This document shows, piece after piece, positions 1 through 64,000 of a stretch of 64,000 nt of DNA. Below the pieces are notes generated by a model, which was not told the DNA's origin, did not search any database, and worked only from the letters and a program-made list of their open reading frames with translations. The stretch lies in the NCBI GenBank assembly GCA_016647705.1, contig CM028329.1, forward strand, positions 56,623,231-56,687,230, given 5' to 3'. The stretch comes from Eucommia ulmoides (lineage: Eukaryota > Streptophyta > Magnoliopsida > Garryales > Eucommiaceae). Position numbers and translations under genes: made by a program. Every line of letters starts with the position of its first letter. Position 1 is the first letter of the stretch.

Positions 1-16
1 TTTTTCGATTTCTCCT

Positions 17-1863
17 CTATGTGGGCTTCCAACAAGAAAGAGCACAAACAACTCTCCCCTTCCATTCTTGTAGCATCCAATTACCATCTTCATTAATCAC
101 AAAATCCTTGTGATAACCCAAATTCACCTTCTCCTTCACCTCCCTCACCACATCCCGGTTCAACGGCAACGGTCTGAGCCCGGCCCGCAAATTCCGTGCC
201 TGCCATTGTCTGTATGTTTCGGGCCTCTCTAATCTCGCACTACCTTCGCATGCTACCACATTCAAAATTTCTCTTCCCATAACTTCTCTCTCGAACGCCA
301 ACCTATCTCCATCTTCTCGGGCCATTATAGAGTCGAACATTTCGAACAAATTGGAGAAATGGAAAAGGGCCTCCCTAAATCGGGCCCTGAAGAATGGGGT
401 GGTGTGAAGCCCGTTGGCAACCCCGTGCACGAAAACATCTGGCTTGATTCTCCTAATCAGGTTCAGGACCGAGTCTCGCGGGCTTGTGTTGACATCTACT
501 GATTCATTGGGCATGTGTCTTAACCTGTATAGACAATTCACGACAAGCGATTCATCGGGTTCGACTTGGAGTTCTTCGGGCTTGATTTTGTCCCACTCTT
601 TTGCTATAGCATTGTACCGGAACGGGACATTAAACCGCTTGCAATAGCCTGCTAGGCGATGGCCTGTTTCCTCCACCCTCTCTGCAGGCCTGAATCCAGA
701 TTGTGGGAGATCGATTCCTGTGATCCGGAGGGTCGGAGGCCCGCCGGGATTGAGAGAGAGGCCCTGAATAATGCAGGGCCATTGAAATCCATAGAGAATC
801 CCGAAATCGACAATGTGAATCTTTTTAGCTCCCTGAGTCAACTTGTATATCGATTTGTTTGCGAAAATGTTTGACATTCTCTGAAATGGGCATTTCTCCA
901 CGTATGATTGGAAAGTTCTCAAGAACTTCGCGGCCGATATTCCGCCGGAGACAGAGTAGATATAGGCGCCGGTTCCGGCCAAACGTGCCTCCAGTGCGGC
1001 GGCAAAGTAATGTGCCAGCCTCTCCGTGTCGTCGCCAGAAGGAGAAGAGTGGTGCCGGATCTTCTTCAATAGCTCACCGGAGGCAGTGCCGTTGTCAATG
1101 GCCACGGACTGAGAACATTGAATCAGGAGAGACTTTAAGTCCACCACTTCTTTCATGGTGATTTTCTTCTTGCCATCGCGTGGCCTTCCTCGATTGGGTC
1201 GTCGGAAATTCAGATTCTGCTCCAATCTGTTGTTGATTCCTGAAGCAACTTCGTCGGGTAGAGCTGGATTAAGTTCAGGGCAGAGGAGAGCCTTGTCGTA
1301 CATCTCCGACGGTTCCGATTCTTCTCCGGCGTAAATGGCCAAAATCTTGTTGCTCCTCCCTTGTTCTACGCGAAAGTGGTCATCTTCTTCTTCTTCTCTG
1401 TCACGATTCTTCTTCCCTGAGAACCCAATTGCTGCGGAATTGTCTCCTCTGTTCTTCTCGAATTTAGCCTCTGTTTTTCGGCTTCCTTCACCCCTCGAAT
1501 AATCACAAGGGCTGAAATTTCGATGAACCGAAACAGAGCATTCATGGATGCAGTCCACCATTTTATCCGAATCACTGCAGCAAGAATCACTGATTTTGTC
1601 GTTTTGAATGATCCCGGAACTCGGATTTTGAATCGGAGGAACAGGGTAATTCTGGCCGAGGAGATCGTATAACGATTTCTCGGTGGCGTGGAGAGCGAGG
1701 AGTCCTGGAACATGCATGGCTTCTTCTCCAAATCATCTTCTTCCTCCATGAGCATCTGGTTGATGTACTTCAGGACACCATCGAAGTAGTCACATGGAAG
1801 TGAAGTATCAGCAGGTTGATGAAGAACAGAGTCTGAACCGCCGTTGACTTCCATTCCGTCCAT
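17..1863 (-). CDS. GRAS-domain transcription regulator, LISCL (SCL14/SCL33-like) type, with a frame change near its N-terminus
   Basis: GRAS proteins are plant nuclear transcriptional regulators; the LISCL group includes SCL14 and SCL33, linked to stress and detoxification responses. A 566-codon frame (17-1717) holds a whole GRAS domain: LHRI starts at VDLKSLLIQCSQS (about residue 191), the VHIID motif is IHIVD (about 300-304), then PFYRE (PFFRARFREALFHF), RVER (RLERPETYRQW) and a SAW end finishing in SCWKPT. The natural start is probably the ATG at 1861-1863 (MDGMEVNGG). That frame encodes the conserved LISCL segment VLKYINQMLMEEEDDLEKKP and CMFQD, then loses homology. The conserved continuation LALHATEKSLYDLLGQNYP is in the other frame. 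The intact paralogue at 20646-22856 reads straight through the same place, so a one-base loss (or two-base gain) near 1700-1710 is likely: either a sequencing error or a real lesion. No intron signals bridge it. Family assignment is firm; functionality is uncertain. Confidence 0.85.
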
Positions 1864-2088
1864 CCAATCATTAGAATAATTAGAACTGGCTTTTCAATGG
1901 ATGAATAAGTTTGAGGGTCGAAATCAAAAAGTGGAAATCTTTTTAAAAACTATCTGGGCATCGTTTCCTTCTCATAAAGAAAGTGTTTGGTAGTAAGGAT
2001 CATCGCAGCCGTCTGGCGCTCCGACAGGTGGAAAACCGGCAACGGTGTCTTTTTTCATACGTGTTTGCATTTCGAAGCATGTTATAGA

Positions 2089-2304
2089 TAGGGATGGGAA
2101 AAAAAACCGAAACCACGGGTAATCAGTAGAAATCAAACTGAATGGTTCGGGTTGAACCGACTAAATAGTTATCGTTATGATTATGGTTTTAAATTTAATA
2201 ATCGAAACGATTTTGATTTTGATTTTGATTTTGATTTTGATTTTGGAATAGTAACCGTTTAATCGAACCACGTAACCGAAACCATGAATCAAACCATGTA
2301 ACCG

Positions 2305-2347
<43 letters not shown>

Positions 2348-2765
2348 TATTTAGTATTTACAGTTTAATCCTTTTTTTTGTTTACACTACTAACTCTTTT
2401 ACACTTTAACCCTACTATATATATGCTTATTTTGAAGACTTGTTTTTATGTAGTAGGTTTGTATGATTTTGAAGAAAGTTTTTAAGTTGTTAGTTTTGCA
2501 GTTGGTTTTTAGTCTTGTGAAAACTGTATGATTTCGAAAATGTTTAGAATTAATAGTTTTGTGGTCCACAGTTTTGGTTTTAGTGTTAGTTTTTTATAAA
2601 AATTTAAAAAAATTTAGACAGTTTTGCGATTTTTGTTAAAATTAAATAGTTCAATTTTAAAACCGTTTAACGATTTTGGTTTTGATTTTGGTTTTATATA
2701 TGTTAAACGATTTTGATTTTGATTTTATATGAAACCGAGCCGAACTCGGATCAATGACATCCCTA
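2089..2765. mobile_element. Non-autonomous hAT-like element, copy 1
   Basis: The ends are inverted (TAGGGATGG at the left, CATCCCTA at the right) and flanked by 8-bp direct repeats that differ at one base (gttataga at 2081-2088, attataga at 2766-2773). An 8-bp target duplication is typical of hAT elements. The interior is rich in TTTTGATTTTGG-type repeats and (AT)n, with no coding capacity. A second copy with a perfect duplication lies at 42869-43529 and a fragment at about 34725-34933. Confidence 0.75.
2305..2343. repeat. (AT)n microsatellite
   Basis: Roughly 19 AT dinucleotides inside the hAT-like element. The related copy at 42869-43529 has an (AT)n tract at the matching place (about 43056-43092), so the tract belongs to the element. 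Confidence 0.9.
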
Positions 2766-2773
2766 ATTATAGA

Positions 2774-3719
2774 TGAATCTGCCCCTCCCCCACCCCCAAA
2801 TGGTGTGGTATCACTAATAATTAATTATTTTATCATTATTTTATTTATTTATTTTGAAGTTGTTATATTATATTTGTCACAAGTTGTTATGCTATATTTG
2901 TCACAATTGGTAACGTATGTAATTACTGGATTGTGATTGGATGTTTTTTCCGCTAATTGTGTTATTAAATTTCGTCACAAATTTCGTGTTCTCGCTTGTT
3001 ACCCAACAAACTCTTAATCCAAATAAAAATAAGGGATAATTGGTGAATAGTTCAAATTAGAGTGTTTAATTTAACAATTTTTTATTTTAATTTTAAGTTG
3101 AGTATAAATTTTTTAATTATGTTTTGATTTGTATTTTAATCTCATGGTCAATATTTTCTTATATCTTTAATCAAATATTTTCAATTAAAGTATGTCAACC
3201 ATCGACGCAACCCTCGTGGCCACCCACCACTATTTGTTGTAGGACCTCAGGCCTCCGATCGCCAGAGTCTGACCATCGACCATGGGAATTTTTTTAGTTA
3301 CGTGCAATTTTTTTTTTGTGTGTGTGTATCTTTTAGTTACATGCAATTGGTTTTTTGTATAATTTATAGTTACATGTAATTATTTTTAATGTATTTTGCA
3401 GTTATATTTTTAAGTGTATTTTTTTGCTATATTTTAGTATATTTTTTAATTCATTTTTTTCTTGTATTTTTTAGCTATATTCATGTAATTTCATTGATCA
3501 ACATTTGAAAAATTAGTAGAATGTCATTAAAAAATATAAATAAAAAGTATATTGAAAGATGCAACTAAAAAAATAGTTGAAAGTAAATAAAAAAAAAAAT
3601 CAGTAACCGGTGATTGGAGTTTCGCTGACGGGCGACCGGCGGTGACCGAAAACAGTCGGTCGGAATCTGCAGGGTAGTAGTGGGTGGGCGACGATTGGCA
3701 ATGTGACCCTAGTTGGAAC
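2774..3719. other. A/T-rich spacer with two G/C-rich islands
   Basis: No gene recognised. Two G/C-rich islands (about 3195-3290 and 3600-3715, both rich in CGACC, GGCCA and CGGTGA words) flank an A/T-rich core full of degenerate TTACATGTAATTATTTTT-like words. A similar arrangement recurs at about 39600-39900, which suggests a decayed repeat family, but I could not define ends or target duplications. Confidence 0.4.
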
Positions 3720-3722
3720 TTA

Positions 3723-4580
3723 GGTTGTGTTTGGATGAAGGATTTGTGGGAGGGATTTCAATTGGTTAGGAGATTTTGAAATCCATTTTTGTTAAATCCT
3801 TTGTTTGGGTAATAGGAGAAATGATTTGTGAAATTCTTTTTTGGGTGAATGGAGGGATTTAGAAATGCATTTGGGAGAGGTGTAATTTGTGAAATCCTTC
3901 CATCGTTCTTTTGCCTCTTCTTCGCGACGAACACTTTACGATCACAGACCAGAGCTTTGCGACGACGACCGGAGCTTCATTTGATGGTGAACAGCGAATG
4001 ATCTTCCTCAACTAAATTGTTTGTTTTCGTTTGACGGCGAACGGCGAACGATCTACTTCTTCGTTCATTTTTCGTTCAATGATCTTCCTCAACGAAATCG
4101 TTCGTTTTTTAATGGCGAAATCGAAGGACGAAATAGGGTTCGAAATTAATTTCTATGTGAAAATCGAAATCGCAATCGCAATCGTTCTTTATTTTGATTT
4201 GTTCTTGGATTTGTTGTTCTTGTTGAATTTCTTTGAATTTGTTCTTCAATTTCTTCTTGGATTTGTTTAATTTCATCTTCATTTCAATTTCTTCTTCAGC
4301 TGGTTGCTTCTCGGCTTCTGGTTCTTCGGTTGCTTCTTCAGATCGTCGCTTTTTCGTGATCTTCTTCGGTTGCTTTTGGTTCATCGTTCAAGCATTAGAT
4401 TTTTCGTCTTTTTTTTTTTTTTTTTTTTTTTCCAGAATTGAGATCGTAAATAGACAAAAATAAAAATAAAAAAAAGTCCAAATAATTCAATTCAAATAAT
4501 TATAAAAAATAAGGAATTTTTGAAATGAAGGGATTTCAGAAATCTCTTGGATTTGTCAAATCCCTTACCCAAATGCAACC
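3723..4580. mobile_element. Tourist-like (PIF/Harbinger) MITE of about 860 bp
   Basis: The left end GGTTGTGTTTGGATGAAGG is the inverted match of the right end, which reads GGTTGCATTTGGGTAAGGG on the other strand; the next bases (GATTTG) also match. Direct TTA trinucleotides flank it (3720-3722 and 4581-4583), the classic PIF/Harbinger target duplication. The interior contains a stretch rich in Lys and Glu codons (4109-4384, minus strand) that I regard as low-complexity. It is large for a MITE, so it may be a deletion derivative of a longer element. Confidence 0.7.
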
Positions 4581-5064
4581 TTAGTGTTTTATGAATTCTA
4601 ATAGATATAACTAAAATTTAAATACTTATTTGGTTTGAAAGTTCTCATTAACCCGCCCAAAAATCACGAACAGTACATCAAATTAATTCTGATTTTTTTT
4701 TTCTGATTAATATGAGGTAAAAAGTTTAATTTTTCAACACACAAAAAAAAACACAAAACATCCAAGTTTCATTTTTGTACATGCCCAATAGTGCACGCCC
4801 AGTTTTTTTGGAATGCAATTCTCGAATATTAAATGCAGCGCCATGTACTCGCGAAGCACCAAATCATTCCCCTTTGACGCCTCTTTCAAATTGCCCGTAC
4901 TTTCTGTGAGTGGGTGTGACCGTTTAGGTAATGACACGTTTTCCATTTGCAGAGTCTAACCTTCCATTATTATCCAAAAACCCTAAAAAATCGTTGATAT
5001 TTTCATATCTTCTCCGCCGATTTCCATATCGAAACACTCTAAAGACCTTCGATCTCTGAAAACA

Positions 5065-8042
5065 ATGGTGACAACTCGCCGTAGGATGAGGACCGTCAAC
5101 CTCAATATGGCTGCAACCGCAGTGAATCTCATAGACTTGGGTAGGTTTCATCGATTTCTCAAATGTTTTGGCTTTTGGTGTGTTCTTATTACAATAAACA
5201 TTGTATTACGTGTTTATTTATTGTTTGATCCTAAAAAAGTCGACATGCAAGTGAAAGCGACACTAGAACATTCGTTTTTTTCCGATCCTGTTGGGTTCTG
5301 TTTTTGTCGTGTTTATGGTTGTTTTTGTACTTGCCCACTGATTCGTGTTTTGTGTTTATATATATTTGTTACATTCAACCCCATGTTACATTCGACACTA
5401 GAACATTCGCTCTTTTTCGATCATGTTGGGTTCTATTTTGTTATGCTTATGGTTGTTTTTGTACTCGCTCTCTGATTCGTGTTCTGTGTTTGTATTTTGT
5501 TTTGCTTTTATGTTGAATGTAACAAAACTCTATTTGGTGGGAACATTTAAAGAATTTGTGTTGAATGTGACATTTTTAACTCAAAACAAATTCCACATTG
5601 TGTGTTGAAAAAAATGTAACATATTGAATCTTACGTAATGACAGATGCTATCTGTGTAAAATGAAAAGCGATATGTCGAACCCTAAAACAACCCCGCTCT
5701 GTTTTTTATTGTTGGGTTTTGTTTTGTTATGTTAAATTAACGGTTGTTTTTGTACTTCCCCTCTGATTCTTCTTATACGGTTGTGTTTCGTTCTGCGTTT
5801 GAATTGAATGTAACATATGTTGAATGTAACAATTCTCTATTTGGTGGGATATTCTATAAATTTTGTGTGTCAAATTTTGTGAGTTGAATGTAGTATTTGT
5901 GTAAAATATTCTTTCAATTAGTGTGTTGAAAGTAACATTCATTATCGTCCAATTGTGTTGTTTTTTAGATGATGTCATTCCCGTAAGATCCACGCGGGCC
6001 GCTGCATCGCCCAACGGGTCTCAAAATTCCATCGTGCCATCATGTAGCTCTTCCGATTCGGACGCCATTGCTTCATCACCGTCTAGACTTCTAGAATCGC
6101 GCCCGTTGTGTACCCCCGTCGCTAAATACCGAGCAAACCTATCACAATTTTGCTCGTTTGTTTCCAGTATTCGTCTGCGTGATTCATACCTTGAACTACT
6201 TAAACGGACGCTCGTTGTGTACCCCCATCGCTAAATACCGAGCAAACCTATCACAATATTCTTGAAGAGAAATTGGTCGAGGTTGTTGTCCATTCTGTAA
6301 CGCAGTCAGTCGAGGTAAAGCATAAAGATAATATTGTTGGTATTTCTGAATTCTATCAAATGGAACTAGCGGATAGGGATAACGTAATCGTACAGCAAGC
6401 TCAAGAGATTGGACGCCATGACGACTCGGTAATGGTCCATCCGCCGCGACGCGTTACGCGATCGAAGAGCCGGCCGACAACTCCCAATTCGATTGTAAAA
6501 AATGTGAAGAAACGTGTGAGGACGGGGGAGGACTCTGTTCATGTGTATACTGTCCCCGTAAAAAAACAGCGTCGATTGAAGAAGAAAGAAAAAAATCCTG
6601 TTAGGGATATGGTCGTTTACACTGGTGGGCCCACCGCATCTAATGCAATTGTTATTGAGCCTCATGTGTTGCCTCCCCGAGAGGGTGTTGTGGCATGTTT
6701 GTTGCTCCCCACTGATTGGGATAAGCTTGACTTGATCCTATGCACCGAAAGGTCTTCGTAAGTATTTATTTTCTTTTTGTTATTTTTGTTTAAGCTTCAA
6801 ATTCAAACATCCCAATGTCTCATATTTTGAAGAAATATCTATAGTGCGTGCATATGGAGAAGTGAACTTCCGGATGCTCATTTATTAGTGCGCGACATTC
6901 TTAGTATATTATGGGAGGATCAGTTATCAAATTTTGTAAGTACCTTTCAGCATTTTTTTGTAGCAAAAAAGGTGTGCCTGTTACATTCCACATGTATTGA
7001 ATGTAATACGACTTGAAAAGATGTTGAATGTGACTTACACTCTTGTGTTGAATGTAACATCATGTGTGTTGTTGTGTATAGGTTATTAATGCATATATGG
7101 AAATTATGTGGACTGAGCATAATAGAGTTGTCACCCAGCTGCCGGATCTACCTAATTCATATTTTTTTATAAACAGTGCGTGCTGGTTGAGCCTCAAAAC
7201 CCACAAACTATTTTCTTTTTTCCTATAATTTAAACACATACATTGTAACACCATAAAAAATACCCAATAATGTTTGTTTATTTTTTACACTTTTACTGTT
7301 GCGTTTGCCAGACCTGGATCAATTGGAAAGTGTCTGATTGCCTTGTAAAAATTATCGATCCGAGTATAATAGAGGCGTTTTCATCCAACGTCCGGTATGT
7401 GCCTTTTTCTTTACATCATGAGGGGGCAACAAATGATTCAAGACATTGGACGCTTCTCGTGTGTGATAAGCAAAAATCAACCTGGAATCATTATAATTCT
7501 ATTGATTTGCGACAATCGGGATCATTATAATTCTATTGATTTGCGACAATCGGGATCATTTGATCATTATTATGGGGATGTCAAAAAAGTTGTAAGATTT
7601 TTTTTTAACACTTAATTTCATGTCCAGTTTGACACCAATCATCCTTACATTGTTTTTTTATCCTCACAGATTTCATACGTCACCAAGTTGCTTCGGACCA
7701 AGGCTAAAGAATATAGGCTAAAGCGTGTTTAGGTTTCCAACGTATCCGAAGTGCCTAATCAGGGTGGATCAGTGTAAGTGTCATTCGTTGTTCATGCATG
7801 ATGCCGTTCCGTTAAAAATTATAACACGTAGCACTGACTGTTCCATTACATTTGAATGTGTGCAGTGTTGACTAAGTTGTTGCTGTGGTTTATGTAAGGA
7901 AACAGATTTACAATGCGCAAAAAATAAACGTCGATTTTGGGCCTGACAGGTTTCGGATGGAACGAACTGCACTAGTCCATGCGTTCCTCAATGATCCGCC
8001 CCGCTCTTGGACTGTGGACAGTTGTTTATCTAGAGAAACTTA
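5065..8042 (+). pseudogene. Ulp1/C48-like cysteine protease pseudogene of the MULE
   Basis: Exon-like blocks separated by A/T-rich introns. Exon 1 starts with ATG at 5065 (MVTTRRRMRTVNLNMAA) and ends at a GT near 5141. The next block starts after TTTTTTAG at 5969. The protease core is recognisable in the block near 7310-7560: RHWTLLVCDKQKSTWNHYNS contains the His-Trp pair of C48 peptidases (7441 onward). The later block at about 7867-8030 (INVDFGPDRFRM, then ALVHAFLNDPP) matches the family C-terminus, but where the catalytic Cys is expected (after Val-Asp at about 7867) the codon is a stop. A 34-bp tandem duplication at 7489-7556 disturbs the frame, and another stop lies in the block near 7730. 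A 40-45 bp segment beginning GTTGTGTACCCCC is present twice (about 6105 and 6214). Non-functional as a protease. Confidence 0.7.
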
Positions 8043-8289
8043 ATTTATTGTGTATCCCATTCTAGTAGTTGTCGTTTGAATTGATCGTGATATTTAGCTA
8101 GCATATGGATTTTATTTTTTCTCATTATGCTGCTGAATTTTTTTTTTTTTTTTTGGGTTGCGTATTTCGATGTAACATTGGTTACCATTTTCATATTATT
8201 CTGATCTTTTATGTTATTGAAGGTGTCAAAAGATGACGATACATGTGGTTTTGGTGTTACATTCAACTTTCTCATTTGATGGGGGTTGA

Positions 8290-9420
8290 AATGTAACATC
8301 AATTAAAATTCTCATTCTCATATGGGATATATTTCAGCACTGCCCCCCCCCCCCCCCCACACACACAAAAAAAGGTCGTTTTGTATTCAACTGTCAAGTG
8401 AATGCTGAATGAAACTAGGGATGGTCATGGGCTTGGGGGCCCGCTAAGCCTGCCCAGCCGGCCCTATTTTTATGGGGCTTGGGTGCAAACTTTGAGTCTA
8501 TGGACAGGATTTGGGCTCAAGTTTTGAGACCCAGCGAGGTAAAAATTTTTAGGGCCGGCCCAAACTCAGCCCGAGTATTTTTTTGGTAAGCACATATCCC
8601 TAAATATGTCTGTGTTCGCTCTTTACATTCACGATTCATTGTTTGGCGAGTAGTTGACCCAAAAAAATTGTTTGGTGAGTACACGATTCATTGTAGGAAT
8701 TATTATTATTATTATTTTGGTAGAAATAAATGGTTGATTATGTTTTTATTTTTATTTAATTTTGAAATTTAAAAGAAAATTATAGGGCCGGGCCGGGCCG
8801 GCTCGAGGGTCGGGCTTGGACCCAAATTATTTTGATAGGGCCGGGCTTGAAAATGAAAATAAGACCCGACCATAGGGTCAGGCCGGGTTAGGGCCTTGTA
8901 TATTTTTGTAATATACCCTAGTTAAAACCCGGCCCATGTCCAAACCTAAATGTAACATTCAACACAGGTCGTGTTACATTCAACATTCAATTAAAAAATG
9001 TAAAACATCCCACTCTGTTGGTGTTGTTTGTCTAATACATTTCATTACCCCCCCCTCCCCCACACACACACATACAAAGCTCATGTTACATTTAACATCC
9101 AAAGTGAAAAATGTTGATGTAACATTCAACACATGTCATGTTACATTCAACCGTCTAGTGAATTTTGAATGTAACATTCAACACAGGTCGTGTTACATTC
9201 AATTTTCAATTAAAAAGTGTAAAACATCCCACTTCGTTGGTGCTGTTTGTCTGATACATTTTTATCACCATCACCCTCCACCCTCCGCACACACAAGCTG
9301 TGTTACATTTCACATCCAAGTAACCTGTTGAATGTAACATTCAACATATGTCATGTTACATTTAACATCCCGAAGTGTGAATATTGAGTGTATCATCAAT
9401 TAAATAGTGTAAAAACATTC
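8290..9420. repeat. Tandem array of about four diverged units of roughly 180-220 bp
   Basis: Each unit has the same order of parts: TCAATTAAAAA, GTGTAAAACATCCCACT, a C-rich then (CA)n tract, and several GTTACATTCAAC motifs. Unit starts are near 8300 (interrupted by the hAT-like insertion at 8416), 8988, 9208 and 9392. The C/CA tract is at 8342-8367, 9048-9075 and 9268-9297. Confidence 0.7.
8416..8948. mobile_element. Second type of non-autonomous hAT-like element inside the MULE
   Basis: Inverted ends: TAGGGATGGTCATGGGCT at the left, and TAGGTTTGGACATGGGCC reading in from the right. Eight-base flanks aatgaaac (8408-8415) and aatgtaac (8949-8956) match at seven positions, as expected for a hAT target duplication. 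The right-hand copy is part of the GAATGTAAC motif that fills this region, so the element landed in one of those motifs. The interior is G/C-rich in two blocks (GGGCCGGGCC) and non-coding. Confidence 0.75.
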
Positions 9421-9951
9421 CACTCCATGGGGTATTTGTATGATATTTGCTCCATCAAACATAAGCATTGTTAGATGTTTGTATTGGTAATCGTGTACAT
9501 AGACAATCCATTAGCACCACCTAAGTCATCTAGTTTACATCATTCGCTGATTGCTGGTGATTGAAACGCCATGATGGAAAATCGTACACCTGTTATCTGT
9601 GCACAGAGCCGGCGTTTCTTTTGCGTTGGGGAGCGAAACGTCTCGTACGTTTGGGTATGGGGCGATGGTCATAAATCAAAACCGTTCACATTCCCCCCAT
9701 CGTCCTCCTTTATATATCTCAGTCGAATCCAAACGTCAAACACTGGTTCGCGAGTCTGGTTCCTTCCCAACGATTAGGGTTCTGTTTCATGTTGCATATT
9801 ACTTCTTCATTCATTTCTGCGCAAAGGTCAGCCTCTGAAAACCCGACGCATACATCGTAAAAGTTTCTTTTACGAATTTCTCATGTTGTTTATTGGGGAT
9901 ATTTATTTTTTTAATAAGGAATATTTTAATGTTTTTTTTAATTCTAATAGG

Positions 9952-10239
9952 ATGGCTGGCCATCAGAACACCACCAATTTTGATAAGTCGTTTGCGACAT
10001 GGGACGAGGACTCGAAAATATTGATGGATATTGCACAGGGTCTGCGGTGGAAAGTGGGATGTGCCCGGTACACGCATGCTTCAATGGCCACAGACAATGA
10101 GGCCATGAAGTTGGAGATCCAACGACTCAATGTGCTCATCTCTAGTCTGTGCGATGAGGTGGAGATGTTGAGGAACCAGCTTGGACCTGATTATGTTGCA
10201 CCAGCCCCCAGTGAGTCGTTAGTCCACATGGAGCAGTGA
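9952..10239 (+). CDS. Hypothetical 95-aa protein within the MULE
   Basis: An open frame from ATG at 9952 (MAGHQNTTNFDKSFATWD) to a stop at 10237-10239. A 5' non-coding exon is suggested: a TATA-like stretch near 9710, GCGCAAAG followed by GTCAGC (donor at about 9826), then an A/T-rich intron and the acceptor TTCTAATAG immediately before the start at 9951. The C-terminal half (ALKLEIQRL-like, heptad-spaced Leu/Ile/Val; DEVEMLRNQLG) looks like a short coiled coil. I do not recognise a family. It may be an accessory gene of the MULE, since it lies between the protease and transposase remnants and in the motif-rich spacer. It is the only uninterrupted frame in the element, which is why I list it. 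Confidence 0.35.
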   Translation: MAGHQNTTNFDKSFATWDEDSKILMDIAQGLRWKVGCARYTHASMATDNEAMKLEIQRLNVLISSLCDEVEMLRNQLGPDYVAPAPSESLVHMEQ

Positions 10240-10259
10240 AGCCCATGGTTGACTTGGGT

Positions 10260-11650
10260 GTGTTTTGTGTTGACTGTTAGATTCCACATTGACTTGGATG
10301 TTGAATGTAACATGACTTGAACGTACATGAGTGTAACACCCCCGTGTGGTGGAATGTTTACATTTTCTAATTGGTGTTACATTCAACACAATAAGAAATG
10401 TTTTGGTCAAAAAACAAATACAATGTGTGGTCGATCCCCATGTGGCTGTAGAAGAAATGTGATCATCCGCGTCGTCTTATTTTACCTGGCACGAGATGCA
10501 ATCCATGTTGAATATTACATGGCTTGTGTACATTGTTACATTCAACAATGACTTAGGTGTTGAATGTAACCTGACATGGATGTACCATGAATGTAACACT
10601 CGTGGGTAGTACATTGTTACATTCAAAGTATTAAAATCCCCCCTCTTCGAGTGGAGCTTTGCAAGATTTCCTGTTATGTCATGACATTTTACCGCATCTC
10701 CCGCATCGTCTTCTTTTACCTCCCCATTAGATGTAATCTGTGTTGAATGTAACATGACTTGTGTTGATTGTTACATTCAACATTGATTTTTGGGTGTTTT
10801 ATTGATATTACATTCAACACACCAAGTATTGTTTCGGTCACCCAATATATAATGTGTAACAATTCCACGTGTGGCTGTAAAAATATGCGATTTTACGATG
10901 GTGTTACATTCAACAAACTTATGGGTGTTGAATGTACCACGCACATAAAAATTTTAATAAAAAATCGAAAGTATTAAAATCCCCCTCTATTCGGTTTGTG
11001 CTTGGGAAGATTTCCTGTTTTGTCACGGCATTTCATCACATCTCTCGCATAGTCTTTTTTTACCTCCCCATTAGATGTAATGCATGTTGAATGTAACATA
11101 ACTTGTGTTGATTGTTACATTCAATGTTGGTTTTTAGGTGTTTAAATGTAACATGACTTGGATGTAACATGAATGTAAAACCCGTGGGGTGGGCCGTTTA
11201 CATTTTTTAATTGATGTTATATTCAACAGACCAAGAAAAAAATGTTGGGGCAAGCAAAGACAATGTGTAGAATAGATTCATCATGTGGCTGTAAAAAAAA
11301 TCGGCTTTACGTTGGTGTTATATTCAACAAACAGTCGATGTTGAATGTAACATGCACATAACAAATCTTATATAAAAACAACATATAAACGCAGATGATT
11401 GTGGATGATAACCAACCCCCAAATGAGAAAAAAATAGATGTTTTATTCATGTCTAATAAAATCTATGAGAAACATAGATTGTATTTGGTTTGAAATAAAA
11501 ATCTAATAAAAAATCAAAGTATTAAAATTCCCCCTATTCAAGTGGTGCTTTGCAAGATTTTCTATTGTGTCTCGACATTTGACCACATCTTTTGCATCGT
11601 CTTTCTTTTACCTCCCCACGAGACGCAACCCAAACTTTCCTCGGTCTTCC
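10260..11650 (-). repeat. Repeated copies of the 3' end of the MULE transposase gene
   Basis: The last coding block of the transposase (11534-11660, minus strand) encodes GEVKERRCKRCGQMSRHNRK followed by SCKAPLE and a stop: a zinc-knuckle-like end. Diverged copies of this block, each followed by TGTTGAATGTAACA spacers, lie near 10980-11080, 10640-10735 and (shorter) 10450-10500. All share CCCCTCT, GCTTTGCAAGATTTCCTGTT, then CGCATCGTCTT and TTACCTCCCCATTAGA. Local amplification of the gene's 3' end is the simplest reading. Confidence 0.7.
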
Positions 11651-13844
11651 TGGTTGTTTCCTTGATAATGGAGGTAGAATCATTGTTTCACTCTCGATTG
11701 ATATTGGTCATTCCATTGTTGGTATTGCGTATATCCCTCTCAAATACATCTCCCAATAAAAGTAACTCTGAAAATAATCCTCTATGTATTTGAATGTTGG
11801 AAGTCCACTCTTGTTGATAGCTACAAATGCATGTGCAGATGGGAATTTTTTTATCTGCCATTGTCGGTACGAGCATGATCGTCCCTTGGTATCAACTAAG
11901 ACAAAATGCGTTGAATGAACTTTGAACACTCCATTGCTAGATGAGCTGATGTTTCAGGTTCGCCCTTCATTCATCAGTTCACATATTTTGTTCTCCCAGT
12001 AAGGCATGATCTCCCCTTGTAACTTGTTTGCTTCATCCCTCCTCTATGTCATTAAGTTCATCTACTTTATCCTTATCTTGTCAATCAACAAAATTGCAGG
12101 CAGATGTCGAAATTCGCTTATCCAAGAATTAAAACACTTAGCCAAATTGGACGTCATCTCACCATACCATTTTCCTCTGAAAAATGCATCACTATACTTT
12201 ATGGCTGACAATTCATGGATGAATCTATTCACGTGTATGCCCCCCTCATACATCATTTGATCGTACAATAGCTTGTACATTTTCGGCGTGTGTGCATATG
12301 CCAATTCGTTTAATTTTTGGATCATCATCTCCTTGAATGTCATTCTTGTGCTAGTCATTACAAGCCTCAAATTCATTTTCAGGTGATGCAATCAATATGC
12401 GTGCTGGCACTGTGGGAACACGTTCGATACTCTTTGCAAAATCCCATTGTGTCTGTCGGAAATTAATGTTATCACTATGTCTGGCTCGACAATCTTCTTG
12501 AGTTTTGATAAAAATCACGACCAGTTATCATCATTTTCTACATCAACAATGGCGAATGCAACTGGGAACATTCCTTCATGCAACATGCAAACAACAAACA
12601 AAAAATCATGCTACATATAACAAAAACAAAATGTAGAATGTAACATTGTTACGTTTGACAGGAAAAAAAAAGAAGTAAAAGTAATACGATTGAATGTAAT
12701 GCTGATGTGTTTGAAGCATTTTTGTATATATATCTTGGTTTCCATCCTTTGCTGTTGCAGCTAGTAAGTTCTCCTAGTACCGACCAGTCAAATAGGTGTC
12801 GTCGAGGAATGATATGGGGCGACAAAAATGAAATCCGTGTATACACGCTTGGAATGCAATGAATATCCTTTTGAAATGCTTTGTGTCCTCATTAAATTCC
12901 AGTGCGAGATGACTGCCAGGGTTTGTCTCTTTGCATTTCTCAACATACCATCTTAATTGATCGTATGACGACGAGTAATCACCGAATACGCTATTCCTGG
13001 CTTTTTCTACCCTTATCCATGCATTTCAATATAATATCTCTTGTCCATATTGTTTTCTAAAACAGTTAATGACATCTACTGGGCGAGTTTTTGAATTTTC
13101 ACGCACCTTGTCAGTCAGGCACGATGATATAATGTCTGAGCTCAAACGTTTGTTTTTTGTTGTCCAAAATGCAATACCACATGTGTGTTCTTTTACTAGG
13201 CTACGAATGTAGAATATGTCGTTTTCACTCCTCACGTGCTCATGCACAAACCACGGTCAGTTCCTTTCCTCTCGTATTGTGCATGCGGCCGTGACACGTA
13301 TCTTGTTATTTTTTAGGTACCAAAAATTAAACTCTACCTCTACAGCATATTTCTGCAATGCCATGCGAAATTCACTCATCCCTTCTCTGAATTTTTGCCC
13401 TTCCTCCTGTATTCCATCGGCCCATTTTGCTGATAGCAACGTTTTGTCATTCGGGTTTTGTAACATATTACCATAGCTACCTATTTAGTCCATTTCAGTT
13501 TCGCTATTATCACTGCTACGATCGGTGACGGGAACTAATGCAGATGAGGATGCCCCAGTTGAACCACTTGAATTACTCACTCACCTTTCCACATATATTT
13601 TAATAAGTTCGATCTTCATTATGTCCGCTAGGAAAAACATTTCCTCGAAGTCATTTTGGTCATCCAACACACATTTCGGGTGACCAAGGAGTGAATATGA
13701 CAACTCGATCCTCCCTCTGCTTAAATCTGTCCATTTGTTCCCAATTTTTTAACGCAACTCATCAATATCACAATCATCTCTCATCCTCAACACTGTTGTG
13801 ACATTCTCATATTTGCACAATAGTGGGATTGATGACGTCATCAT
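11534..13844 (-). pseudogene. MuDR-type MULE transposase pseudogene
   Basis: Recognisable in order on the minus strand: an N-terminal block from ATG at 13844 (MMTSSIPLLCKYENVTTVLR; later LSYSLLGHPKCVLDDQNDFE), the segment FREGMSEFRMALQKYAVEVEF (13257-13466, abridged at the ends), HTCGIAFW and CLTDKVREN (13026-13247), the DDE core FLDDTYLTGRY (about 12777-12810), FAIVDVENDDNW (about 12518-12557), FNSWISEFRHLPAILLIDKI (12062-12391), a degenerate SWIM finger (CSYRQWQIKKFPSAH, 11708-11929) and the terminal zinc-knuckle block. There are several stops and frame changes: a stop after LDDTYLTGRY, one after ENDDNWS and one in the N-terminal block. Two SWIM cysteines are also replaced. It encodes no active transposase. 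Confidence 0.85.
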
Positions 13845-15302
13845 GTTCAAAACAAAAAAATCGTATTCCCCCCATCAGTGCACAAAAAAAAAGATCAACG
13901 AGTACCCATACAAATTATTTTGTGTTGTTCATATGAAATGTAACATTCTGTGTTTTTTTATTCCTGAATGACATTGAATAAGTTTTGATGCATGCATGTG
14001 GAATGTAACATCAACGTGCGCACTCCATACCGTGTGTGGATGTTGAATGTAACATCCATGCACGTGTTGTATGCGCGTGTTGACATAATAATCATTGTTT
14101 ATTTTTCTCAAAAAAATGCCAGCGGTATCCAACCAAATGAGATCATTACATATGCATGTTCAAGATACGCTGATCATGTGGATGTTGAATGTACATCACC
14201 GTGCGCACTCCAGACCGTGTGTAGGTGTTGAATGTAACATCTATGCATGTATCGTATGTGCGTGTTGAAAGTAACAATCATTGTTTATTTTCTCAAAGAA
14301 AATGTCAGTAGTATCCAACCGAAGGGGATCGTCCTGTACGCATGTTCAACACACACTGATCGTGTAGATATTGAATGTAACATGATTGTGGGTGGATGTT
14401 GAATGTAACATCCATGCATGTGTCGTATGTGCATTTTTACAATAACAATGTTTAATTTCCCAGAAATAAACAAAACAAAACAACCCAAACAAAACACACT
14501 GGTACCCCATTCGTGAACGTCTTTATATACAAAATGGTTGTCTTTGAATTAAACAGAATGAACTTTATCAAAAAATTAATTTTGAAAATGAATGCATTTT
14601 GTTGGTGAACACACTCATAATTATATGCGTCGTAAAAATACCATTTTTTACATACCTGTTGCGATTTGGTGCTAGCTCTGTAAAAATGTCGACTTCTAAG
14701 TATCGACGGTGCTCGGCTGGTGACTCTTCCACTTCCGCTCTTCCGATTGAATATCAAAATGTATTTCGGAATGCTCGGTCTATTATTCTCCGATCTAAGT
14801 TCACTGAACTGATTTGAAATTCAAAAAACCCTAATAATGGAATGTTTCGTTTTCTCAAATCACCGATGCATTGTGGATGGAAATCCCAATCTAAAAATGG
14901 AAACATCTGTTGCAAAAATGCAGGGGGATAAATCGGTAAACCATTATCGGCGATAATTGCAGCGTGGGGCTTCTCGGTGCAGAAACAAACAGCGAAGGGA
15001 CTCACCGGTTCATTTCCAAACGTCTAGGTTTGATTGGTTACTGTGAATTAAAAACAGGATGTGGTGGTCATTTTGTCAATTTTTATTTCATTAGAGTCAG
15101 AAATATTTGAAAAAATATACATTATTTTTTAGAAAATTTTTAATTATTTTTTGACAAATTTTTTTTCTAAAGCCAATTCTTTCTTCAAAATATTTCACCC
15201 AAGTACAACTACTATAAAAAATTATGCGACATCAGACTCTATTGGATAAAGAAATTGATGTGGTCAGGTGTGGTCAACGAGAAATATGCAAATCTCAGTC
15301 TT
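13845..15302. other. 5' flank of the MULE transposase remnant and spacer
   Basis: Contains three diverged repeats near 13985-14075, 14170-14260 and 14340-14420 (each with GATGTTGAATGTAACATC, CGTGCGCACTCCA or CGTATGTGCG, and CATGCATG). Further upstream relative to the transposase, at about 14650-15005, is a stretch that looks like the untranslated leader, with a possible donor near 14660. From 15060 to 15302 I see only A/T-rich sequence. Confidence 0.4.
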
Positions 15303-17305
15303 GAAATAATTAGGAGGTATAATATTGAGAGAGAATTTAAGATGATTGTATTAATTATGAAAAGATACAATGTTATAGAGATGTGCAAAGGGTTTATGTA
15401 TAGAAAGTGTGATTAGGGATTTTCTAATGGGATGATGATTTAACCTAGTGGGTCAAAGTTCATATACATATATTAACATCCCCTCTCAAACTCAATGTGG
15501 TAAAGCAGACACTAACTTCATTTTGGAAATCAAAGTGTGAAAGCGTCCAAGTGGATTTGTCTTGGTGAAAATATATGATGTTTTATTGGCAAAACTGATA
15601 AAGTGGAGATGAACAGTATGCTGAAAAAATATGGGGATGGATGAAGTGACAATCATTCTTGATGTGTTTAGTGTACTCGTGGGAAATGTCACTATTGGCA
15701 ATGTAAATAGTATTCCAGTTGTCACAATTTATAACGGTAGTTGTAGAGAAGGAAAAACCATGTTAAAGATGAGCCAGCAAAGCCAAAATAGTTTCTGTAT
15801 TGCGTCAGTGATGACACGATTCTCAACTTCAGTACTAGAATGAGCAACCACAATTTGTTTATTACTGCAACAGAAAATGAGTGAGTCACCCAAGAAAAAA
15901 ATAATAAACTAGTGGTAGAGCGTATGTCGGTAGGATCCTCGGTCCAGTCAGCGTCAGAATAAGCCTTTAAGATGGTAGTGGACCGTGCTAAGAAATGAAG
16001 CTTGTAAAATAAAGTGTCTTTGATATATCGAAGAATATAAAGAACAACCGAGTAGTGAATGGTCCGCGGAGCAAAAAAGAACTTACTGACTTGATGGACA
16101 ATAGAGGCAATGTCGGGGTGAGTAAGGGTGAGATATACCAAATTTTCAATCAGTTGGCGATAAAAAGTAACATCAGGAAAATGTGATGCATCTAGTGGAG
16201 TAAGTCTGATATTCAACTCTATAAGAGTGTTGGCAGTGGAGAAGTCAATTATGTCAGACTTGGAAAGGAAATCAAAGGCATATTTGGCTTAACAGAAAAA
16301 TATCCATCTGAACTAGATGAAACATCAAGGACAAGAAAATAGATGAGAACGTCAAGATCTTTCATCTTGATTTGGCCACTGTGATTTTTTTTTGAGGTTG
16401 GAGATACCACGTAAATAATCCCTAGTAATAATCATGTCATCTATATTCAATAAAATAAGAATAATTTCGTTGTCAGTGTGGCCAAAAAACATGACAGAAT
16501 TATGATTGTTATATGTAAACCCAAACTGGTAGAGGATAGTGTTGAATTTTGCGAACCAAGTATGTAGAGCTTGTTTGAGACTATGTAAGGGATGATGAAG
16601 GCGACAGACCTTGTGTTGAGGAGCAGCTAGGCCAGGAAGGGTATGCATGTAAACTTCTTCAAGGAGATCGCCATTGAGGAAGTCATTCTTGCCATCCATT
16701 TGAAAAATGGTCCATTTATGAATGATAGCAACGACAAGGAGAGTACAGACAGATGTGAGAGTAGCCATGATAGTAAATTTCTCTTCGTAGTCAACGCCAT
16801 ATTCATGAGAAAATCATTTAGCAATGAGCCGAACTTTATAGCGTTCAACAAAACCATCAAAAAGCGCTTTGATTTTGAACATCGACTCGTATCCAATATG
16901 AGTTTTTCCAAGGGGAGGTCAACACAATCCTAGATGTGAGTTTTTACTAACCCCTGAAGTTGTTCGTCCATTGCATTCTGCCAAAAAGGGTTAGTACTAG
17001 CCTCCTTATAGGAATGAGATTCATGCAAATTAAGTATAACAGAAAAGTGATGATATTCATTGAGATAAGAGGGGTGCTGAGTTACCCTATTAGAGCAGCG
17101 AGAGTGATATGATATTAGGAAAAATTAACTATTGATACTATGTTAAAATAATTTAAAGGGAGAATATTAAGAGAGAATGTGAAATTTTTGATATGGGTTA
17201 AAAGGTACAATATTAAATAAATGCACATAGGGGTTTTATATAGACAATGGCTAGTGTTTTTCTAATAGAATTAAGATTTAAACTAATAGACCATATTAAC
17301 GCTTA
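15303..17305 (-). mobile_element. Ty1/copia-like LTR-retroelement fossil, internally deleted
   Basis: Minus-strand remnants of reverse transcriptase (about 16350-16770) and RNase H (about 15720-16220, with YSDADWTEDP as the landmark) identify a Tnt1-like copia element. Diverged direct repeats of about 170-190 bp at both ends (15303-15480 and about 17140-17305) look like short LTRs. Gag and most of integrase are absent. It is broken in several places and, from the weak LTR match, old. Confidence 0.75.
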
Positions 17306-17401
17306 CTATAACACTAGAATCAAATTCCATTTGTCACTATTTATTAAAGGGTTATTCTGCATGGTCCCCAAAAGCCCACAATTTGTCATGATTATCCCCA
17401 T

Positions 17402-17437
<36 letters not shown>

Positions 17438-17499
17438 AATAAAAATCCCTAATTCAAGACAATCATTATTTTTATGACAAGAATACCCCCGATTAAATT

Positions 17500-17990
17500 T
17501 TTTTTAATAATAACCACCATAGCAAAAACTCAATATCTCGCCGCCACCACAACAAGCATTTGCTATCACCATCTCTACTATGACAAATATTCTCTATCAC
17601 CACTACCACCATCACAATAAATATTCGTTATCATCACTATTACAACAATAAATATTCACTATCCCTACAACCATAACAACAAATATTCAGTTTTCTAAGG
17701 TATAACCACAATCACATCAAATATTTGTTATCATCACCGGTATAATTGTAAATATTCATTATCACACCATTACGACAAATATTCAATATCACAACCACCA
17801 CTACAAAAAATATTCAATATTACCACCATCACCACCACTCCCAACAAATAATAAAAAAAAAAAATTCAATGTCAAATCACAGCAAATTCCATCGAGACAT
17901 AATGGAATTTTAAAAGAAGGGCATAATAAAAGAATTCAATATACCACCATTATCACCACCAGTATAATTGTATATATTCATCATCACAAA
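17500..17990. repeat. Degenerate CAC/AAATATTC minisatellite
   Basis: An irregular array built from CACCAC, ATCACAAC and AAATATTCA-like words repeats about 12-15 times with variable spacing. It is preceded by a 34-base poly-A tract (about 17407-17435). No coding meaning is apparent. Confidence 0.6.
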
Positions 17991-19065
17991 TTTCATTTTA
18001 AACCTTCTATGAACACAATTTAAAAAAATTGTTGTATTAAAAAATTCATCAAAATTAACATAATTAGAGGGTAAAATAATAATTTTTTAATCTATTTTTT
18101 ATTTTTATTTTTATTTTTTCTTCCTCCATGTTACCCAACCTCTCTCTCTCTCTCTCTCTCTCTCTCTTCACTAAACCCCTCTCTCTCTCCATCACCTTCT
18201 TCTGCCGCCACTGCCACTGATGCCGCCGACGGAGTGAACCACCCCATGTTCACCCCGTGTTACCGGGGCGATTCACCTGTAACAGGGGGTTCAAGTTTGA
18301 GTTTAGCCCATATTTTTCTCCTTTAGCACAAGATTGAGTTTCTAGTTAACTGTAGTAACCCATGATTTAATGCTTATTGGTGTATCAGAATAAACAAGGA
18401 AGTCTTACAAAGAAGCAGAATCATACCATATAAAAAAGAAAATGATTAAAACTTGAGAAATATTTGGGGCAAACAATTGAAACATCTACGAAAGTGAAGA
18501 CACAATCATAAAAAGAGAAAACGGTAGGCCAAGGAATCATAAAGCAAGATACCGTAGGAGCTGCAGAAATTACTATTAACCTCTCTGTTATCCAACAGAA
18601 ATTCAATTTGCAAATTGTGAAAGTAAGAGAGTGGAAGCTGCGAGCACGGTACAAACTTCAACTCATTTGATCAAATTCCTACTCTGAATATGGCTCTACA
18701 TGATGAACAAATCACCCCCTATAACAGGGGGTGAACCCCCCTGCGTCACAAGGGGTGGTTCACCCTAGTGGCGGCATCGGTGGTGGCTGTGATGGTGGCA
18801 GTGGTAGAAGAATGTGGTGGAGAGAGAGGGGTTCGTTGAAGAGACAGAGAGGAGGGGTTTCGGTGACGTGAACAAGAAAGAAGAAAAAAGAAAAAAGAAA
18901 AAAAAATTGATTAAAAATAAAAAACTACTAATTTGCCCTCTAATTCTGTTAGTTTAGATAAAATTTATAACAGAACATAAAAGATTTAAAATGAAACGCA
19001 TAAATTTAAGAAATTTTCTTAAATACGTGTCAATAATTATAGGGTTTAAAATGCATTTTGCCTAA
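17985..19065. mobile_element. Non-autonomous MULE-like element, member of the palindrome-bearing family
   Basis: Imperfect inverted arms: TTTCATTTTAAACCTTCTAT then TTAGAGGGTAAAATAATAA at about 17990-18090, answered at 18930-19055 in reverse (TTAGTAGTTTTT, GGGTTTAAAATGCATTTTG). Just inside each arm is a (TC)n or (GA)n tract, then a G/C-rich palindromic block (ACCGGGGCGATTCACCTGTA at 18264; CACCCCCTATAACAGGGGGT at 18713). The same order of parts occurs in the elements at 23778-25007 and 48327-50612. The 400-bp core (about 18310-18710) is not recognised. Outer ends are uncertain. Confidence 0.55.
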
Positions 19066-20645
19066 TAATAAATATCATATTATAAATTATATTTGAAATA
19101 TTTTTTATCATAGGATGATTAGACACACCAACGCTAAGTTAAATTTCATTCAAAAACTGATAATAAATTCTTAAACATATGTTTTCATAATCAATATGTT
19201 TAAACATATATAGAATATTTAAATTTAATTTATTAAACACCGAGTAAATATTGTATATATTCTATAATCTAGAAATTTTATATTTAACGTATTTTTTATC
19301 ATAGTTGATTAGAGATATTTTCAACCGTCTCAATCGTTCATGCAAACTATTTTCATGATTAATATATTTAAACTAGGTATATAGATATAGATTTTTATCC
19401 AATATCTATTATTTAGTTAAACCACATAAGCATTCAACCAAAAACAAAGTACAATGATTCATATACATCCACAGGTACAAAGACAACTAGACACAAAACT
19501 TCAATTTATACAAACGTTAATAGTGGGATTAGCTTCTGACAAACTTCGGATAACAACGTCGGATCATCAAACATAGTACACATGGCTCAAAATCAACGTT
19601 TAAACTACACTTAATTCATGTTTTTTTTTTTAATTAATTATAAATAAAAACATAGGAGGAAGTTCTAAACTGAATGTACAACAGGAAGGACACTACCAGT
19701 TATTTGGTGAAATACTCCCCAACCAAAGGCTCCAGATACCCTGAATAAAAACAAGACAACCTTCAAATCAGATCCCTATTTACTTTTAAATACCATGATG
19801 TTTGTCCATCTTTGGGGGAAAAAATTGGGTTCTCACAATTACCAAAAATTATTTTCAGAACAATTTTTTAAATTTTAATTTTCAAAAAAATATTACTTTT
19901 TCAAACCGGGGTTCTACAATTTTCAGAAACACTCTTTTTCAATAATATAATTTTGTTATTTTAAAAGAATTTACATACATTTTTAATCAATCACATCACT
20001 AATTTCTTCACCCGCTTCTACTTTTAATAAAGATTACGTTTCCAACAAAAATAAAAAATAAAAACCGTTCTCACAATTTTCAAAGACAATTCTTTGAAAT
20101 TGTTTTTAAAAATTTCAGAAGTGTTATAATAATGCACTTTTTAAAGCCGGATTTTCATAATTTTCAAAAAAACTTTTTTAATAGTATACGTTAAACAAAT
20201 TTACATATATTTTTTTGTGTGTGTTTTATGGTAAAATATGTCTGAACAAGTTTACACGCACCTTAACTAATCACTTCACTGGACGATATTAAGGGCACAC
20301 TCTCCCACATCGGCCTGGTGCACCCAGGATTAAATTCAAGATTTAATTCCTTGAGTGCTCCTACTTTGAAAAAAGATACCATTTCCAACAAAATATCAAA
20401 AATCAAACAGGGTGTTTTCACAATTTTCAAAAACTATTCTTTGGAACAGCTTTTAAACTTTCCAAAGAACTGTTTTCGAATTTTAATGCAAACAGACCAA
20501 TAAAGGAAATACACATCACATGTAAGTAGTTCCCCCTTTTTAGAATGTCATAAACATGAAAAATAAAAGAAAAATGGTACCTTTAAGAGGAAGCAATCCA
20601 TACTATTAGATGAGAACACATAAAAATGTGTTCCCAGAGTTCTCT
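19066..20645. other. A/T-rich intergenic DNA downstream of the second GRAS gene
   Basis: No gene or clear element. A phrase resembling TTTCCAACAAAATA with ACAATTTTCAAAAAC recurs near 20035-20110 and 20390-20440, so part of it is probably an old tandem duplication. Confidence 0.5.
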
Positions 20646-22856
20646 CTAAGCAGGCACCCAACAGGAGCTAGCACATACTATACGACCCTTCCATCCCTGC
20701 AACAGCCAACGACCGCCTTGATCGAACAGAAAATCTTTGTGATACCCACTCCTCACCTTAACCATTAATTTCTTCAGTATATCCTGGTTCAACGGGAGGA
20801 GCTTGAAGCCCGCCCTAGTATTACGAATCTGCCACTGTTTGTACGTTTCGGGCCTCTCTACCCTCTCCGAGCCTTCGCACGCAATTACGTTCATGACCTC
20901 ACGCCCGTAAAACTCCCTCTCAAAAATAAACCTCTCCAGAACATCACGGCCCAAAGTAGCATCAAACATATCGAACAAAGCCGAGTAGTGGAAAAGTGCT
21001 TCCCGGAAACGGGTCACGAAGAACGGAGCACTGTAGGACCCGCTAATGACTGCATGGACAAAGATTTTAGGATTTATGTCCCTTATTAATTTCAGGACAG
21101 AATCCCTAGGACTATCCACCATGACTGTCTCGTCAAGTAGGTTTTTGAACCGATGCAAACAGTTGACGGCGACGAATTCGTCTTCCTCAATCTTGAGGTC
21201 TTCGGGTTTGATTGTCTCCCAATTCTGTGTGGCTATGGCGTTGTACTTGAATTGAATGTTGAAACGTTCACAGTATTTGGCCAAACGCTGCCCAGTCTTC
21301 TCAACCAACTCTGTCGGCCGAAACCCGGTTTGTGGAAGCTCAATTCCTGTGATCCGAAGAACGGGGGACCAATCGGGTAACATTGAAATGTGTTGGATTA
21401 GGGCGGGCCATTGGAAACCGTATTGAATACCGAAATCTATGATATGAAGTTTTTTAGCTCCCTTTGCTTTTTCCACTATCATTTTGTTCGCGAAGAAAAT
21501 TGATATCTTCTTGAACGGGCATGCTGATAGATAGACCTGGTAAGCTTTCAGTTTTTCGGCGGCCGATATCTGTTGTTTTGAAGCCGATGCGGCGTATAAC
21601 TGGGTCCCAGTGCCGGCTAGGCGTGCCTCAAGACCGTCCGCGAATATAGCCGCCAAACGCTGTGAGGTGTCGCCGGAAGGCAGAGATTGCTTCCGGATTT
21701 GATTCAACTGTTCGTCCGCCGTCCTCCGATCGTCGGCAGCAACGGACTGTGCACAGCTCACCAAAAGGGTCCGGAGATCTACCGCTTCATCGTCGCTCGG
21801 CCCTCGGACCTGCCCGTTGGACTGAAAATTTTTCAGGCCCAACGGTTCGTCCTCGGCGGTACAACACATCGTTTGCCCGTTGGTGTCGGTACAAAGAAGA
21901 ACACGATCAAAAATCTCCGACAATTCCTCTACCTCGTCCAAGTAAACCGCCGACTGTTTGTTACTCCGCTCGTCCTCGAGATCGCTATCGTCTAGTTCAT
22001 GATGTTTCCGACCCCGTCCGCTAGATCCGTTGGGCAGGCCCCTCTCGTTCATCTCCCTCTTGACTGTAACTTCCGGCGCCGGCGCTGGCACTGGAATCCC
22101 TCCGGTCGACTTGGGCGGCAAGTTATACTTGTCCAAATCAATCAGCAACTGATTACCCGTTGGAAGGAACTTGCTCGCTTCCTCCATCCCTCTCTTGAAA
22201 AGAGCGATCGACTCGCTGTCGCTAAATATGTCCGGAACAACCGGCGAAAAGGTTGTAAGACCATTACCGTTGTTTCCATTTATGTTGTTTCTGCCTATGT
22301 TGTTTTCAGAACCGGAAGACAGCTGACTATACGATGATCTATGTTCTCCGGGATCAACAAACCAGTGATGATCATTGGAATTGCTTCCACTACTACTGCT
22401 ATTTGTACTGTATTCGCTCGAGCTTCCACAAAGGTTGTCCGGGCTATGGACATTGAGAGGGGCGGGTTTGTAGGTCGAAGGAGGGTAATTTTGTCCTAGG
22501 ACATCATAGAACGATTTCTCGGCTGCTTGTAAGGCCAAAGGATCATGAAACATGCTCGGTTTATCATCCATGTTTTCTTCTAGAAGGATTTGGTTAAGGT
22601 ATTTGAGAACAGGATCAGACTCTTGTTCGTCAGGGGAGTTTGCTTCCGAGCTTGAACCAGGAGATGGAGTGAAATTGCCAAAGTCTAGAGTGGGTTGAAT
22701 AAAAGAAAGATCCTTAAAATTGATGTCCGAGGAATCATCCCTGTATTTAAGGATGTTGGGTGAATTCATGGAGTGATCAAAACCCGGCAAAACCGTATCA
22801 TCATCGAACTTGAAGGCATTCATTGAGCCGGAGTATTCATCGAAATACGGATCCAT
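20646..22856 (-). CDS. GRAS-domain transcription regulator, LISCL (SCL14/SCL33-like), 736 aa
   Basis: A single uninterrupted coding exon, as is usual for GRAS genes. The first ATG (22854-22856, MDPYFDEYSGSMNAFKFDDD) fits the LISCL start. The variable N-terminal half holds the conserved LISCL segments FGNFTPSPGSSSEANSP, VLKYLNQILLEENMDDKP, MFHDPLALQAAEKSFYDVLG (about 102-121), a Ser/Asn-rich linker and an acidic patch (DDSDLEDE). The GRAS domain begins near residue 358 (VDLRTLLVSCAQSVA), with LHIIDFGIQYGFQWP (about 470), the PFYRE region (PFFVTRFREALFHYS), RVERPETYKQW and a SAW end in SCWVPA. LISCL proteins act as nuclear co-activators, for instance with TGA factors in xenobiotic responses in Arabidopsis; a similar role here is inference. 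It lies about 19 kb from a same-strand paralogue at 17-1863. Confidence 0.95.
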   Translation of the reverse strand: MDPYFDEYSGSMNAFKFDDDTVLPGFDHSMNSPNILKYRDDSSDINFKDLSFIQPTLDFGNFTPSPGSSSEANSPDEQESDPVLKYLNQILLEENMDDKPSMFHDPLALQAAEKSFYDVLGQNYPPSTYKPAPLNVHSPDNLCGSSSEYSTNSSSSGSNSNDHHWFVDPGEHRSSYSQLSSGSENNIGRNNINGNNGNGLTTFSPVVPDIFSDSESIALFKRGMEEASKFLPTGNQLLIDLDKYNLPPKSTGGIPVPAPAPEVTVKREMNERGLPNGSSGRGRKHHELDDSDLEDERSNKQSAVYLDEVEELSEIFDRVLLCTDTNGQTMCCTAEDEPLGLKNFQSNGQVRGPSDDEAVDLRTLLVSCAQSVAADDRRTADEQLNQIRKQSLPSGDTSQRLAAIFADGLEARLAGTGTQLYAASASKQQISAAEKLKAYQVYLSACPFKKISIFFANKMIVEKAKGAKKLHIIDFGIQYGFQWPALIQHISMLPDWSPVLRITGIELPQTGFRPTELVEKTGQRLAKYCERFNIQFKYNAIATQNWETIKPEDLKIEEDEFVAVNCLHRFKNLLDETVMVDSPRDSVLKLIRDINPKIFVHAVISGSYSAPFFVTRFREALFHYSALFDMFDATLGRDVLERFIFEREFYGREVMNVIACEGSERVERPETYKQWQIRNTRAGFKLLPLNQDILKKLMVKVRSGYHKDFLFDQGGRWLLQGWKGRIVCASSCWVPA

Positions 22857-22873
22857 GACTACGGCTTGAAATC

Positions 22874-23431
22874 CTAAAAAAAATGATAACCAATATTATA
22901 TATATAATTACTTTCAAACCCTAAATTCATCAAAATCATAACTAATTAAGATGTAGAATATGCAGAGACACAAGAAATGCCTACCAAAATGAAAGGAGAT
23001 AAGCAAGAATCAAACCCTAAACATAAAAAAGACAGGCAAAACCCCTGAACATGAAGAACATAAACCTAAGTTTAAGGATGCAAAACAAATCAATAAAATT
23101 TCCTTAACAGGACATAGAGCTAATCAACTAAAGAAAAAGTAGCTCATATTTCATGGATCGTGCGATGATTAAAGCATAGAACAAGCTCAAAAGTGAGTGA
23201 GTGAGAGAGAGAGAGAGAGATAGAGAAATATCACAACATGATCGAAGAAACCCTAAGCACCGAGAAGAGAACAGAGCAAATAGAATTAAAAACAACAATA
23301 ATTCTAAAAAATATACATAATACCTAAAAATCACATCAACAAACAGAAGATCGAGCAAGAACACATGAGAACAAACCAGCAGAACACAAAACAAAAACGA
23401 AAAACAATTTTTTCCTTCCTACTCGGCGTAC
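22874..23431 (-). other. Probable 5'-UTR intron of the second GRAS gene
   Basis: Reading the minus strand, CTCAG is followed by GTACGCC (donor at 23431) in a C/T-rich leader, and a T-rich tract ending TTTTTTTTAG (acceptor at 22874-22875) lies 17 bases before the start codon. Removing these 558 bases leaves a leader of CT repeats joined directly to the coding exon. The intron holds a (CT)n tract (about 23200-23222 on the plus strand as GA). 5'-UTR introns are common in this gene group. Confidence 0.65.
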
Positions 23432-23777
23432 CTGAGACGATAGAGGAGAAAGCAGTGGACGGAGAGGGAGAGAGGGGATAGGTTTAATCGATCGAGAAGC
23501 TGCGATGGGAGAGAGGAGGGGGGGTTGGGAAAGGTCTATCTTTGTCTGAAATGGCGAGTGCGCGAGTTCGACAAAGTGAAAAAGACGACGGTGGGAAGCG
23601 GTCCGATAAAGGCAAAAAGAAAGGGGGGTAGGGTTCACCGACTATAGCCGGTCAAGTTATCCGCTGGAAAGATCCTGATTTATTGAGCCGTGCCCCGTGT
23701 CGCCGTGACTTCTGTTCGTTTGACTCTTGACTCGTTTGCGTTTCATGTGCTATTATTAGATGAGGTATTTTGTTTTC
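23432..23777 (-). promoter_or_regulatory. Leader exon and proximal promoter region of the second GRAS gene
   Basis: This pyrimidine-rich minus-strand region (CTCTCCC, TTTCTTTTTGCC) lies directly upstream of the inferred leader intron. The transcription start is not visible and no convincing TATA box was found. The upstream limit is set by a transposon insertion at 23778. Confidence 0.4.
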
Positions 23778-25007
23778 AGGAAAAATTACATTTTAAACTT
23801 TTCATATATTGACATTTTTTTATATAATTTTTTTTTGTTTGTGCGTTTCATTTTAAATACTCTCGTTACGTTTGGTACGCTGAAATAAAATAAAAAAAAT
23901 AAAATAACAATAGAATTAAAATTAATATAGTAATAGAATGGAATGATTATTGTCATTCATATGTTTGGTGACGAAAGGGATTATATATGGTATTGAAATA
24001 ACATCAAAGAATAAATAATAATTTAATTAAATTTTCAAATGGTATAATAGTTAATTTAATTAAATTTAATTCAAATTAAAATATTTATTTTATATTTGGT
24101 CTCATTTTTTGGCCAATTATTGATTAAAACTTAATCTCATGTAATTAGGATTAACCAATATCAAGCTTAAATTGGTATTGGTTAATCTCATACTTTGTGG
24201 GATTAGGGATTCCTTGGTAATGGAAATGGGATTAAATCCCATGTACTAAACATAGGGATGGAATGACCATTCCAGTGGTCATTCCAATCACATCTTGAAT
24301 CCCGCGTACCAAACGTCATTTCTAGGTATAAGCTCGTTTTTATTTGGTCATTCCGTCAGAAATTCCATCCAAAATAACAGAATATAAGGGTAAAATAGTC
24401 TTTTTACTTATTTTTTATTTCTTAATGATTTCTTTAATTTCTTTTATTTTTTCCCTTAATTTCTCTCTCTCTCTCTCTCCCCCTATCATCTCTCTCTCTT
24501 CCTTCTTCCTCCCGATCATCTCTACCTCTCTCTCTCTCTCTTCCTTTTTCCTCCCTCCCTCATTTATTTCACAGAGGGTGTAACGCCCCCTATTAAGGGG
24601 GTGATCACCCCCATAACAGGGGGTGTTTCACCCCTGTTAAAAACAGGGGGGTGTTACACCCCCTCTTGAAGGGGGTGAAAACACTCCCGTAACAGGAGTG
24701 CCACCCCTGTAACAGGGGTAGGCGGGGGAAGGGAGGGAGAAGAGAGAGAGAAAGGAGAGACAAGTCAAACCAAAGAAAAAGAAAAGAAAAAAATATATTA
24801 AAAATTGATTAAAAAAGGAATAAAAAAATTAATAAAATATAAAATGACGATTTTACCCTCAAAATTCAATTAGTTTTGATAGAATTTTTTACGGAAGGAC
24901 GGAATAAAAACGTGTTGATACCTAGAGAGTTTAAAATGAAATGCGCAAACGGAGAGAGACCATTTAGAAAAATGTCAATACCTAGAGGGTTTAATATGTA
25001 ATTTTCC
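23778..25007. mobile_element. Non-autonomous MULE-like element upstream of the second GRAS gene
   Basis: Long inverted arms: AGGAAAAATTACATTTTAAA at the left; right arm ending TTTAATATGTAATTTTCC. Next to them are GTGCGTTTCATTTTAAA (left) and its inverse (right), then CT-rich tracts and G/C-rich palindromes at 24570-24725 (CACCCCTGTTAAAAACAGGG, GGTGATCACCCCCATAACAG). Flanks tttgttttc (23769-23777) and tttgttttt (25008-25016) match at eight of nine bases, consistent with a 9-bp MULE duplication. A separate MITE interrupts the left arm (23869-24315). Confidence 0.7.
23869..24315. mobile_element. MITE-like element (CGTTTGGTACGC ends), copy 1, nested in the MULE-like arm
   Basis: Inverted ends CGTTTGGTACGC (23869) and GCGTACCAAACG (ending 24315). 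The interior has GGAATGACCATTCCAGTGGT and TTGGTATTGGTTAATC, shared with a second copy split across 47196-47858 and 58406-58508. It interrupts the left arm of the 23778-25007 element. Flanking bases are TTA on the left and TCA on the right, so the target duplication is unclear. Confidence 0.65.
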
Positions 25008-25099
25008 TTTGTTTTTATTCTTATCCAGGAATTATAAATAAAAAAATAATGAAAAATAATATATATGCAAATTTACGAAACTATGAACGTGAACGATCA

Positions 25100-25360
25100 C
25101 TGAGTACACATGATACGAATTCATGATATGAATTATGCAGTGAACGTTTATTTCAGCATATGAAACTATAGTAAATATTCACTAAGTAGAAATAGATTCA
25201 AGACATTCACCAACTGAAAACAGATTCAGAATGTAAATCGTACAATGAATATTTATTAAGAAAAAACATATTTAGAATGCGAAACGTGCAATGAACATCC
25301 ACTAAACAGATATAAATTTAGGATATGAAAATTATACAGAACATTCAATAAACATGTAAT
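25100..25360. repeat. Degenerate tandem repeat of about 55 bp
   Basis: About five diverged units with the order ATATGAAAC, GTGCAATGAAC, ATTCACTAA, CAGATA, GATTTAGA (clear at about 25155, 25215, 25270 and 25325). No coding potential. Confidence 0.55.
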
Positions 25361-25886
25361 ACGTGCAAAACATAACACAAAAGTTTAGTGAACGTTAACG
25401 ACAAAGAAAGATGAAATAAATCGAGTCTAAAGTTTGACCCCTTAAAGCATATTCACACACCCACGCTAGTATTAATGGTTGAATGAATGTATGTCTCTCA
25501 TAATAAAACGATCTGGAATTTCTAGTACAAGCACTTGAACTAAAAACTCTAGTGAGTTGAATTTGTGTTTGAACTTTCTTAGATTTTCTATATATGTTGC
25601 GCTTGGCGATAATTTAGGGACTGAGTGATATCGAAATGGCAGTGAAGTCTCCCATTTATAGAAGACCAGGAGATATCAACGAATGGATTCAACATTTCCA
25701 AAATTACAAGAGGAACTAATTCTGGAAAGACAAGTGAATGTTCACTGGACTAACTACCATCAGTAAATGGACTTGAACGTTCACTTAGCACTGGTTAGTT
25801 ATAAACTCGCACCACCGTCGATTTTATTTCAATATTTTTCATTTAATAGTTAAATAAACTTTACCCCAAAAGATAATACTATGATG
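25361..25886. other. Unassigned spacer, possibly LTR-derived
   Basis: No gene recognised. The words GTGAACGTTC and GAACGTTCACTTAGC near 25390 and 25770 echo the adjacent tandem repeat, and a TATA-like TCTATATATGTT (about 25588) precedes a short transcript-like stretch. This could be the remains of a retroelement LTR, but I found no partner. Confidence 0.25.
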
Positions 25887-27029
25887 CACTACAACAAAAA
25901 CTGTTTATAAGGGCACCTCTGTTAGGACACTATATGTATTGTGCCTTATAAAGGTGTTTTTTGGAGCACAAAATTGAAAGTGTCCCATAAAAGTCAATTT
26001 GTTGGGATACTATATGTCTTGTGCCCTATAAAGGTACTTTTCAGGACACTATATGTATTGTGTCCCTATAATCAAATATTTAAAGGACACAAAGTAGTAT
26101 CCCAATAGAATTTAATTAGTAATTAAATAAATTAATATCTATATAAAATGTAATAGGACAAAAAATAGTGCTCTAAAAACATAAACTATATTAGGGCACA
26201 ATTTTGTGTCCTATTATAATTTAATTATTTAATTATATGTCAATTAATGGTGCCCTTATAAATGAAATCAAAATTAAATTAAAAAATACAAAAAAAAAAT
26301 TAAAATGATAATTATTTTACCAAAACCACGTCGTTTTGGTTTTGGCGCCGGTCTTCTTCCCTTCTCCCGCTCACACATTTACTGAAAAAACCCCAAAATC
26401 CCCAAACCCTCATCCCGTTCCTATATTCCTTCACGTTCCTTACATTTTCTCAATTCTCATTTTCCTCCCTTCTCTCTCTCTCTCTCTCTAGATTTCCTCG
26501 TGCAATCGGTTGTTGTCGTGCCTCCGCTACCTCTGCGTCACAACACCATCCCTTCCACTGAAACCTTTGCAGCAGCGATCGATCAAATCCTTGCATCACG
26601 AAATCAGATTTGTTCTCCAAATTTTGGTTTGTGATCTCTAAATCATTGCTTTGTCTTTAAACTCGATGTTTCTGAGAAATTTTACTTAGTTGATGATTTG
26701 GATAATATATTTTGGATTTTTCTTGGTTTACGAATTGATTATTCAATGACTGAGGTGTTTTTTTTAATTCTTTTATACACTGATTGAGTTTGAATAGAAA
26801 TCGGATTGAATAGCAGGTATAATTACATTTCCCCAAATTCAGTCTTATTCAAACTCTAATTTGATTTGTTGTATTAACCTAATTTAAGACTTCTTCCCTG
26901 TTTCAATTTCTACTTATGGTTTATTTTACTGTCTCAGTTAATATTCTGGGTTTATGTTCTATTCTAAGTCTCAGTTTCTGTTCCATATTATTTTCTGTTT
27001 CCACTTCCAATTTCTGTTCATACATAGGT
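25887..27029. mobile_element. CACTA-type element, left end 1
   Basis: CACTACAACAAAAACTG begins the element. It is followed by several subterminal repeats (AGGACACTATATGTATTGTG at 25913, with related copies near 26006 and 26041), as in En/Spm-type CACTA elements. Then comes a gene-leader-like block (26330-26640, CT-rich, then G/C-rich) and an A/T-rich intron-like stretch (26690-27026) that is duplicated at 32806-33126. The block is cut by a second CACTA-like end at 27030. The 3 bases before it (ATG, 25884-25886) equal those after the only CACTA right end in the window (38197-38199). Confidence 0.55.
26690..27026. repeat. 330-bp duplication, copy 1 (copy 2 at 32806-33126)
   Basis: Both copies share GGATTTTTCTTGGTTTACGA or its variant, TTATACACTGATTGAGTTTG, TTGTTGTATTAACCTAATTT and CACTTCCAATTTCTGTTCAT in the same order, at roughly 90% identity by eye. 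They look like an intron of a gene carried by both CACTA-type elements. Confidence 0.8.
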
Positions 27030-27354
27030 CACTACAACAAAAATAGGCTGTAGCGGCAATTAAAAAATAACCACTACTGATATGTTTTAATGGCAAATTA
27101 CTTAATTGCCACTAAATGTTATAATTTTTGTTCCAAATTTTGATATTGATATCTTTAATTAAAAAAATAATTTTAAAAAAATATGAAGACCAAAAATAAT
27201 GTCATAATTTTTTTTTTTATTAGGACACAACTAAAATTTTAAAGCATTGGAAAAAATTTGCTAAAAATTAAAATAAATAATTGGCTAAAAAAATCTCTAA
27301 ATAGGCGGCAAATAAAAAATCCTATCGCGTTTGTTTTTTCGTCAAAAGCCCTAG

Positions 27355-30300
27355 TGTTAGACCCTAACAATGCTGGAGGACCAAACAGTACCAACTTGGT
27401 GCGATTTGCTACCGGATATGGTGCATGAGGCATGGATGGGTTCGTTGGCAAATGGGGCACCAACTTGGTGCCTATCGGTGGGCAGCAGCGTTGTGGCACA
27501 ACATCGACGGGTGTTGGGCAGTGTGGAAGACCTCGGTGCGGGACCGAGGCAAAATGGTGCAGCGTAGATGCAACACTACATTGTAAATGGTGCTTTGGAC
27601 GCGGCAACACACGTTGGAGGAGCGGTGAGGTGCTGGACCAAGTTGTTGGGCAGGCGTTGGCAAACTGGTGCGTTGTTGGACAACGTGGACGCACGTTGGC
27701 GGCGTTAACAGAGGTTGCTGATAATGGGGTTCTCGTTGGGGAGTGACGGGACCAAATGAAGATCTCGGTGTGGTACCGAGGCAAAATGGTGCAACGGAGG
27801 CGCAACGATACGTGGTAAACAGTGTCATGTGTGCAGCGTGGCGGACTGTTAGGAACAACGGTGCATTTTGGTGCAAAAAATGCATACGGCGTTGGGACGG
27901 CGTTGGGCAGAACGATGCAACAAAACAGAACGTAGGCGCAACGCTACATTTTGGGCTGAGTCATGAAGAGGCATGATGCACCGTTAGGCGGCGGTGCATT
28001 CTGGTGCGAAAATAGTACACGGAACGTTGGCAGATCGTTGGGCGCAACGACACGTTCCGGCCATGCAGCGGCGTGGCAAAACGTTGGTGGACGTTGGCAA
28101 ATTATGGGACGAGATGGCAACGGGCAGACGTTGAGACGATGCAAAAACACTGAAAGAATGTTACCTGGTGAACTGATGGACTGGAGGTTTCCAGACATGT
28201 GTAGTGCATGTATGAGAAGTTCTGGGCAGTTCTTGGGCGGTTTTGGTTGGTTTTCAGACAGGAAAACCAACTCCTGTGGTGCTGACAAGTGTAGGGACAG
28301 GTGTCGGTAGTCTGCCTATGCAGTTGGGGCTGTCAACTACTGTCTTCTCCTATAAATACTGTTGTTTTGGTCTGTTTTTAGAGGTTGGAATGTACTCCTG
28401 CGGATTTTACAGACAAAGTGTTGTATTTGGTTCCTTGTAACCGGAGTTTATTAATACAAAGTTGGGTTTTCCCGTAATACGTGTGCGTACTGTTGCGTAG
28501 GTGCGTTTCGGTAGTGTTTCGGTGTATTCCCGTTGTATTTCGTTACAGGAACATGTGTGCTTATAATCTGTCGGTGTAATTCCGTTGTGAGGCAGTGCAT
28601 TTACCGTGGGCTGACTGATTGTGCAACGATCAGGCCATTACTTGGTTTAAAATTGGTGCTGAAAATTTTAGACCCTGTGATAGTGGGTATCAGAGCAGGG
28701 CTACGAGTGGGCTCTGCGTCGGTGCACGAACGACCAACAACGTTGGAGGAACGGGCGAAGGCGTTGGACCAAGCTGTTGGGCGTTTGTCGACATTTTCGC
28801 TGTTGGTGAACAGTGAAGAGCAGGATGGTTCCTGCGTTAGGTATGAACAGTCGATTGGAAGCGTTGGAGGACTACGTCGGTGTGCCACCGACGGCCGGTG
28901 AAGTGAACCTGTCCGTGCAGAACGCTGAACTGAGGGTCGACCTGGTGAACCTGCGGAATTCTTTTGAGAAATTCTGTACCGATACGACGGCCAGATTCTC
29001 GTCCATGGCGGAGGATGTGATTATGATGGCCGACGTACTGAAAAGCAACATCAAGTGAGTGGATGATGAAGTTGCTGTTTTGAAGCAGACCGGTGCTGGA
29101 CAGCGCACGTCAGGGGACGGAGCAGCACGGATGAAGGTGTCGGAACCAACGGCATTTTCAGGCACTCGAAGTGCCAAGGAGGTAGAGAACTTCCTATGGG
29201 ATATGGAGCAATATTTTCAGATTGCTCATGTTTGTGACGGTGATCAAGTTTCCATGTCAACGATGTACATGGTGGGCGACGCAAAGCTGTGGTGGCGAAC
29301 GCGTGTGGCTGACAGCACACGTCCGGCGGTAGTGACGTGGGCAGACTTGAAGAGGGAACTCAGGGAGCAGTTCCTACCAACGAACTCGAGTTGGTTGGCT
29401 CGAGATCAATTACGGCGACTCAAGCACACGGGATCGGTGCATGAGTACGTGAAGGAGTTCACATCCTTGCTGTTGGATGTGAAAAACATGTCGGAAGAGG
29501 ACAAGCTCTTCAATTTTATTTTCGGCTTGCAATTGTGGGCGCAGGCAGAACTGCGACGGCAGGGCGTGCATGACCTGCCTACTGCTGTGGTGGCGACAGA
29601 CAACCTGACCGACTGTAACCTGACACGAGACGGTAGCGAAACAGACCGGAAGTCAAGTAGGAAAGGCAAGGAGAAAATGAACGAGGGCACGAAGGAGTGG
29701 AAAATCAGAGGCGTGCAGGCCAACGTTTCTGAGGGACCCCGTTCAAAATCACAACCGATGTCGGCTGCGAGTAAGAGTCGAGGTTGTTTTATCTGCGACG
29801 GTCCTCACCGGATGAGGGACTTTCCGAAGAAAAAAAGACTGACGGCGCTGGTTCGGGAGGAATCAGACGAGGAAGGCTCTGGACGGGAGACGGCACATGT
29901 TGGTGCAGCGTTGTTGGTGGACAACAACGAGCAGGCCAGGAGTGGTCTGAAAACAGGTATGTAATGAACCTGTTTGAGATGTAGGATACCGGAAACAGTC
30001 ATATGTCCCTTGTTGAAAAATAACTGGAGGAGGCTGGTTATTTATGGGTTTCCAAATGGGCGTCTGACTTCATTGGAGGATGGGGAGTGTTGGACCAAGT
30101 CGTTGGACGAATGTTGACACTGCGTTGCTGGAGCACAACGGACTGACCAGGAGCGGTCTGAAATTGGCTGCGTGCTGCCATTTTGCAAACGGACACCTTA
30201 TATCGTTGGAGGAACGACGGAGCGTTGGACCAAGTCGTTGGGTGCACGTCGAAAATACGTTATCAGTGGACAACAATTCTGACTGGGTACGGTCTGAAAT

Positions 30301-32342
30301 CAGGTATGCTGTGATTCCTGATTTGGGGCATGGAATTCAGGAAAACATTCTATGCCCGTGCTTAAAAATAACCGGTGGAGGCTGGTTATCGTTGAAATCT
30401 CCATACGGGGTTTACTGCGTAGCATACTGGTGGACATTCCGGTCATGGACGATGTTCTGTGGCCAACACGTTGCAACGGATTGCAACGAACTGGTGGAGA
30501 AATACTGCTGGCAGAATGAGGAGGCTGTGGCAGTATCATCGGCATAAACGTATGCCAAATTCAGTTGATGCAGTAGTAACTGGGCTGGTGGTCAGTCTGG
30601 GTCACGGACGGGTTTCTGTGGCAAAAACGTTGCAGTGAGGTGCAACGAACATGATTAAGTCGACGGACAGATTGTGAAGACTGTGGCTGACGCAATTGAT
30701 GAACACGTTGCAGGGAGTTGCAACGGAATGGTGCAAGTCTGTGGGTAGATTGTGTAGGCTATGACAGACGTAATTTGACAAACACGTCGTAAACGAGTTA
30801 CAACGGACCGGTGTGAGTCTACAGACAGAATGAGGAGACTGTGGCGGACCAAAATTAACAAACATGTTGCTACGGGTTGCAACGAACGGTGAACATGCTG
30901 CTGATAGAATGAAAAGACTGTGGCAGAACGGGTGGCATCGGTGCATGCCAAATCCAGTGGATTATGCTGGGCACGATCCGACGAGGACGTCGGGTTCTTT
31001 TATTGGGGGTGGTTTGTTAGACCCTAATAATGCTGGAGGACCAAACAGCACCAATTTGGTGCGATTTGCTACCGGACATGGTGCATGAGGCATGGATGGG
31101 TTTGTTGGCAAATGGGGCACCAACTTGGTGCCTATCGGTGGGTAGCAGCGTTGTGGCACAACACCGGCGGGTGTTGGGCAGTATGGAAGACCTCGGTGCA
31201 GGACCGAGGCAAAATGGTGCAGCGTAGGTGCAACACTACGTTGTAAATGGTGCTTTGAACGCGGCAACACACGTTGGAGGAGCGGTGAGGTGCTGGACCA
31301 AGCTGTTGGACAGGCGTTGGCAAACTGGTACGCTGTTGGACAACGTGGACGCACGTTGGCGGCGTTAGCAGAGGTTGCTGATAATGGGGTTCTCGTTGGG
31401 GAGTGACGGGACCAAAGGAAGATCTCGGTGCAGTACCGAGGCAAAATGATGCAACGGAAGCGCAACGATACGTGGTAAACTATGTCATGTGTGCAGCGTG
31501 GCGGACTGTTAGGAACGACGGTGCATTTTGGTGCGAAAAATGCATACGGCGTTGGGACGTCGTTGGGCAGAACGATGCAACAAAACAGAACGTAGGCGCA
31601 ACGCTACGTTTTGGGCTGAGTCATGAAGAGGCATGACGCACCGTTGGGCGGCGGTGCATTCTGGTGCGAAAATAGCACACGGAACGTTGGCAGATCGTTG
31701 GGCGCAACGACACGTTCTGGCCATGCAGCGGCGTGGCAAAACGTTGGTGAATGTTGGCAGATTATGGGACGAGATGGCAACGGGCAGACGTTGGGACGGT
31801 GCAAAAACGCTGAAAGAATGCTACCTGGTGAGCTGATGGACTGGAGGTTTCCAGACATGTGCAGTGCATGTGTGAGCAGTTCTGGGCAGTTCTTGGGCGG
31901 TTTTGGTTGGTTTTCAGACAGGAAAACCAACTCCTGTGGTGCTGACAAGTGTAGGGACAGGTGTCGGTAGTCTGCCTATGCAGTTGGGGCTGTCAACTAC
32001 TGTCTTCTCCTATAAATACTGTTGTTTTGGTCTGTTTTTAGAGGTTGGAATGTACTCCTGCGGATTTTACAAACAAAGTATTGTATTTGGTTCCTTATAA
32101 CCGGAGTTTATCAATACAAGGTTGGGTTTTCCCGTAATACGTGTGCGTACTGTTGCGTGGGTGCGTTTTGGTAGTGTTTCTGTGTATTCCCGTTGTATTT
32201 CGTTACAGGAACGTATGTGTTTACAATCTGTCGGTGTAATTCCGTTGTGAGACAGTGCATTCACTGTGGGCTGACTGATTGTGCAACGATCAGGCTATCA
32301 CTTGGTTTAAAATTGGTGCTGAAAATTTTAGACCATGTGACA
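27355..32342 (+). mobile_element. Gag-only LTR-retroelement fossil (TR-GAG-like), complete ends
   Basis: Two LTRs of 1328 bp (27355-28682 and 31015-32342) flank about 2.3 kb. The flanks are a perfect 5-bp duplication, cctag (27350-27354 and 32343-32347). A tRNA-Met-like primer site (GGGTATCAGAGC) lies just inside the left LTR and a purine-rich tract (TTGGGGGTGG) just before the right one. The interior has a gag region (about 28830-29970, with WWRTRV and FICDGPHRM landmarks) but no pol. This matches non-autonomous TR-GAG elements. By eye the LTRs differ at about 63 positions (4.7%), nearly all transitions and with no length change, implying roughly 2-3.5 million years at commonly used plant rates. 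It is broken and depends on another element for pol. Confidence 0.85.
30460..30945 (+). repeat. About 80-bp minisatellite in the interior of the gag-only fossil
   Basis: Units start with a variant of ACACGTTGCAACGGATTGCA and contain AGACTGTGGC. Starts are near 30466, 30626, 30701, 30781 and 30862 (spacing 75-81, with one double step). They occupy the place where pol would be in an autonomous relative. Confidence 0.75.
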
Positions 32343-33930
32343 CCTAGTCTAGTTGTCATCTCATTTCACCCAAATCCATTTGCCCCGCGTTATTGCAGCC
32401 ATGACCATCGCTGCCACACTCATCGCCGCCACACTCAGGTTTATCCACCATCGTCGCAACCAAATTGCTCCTCCGCCGCCGACGCAGCTAGCCGTCGAAG
32501 TAATCTCCAGCAATCATCATCGATTCATCGCAAGCATCTCGATTCTACTTTGTCTCAAGTTTGATTTCACTTCTATTGCTTGTTTTCTTGTTCAAATGTT
32601 CTCATTTCTTATGAATTCACTACATCTGCATTTCATATTGGCTTGAAATTATTGCCTTTTCGATGCCTAATTTCTCAGTTTCCAAATTATCGCTTGAAAT
32701 TGTCATTGTTTAGGGCTTCTGTATTCATTTTCTACTTTGGTATAGGGTTTCTGCATTTTGTAAGTTTGGTTAAGGGCATTTTCTACTTATCGCTTGAAAT
32801 TGTCGTTGGATTTTTCTTAGTTTACGAATTGATTATTCAATGATTGAGGTGTTTTTCTTTAATTCTCTTATACACTGATTGAGTTTGAATAGAAATCGGA
32901 TTAAATAGAAGGTATAATTACTTTTCCCCAAATTTTTGCTTCTTCAAACCCTATTTTGATTTGTTGTATTAACCTAATTTAAGGCTTCTTTCCTGTTTCA
33001 GTTTCTGCTTATGGTTTATTTTTCTGTCTCAGTTTATATTCCTGGTTTGTGTTTTGTTATGTTCTCAGTCTCAGTTTCCATTCTATATTATTTTCTGTTT
33101 TCACTTCCAATTTCTGTTCATACATGGGTTATGTTCTTGGATTCTGTTTCTGTTTTTCATGGAGTAGTATTTTTGAAGTTTTTGTTTTTATTCATGGTTT
33201 CTTTCTAGGGTTTCTGATGCAGAAGCTATGATGGAGTATAGAGCCTGTTTTTACTACTGTGGACATGCATCCGGTTCTGTTCTGTTCCCTATTTTTATTT
33301 TGTTCCCAATTTATATTCCCAGATTTCTATTTTATTTTTGTTGTGTTCTCAGTTTCATTTCTATATTGTTCTCAGTTTCATTGATGAATTTAATAAATTT
33401 ACTAAATTGTTTTTTATTTTTCAATTTTGTAGGAAATTTGTAGCAGAATTGGTTAAACAAGAATACCCAGAGGTAAAATGTTCATTTTCATTATGAAAAT
33501 CTAATAAATTTGAGTTGTTTTGATATTATTGATTGCAATAAAATTTGAACTAAAATATCTTCTAGTTGCTGCATATTTTGATTAGGATCATTGCTTGTTG
33601 AACTAAAATGTCTGTTGAATATCTTCTGGTTGGAAGTGAAACCCTTTTCGTTTGGGTGCAGTTTGCAATTGTTTTGTGCATTCAGTGTAATTGTTTTAAG
33701 TAATTGTAATTGTTTTGTGCATTCAACATTGAGGGTTTCAAATTTCTTTTCACAGTAAATACATTGGCTGATATATTTTATCGATGTATATATTTTTTTG
33801 TAGTTGTAGCTCCTGAGGTGGTTGAGAAGTCTGGTGATGTTGAAATAAATTGGCTGTAAAATTATTTAATTCTGAGAATTTCTATAGAATTAGAATATTA
33901 TTACAAGATGTGAATTTTAACACTGACTAT
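32343..33930. other. Intron-like A/T-rich interior of the CACTA-type region
   Basis: After the gag-only fossil the sequence resumes with a C-rich leader-like stretch (32350-32560), then long T-rich intron-like DNA that includes the second copy of the 330-bp duplication. One exon-like island at about 33431-33471 (AG before, GT after) would encode KFVAELVKQEYPE, which I cannot assign. Confidence 0.4.
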
Positions 33931-33945
33931 GTTTATACTTTGTGC

Positions 33946-34344
33946 AGCTATTAAGCAATCCATATAAAGACTAGCATGATCAAGGTAAAACGATTTGTGT
34001 ATGTAGTAATTTTTAGTGACTGTTTTGTGACCTACACCTTAGTGACTGTTTGGTTTTACAATCAGAATATCATTATTCTGCTTTCTGAAAACAATTTAAA
34101 AGTTAGTAAACCCCCCCTCCCCCCCCCCCAAAAAAAAATAAAAAATAAAATATATATATATATTTTTTTGGTTCAGGAGGCATGGGGAGAAATGGATAGA
34201 AAAGAAAGAGGAATGAAGGTGGTAGATCTCAAGAGTAGAGGCCTTTGTTTGATTCCTATTTCATGTACTCCTCAAATTTACCGTGAGATCAACAATGGAT
34301 CAGACTACTGGTTACAACCCTATATAGGCAGTTTATATAAATAA
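33946..34344 (+). pseudogene. Captured C-terminal exons of a plant bHLH transcription factor
   Basis: After an acceptor (TTTTTGGTTCAG) at about 34177, the frame reads EAWGEMDRKERG, then DLKSRGLCLIPISCTPQ, GSDYWLQPYIGSLYK and a stop. The DLKSRGLCL(I/V)P(I/V)SCT block is the hallmark end of the bHLH68/110/112/123/133 group. An upstream exon-like piece bounded by GTGCAG and GGTAAAAC (about 33948-33983) contains LLSNPYKD, which fits the preceding conserved segment of the same proteins but has an internal stop. The bHLH domain itself is absent. Its position inside the CACTA-type interval suggests transduplication. Confidence 0.55.
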
Positions 34345-34724
34345 AATCTATATATACATATGTTTATTTTCTATTTTTATTAGAAATTCTCAGTGAAAAA
34401 TAGGATTTGTATAGATTTAAATAATTGTGAAATTCATCAACTTGCTTGAAATGCATCATTTGATTTAAATTTCAGGTATGTTCTAACGGTCCCCCGATGG
34501 GTTTGTTTTGGTTTGAATGGTTTGATCCATAGTTCCATCGTGGGTTTCATGAATATTTTGGAAATTTTAGGTATGTTCTAATACTCTTTGAAGTTAGTGT
34601 TTTACAGCCAATGCATGTAAAATTTTCGAACTCTGAATGGTAGCATTAGTGCTTGTATGTCCAAGATTCGAAACTGCAGTAACATCTCATCATTTTTTTA
34701 TTTCTAGGAAAGCATTGATGTGTG

Positions 34725-34935
34725 CATATTGGTTTTGGTTTTGATTTTGTTTTTTTTTTTTTTATAAAATTTAAAACTCTTAAACGGTTTTGCAGTTTCG
34801 TAGTTTTGATTTTGATTTTGGATAAGATTAAATAGTTCGGTTTTAAAACCGTTTAAAAGAAACCGACGCTTTTGGTTTTGATTTTATATATGTTTTACGG
34901 TTTTGGTTTTAATTTTGTATAAGAAAACAAATTCT
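34725..34935. repeat. Fragment of the hAT-like element seen at 2089 and 42869
   Basis: Shares GTTTTGATTTTG runs, ATAGTTCGGTTTTAAAACCG and TTATATATGTTTTACGG with the two full copies, but lacks both terminal CATCCCTA sequences. Confidence 0.65.
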
Positions 34936-35412
34936 AGAGGTAATTTCATTTAAAATCTATTTAGTGCCTACATGGTGTGTTGCATTTTACAAAGTTCTTA
35001 ACATTAGGTGCTTTACAAAATCCATAGATGCCGAGAGCAATCCACAAATGTATTTTTTGGGAAATGGGAAGGTTGAACAAATCAGTTTCTTGGATGTCAA
35101 TTCTAAATTTGATGCAAGGATTGAATAGTTTTTCTTTTGATTATCGATTTTTAATTAGGTGTTGGCAAACCTCGATTTGTGTAAATGGTTGCAGTATTTC
35201 ATCTGTCTCTCTGTTATGTTGTTCCTTTGATTGAATCTCTGAGGTGGCATTTTGTTCATGTTTTCAACATGACAGAACAGAATGAAATGTCTGTTGGAGA
35301 GTTTTTTGGGGACCAAAACGAAAAAAGTAAAGCATGTGTTTGTTTTATTTTGCCTTATATCTTGCACTTTTTTTTTTATTTTATTTTGCAGGAAATGACG
35401 GGACTGACTTAC
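34936..35412 (+). other. Spacer with unassigned exon-like pieces
   Basis: A short frame at 35022-35129 would read IDAESNPQMYFLGNGKVEQI and FLDVNSKFDARIE before a stop. It has amino-acid composition like a real protein but no family I can name. It may be another captured exon. Nothing else is recognised here. Confidence 0.25.
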
Positions 35413-38130
35413 TGTAAGACCTCAATCGTAGTATGTATGTTATTTTAGTTGCATTTTAGAGTAACTGAAAAAATTCGGAGTGAAATTGGGTCAATAAAAA
35501 TTCAAATTAAAAATCTAGGGGTCAATTTACAAATTTAGAAACATTAAATCCAAACTTTGGGAGGTAAATTGACATTTAATTCTTAATTAAAACTTTTAGG
35601 GGTGCAATTGCAATTTAAGAAAAATCTTAAAAGTGGACTTGGACTAAAATGAAGATTTTAAGAAGTTAGGGGGGAGAAAAGAGTAATTTAACAAAAAAAT
35701 TATTTATACATATGTGTGTGATCGTAAGCAGCCGGCCGGAAGGAGAGAGAGGTGCAGCGACGTGGCAGGAGGAGCTCGACGTTTAAACCATTAATTACAT
35801 GCATATAAATATGAACATGCATGTAATGATTACTGAAAATCTCAAAGAAGAAGAAGAGATTCATAAAATCTAGAGAGAGAGGTGTCGACGGCAGTGAGTT
35901 TCGGATTGTAGCCATTGCTCCGGCGGAGGCGTGTGTGTGTTGTTCGATCGCCGTTGGTGGGCGTCGTTGTCGGTCTGGTGGGGGTGTCGTCGCCATCTCT
36001 CCGGTTGGGTGAATGGAGTATATGTGTGTGTGTTGGCAGTAAACCCAGAACAAGAAACAGAGGAGAGAGAGCGAGAGGTCTGCGTGGAGGCGGTGAGATC
36101 CGACGAGCAGGGGGGTGAGTGGGTTCGGATGGTTGTCGATCGTCGGGGGTGGCGTTCGGCGGAGTGGGTGTGTTTTCCGTTTTTGTTGTGTGCAGCGTGG
36201 GTGCTGTGTGCATTTTCTGACCATCGACGATGTGTGTGTGGGGTGTTCGTCGGTTTTCTTCGGTCGGCGGGTGTGTGGGTGGTCGACCGTCGATCGTCGG
36301 TCGGCTGTGCTGGTGTGCGTATGTGTTCTACTTTGCCGACAGTGTTTGGGTGATCATCGGTGGGTGTGGGTGTTGGGCCGGCCGGCAGAAACCAAAATAG
36401 AACAGAAACGGGGAAGAAGAAAAAGAAGGAAGAAGAGGAGAAGGAAATAAGAAAAATTATAGAAAGAACCCCAATAGAATCCAAAATCCATCTCGCGACC
36501 TGTGAACGATTTGGAATGGGTAACGTTTTTTATTAAATTTATTTTAGTTTATAAAATTAAATTAACGCATCGAAAATTTCGTAGTGGGAATAATAAATTT
36601 GGGAATGTAGTAACTTTTAACGAAATAAAAATTTACCAAATAATAATTTTACATAATAAAATGTGGGGAATGGGAAAATACGGAACATAGGCCCTGCATT
36701 TGCATGATTGGGTCATTTTTACCTAAAATTTTAATTTAGGCCCTGTCGCTAATAGGTTCGCAGGCACCGGAATAACATTAAAGTATAGTCGGTAAAAGCT
36801 TTTGGAGAGCGGATCACGAGGTGAGTGTACTGTCTTCTTATCAAACTATTTTTCTATGTATATCTATGTGATGAAATGTGTGTTTACTGAAACTGTATCA
36901 TTTTATAAATGATATGGATCAAGCAGGTTTTGGGGTGAGTTGGTAAAATGAATTCTTGGGGAATTGTATTAGTTTCTAAAAAGATAGATTTAAAATAATT
37001 TTCGTTGGATTTTGGGGTGAGTTGAGGGCAATAGATTTTTGTGCAATTTGGTGGTTTTTAAAAAGAGAATGGAAAATATCTAATTTTCTAAAAATAAAAG
37101 TGAAAAAAAAAATGGTTTTTGTTGAAATTAGACGGTTTTCAAACGAAAGTGAAAAATATGATTTTTGGATTAAAAAGTTGATTTTGGAAAAGAGAGATGA
37201 ATGTGTGAGATGACGATGTTGATTAGACGATATCATTACGTTGTGATTTGATGATGATGTTATTAATTTGACGATACGGTATGAAAATGTATTTCTTCCC
37301 GTAAGGGATGTGGATTTTTAACTACACTAATAATTTTGACAATGCCTTAGTTGTTATCCCCGAAAGGGGTGTGGATTATATTTCTCCCCGTAAGGGGTGT
37401 AGATTCTTCCCATGAGATGCGGATGTTTCTCCCCGTAAGGGTTGTGGATTATATTTCTTCCCAAAAGGGGTGTGGATATTTCGTAGGAAGGCATTCCTAC
37501 GGATGTTACGGCACCGTTGCAACTCCCGATTGTGAGGTTAAAACGATCACTAAGGCTAGCTAGTGGGTGTGTTTGAGGTGTGTGCTTAAATAGTATGTTT
37601 GAGATGTGTGCTTGAGATGTTGTGTTTTACTTATATTGGGTGATTTATTATTTATTAAGGTGATTGGTATGATTTTATACTAGATGGATTTGGATTTGGA
37701 TGGAATTTATTTATATCGCTTTATTTTCATTGCTTATATATTTATGTTTATCCAGATTTAATTGTGATAATATTTAGAATGTATTATTATTTTAAAAAAA
37801 TATTTTTTTACTAAGAAGGCAGTACACTCGCAGGTACAACAGTTAGGAGTCGGTCTCCTACTGACATTAGGTAGAGTCCGGCGATGATGTAGTATGGAAA
37901 TATTTTGGGAGGAGCTGTCTGAGGCCAACCTATGAGAGTTTCATTGTTATTATTGTAATTCAAGGACATATGTGTCCCCAGTTAGAGATATTGCATATGG
38001 TCAAAATTTGTGGTTGTATATTTTTATACGCATTTTATCATTTACTAGTGGGTTTAACGTTAAGATGAGGTCGTGGCGATGTCACGCCGGCCTTCTACAA
38101 AGCACCAGTCCAAGTGTCCCAAAAAATCCA
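35413..38130 (+). mobile_element. LTR fossil, related to those at 60193 and 62602
   Basis: Begins TGTAAGACCTCAATCG. It contains a G/T-rich leader (35900-36450), then AATAGGTTCGCAGG, GGTGAGTGTACTGTCTTCTT, a minisatellite, GTTACGGCACCGTTGCA, and near its end GATGTCACGCCGGCC. The same blocks, inverted and in the same order, are at 60193-61560 and 62602-64000. No internal coding region accompanies it, so it is a solo or truncated LTR. Exact ends and target duplication are not clear. Confidence 0.6.
37285..37485. repeat. Minisatellite CCCCGTAAGGGGTGTGGAT inside the LTR fossil
   Basis: About six variants of TTTCTCCCCGTAAGGG and TGTGGAT, each with the palindromic core CCCCGTAAGGGG (or CCCCGAAAGGGG, CCCAAAAGGGG). 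Confidence 0.8.
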
Positions 38131-38196
38131 AATGTCGCAATAGGGGTTCTATCGCGACACTATTTCGTACCCCAATAGGCCATTTTTATTGTAGTG

Positions 38197-40177
38197 ATGG
38201 GGTAAACCTACCGAAACCCGTATCCAATTCGATTCGGTTTGGTTGGACGACGACAGTGCTTGCACTTGTGGTTAATTATAGAACACCTATGATGCACAAA
38301 AGAGTTTTCCCTTTAATCTCAATTTGGAACTTGATATATTACTTTCGTTTTCCTTCAAAATAAATGTGTAATTGTTATTTCATTCTAATCTTCAATTGAA
38401 TTCAATTGAGCATTTCACGAATTAAAATACCATTCAAATCTTAATAAATTTTTGTGTTTAATTAATTATATTGCATTAATTTTCAATCGAAGAGAAACGC
38501 ATTGACGCAATATTGAAGTAGTCAAAAATGAACTTTTAGCACTCTTACTTCTAAATATATTATTTATGTGTAAGTAATAAGTAGTAAAAGTGAAGTATAA
38601 CCAAAGAATTGTAAAGTGGACCTCCTTCACTTGCTACTTATAATTGTTTTCTTCGTATCTGTGTGGATTGTTGAACATCACTATAATACTGTAAAGGTGA
38701 CAACGGACAAACAACGGCTAGTACATCGATTGTAACAAACTTCTTGGAGCTATAATTCTCGATCTCCACCATTGTTTCCTAAGACCTTATTTTATTTATA
38801 CACGTGAATTCAGTGGTTTGTCTTAGGCCCGAAGCGTTTACAAACATAATATAATTCAAGTGGTAAATAAGACCCGTTTAAATTAAAATAGTTAAAAAAT
38901 TTCTGTAAGATCAGAAGTTCGAATCTATAAAAAAATATTTATTAAAATGACAGTTACGCACTCCGAATGAGATTAGTCTCACACATGTGTGGGTATGAGG
39001 TCACTGAGTATTAAAAAAAAAAAAACTGAATTCTTTAATTACTTATTATCAAGTGTATTTGAAAATAAAATTAAATAAAAACTTAAAAAATAAATCACTT
39101 AAAAAATTATTTAAAATTTTAAGTAATGTATGATTCATTTAATTTTTTTAGCACTTTATGACTTAATATCACAGAATATCTAATTATCACAACCAACATT
39201 TTACACCAATACTATAAAATTTTACAAAAAAATAATTTATAAAAAAATTATAAATGGATAAAATATTAAATTGAGAAAAATAAAAGAGAGAATTATAGAG
39301 AAATAATATTTTAAAAAAGTAAAGTAGTAAAAATTATTTTAGGAATAAAAAATTTTACAATTTTTTTTTTAATTAAAAGTATTCAAAATTGAATACTCAA
39401 TATATTCAACATTTAATAAATTCAACATTTATAATTTTAACAGTTAAATTTTGCTGCACTTAAAATTTTAGTAGTTATTAAACATTACCTTAATTTATAA
39501 TTTATTTTATTATAATTTTAAATTTAGTATTAATGTTTTAATTACATTTTAATTTATCAATGTTCCCTTATATTTTCCATGCTTACAATTAAGATTTACT
39601 TGTCCACTGCCGTCAAATCTCAAACTTCCACTTCCGATCATCAACGTCCGGCCACCGACCACCAATTTTTTTTTTTTGTTATATGTAATTATTTTTAGTA
39701 TATTTTCAAATTACATGTAATTATTTTTCTAACGTATTTTTTAGTTACATTTTTATTTTTAAGTTACATATCACTCAAAATTAGGTCATCGTAACTAAAA
39801 AGAATATTACTAAAAATTAGTTAAACATAACAAAAAAAAAAAAAAAATCCGACGACCAAAGTCTTGATCACCCGAACTCTCGATGACCAGTGGCCCTAGA
39901 ACAACTATTCATAGTAAAAAGAGATCAGCTTTTGCTGCCAAATTTTAGGTTTTACACTGTAATTGAAACTCAAAAAAAAAGAAAAAAAAGAAAACAGAAA
40001 AAAAGAATTAACAATGAAGAATTGTCTCAATATAATGGGACTTTTTTGGACTTGAATAACATCAAAACTATGAAAATGAGATACAAATCTACACAATACC
40101 ACAAACAGACACTTTAAATCAGGACGAAAAAAGAAAAAAAAGGTTCAACCCCAAAACTCCCTGTAACAAAATCACCA
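38197..40177. other. A/T-rich intergenic DNA and ORP 3' flank
   Basis: No gene recognised. Between 39590 and 39900 a T/A-rich core (TTACATGTAATTATTTTT) is flanked by G/C-rich pieces (CCGGCCACCGACC and CCGACGACCAAAG), resembling the arrangement at 3195-3715. The last 200 bases before 40178 are the probable 3' UTR of the ORP gene. Confidence 0.45.
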
Positions 40178-43050
40178 TCATTCAGCAGACAAATTACCAT
40201 ACTGCCATGGGTTAAACTCGGTCGACATGACATCATCCACGCCGCTACTCTCCGAGCCATCATCGACAACAGCCCGGTGTTCCGTGTATTTACTATTGAA
40301 CCGATAAACCTCCAAATCACCCCAAGGAGTAGGTGTAACTTCATCAGTTAGGTCAAACCATCTAGCCGTAAATTGATGCCCTTTTGCTTCCCGGTTTCTC
40401 TTCTCAGCTCTCTGCCTCTCCTCCAAACTGTTCAGAAAAAAGAAAAAAAAAAATCAATTTACAATCACAAATGAACGAATAACCGACTTGAGAGAGAGAG
40501 AGAGAGAGTGGGACCTGCTCTTCTCAGCGCCGGCTTTTGATAGATCGCCTTTTTCTAGTGCAAATCTGTCGGGGCGTAACCTAGAATCCGATGCCAACAA
40601 TTTTCTAGGAGCAGTATCAAAGCTGTTTATTTTATGCGCGAAATATGTGTACTGAAACTTGTCGTTTTCAGGAACAGGAGCAACCCGCCAAACCTATTTA
40701 AAAGCCAACCGATACCAGAACATTTTTGATAAGCCAGCCCAGACAGAGAACAGTTTTATGTTTTAGGGGAAAAAATTAACCTCTTTCAGGTCTGTCCCCG
40801 GGAGGGGTTCTCCTTCCATGTCACATGGCTGATAACTCAATGATTCGTTCCATTTCCCAGTCATCAAAATTTTTGGTTCCTCAGATGCATTGTATATATA
40901 TCCATCCACTTCGTATCGACCAGCACTAAAACCCAAATGTAAATAAATTAATAAAAAATATAATTAATGTTTTTTTTTTTGAAAGGTTGAGAAGCAAGTG
41001 GGTTAAACGTCGTACCCAAACCAGCCACAAGGTTGAAAATAGAGCACGGCTTTGTCCCCGGTTGTTGTATTGGTCATGACCATCTCCCCGGGTGAATCGA
41101 CCCAAGTTCGTCCAAATATCAAATTGTTTACCTTTGTGGGAGGTGGAACCAAATCCAAGATTACGCCATCTCTTTTAAGAGTAACGCGTGTTCTAAATTC
41201 GACCAAATGTAATTTTTGAAGTCAAATGAATAGAAACAAATGACGAGCGAAATCAAAGAATATGCCTTTATCTATATTAATTATGCCGGTGTTTTGAACA
41301 TATCTTTTTCGTTAAGGGTTGGGATTGATTTGAGGGGAATAGATGGATAAGATTGAATTAAAAAAGTTATTTAGCGAAAAAAAACCTCACTTCTAAGGCG
41401 GTTGAATTAAATTATATTTTTGTACCCTTTAAATTTCACATTTATGTTCATCTGACCAATTTTTTTTTTTTTTATTTACTATCTTTTTACACCTATAAAT
41501 TAGAAAATCAATAAAGTGACTCAACGCAAGGGGAATTTAATGGGGTTGAAATAGAAGCGCACATAGTAAAGAAAATTATGCGAAGAAAAAAACAAACCAA
41601 CCTTCCAACAGGATAGACGTCAACTGAATTGCCTAAAAATGTAGTCTTCAACTTTGATGTTACGTCATATACAAAATGTTCATTTTCAGCATGCCCAGCG
41701 CTCATTGGAGGATGATGGCTCACCTATCATATATTGGGGGAGTAAATAAAAAGAACATCAAGAAATGATCATATTATGATTTTATATTCAATGAATTTGG
41801 CTTAATTTGACCAAATGTCAAAGTGAGATGATTGCAAGGAAAAGAAAATAGGATAACAGAAATAGAATTCAAAATTCAAAACATGAAGCATGAAGGTTGA
41901 AAATCTGAGATTCACCTGTTCAGCTATGAATGTAATCCCACCATGATTTACCATTTCATACGTCTCCCCCAAAATGGGATTGAAAGGCTTCCAAGTTCGT
42001 TGGTAGGCATAATAGACTGATATTGCCCATGATGCTGCAACAACAAAAAAATGATTTTGTTATTTGTAATTCTGCTTTCGTTTTTTGGTTTTTCATTCCC
42101 AGAAAAATGGAACTTAAACAGAAATATGCGGAAAGAAAATTTTGTTTCAACTCTGTTCTCATATTTTTAGAACAAAAATTCTGGGGACAGAACATAATTG
42201 TTCCCGATTTCTGTTTCTGATCCAATTTTTTAGAACAAAATCCCAATTTCCACTCTGCTCCCATAATTTTTTAGATTTTTTTTTGGGAACAGAACATAAT
42301 TGCTCCCGATCTCTGTTCTCTGTTACTGATCCAATTTTCAGAATAAATTTGTTCCTGATTTCTACTCCGTTTCCATAGTTTTAGAACAACTATTTTTGGT
42401 AATGGAATATAATTATTTCCCATTTCTGTTTGTATTCCAAGCATATACCGATGTCCTGTAACAAGAAATACTCACAAGCATAGACCAACCGCATGTAGGG
42501 ATCCTCGCATTCATCTGCCTTATCTAAAAGGTGGGAGTATTCCATTAACTGTAACAAGAATTAAGATATTTGCACAAGACAAATATGTTACAAACAATGA
42601 ATGACATGACATATGAAACCGTGATAGGAAGAAAAGAACGGCACAAACCTCAGCCATTTTTTGAAGCATTGTCATTGGCTCGAAAATAAGGACGGGTAAA
42701 GTCACCATTGAGGTGATGTCAGATCCTATATAACTTTGCATCATTTTCCAGTAGCTGTCTCTTTCCTTCAAGAAAAGAAAGAAAACAGAATGTAAGCATA
42801 ATTTCACTTCCTAAGACTTACAAACTTTGAGGATCGTCCATTATAAGTAGCTAAGGAGACCAAACATGTAGGGATGGCAAAAAAAAAAAAAAAACGAACT
42901 GACGGATAACTGAAAGAAACCGAACCGAATGGTCCGGGTTGAAACCGACTAAATAGTTTTAGTTTTGGTTTTGGTTTTAGATTTAGAAACTAAAATGGTT
43001 TTAGTTCTGGTTTTGGTTTTGGGATAGTAACCGCATAACTGAACTGTGTA

Positions 43051-43097
<47 letters not shown>

Positions 43098-44997
43098 CAT
43101 CCCTATTTTTATTTATTTACACTTTTAACCCTTTTAGTTTACACTTTAGTTAGTTTTTAGTTTATGTTCAAGATTGTTTTCATGTAATTTGTTTCGCAGA
43201 CTGTATGATTTTGAAGAATGTTTTTATGTAGTTGATTTTCAATTGGTTTTTAGTTATTTTAAAGAGTGTATAATTTGGAAAATATTTAGAATTAATAGTG
43301 AATTGTGGTTCGTGGTTGCGGTTTTGGTTTTTTATTAAATTTTAAAATCTTAAACAATTTCGTGATTTTGGTTTTGATTTTGGCTAAAATTAAATGATCC
43401 GGTTTTAAAATAGTTTAAAAAAAACCGGTCGTTTTGGTTTTGATTTTGGTTTTACATATCTTAAACGGTTTTGGTTTTGGTTTTGATTTTGTATAAAATC
43501 GAGCCGAACCCGAACCGTTGACATCCCTACAAACATGCAATGTCATTCTTTTGTTAACATATTAATTGTAGAAATCCAATGAGCCTAACTCTGTCTTAAA
43601 AGTTATTTTGAAAGAGGAGGATTACCCCTAGACTTATGTATAGCTCAAGATCAGGTAACACAAGCGATGTGAGATTCAACACGCCCTCTAACACACAGGG
43701 TGGACTTTGACAAACCAATGCAAACAGATATCAGGAGGCCCAACATCAATGTGGGATTCAACATGCTCCCTCACGCGCAGGGTGGATTTTGACAAACGAC
43801 TGCGAACGGATATCGAAGGGCTCATCATTGATGCGGTATTCAACACGCCAACATCAACAGAAATTTGGCTCTGCAGAAACCCAATGAGCCTAACTCACTC
43901 TTAAAAGACGTCTTGAAAGAGGAAGATTATCCCTAGACTTATATATAGCTCGGGATTAGGTAACACAAGCGATGTGGGATTCAACATTAATGAATGTAGA
44001 TATAACTATATGATGCATGCTTCAAAGGTCTATCTATGAAAGAACAGCTTCCTCCCGATAAAAGCCGGCATCCTTCAGATATCACTAATCATTTGTCTAT
44101 TCAAAAACTTAATCAAATGTATTCTCTGAATTTCGAAATGTATAACAGCCTTTGGAAAAACAACGTAATCATCAGATTAAGAGGCATTATAAGCGGGAGG
44201 AAAACCACCTCCTGCTTCCATCTTCCTCTCTGGGCTTCCTCTTCTGCATCTTCTTTGCCACCTTCTGGATTTATAACTTCCACCCCTTCATAACCAAGCA
44301 ATCTGGATGGCAGGGAAAGGGAAAACCCAAAACAGGAAAGATTCCATGAAAAAGTTTCACATGATTAGGCATTAAATGTCGAAAAATGGCGAAGATAAAA
44401 CCAATTAGTAACTAATAAAAGTAACAAATCTTCATTATCGCCTATTTCACTTTGAATTTTACTTAACAGACGCAATAAATGGGCAGCATAGGCAGCTAGA
44501 ATGAGATGAAAAGCCCCATGCTATGAACAGGATTGATATGAATATAAGGACTTGATGTCTGTGTACAAATCACATGCTCACATGATTAATTCTGCATCAA
44601 AGCTTATCAAACAATACACTCAGCCTGAATTGATCGATAAACACTTAAAAAATAGCATTGATGTAAGATTTTTGCAGAAAATTGGGAATTCAAATCCTCA
44701 GAGAGACAATCCACAAATTCAAGACCCAACTTAATAGCTCGATGAGGAAATGAAATCCTTATTCAGAAACCAGATGCAATAGCTCAGATTTGAAGAGCAT
44801 ACCAACAGATCATGCCAGCATAGAAAGTTACGCGAAAAACTAACAGATCAAAAGCATCGATGTTGACAAAGATCGCACGAGAGTGAAAATTAAACATACC
44901 CGTTCACAGATCTATGCATGGCGTTCCCGAACATGGACAATCCGGAGCTCATAGCTGCGAAAAATCCCTTGTTCTGGTTCTTCTTCGGACTACCCAT
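40178..44997 (-). CDS. ORP3-like: Oxysterol-binding-protein-related protein, ORP3 type (10 exons, 457 aa)
   Basis: ORPs bind and exchange sterols or phosphoinositides at membrane contact sites; the short plant ORP3 group lacks a PH domain. Inferred exons (minus strand): 44997-44900, 44302-44209, 42765-42649, 42548-42476, 42034-41916, 41723-41602, 41192-41016, 40925-40781, 40693-40515, 40427-40178. All junctions have GT/AG and the phases agree, giving 1374 nt, exactly 457 codons plus stop. Landmarks: start [58 protein letters not shown], the ORP fingerprint EQVSHHPP (about residues 166-173), [21 protein letters not shown], and end [13 protein letters not shown]. No coding lesion seen. Intron 2 (42766-44208) is swollen by a hAT-like element and a tandem repeat. 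Neighbouring intergenic DNA is transposon-rich on both sides. Confidence 0.95.
42869..43529. mobile_element. Non-autonomous hAT-like element, copy 2, in ORP intron 2
   Basis: Ends TAGGGATGGC and ACATCCCTA are flanked by a perfect 8-bp direct repeat, caaacatg (42861-42868 and 43530-43537). The interior matches the copy at 2089-2765: the ACCGA/CCGGGTTGAA block, (AT)n, TTTTGGTTTTGG runs and GAGCCGAACCCGAACC. It is non-coding. The perfect duplication implies a younger insertion than copy 1. Confidence 0.85.
43571..43990. repeat. Direct duplication with a 304-bp period in ORP intron 2
   Basis: CCAATGAGCCTAACTC through GCGATGTGRGATTCAACA (about 115 bp, including AGGTAACACAAGCGATGTG) occurs at 43576-43683 and 43880-43987. 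Between them GCAGGGTGGATTTTGACAAA is itself present twice. This looks like a small unclassified repeat element, or short terminal direct repeats of a mini-element. Confidence 0.7.
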
Positions 44998-45337
44998 CTC
45001 TCTCCCCAAACCCTAATTCAATCCTACTATTTCGAAAATACAATGAAATTCAGCAAATACTCAGCGAAGATTCGCAATTGAATTAGCGAAACTGCGCAAA
45101 GGAAAGAGCAAATTAACAGTAGTGGATGAATCAAGAAGACGGAGAAGCGAAAACAAAGATGGCCAGCAGGGCAATGATTGTGATTAAAGGGAACAGCGAG
45201 GCCTGAACGTGGAATTTTCCATTGGCGGCTTCGGCTCGTTTTTCAATCATTTTGAAATTCGAGGGAGTTTTCTGTATTTTTTAGTTTCCACGGTCAACTA
45301 GACCGTAATAATACTGTATTTCAAGGTATTTGAACCT
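44998..45337 (-). promoter_or_regulatory. ORP 5' UTR and proximal promoter region
   Basis: This is the sequence immediately upstream of the ORP start codon. No TATA box or defined site is visible. The region ends where repeat-derived sequence begins. Confidence 0.35.
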
Positions 45338-45620
45338 TTTTCACTTTGCACCCCTTAAATTTAGAAACAAGCGAATTTAGCCCCTATTATTTTAATATGA
45401 ACACATTATCCAAACCTTGCCAAGTTACTCCTTCCGTAAAATCAGTCACATATCAAACACAGAATAATCTACAAATGTGAATTCTCCCATAAAAAATAAC
45501 CGAAGAACTGACTTGATATAATTTATATACTTCAGAGTTTTATTGTGTTCAAATTGAAATGACAAAAGCTAAAATAGAACTTCTCTAAAACTTCAGGAGT
45601 GCAAAGTAAAAAAAAAAAAC
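45338..45620. mobile_element. Small MITE-like inverted-repeat element
   Basis: The left end TTTTTCACTTTGCACCCC is inverted at the right as TTTTTTACTTTGCACTCC, and the next bases also pair (TTAAATTTAG and TGAAGTTTTAG). The interior is A/T-rich with GGACT-free sequence and no coding. No target duplication was confirmed. Confidence 0.5.
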
Positions 45621-45939
45621 TTGCTATTTCTATTCTATTTTATTGTAGATTGTATTTCTTATCAAAATTATCCTCAAGCTCAAACAAACATCTACCATAG
45701 CAAATATTAATAAGGACAATAAAATTTGGGAGAAAAAACTAAAAGAAAAGAAAAATTGCAAAATCAAGAAATTAATTGTGAATTCGTAACAAAAATTACA
45801 CGTAACTGTAGAAGAAACTCATCCAAAATCACAGTAAAAATCAATAAATATTATTTTCTTTATAAACAAACACATCTATTCAAGAAGTTGAAAGAAATAA
45901 TTAATGGAAAAATTGCAGATCAATAAATCAATTTGAGTT

Positions 45940-46640
45940 TATGCCCAACTAGTCAACCACTGAAGCCGTATGTTTGCTTAGGCAATTGATTGAGAAATAT
46001 AGGGTTGATTAAGAAATATTGGGGAAAGAACGAAGATTTCAATATGGTCTTTATGGACTTAGAAAAGCTTATGATCGGTATTCAAAGAAGTTTTGTAGTG
46101 GATTCTATAAAAGGAATAAGTATCAAATGATTATATTAAGATGATTAAGGATGCGCATGAAAGTATGGTTAATACTGTTTGAAAGGTTAGGGGATGCTTT
46201 TGCATTTCTAATTAATATAGGTTTACATCTAGCATGATTTTTAAATCCTTACCTCTTAGTTTTAGTGATTGATAGACTCAAAAAATATATTCAAAATGGG
46301 ATACCATGTAATTTGTTGTTTGTGGAGGACATAATAATAGTTAATAAAACTAGAGGAGGCCTAAACATTAAGTTGGAATATTGTAAAAGAAGTCTTAGAG
46401 TCTAGAAGTTTAAAAATCAATAGAATTAAAACAGAATACATGTATTTTAATTTTGGCAAAATTTGGAGAGATGATGATATGGTAAAAATTGGAGATCAGG
46501 TGATCCTTAAGGTTGATAAGTTTAGACACGTATATTTCAGGAAAATAGAAAAACCAATTATATTATCCGTAGAGTAAAGGTAAGATAGTTAAAGTAGAAT
46601 AGTATTATTGGAGTAATGTCTGATTATAGGATACCACTGA
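45940..46640 (+). pseudogene. LINE reverse-transcriptase remnant, copy A
   Basis: Plus-strand translation gives VFMDLEKAYDR-type sequence (ATGGTCTTTATGGACTTAGA at about 46050) preceded by RQLIEKYR-like sequence. Further on come FLINIGLH and LVIDRLKKYIQNGIPCNLLF (followed by VEDIII, the degenerate RT active-site block), then NIKLEYCKRS. This is a plant L1-type RT. There are many stops and frame changes. It covers the second half of the RT domain. Confidence 0.65.
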
Positions 46641-46949
46641 AATCGAAATAATAGTTCTAAAAGACTGTAATAAGAAGACGATGACGATGGAAGTTCTGGT
46701 GATCATTTTTTATGTTAGCACTAAAATATTTGATTACTGGAAATAGAATAGGAGCTCATTAGCTAACAACCTTTTCCATTTGCAAAGTCTCATTAGTTGA
46801 CAAACTTATTGTTCATATTTTTCTATTAGGTTCACATTAGAATGAATTCGTACTACCAATTACTGTTGATTTTATTTATTTATTTATTTCATATTGTAAT
46901 CGGTTGCGCATAAATTTTCTCCTAGAATATAACACTCGCAAGTTTCGTA

Positions 46950-47195
46950 ATCTAAGTTTTGGGCTTACGATGATTTGTATAAAAAATTTGGAAAGAAAAT
47001 ATGGAGATAAGAATTATATACAAGGTTGCTAAGAGCTGTGAAGGAAAGAATAGAGATCTAGAAAATTTTACAGACATTAAAGACATTGACAAAAATGTTT
47101 TAGTGAAAGATAGAGAGATTAGTATAGTTTATTGAATGAGATTAGTGTTGGAGACTCAAGTTTAGAACTTCTAGTTTGCCTCCAAGTAGGATTTA
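46950..47195 (+). pseudogene. LINE remnant, copy B, left part (endonuclease-RT linker)
   Basis: Fragments AYDDLYKKFGKKI, then (in another frame) IYKVAKSCEGKNRDLENF and DIDKNVLVKDREI match the linker between endonuclease and RT of plant L1-type LINEs. It stops at 47195, where a MITE-like element begins, and resumes at 58509. Confidence 0.6.
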
Positions 47196-48326
47196 GGTTG
47201 CTTTTGGTACACATGATTTGGCGTGGGATTGGAATGGTCATGGGAATGATCATTCTATTTCTATGTTTGGTCATTAGACTAAATTTCATCCTCATTACCA
47301 AGGATTTTCTAATCCCCCAAAACAAATGATTAACCAATCTCAAGATAAATTTGGTATTAGTTAATCCTGATTACATGAAATTAACTTTTATTCCTTCACG
47401 GGCCAAAAATGGGGACCAAACACTGCCCAAATATGAAAATGGAAATTAAATTTAATTAAATTATTATTTTTCCTTTTGAAAAATTAATTAAATTACTATC
47501 TTACCCTTTGAATTTCTAGCAAGTGTACCCCTTGCTTTTATTTTATTTTTGTGTTTACACTCCCCTCCCTCCTCATCCTTCCTCCCTACACCATCTTCTC
47601 CGGTAGGAATCCAACGTTGGCAGTTAGCGCCAAATTCTCTCTCTCTCTCTAATTAGCCCGCTAGTCTCCATCGGTACTACAACCCTAACCTTGTCGGTAA
47701 CACCACCATCCAACCTCCGCCGGCCCCCCACATCTTATGTTTTTTCAGTTGAGCCTTTATTGTATAAATGCATTGATTCTTGATTTATTCTCAACACTAA
47801 TAAAATATTGGAATGAGAATGGTCATTCCAATACTACATCTAATCTTTTTTGTCACCATGTTGGGATTTTATTCTCTATAGATTTGAATCTATAACACCT
47901 TAATCAACATATCAAATCATCAAGAGTTCTAATGTACACGTAAATTATGTACCTGGATCCATTACGATCAATTAACTTCTGATGCAGAATCCTGTGACAA
48001 TCGATCACGAGAAGAACACGGATCAAGTGGGTACGTGGTCTTCCTCAACCAAATCTCCGGAGTTCCTCAATGAGATTCGCGATTCACTTCTAGATAGAGA
48101 GAAGTGAGCCGTCAAGACGATTTGGAATTATTGGGGACCATAACCCTTACATTACCTATTTATATGGTGTGATTAGGGTTTCCATAATCCCCTAATTACC
48201 CTAACAATTTTCGGTATCTACTCATTTCAACCCACATTCTTATGAGTAGTCTATGGGCTTACCTAAATTCATTAGATCACTTAATTTTAATCCATTAAAT
48301 TTAAATAGCAAATATAATTGTATTAA

Positions 48327-50612
48327 GGAAAAAGTACAATTTAGACCCTCTAACTATTGATACATTTCTAAGTGGCCCCTCTAACTTTCAACGTTTTATT
48401 TCAAGCCCTCTACGTATCAAAACGGCTTTAATTGGTCCTTCCATTAGAGATTCTGTTAAAACTAACAGAATCTCAAGGGCAAAATGGTATTTTCACGTTT
48501 TAAATTTTTTTTTATCATTTTTAATATAATATATTTATTTTTTATTTTTATTTCTCTCTCTCCTTCTCTCTCCCCACCACCTCCCTCTCCCTCTCCCCCT
48601 GCCACCTCCCTCTCCCTCTCCCTCTCCTTTCCTCCCTGTCATCCCCATAACAGTGGGTGATTCCACCCCCTGTTGTGGGGGTGAAAAACACCCCTGTTGT
48701 AGGGGGTGAAACCACCCCCTGTTTTGGGGGTGGAACTTGGAGATGAATGTGGGTGAGAGAGTGGAGAGTTGGATGTCATATTCTATCATGCCCCCGCAGG
48801 CGCAAGCCATTCGGAAGAATGCTAAGCTTGAAAACCTGTGAAATTCGTATATTTTTCCAAATACCCAGAAGAGGAGAGAGAGAGTAGAGAGAGAAAGTAA
48901 AATGAAAACTTGCATGGATGAGAGAAAAAGAGATAGGTTGGTGCATGGAAGTAGTGGAAACATGGTAGAGAGAGAAATGAAAGATTTTGTGGAGAGAGAG
49001 AGACGTGGGTTGGCATGCATGGATGATGTGGGTAAGCACAAACATCACATTTATCAAACATGGATGAAGTAGAGAAAAAGTATTGCATGCAATCGTGTAG
49101 AGAGAGAGAGAGAGGCATGTTTGTATGGCACGTTGCTGGATAATCGTGGGACGCGGGAGAGAGAGTGTGTTGCATGGCAATCGTGGTACCGATGGTCGAT
49201 CTACTGCTCAAACCAGGAAAAAAAAGAGGATCGGTTGCTGCTTGAAGCTTGATTGGGAAATTCGGAGAGAGAGACCAAAGAGGCGTTTAGTTTACTGAAG
49301 TACTGGAGAGGCGGTGGAGTTGGCGGTGGTGGTGGATGTGCGACTTTCGACGGCAGTGCTACTACTAAAGTTCGTGGCTCTGAGCCTACAACGATTGTTA
49401 GCGCCGTAAGTGCTTACTTGTTGGAGAGTGAGGACGACGATGACGGACCGTTTTCTGACTTGGAGTTCGTCATTGAAGACGACGGAGAGGGAGGTGGAGA
49501 TGCGAGGGATGGTGAAAACGTGGAGAGAAATTGTGAGGAAGACGAGGAGGAGGAGGACGACGAGAGAGGCTTTAATTTTGAGCTTTCTTCCGGTTCGAGG
49601 GCCGACTGTACTGATCCGAACGTTGCGCTCTCTGCCGCCGAAGATCTATTCTTTAACGGATGGCTTGTTCCGGTTGAGCCTTTTGAATTGATTTCGAAAT
49701 CGCAATTCTCCGCTTCGCTGTTGAAATCGGGGACGAAATTTCTCGTAATGATGTTGAAGCTGAAGAAATCAAAATTCGGCGCGGCGGAAAGAAACGAAAC
49801 GAGCGTTCCAATTTTGCCGAATCGAAAGCCGCGGCAGGAGAAACAACCGGAGAATCAGTCAGAGAAGCAAAACCAAACGAAAACGAAAATGCAGAGTAAG
49901 TTTTTCACGATGAAGCTGACGTCGAAGAAGTTCTGATTATGTTTCTGTTTAGCAGAGACAACAGCTCGAAAGGTTCAAAGGAAAAAACGCCGAAGCGAAG
50001 CTTGGAGGAGCCGACGCCGGAGGAGAAGCGATTCTCGAAAGAAGCAATGTATAGATATCTGAGAATGGTGAAGCCTCTGTACATTCGCGTCTCGAAGTGT
50101 TACGGCGATAAGCTCAGGCTTTCTAGTCTCCTCTCGTAACATGAAATTTGAAGAGAGGAACTTACCCCGTAATAGAGGGTGAAACCACCCCCTGTTACGG
50201 GGTGGGTTTCACCCCCGCAACAGGGGGTGGAATCACCCCCTGTTGCAGGGGTGACGGGGAGGAAGGGAGAATGAGAGAGAGAGAGAGGTGGTGGGGAGAG
50301 GGAAAGGGAGGTGGCGGGAAGAGGGAGAGGGGGAGAGAGGTGGCGGGGAGAAAGAAGGAGGGAGAGAGGAAGAGAGAGAAATAAATAAATAAATAAACAA
50401 ATATATTATATTAAAAATGATAAAAAAAAAAAAAAATTAAACGTGAAAAGACCATTTTGTCCCTGAGATTCTGTTAGTTTTAACAGAATATCTAACAGAA
50501 GGACCAATTAAAGCCGTTTCGATACGTAGAGGGTTTGAAATAAAACGTCAAAACTTAAAGGGGCCACTTAAAAATGTATCAATAGTTAAAGGGTCTAAAT
50601 TGTACTTTTCTT
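48327..50612. mobile_element. Pack-MULE-like element carrying a captured MAKR gene
   Basis: Arms of about 420-450 bp are inverted relative to each other: outer AAAAGTACAATTTAGACCC, then TCTGTTAGTTTTAACAGAAT, then a CT/GA-rich tract, then G/C-rich palindromes (CACCCCCTGTTGTGGGGGTG at 48666; CACCCCCTGTTACGGGGTGG at 50188). A perfect 9-bp duplication, ttgtattaa (48318-48326 and 50613-50621), flanks the element: the MULE hallmark. Joining the flanks restores the copia LTR as seen at 57893-58405, so the insertion is exact. The core (about 48750-50155) is a host gene segment. No transposase is present. Confidence 0.85.
49277..50139 (+). pseudogene. Captured MAKR (membrane-associated kinase regulator, MAKR2/BKI1-like) gene fragment
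   Basis: MAKR proteins are plasma-membrane-associated regulators of receptor kinases, related to BKI1. The frame reads EAFSLLKYWRGGG (the usual MAKR N-terminus after Met), GPFSDLEFVIEDD, an acidic linker, LSAAEDLFFNGWLVPVEPFE and SKSQFSASLLKSGTKFLVMM. In the other frame from about 49925 it reads EEVLIMFLFSRDNSSKGSK and SKEAMYRYLRMVKPLYIRVS followed by KCYGDKLRLS. Three lesions: the Met before EAFSLL is AAA (49277-49279) with no replacement ATG; one frame change near 49920-49930; and loss of the C-terminal tail, where the stop (about 50139) lies just before the transposon arm. About 500 bp of upstream, GA-rich, promoter-like DNA (48770-49270) was captured too. No intron is seen; MAKR genes are commonly single-exon. 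The family call is my recognition, untested. Confidence 0.7.
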
Positions 50613-53600
50613 TTGTATTAATAATATGTTACTCAAAATTAAATTAAGAAATAAAATTTTCTAACAATCTCCCACTTGGGCTACATATTATCCCTGAAAC
50701 AATTATATCACAAAATTCATTAGGTATGCATACGTATGGTATTTATTCTTAGACTTCTCCTTAAATAATCTGGTCTATCTCATATACTAACAATGGAATT
50801 ACTGCAACTTATATCACAATACAGTCATGACTAAACCACGATGACCACCATACTAATACACTCAATGACATAGATCAAATGTGGATGAGTAGTATGGAAA
50901 TTATATGCAATGTGATCTCAGACATTCCTATTTTCAACTGGTTCAACTTTAGTCTTTAATGAGATCAATGCTTAGTCTTTCTATCCTTATATTAAACCAC
51001 AATTAGAAAAAATACATTCAGAGTAAATAAAATTTAATCCATCAATTTTATTCAGCAGAAATCAAATATACGTATCTAATAAAAGAACATCCAATAAACA
51101 CAAACTCCTACTAAGCCAACACATTATCAGATAAAACCACACTTATACAAGTAGTGTGCTCATGAAATATCTTAGGTGTCAAATCTTTAGTGAGCGGATC
51201 CGCAATCATGAATTTTGTTCCATATGTTCTATAGATACTATCCTACTCTAAATTGTCTCTTTAGCAACTAAAAATTTGATTGGAATCAGAATACCCAATG
51301 ATCTCCAAATGATCTATCTTCTGATAAGTGAGCATGTAATCTTTTTGTTTTTTGTAAATACCTTATAACCCGTTTGGCTAATTTCCAACGATCCATTCCA
51401 GGGTTACTTAAGTATCTGCCAACATTCCAAATATGAAAGCTAAATCTGGACGTGTACATACTTAAGCGTACACAAGACTCCATTCTTCTTCTATATTTCT
51501 TTCTTTTCCAACTCATTCTTGGGGCATTGAGTGAGACTAAACATGTCTCCTTTAGCGACAGTAGTATTTCCTAGTGCACAATATTTCATGTCAAATCTAG
51601 CAAGTACTTTATCGATATAACTCTTTTATGATAACCCAAAGGTATCCCAAGAGCGATCTCAATGTATCTTTATTGCTAATATAAAAGAGACGTCCCCAAG
51701 ATAATTTTTAGTTAGAAATCTCTTGATTTCATGCAATAAGCCTATATCATTACCAGCTATCAATATGTCATTGACATATAGCACCAAAAATAAAGAATTT
51801 ACTCCCACTGAATTTGTGGTATACACAATCATCAACTTCATTTACCTCAAAACCATATGTGACAATGATTTGATGAAATTTGTGACACCATTTGACGGGA
51901 AGCTTGTTTGAGACCATAGATGGATTTCTTTAACTTGCAAACCATAGACTTTGAATTGTCTGATACAAAATTTTCTGGCTGCACCGTATATATCGTTTCG
52001 TTAATGTCTCTATTGAGAAATATAATCTTGACATCTATCTAGTTTAGCTCTAGATCAAAATGAGCCACCAGTGCTATTATAGTTTTAAAAGAGTCTTTCG
52101 AAGATACCGAAGAGAAAGTTTCTTTGTAGTTTATGCCTTCCTTTTGAGTAAAGCCTTTGGCGACTAAACGAGTTTTATATCTCTCGATGTTACTCTTCAA
52201 ATCCCTTTTGGTTTTAAATATCCATTTATAACTAATGGGCTTCGTACCTCCAGGTAACTCGACGAGATCCCAAACATCATTGTCTTTCATAGACTTCAAC
52301 TTATCTTTCATGGCATCAATCCATTTTTTAGAGTTAGAACTACGCATGGCTTGATAGAAGTTGATTGGGTCATCTTCTGTTAAACCAACACCATCCTTAT
52401 GTTTTTGAAAAAATACGATATATTCATCTAAAATCTCATTTCTCTTCTCTCTAGTGGATCTCCTTAATGTCACTTCTTGAGGTTGTTGAGTTTGTTCTAT
52501 AGATTGTGTTTGAGGAAGAATCTCATTGTTGTCTTGGTCTAGAACAATGTGAGGAAAAATGAGCCTGAACCTGAACATTGTTATCCAGAGTCAAAACAGT
52601 GTCTTTAACAGTGATAGGTATAGAGACCTGATCACTATCAATAAAATGTTCCCCTTCGAAGAAAATTGTGTCTTGAACAACAATAGGTACAGAAACCTAA
52701 TCACCTTCAATAGCTAATTCTTCTTCAAAGATAACATTTGTTCTCATTCCCCCTCAAACTCAACACCCTTAAGGAATCTCGCATTTCCTATTTCAAAGAA
52801 AGATCTTGATGTGGGATCGTAAAACTTAAATCCTCTTGATCGTTCAGTGTACCCAACAAAATAGTAGCTAACCGCTCTTGAGTCCAGTTTTCTTTCATAT
52901 GGCCTATAAGGCCGTGCCTCAGCTGGACAACCCCAAATGTGCAAATGCCTAATGCTAGGTTTTACGCCTAATCATAGTTCATAAGGGGTTTTAGCCACCG
53001 CTTTACTTCGTACCCTATTCAGGATATATGCTGCAGTCTTAAGTGCTTCTCCTTAGAGTGATTCTGGTAAGAAGAATGAATTATCATGCTTCTTACTATG
53101 TTCTTAAGCATTCTGTTTTGTCTTTCAGCAACACGGTTCATGCCAGGTTTGCCCGGCATAGTGTACTGCGGGGCGATTCTGCATTTCTCTAGGAATTTAG
53201 CAAAGGGTCTTGGACATTGTTTTCCTGATCAGTCAAATCTCCAGTAGTATTCACCACCATAGTTTGATTTGACAGTCTTATTTATCTTTCCAAGTTGAAG
53301 TTTAACTTCATCTTTGAAAGACTTAAGTACGTCTAAGGATTGAAATTTCTTATGAATTAAAATAGGTACCCATAAAGAGAGCAGTAGTCTATGAATGTAA
53401 TAAAATATTGTTGTCCATTCCAAGATGCCGTAGGAAATGGTCTGCAGTACATATTAGTTCTAAGACACCGGAAGTCCTATTGGCACCCAATTTCCATATG
53501 TTTGTTTGCTTCCTCTTTATTCATTTAATACAAACTTTGAAATTTGTTAAATCAAGGGGATCAAGAATTCCATAAAAAACAAGCATCTCTATTCTTTGCT

Positions 53601-54973
53601 TAGAGATATGTCCTAGACGCTTGTGCCAAAGTATGACACAATTCTCATTAGCTAATTTGCGTTTTGTACCACAAGTAGTTGTCTGCAAGGATTCATTATG
53701 TGAAGTATAGTATCAAACAACTATAGATTATCAATTAAAGAACCAGTTGCAATAATATTTGAATCTCGAAAAAGACTGAGATTATTATTTCTAAATGAAC
53801 AAGAAAAACCAAATACCGTCTAAATGATGGTATTACATATATCTATTTCAAATCCAAAAAGTAATCAGTCTTTAAGGATAATCTAAAAGTCCTTATTGCC
53901 TCAATAACAACTATTTTTCCATTGCCCACATAGATGCGTCTTTCAGTATCAATTGGTTTTCGGTTCCACAGGCAACCCTGTATTGACATACTTATATGTG
54001 TAGTAGCACCAGAAACTACCCACCAAGTGCGACTAGGTACAGACGCTAAATTAACCTCAGAACAAATCAGAATGAGAAACATACTCTTCTTTACGCGTCA
54101 TTCGACGTAATTGGAACACTCTATTTTTATATGTCCAACTTTCTTGCAAAAGAAACATGTAAAATCCTGATCTTGATTCTTTTGCAATTTGGACTATTGT
54201 GTTCCAACTGCAACTTCCTGACTTTTATCTCTTTGTCGTTTCTTACCATTAGAGGTAGTGGTTAAGTGAGCACTTTTTGTCATTTCTTACTTAATTTTTT
54301 TCTTCTTCTTGCACACAGTTAGATATGAGCTCATTAAGATTCTATTTATCATTTCGAGCATTATAACTCACCGTAAACTAACTGTATTATGCAGGAAGAG
54401 AAATGAGTACTATATGTACGAGCTAGTCCTTAGACAACTTTAACTTTTGTGCCTTTAGTTCCGAAGCGACATTGGACATTTCCATAATGTACTCCCTTAC
54501 GTTTCTTTTTTCTTTTATACTTTATTGAGATAAGATTAGCTAAAAGCGTACTTGTCTCCGCCTTTTCGTTGTTTACAAAACATTTTTCTATTTCCTTAGG
54601 GAACGTCTTAGTAGTTACTTCATCGGATATACCGCCCTTGAATGTTTTCGGAACGCTGCGTTGGATCATCATAAGATTTATGCAATTATAACGGTCCTAC
54701 ATCTCATATTCCTTTTTATTCTCAGGAGAACTTTCTTCAGTGAGAGGTGAAGGTTGTTATTTCCTTAGCGCAAAGTTAAAATCCACGCAGCCGAGAACAA
54801 TTGAAATATTCTCTCTCTAATCCTTAAAATTTGTACCATTAAGCGTTGGAATAAAATTTATGTTGGCAATAATAGTAGCAGTAACTAAATAGAAAACAAA
54901 ATAAACAAGCACACATACAAGCATGTCTAAAATAATAAAACAAGACATGAACAATTAATCTAAATTTGGGGAC

Positions 54974-56338
54974 TGATAAATGTAATTTACCTATCTATTT
55001 CTAAATCGATCCTGTTAGTTTTCGAATATGTTTATTACGTTTTTATGTATTTTTGTATAAATCAGGTACGTGGGGTAAAAAGGCGTAAAAACGGATCATA
55101 AACGATCAAATCGGACAAGAACAATGGAAAAACAAGCATGATGGCATAATTCAGAAAATCAGCCCACCGCCACGGCGTTCAGACCACCATTACGGTGGTC
55201 AATATGCAGAGAGGGCCTTATTCTTGCTGAACATCCACCGCTGAGGCGGTGAAACAACAGAGAGGTCCTTGATCCCACCACTGAGGCCGCGACTTAACCG
55301 ACATACCCACCGATGCGGTGGTCACTCTACACAGCTGTTAGATTTTTAGATATTTTTCTCCCTATTTAAGCCTCTCTCCTCTCTCCTTTTTGAACCCTAG
55401 GCCATAGGAGACCCCTTAGGGTTCCTAATATTTTAAGAGTGTTTTGGGGTGTGCTCAACTAATTCCGAAGGAGAAGAACATGTTGCAATAAAGGAGAAAC
55501 GATTGTTAGACAGTTTCAGTGGCAAATGTTCAGATTACGACTAAGTTTTTTCGTTTCTCTCTTTATTTTCTTAACTTTGGTAGGTTGTTGAGCATGTTTA
55601 ACTCAGTTTTCATTGTATAAATGGCTATGGCCATGAGTTAAATGGATTTTGTTTAGGGATTAATATATTTTATGAAATTGTTGTTTGTTTGAATTTGTGT
55701 TCCGTTAATAGTTGTTCTTTGCTATTTCGATTGTATTTACCGTTATTCTTTGATATTATGCTTGTTTAGATAATTAGAGAATACAGGGTTTGACACTCGA
55801 AAGAGGTAACCTCGAATTCGGACTAGGATAAATACAATACGACGATTTAATAACCCAGGAGGGAGTTAGAAAGTGTGCAATCAATGACGTTGGGGTAAGA
55901 CTCATGTGACCTAGTGTCGTTAAGACATTGAGAGAGAGTTATTCATTGACACGAAATTACATATTCACTCGTCTTATACTCGGGAGAGGTGGCGAGTAAG
56001 TTTATGATACAAAGATTGTCGGATAGGTCGAACGCCGTTATTGTAAACTAAACGAGGCCAAACACATTTTTGTAAACAAAGTTGATCCCTAGACAATTTT
56101 TTCACTAAAATATCTCAATATAATATTAATATAGTTAGATTAATTAACTTAGTATTAGTATTAATTAATTATAAACTTTATTTTTATCGCCTAAATAAAG
56201 TTAAGTTATGACAATCATGGTAATCAATAATAATCTCAACCAATCCCTGTGGATACGACAACCCCTACTCCTTCCCATCTATACTAAAACTTGACCCGTA
56301 CACTTGCGGTGAAAGTGGTGACGTAATATTCCCCATCA
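54974..56338 (+). mobile_element. Solo LTR (1365 bp) inside the copia element
   Basis: Begins TGATAAATGTAATTTACC, ends CCCCATCA, and is flanked by a perfect 5-bp duplication gggac (54969-54973 and 56339-56343). A TATA-like CTATTTAAGCC lies near 55362. It contains G/C-rich palindromes such as CACCGCTGAGGCGGTG. The end block (GTACACTTGCGGTGAAAGTG, CAACCAATCCCTGTGGATAC) recurs inverted at about 62290-62400. Internal domains are absent, as expected after LTR-LTR recombination. Confidence 0.85.
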
Positions 56339-56869
56339 GGGACCCATCTCAAGATACCTAGCATAACATTAATTCCTAGTCTTTGGACAGAGAAATTAGT
56401 TGTAATTGGTACTCTCAGCGCATGAATCAAATGTTAATAATAAGTCCTATCAAACAATAAGCCTTGGATCAACTTATTGTTTACATGAAAACTTGATAAT
56501 CATCACACATTTATACCCACATGTATGTTTATTATTTGGCCAAATAATAACATTCATTTGGGCCACTTATTGATTGCATAGATAATAACCATAATAATCT
56601 AAAAACAATGTTTATTATTTAGTTAAATGAAAACCTTTTTTTGAGCCCCTATGATTCGCATAAATAACAAATATCAACGTTTATTATTCGGTCAAACAAT
56701 AGTCTTCCTTTGGGTCGGCTATTACTCGCATAAATAATAAATATTTATATCTCAATATCCCAAAATAAAATAAACTACACAACATATATTACTTTGGTAA
56801 CATATTGTTGAATCTTAATTTATTTCAAGATATAAGATTATGTTAGTTGATTGTCCTTATGGTCCATTG

Positions 56870-57620
56870 ATCGAATGTCGTGCAACGAGTTAAAGTTTCT
56901 GACGTTAGGCATTCAATCGGTCGACTTGTCCTTAGAATTGGAATGATCAGATCTATCCTTAGGCCGTCGGTTGACCAACCAGGAAGGTCTAGTCGACCGA
57001 TCGGTCATCCCAGGAAAAGGTTGGGATCCTAAATTAATCGGTCGACCGAAATTGGGTAACCTTAGCATCTTGTATTGATCGGTTGACCGACCATAAAAAG
57101 ATGGTCGACTGATTGATCATCCCAGAAAAAAAATTGGGATCCTAAATTAGTCGATTAATCAACCGAAACGGTTCGATCGACCGAATTGGTTAACCTTGGA
57201 ATCCTGTATCGATCTGTTAATCAACCATAAAGGGTCAGTCAACCGATCGATAAAAACCCAAAAAAAAGTCATCTTGAATTAGTCAGTTGACCAACCATGA
57301 AGGGTTAATTGACCGATTGATCTAGAGCCAGAAATGCCCCTTTACTGAATTGGTTGATCGATTCCTAAGAATTGGTTGACCGATTCAACCCTAATTCAAC
57401 CAGATCCAATTTTAATCCCAATTTTGACCATGATTCAATTTGATTTTGGAAACACTCAAAATATGAAAGTTGTAGATCTCATTTTGAGTTTTCTACAAAA
57501 TTTTGAATCACTTTAATTGGAGTTCGTATGAGAAAGTTATGTCCAAAATATGAACACCTGTCAAAATTGTCTGAACCCTCTCTGAATAGATCGATTGACC
57601 GACCAAAAAGGGTCTGTCAA
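56870..57620. repeat. Array of TCGGTCGACCGA-like palindromes in the copia leader
   Basis: Some 15-20 variants of TTGGTCGACCGATCGGTC recur at irregular spacing between the copia coding remnants and its right LTR, separated by GGGATCCTAAATTA and ATCTTGTATTGATCGG. Clear examples are near 56975, 57040, 57072 and 57175, and a weaker group is near 57590-57625. Confidence 0.7.
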
Positions 57621-58508
57621 CCGACCTGTCCAAGTCTGGTTCGGTTCTTATGTTTCTGTGGTGAAAAGACCCCCAAAATTCCAAAATTTAGGATTTTTCT
57701 TTGTTTAGATTCATAATATTTAGTAAGAAATCATATAAATCATGCAAAACATATAATAAACCTTATTGTTTTCTCCCACTATTTTTACAAATAAGCAAAC
57801 TTTAATGGAGAAAACACAAACCCTAAAATTCTACGAACTTAAAAAACTCAAGAACCCGAATGATTTAACATGAAGTAGACTCTGATATCACTTGTTGGGA
57901 TTTTATTCTCTATAGATTTGAATCTATAACACCTTACTCAACATATCAAATCACCAAGAGTTCTAATATACACGTAAATTATGTATTTGAATCCATTACG
58001 ATCAATTGACTTCTGATGCGGAATCTTGTGACAATCGATCACAAGAAGAATACAGATCGAGCGAGTATGTGATCTTCCTCAACCAAATCTCCGGAGTTCC
58101 TCAATGGAATTCACGATTTACTTCCAGATTGAGAGAAGTGAGCCGTTAAGACGATTTGGTATTATTGGGGACCATAACCCTAGCATTATCTATTTATATG
58201 GTGTGATTGGGGTTCTCATAATCCTCTAATCACCCCAACAGTTTTCGGTATCTACTCATTTAAACCCACATTCTTTTGAGTAGTGTATGGGCTTACCCAA
58301 ATTAATTAGATCACTTAATATTAACCCATTAAATTTAAATAGAAAATATAATTGTATTAATAATATGTTGCCCAAAATTAGATTAGGAAATAAAATTTCC
58401 TAACACACGAAGCATAGGAATGGTAACGACTATTTCATTGTATTATCATACTAATTTCAGTCTTATTGTCATTCTATTTCATTCCATTCAATTATACTAA
58501 ACGTAGCG

Positions 58509-59060
58509 TTATAAGTTCAATAGGAGAATTAGGTTTTCGGAACTTAGAATAACATTGAGCAAGATGACTATTGGAAAAGCATAGATGCCAGATGAGATAC
58601 CTATAGAGATTTGGAAAAGTTTAGGAGATCTTGAGATAGATTGGTTGACTAAGCTATTTAATAACATTGAAAAGTAAGATAATGTTGGATGACTGGAGGA
58701 GAAGTATTTCAGTACCTATTTACTCAAATAAAGAAGATGTTCGAAGGTGTACAAATTATTAGGGATTAAGTTTAAGAGTCCTACCATGTAAGTTGGGAGA
58801 GAGTGATGGAATGTAGAATAAGTTAAGAGACGAGCATAGAAGATAATTAATTTGGATTTACATCCAGTCAATCAATCGCTGAAATCAAATATTTGGTTGG
58901 GTAATTGATTGAGAAATACAGGGAAGGAAGACAAATTTTGCTATAGTTTTTGTGGACTTAGAAAACGTTTATGATCGGGTATCTAGAGAAAGTGATTATA
59001 TTAAGGCTATTAAGCATATATATGAAAGTATATTTACTAATAAATTAGATAGAATTTACT
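58509..59060 (+). pseudogene. LINE remnant, copy B, right part (reverse transcriptase)
   Basis: Continues from 47195: LSKMTIGKA then PDEIPIEIWKSLGDLEIDWL, TKLFNNIE, WRRSISVPIYSNK (approximate), NYXGLSLRVLPCKLG and VFVDLENVYDRV. These are blocks 0-4 of an L1-type RT (KMKXGKAXGPD, IYKNKGD, NYRGI, VDLEKAYD). There are several stops and frame changes. The two parts are collinear once the 47196-58508 insertion is removed. Confidence 0.7.
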
Positions 59061-60192
59061 AATAAAAAGTTATTAAGCACATATATATGGTACGAATTCT
59101 CTTCTCTTGAAGATATAATCTTGTAATTGTATATTGTTTTGAAGGTTGATTAATAAATCCGAGGCTCTTTTGTTTCAAAAGGGAGGGTGTTATCGCTAAA
59201 AAATAGTACTCTCATTCAATACTGCGTGATGTAGTACTGATCGCGTCACATTTGATGCAATTTAATACTGTTAATTTAAGTTATGTTAATCGTTTGAATA
59301 AATTAAATTAGTGTAATTGATTCATTTGTTTGCTCTTGTAAAATTGAAGAATCAAAATAAAAAGACTCTATTTTGAAGCATATTGGAAGAAAATAGCTGA
59401 AAAATATTAAAAACGAGCACAACCTGTAGACGACCCGTGACCTAGACTCGCGACCCGGTCTTCCCTTTTAGTCTACAACGTTTAGCGGTTACAAAATGAT
59501 CATAAGTGACCATTTTAATTTTCCAAATTAATGACCACTTTGAGTGACCACTTTGAGTGGCCATGCATGGAAACCCAAATAAAGAGAAAAAAAAAAAAAA
59601 AGAATGTGTCTGCTAGTTTGGAAATCAGTGATGGCCAACTCAATGACATTTAATGGGGGAGTTGATTTCTTTTTCATTCAAGAGGAGATCCGACAATTTT
59701 GGGAAGGCAACACCACAATAACTTCTATATATTCATTTTCCTTTTTTTTTGTTGAGGGGAGTTTTTTTTCTATATTTTTTCTTGTTTGTTTTGGTCAGCA
59801 GTGGCGTTCTCCCTTTTACTTTTTCATTTTTTTATTTATTTATTTCTTTCTCTTGTGGTTGGACAGTTTCAATCTTTCATGGGGTCTTCCCTTGAATATT
59901 TTGCGGAAGAACACAAATCCATGACCGGTTAAGATCGTCAACCAGGTTAAGGCTGTATATTTTCTGAAATTTATCTATGTAATTTTATTCTTATTTCAAT
60001 CATATTTTATTGTTAAGTGTAAGGTTGTAAAACTAGGATTGTAGTCTTAAACATTTTCCTTGAATTAGCTTTTGTTCTAAATATTGTTATAGAGATTTAG
60101 ATATCAATCGATTCATATTTCTAATGTTAGATAGTGCTATACTGAGTTTACGTGCTCGTGCATTTAAGATCTACAATAATTTTTACTAAGAC
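59061..60192. other. A/T-rich spacer, nothing recognised
   Basis: Mostly A/T-rich with poly-T runs. A frame at 59604-59924 is Phe/Tyr-rich low-complexity sequence and I do not regard it as a gene. Confidence 0.4.
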
Positions 60193-61210
60193 TGTCATAC
60201 CCCACACTGGACACCCATCATGTGGGGCCGGCGTGACGTAGACATGTCACCATCCACTAACTAGCCAACCTAATGCGTCAATAACAAAATTGTAAATCTA
60301 TACAACACATATAGTAGTCCCATCCTGTAGGAATACACCGTCCCGAATATAAATACAATCAAAACAAATCCCCTGAACCTCACTTAGATTTCATTCCTGA
60401 TATCTCGTATCCAAAATTTTCCTCAAATGACTCATTTGCGTGACCCGTGTAATCTCTATCTAGCGCCAGTAGGGGATCAATCAACTCCTAGCTATTTTAC
60501 CTTCGAGTGTACTGCCTTCTTAGTAAAAATATTTTTAAATTAATAATTCATTCTACAACATCTAAATGGATCAAGCGTAAGTTTATAAATATTACATAGC
60601 TCGTAAAATCCCCAGTATATGAGCAGAAAAAATAAAGCGACATAATTAAGTTCCATTCAAATTCAAATATAAAAATCATACTAATCACCATGATAATAAA
60701 TATCAAATCAACCAATATACGTAAAACATCACATCTCAAGCACCCATCTCAAACACACACCTCAAATACACACGCTGGCCAGCCCTAATGATCGTTTTAA
60801 CCTCACGATCGGGAGTTTGCAACGGTACCGTACCATCCGTAGGATATGTCTTCCTACGAACACCCATCACTCCGCCGAAGCGGATAATCACTCATAGTGT
60901 AAACATCTAACATCACTCTGCTGAAGCAGATAAACATCACTCCGCCGTAGCAGATAACATCACTCCGTCGAAGCGGATAACCTCACTCTACCGAAACAGA
61001 TAAATACTATGGCATCGTCAAAACAAATACAACATCATCGAATCACAACTCAATAAATAACGTCTACTCAAAATCGTCAAATCACCACGTCTATTTCTTT
61101 CCTTCAAAAGCAACTTTTAAATAAAAAAAAATCATATTTCACACTCTCTTTTAAAGAAAACGTCTAATTTTATCAAAACTACTTTTTCATCATTTATTAT
61201 TATTTTTTTT

Positions 61211-61244
<34 letters not shown>

Positions 61245-62150
61245 CGAAAACCAGGCATTTATAGTAAAACAAATGTTTTCTACCTTCTTTTAAAAACACC
61301 ATCTGATTTCACCAAATCCAGCAAAAAATCATTTTCAGCTTCATTTCGAAAACCATCGAGATCTTCCAAAAATTCAGTTTACCAACTCACCCAAATCCTG
61401 CTTGATCCATATCGTTTATAAATTCATACAGTTTAAGTAATCACATACTTCATCATATATATACATAGAAAAATAGGTTGGCAAGAAGACAGTACACTCA
61501 CCTGAATATCCGTTTCCAAAAGTTCCACCGACTCTCTGCTACTGATCCTCTGGAAATCGGGAACCTATTCATGACAAGCCGTAAATTAATATTTTATGTA
61601 AAAATAACCTAACCAGTAAATACAAGCCCTAATTTTCGTAATTTCCTATTCACCGAATTCTATATTACTATTTAACGAGTATGGTACCGTTACCGTTTAC
61701 GATATCAAATTCATTCATGCAAATGGTCTCAATATTTATTATCGTCACTTCGACATTTTGGTGCTAGAGATTAGTTTTATAATCACTCACGAGATAATTT
61801 AAACACAATTAAATGCATATATTAAAATTGATAGGAATTTTACCTCTTTCGACTTTTTCATCAGTCGCAAAATTGGATTTTAATTTTTGTTGGGGTAGGT
61901 TGTGGAATTTTCCCATTTTTTTTTGCCTTTTTTTTTCCTTCATTTTTCTTCTTTTCTTCACGTTCCTTCTTCGTTTTCTGGTCTACGATAGCTTCACCGA
62001 ACCTTCCTCTCTCTTCCGCCGGCCTGCACCGCCAGCGACGGCCCCCCATTTTCTCTTCTTTTTCCTTTTTTTTTTTTCGTCTGTGTTTCTGGATTAGCCG
62101 CCGGCACCTCCACCGGCCCTCAACAATCCTTTGATTAAAATCAAGTTATT
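60193..62150 (-). mobile_element. LTR fossil of the 35413-38130 family
   Basis: Starts TGTCATACCCCACACTGG, followed by GGGGCCGGCGTGACG. It carries the inverted versions of the landmark blocks: a minisatellite (60865-61010), CGGTACCGTACC, AAGAAGACAGTACACTCACC, GGAACCTATTCATGACAAG. It ends in a C/T-rich leader-like stretch near 62150. No coding interior is seen; limits at the right are uncertain. Confidence 0.6.
60865..61012. repeat. Minisatellite CACTCCGCCGAAGCGGATAA
   Basis: Six variants, each with the palindromic core TCCGCCGAAGCGGA (or TCTGCTGAAGCAGA). Confidence 0.8.
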
Positions 62151-62601
62151 TACTTCCAATATCGATAATAATCCAAAACACAACCCGCAACAATCGTTAC
62201 CAAAAACTTGGTCGCGATCGTTGAAAACTATATTCGACAAACCAATCCCCGACAACGGTGCCAAAAACTTGGTGGCCGTTAATTAAGCGCTGCTACTTTC
62301 ACCGCAAGCGTACGGATCAAATTTTAGTATAATGGATCTTTCGGTCGAGTATCATAACTACAGGGATTGGTTGATATTACTATCGAGTACTGCGATTGTC
62401 ATAACCCGACTTTATCTAGGCGACAAAAATAGAATATAATTAATACTAATACTAAAATACTACTTTAACTATACTAATTACTAATACGAGATAGTTATGG
62501 GATGGATTATCTATGGATTAACTCTATTTACTTAAACGCGTTTGATTTTATTTAGTTTACAATAACGGTGTTCGACTTATTTGACAATCACGGTATCTAA
62601 A
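62151..62601 (-). mobile_element. Fragment related to the solo LTR at 54974-56338
   Basis: ACTTTCACCGCAAGCGTACG, ACAGGGATTGGTTGA and TCATAACCCGACTTTATCTA match the inverted 3' part of the solo LTR. It is preceded by GACAACGGTGCCAAAAACTT, a phrase often found next to LTRs of this kind. It is cut at 62602 by another LTR fossil. Confidence 0.55.
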
Positions 62602-64000
62602 TGTCATGACCCGTCCCGGACGCCCATCATCCCAGAGTCGGCGTGACGACAACATGACATCACCTATTTTATTTTATTTTTAATTTCTAATAAATTACAA
62701 AATGCATACATTACTATACAATTCATTAAACATGATATACATAATTTCTCTCTTTCATATGGTTCACCTTTGACAGCTCAACTCAAAACTCCCAGATGAC
62801 TCCACCTAGTGCCAATAGGGGACCGTCTCCTAAATAATTCACTTGCGAGTGTATTGTCTTCTTAGTAAACATATTTTATAATAATAATAATTCATTCTAC
62901 AACATCTAAATGGATCGAGCGTAAATATATAAACATCACATAGCTAGTAAAAATCTCTATAATATAAGCAGTGAAAATTAAATAAGTATAAATTTTCATT
63001 CAAACCCATCTAGTATATAATAATACCAATCGCCATATAAAATAAAACACCAAATATAAATAAGACACCACATCTCAAAACACCACACCATCACACCACT
63101 CACTGGCCAGCCATAGTGATCGTTTAACCTCACGATCGTGAGTTGCAACAGTACCGTAACCATCCGTAAGATATGCCTTCTTAGCGGACCTAACTGCGCA
63201 GATCACCACCTACCGGACGTCTCCGGAGGCCATAATATAAATCACCACATAATATCAATCACCACCTGCCAGACCACCCTTTGAACAAGACATCATATGA
63301 ATCACCACCTGCCGAACCACCCTCCGGACATGACATAAAATATGGCATAGTTAACTCAATAATATCATCATCAAATCACAAATCAATATCTATCTGCCGG
63401 ACCACCCTCCGGACAGACTATAATATAAATCACCACCTCATCAATACCGTCAAAATCACCAACGTCCACTTCTTTTCTCTCAAAAACCAACTTTTAAATC
63501 TGAAAATCATATTTTTTACTTTTGATTGAAAACCGTCTAATTTTAACAAAACCATTTTTCCTCTTTATATTTTTAGAAAACCAAATATTTTTTTATCCTC
63601 TTTTAAAACCACCAAATTCAACAAAACTCATTTTTCAACTTTCTTTTAAAACTACCATATTTTAACGAAAATCCATTTCCGCCAACTCACCCAAAATCCA
63701 ACGAAAATGATTAAATATCATTCTTTTCAGAAACCAACACAATTCCCTAAAAATTCGTTTTACCAACTCACTCCAAAAACCTACTTGATCCATATTATTT
63801 TGAAATCATCTAATTTAAATACATTCATTTTCCATTATATATATATAAAGAATAATTTGGCAAGAAGACAGTACACTCACCTGATAATCCGCACTCGCAA
63901 GCTCCCCCAACTCTCCGCTACTGATTCTCCGATGCCCATGAACCTATTAGTGACAAGGTCTAAATTAATATTTGATGTAAAAATACCTTGTCCGAACCAT
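62602..64000 (-). mobile_element. LTR fossil of the same family, running off the window
   Basis: Starts TGTCATGACCCGTCCCGG, then GTCGGCGTGACG. It continues with GTACCGTAACCATCCGTA, a minisatellite, AAGAAGACAGTACACTCACC at about 63862 and CATGAACCTATTAGTGACAAG at about 63937. This is the same order as at 60193. It is truncated only by the window edge. Confidence 0.65.
63195..63435. repeat. Minisatellite ATCACCACCTGCCGGACCAC
   Basis: About six variants of AATCACCACCTGCCGGAC and CCACCCTCCGGAC, each with CCGGAC...TCCGG as an inverted core, at the place where the two related LTRs carry different minisatellites. Confidence 0.75.

Follow-up and report, generated by a model that had tools for sequence, protein, structure and literature searches.

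A Pack-MULE-like element with a broken, MAKR-like gene copy inside the long terminal repeat of an old copia retrotransposon in Eucommia ulmoides

The window, by which we mean the whole 64-kb stretch of Eucommia ulmoides DNA that was analysed, holds a Pack-MULE-like element nested in an old copia retrotransposon (Table 1), together with genes and further repeats. Two GRAS-family transcription factor genes lie on the minus strand at 17-1732 and 20646-22895 (Pfam GRAS, E 3.1e-110 and 5.8e-113) and, sharing a strand, are perhaps a tandem pair or part of a cluster. A second copia-like reverse transcriptase remnant, also on the minus strand, extends over 15722-16813; its part at 16352-16813 matches Pfam RVT_2 (E 4.6e-24), and 15722-16288 gave no Pfam match. 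Direct repeats of 1326 bp (27355-28680 and 31015-32340, 95.3% identical) enclose a gag-like open reading frame (29059-29964, Pfam Retrotrans_gag) and are probably, together with it, a younger LTR retrotransposon. Local clusters of direct repeats, 76-86% identical, are found at 8949-9366, 10265-11618 and 13993-14383.

Table 1. Features of the nested element, its host retrotransposon and its relative (positions in the window)
Feature	Positions	Strand	Evidence
Left target site duplication, TTGTATTAA	48318-48326		9-bp exact match to 50613-50621; present once in the partner LTR (58352)
Left terminal inverted repeat	48327-48730 (inner edge approximate)	+	Pairs with the reverse complement of about 50164-50612; GGGGGTG/CACCCCC repeats in the inner parts of both arms
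Captured upstream region, putative promoter or 5' leader	48731-49279	+	549 bp; non-coding codon scores; TATA-like TATATT at 48848
First coding block, MAKR-like N-terminal and middle part	49280-49909	+	No stops in 210 codons; within the open reading frame 49253-49936
Second coding block, other frame, ending in a stop codon; MAKR-like C-terminal part	49915-50139	+	No stops in 74 codons; within the open reading frame 49900-50139
Right terminal inverted repeat	50164-50612 (inner edge approximate)	-	Pairs with the left arm
Right target site duplication, TTGTATTAA	50613-50621		9-bp exact match to 48318-48326
Copia 3' LTR, larger part	47859-48326	-	With 50622-50666, 513 bp, 90.6% identical to 57893-58405, no gaps
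Copia 3' LTR, smaller part	50622-50666	-	First 45 bp in the LTR's own direction
Copia reverse transcriptase fragment	52039-52590	-	Pfam RVT_2, E 4.9e-18; gives the direction of the host retrotransposon
Copia 5' LTR, empty site	57893-58405	-	Single TTGTATTAA at 58352, without insert
Geneless, left-truncated relative of the same Mutator-like family	24321-25009		68-70% identical to both arms, with the same inner repeats

The element occupies 48327-50612 (2286 bp), the same limits as in the original prediction, and its terminal structure bears out what was claimed there: the 9-bp duplication is perfect on both sides, and the inverted arms are long, about 404 bp on the left and 449 bp on the right, with an alignment that extends inwards to about 48730 and 50164. 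The outer arms (48330-48513 against 50426-50609) are 90.8% identical over 184 bp, with 11 transitions and six transversions, and the three outermost bases differ between the two arms. As TTGTATTAA is frequent in the window (nine copies, seven on the plus and two on the minus strand), the argument lies in its placement at both ends of the element and in the fact that the partner LTR carries it once. The 19-bp end AAAAGTACAATTTAGACCC was found twice in the 64 kb when up to three mismatches were allowed, both copies being exact, against 0.04 expected; an exact pattern search of viral and genome contigs gave no relatives of this end, and Rfam at gathering thresholds gave no match across 47000-52500. 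Dating the element from the divergence of its arms was considered and rejected, since the arms need not be identical at the time of moving.

The element sits within the 3' LTR of the minus-strand copia retrotransposon, at a point that by its position belongs to U3. Once the insert and one copy of the target are removed from the 3' LTR, both LTRs measure 513 bp and agree at 465 positions, the differences comprising 38 transitions and 10 transversions (K2P 0.10), and the sequences flanking the retrotransposon, CACCA and CACGA, are alike in four of five bases. Substitution rates of 1.3e-8, 7e-9 and 2.5e-9 per site per year give the LTR pair an age of about 4, 7 or 20 million years, which sets an upper bound on the age of the element insertion. 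The empty LTR, which the original prediction had proposed to seek in related accessions, was seen inside the window itself, where the partner LTR has one TTGTATTAA and nothing inserted next to it.

The relative at 24.3 kb, whose layout matches that of the element's arms, is found some 1.4 kb upstream of the second GRAS gene (20646-22895). No convincing target duplication was found for it; GTTTTTATT at 24336 was tried as one and rejected because it falls within the left arm of the relative. Separately, inverted copies of a 290-bp repeat (24004-24292 and 47224-47511, 75% identical) are each close to a Mutator-like family member, which may be chance.

That such a short, geneless relative is present in the window would suit a different history, in which two separate short Mutator-like insertions came by chance to lie on both sides of an immobile MAKR-like pseudogene. 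The perfect 9-bp duplication stands, however, at the outer ends of the whole structure, and the partner LTR shows the entire 2286 bp as a single insertion, so that we consider two independent events extremely improbable and treat the structure as one mobile element.

The element was compared with known systems. Excerpts of PMC3310237, which also describe Pack-MULE interiors as driven by promoters in the arms, give 9-11-bp target duplications and arms of 100-500 bp as features of MULEs, and those of PMC8903248 describe MULE arms as relatively long; the 9-bp TTGTATTAA on both sides and arms of the lengths given above lie within these ranges. Pfam gave no match in nine reading frames, drawn from the 29 stop-to-stop open reading frames of at least 40 amino acids across 48700-50200, and hence no transposase domain in those nine frames, in agreement with the earlier claim that the element lacks a transposase. 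The long inverted arms, the 9-bp target duplication, the absence of a transposase match and a gene-like core are common to this element and to Pack-MULEs, and no categorical difference separates them; particular to this case are the near-whole coding region and about 550 bp of upstream DNA that appear to have been captured, and the broken state of the core. Pack-CACTA elements likewise capture gene DNA between inverted ends, but the CACTA target duplication, according to excerpts of PMC8903248, is 5 nt, against 9 bp here. We class it as an ordinary, well-preserved Pack-MULE-like element whose MAKR-like cargo is unconfirmed.

Between the arms lie 1.4 kb of gene-like DNA, consisting of the upstream region, coding sequence in two blocks and 24 bp beyond the stop codon. 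To score codon use, we employed a measure trained on the two GRAS genes described above (1,302 codons) and expressed in bits per codon. The first block (49280-49909) scored +0.165 in its own frame and the second (49915-50136) +0.147, each exceeding 500 of 500 dinucleotide shuffles taken at their best of three frames, whereas the other 10 frames of both blocks, all six frames of 48750-49276 and all six of a control (47100-47850) were negative. The copia reverse transcriptase fragment, known to be coding, had the highest of its six scores in its own frame, but even that score was negative (-0.039); the measure thus leans towards genes like those of the host and may overlook others. Codon use in both blocks of the core is host-like. 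By contrast, the stop-free stretch of 227 codons is weak evidence by itself, as 23 of 500 shuffled cores had one at least as long. G+C content is highest in the coding part, at 0.49; the sequence upstream of it has 0.44, the arms have 0.42 and 0.43, and DNA outside the element has 0.36 and 0.31. The core has no second copy in the window, where its one other match is a 36-bp GA/CT-rich stretch of the left arm. Taken with the target duplication, the arms and the empty site in the partner LTR, the host-like codon use upholds the original prediction of a Pack-MULE-like insertion of gene-like DNA. The same prediction had spoken of about 500 bp of promoter-like DNA: the upstream region does score as non-coding and contains one TATA-like hexamer, a match made without chance comparison, and it may include a captured promoter.

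The coding copy is broken, at best a transposon-borne pseudogene. The open reading frame of the first block stops at 49934-49936 and that of the second opens at 49900, which places a frame change between about 49900 and 49936. In the frame of the first block the sole ATG codons are at 49748, 49751, 49889 and 49910, none of them preceding 49748, and EAFSLLK is preceded by the codon AAA. At that position MAKR proteins of this kind presumably have their initial M, so the start codon was probably lost by substitution. The peptide blocks named in the original prediction are indeed present, EAFSLLKYWRGGG and FFNGWLVPVEP in one frame and YLRMVKPLYIRVS in another; the difference in frame and the missing start had been overlooked. 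An intact open reading frame, which a working MAKR needs, is absent from the core, and with a frame change and no initiating ATG no full-length protein can be expected by the usual route. Any present effect of the copy would more likely be exerted through RNA.

The identity of the cargo is a separate matter. Two motifs of the core, EAFSLLKYWR and VKPLYxRVS, we take to be MAKR-like. The core protein, whose charges are described here without a control comparison, is acidic in its first half and then turns basic around FLVMMLKLKKSKFG (a modest net +3 to +4 per 20-residue step, likewise without a control); a basic C-terminal block, YLRMVKPLYIRVS, with a net charge of +4, precedes the stop codon. 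Excerpts of PMC7809621 define the MAKR family (membrane-associated kinase regulators) by a cationic membrane hook and a 20-residue C-terminal helix that binds the receptor kinase, within an unstructured protein, and those of PMC10317173 give the same account of disorder and linear motifs. The charge layout and the basic C-terminal block agree with this definition and make the MAKR label plausible.

Database searches did not add to it. Pfam gave no family for either coding block, the PDB gave no match for the second block (E 1) or for its last 27 residues (E 10), and in non-plant collections the first block had no relatives among bacterial and archaeal genome contigs, viral contigs and plasmids, nor the second among viral contigs. 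No parental MAKR gene lies within the 64-kb window, and a literature search found no printed MAKR-like motifs. The label given in the original prediction thus fits the charge layout and the C-terminal block, has no counterpart in Pfam, the PDB or the non-plant collections, and depends on the motifs named above and on the published description of the family. With MAKR/BKI1 proteins the core shares the basic middle stretch, the basic C-terminal block near the stop and the motifs that we regard as typical; it differs in that no in-frame start codon is present and the reading frame shifts ahead of the C-terminal block, and its membership is not confirmed by searches.

Given that no search confirmed MAKR, the core might instead stem from another plant gene family that resembles MAKR in a few short motifs. 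Such a resemblance would have to account for several of the presumed motifs standing in the expected order and for the charge layout as well; moreover, the collections without a match hold no plant genomes, and Pfam may have no MAKR model. We regard another family as unlikely, and judge from the sequence that the core likely, though unconfirmed, derives from a MAKR gene.

We therefore prefer the following history, which as a whole we hold to be highly probable: a non-autonomous Mutator-like element captured a near-whole MAKR-like gene and entered the copia 3' LTR, and the copy has since been broken. A non-autonomous element with long arms would have taken up almost the whole MAKR-like gene, that is the upstream region, the coding region from the first residues to the stop codon, and the 24 bp that follow. 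The non-coding upstream part brought along suggests that the capture took place at the DNA level. Moved by a transposase presumably supplied in trans, the element would then have inserted 45 bp inside the 3' LTR of the already old retrotransposon, giving rise to the 9-bp duplication, and the captured coding region would have decayed afterwards by loss of the start codon and one change of frame. The copy presumably has no function at present. Captured fragments are, according to excerpts of PMC13317346, usually non-functional pseudogenes.

A role at the RNA level was weighed against this history. In its general form, the element would give rise to antisense or hairpin RNA and so reduce MAKR gene expression: transcription of copia from its 5' LTR would run through the core on the minus strand, and one arm could pair with the other. 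The arrangement suits such a route: copia lies on the minus strand and the MAKR-like sense on the plus strand, with the element 45 bp into the 3' LTR; copia read-through RNA from this nested position would be antisense to the core. The duplex of the outer arms was computed at -272 kcal/mol, where 50 mononucleotide shuffles of one arm averaged -45, although such a duplex is expected of any inverted-repeat element. Maize work summarised in PMC13317346 has, in the excerpted text, captured sequences as siRNA reservoirs. The host retrotransposon, however, is old by the divergence of its LTRs, and its reverse transcriptase stretch is only a fragment; we consider a silencing role of the element very unlikely. 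The more specific proposal that copia and the nested Pack-MULE together make a long RNA antisense to an entire MAKR transcription unit, and so form a silencing locus for receptor-kinase regulators, is in our judgement highly improbable.

Pack-MULEs as such are well known, with over 3,000 reported in rice (excerpts of PMC13317346). Literature searches, whose coverage of subscription journals is thin, found no paper that names Pack-MULE together with "membrane-associated kinase regulator", or together with both BKI1 and "kinase inhibitor"; for the full MAKR name combined with "transposable element", no title on gene capture was among the matches listed. As no paper joining the two names was found, the MAKR-like cargo of a Pack-MULE-like element may be undescribed so far, the phenomenon itself being already known.

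The locus presents a clean case of gene capture by a transposon, in which an empty site, an older LTR pair and a near-complete gene copy stand within one 64-kb stretch, so that the order of events can be read. Without small RNAs from the element that match living MAKR genes, it would be one more among the many reported Pack-MULEs; with them, it would tie gene capture to hormone-receptor signalling.
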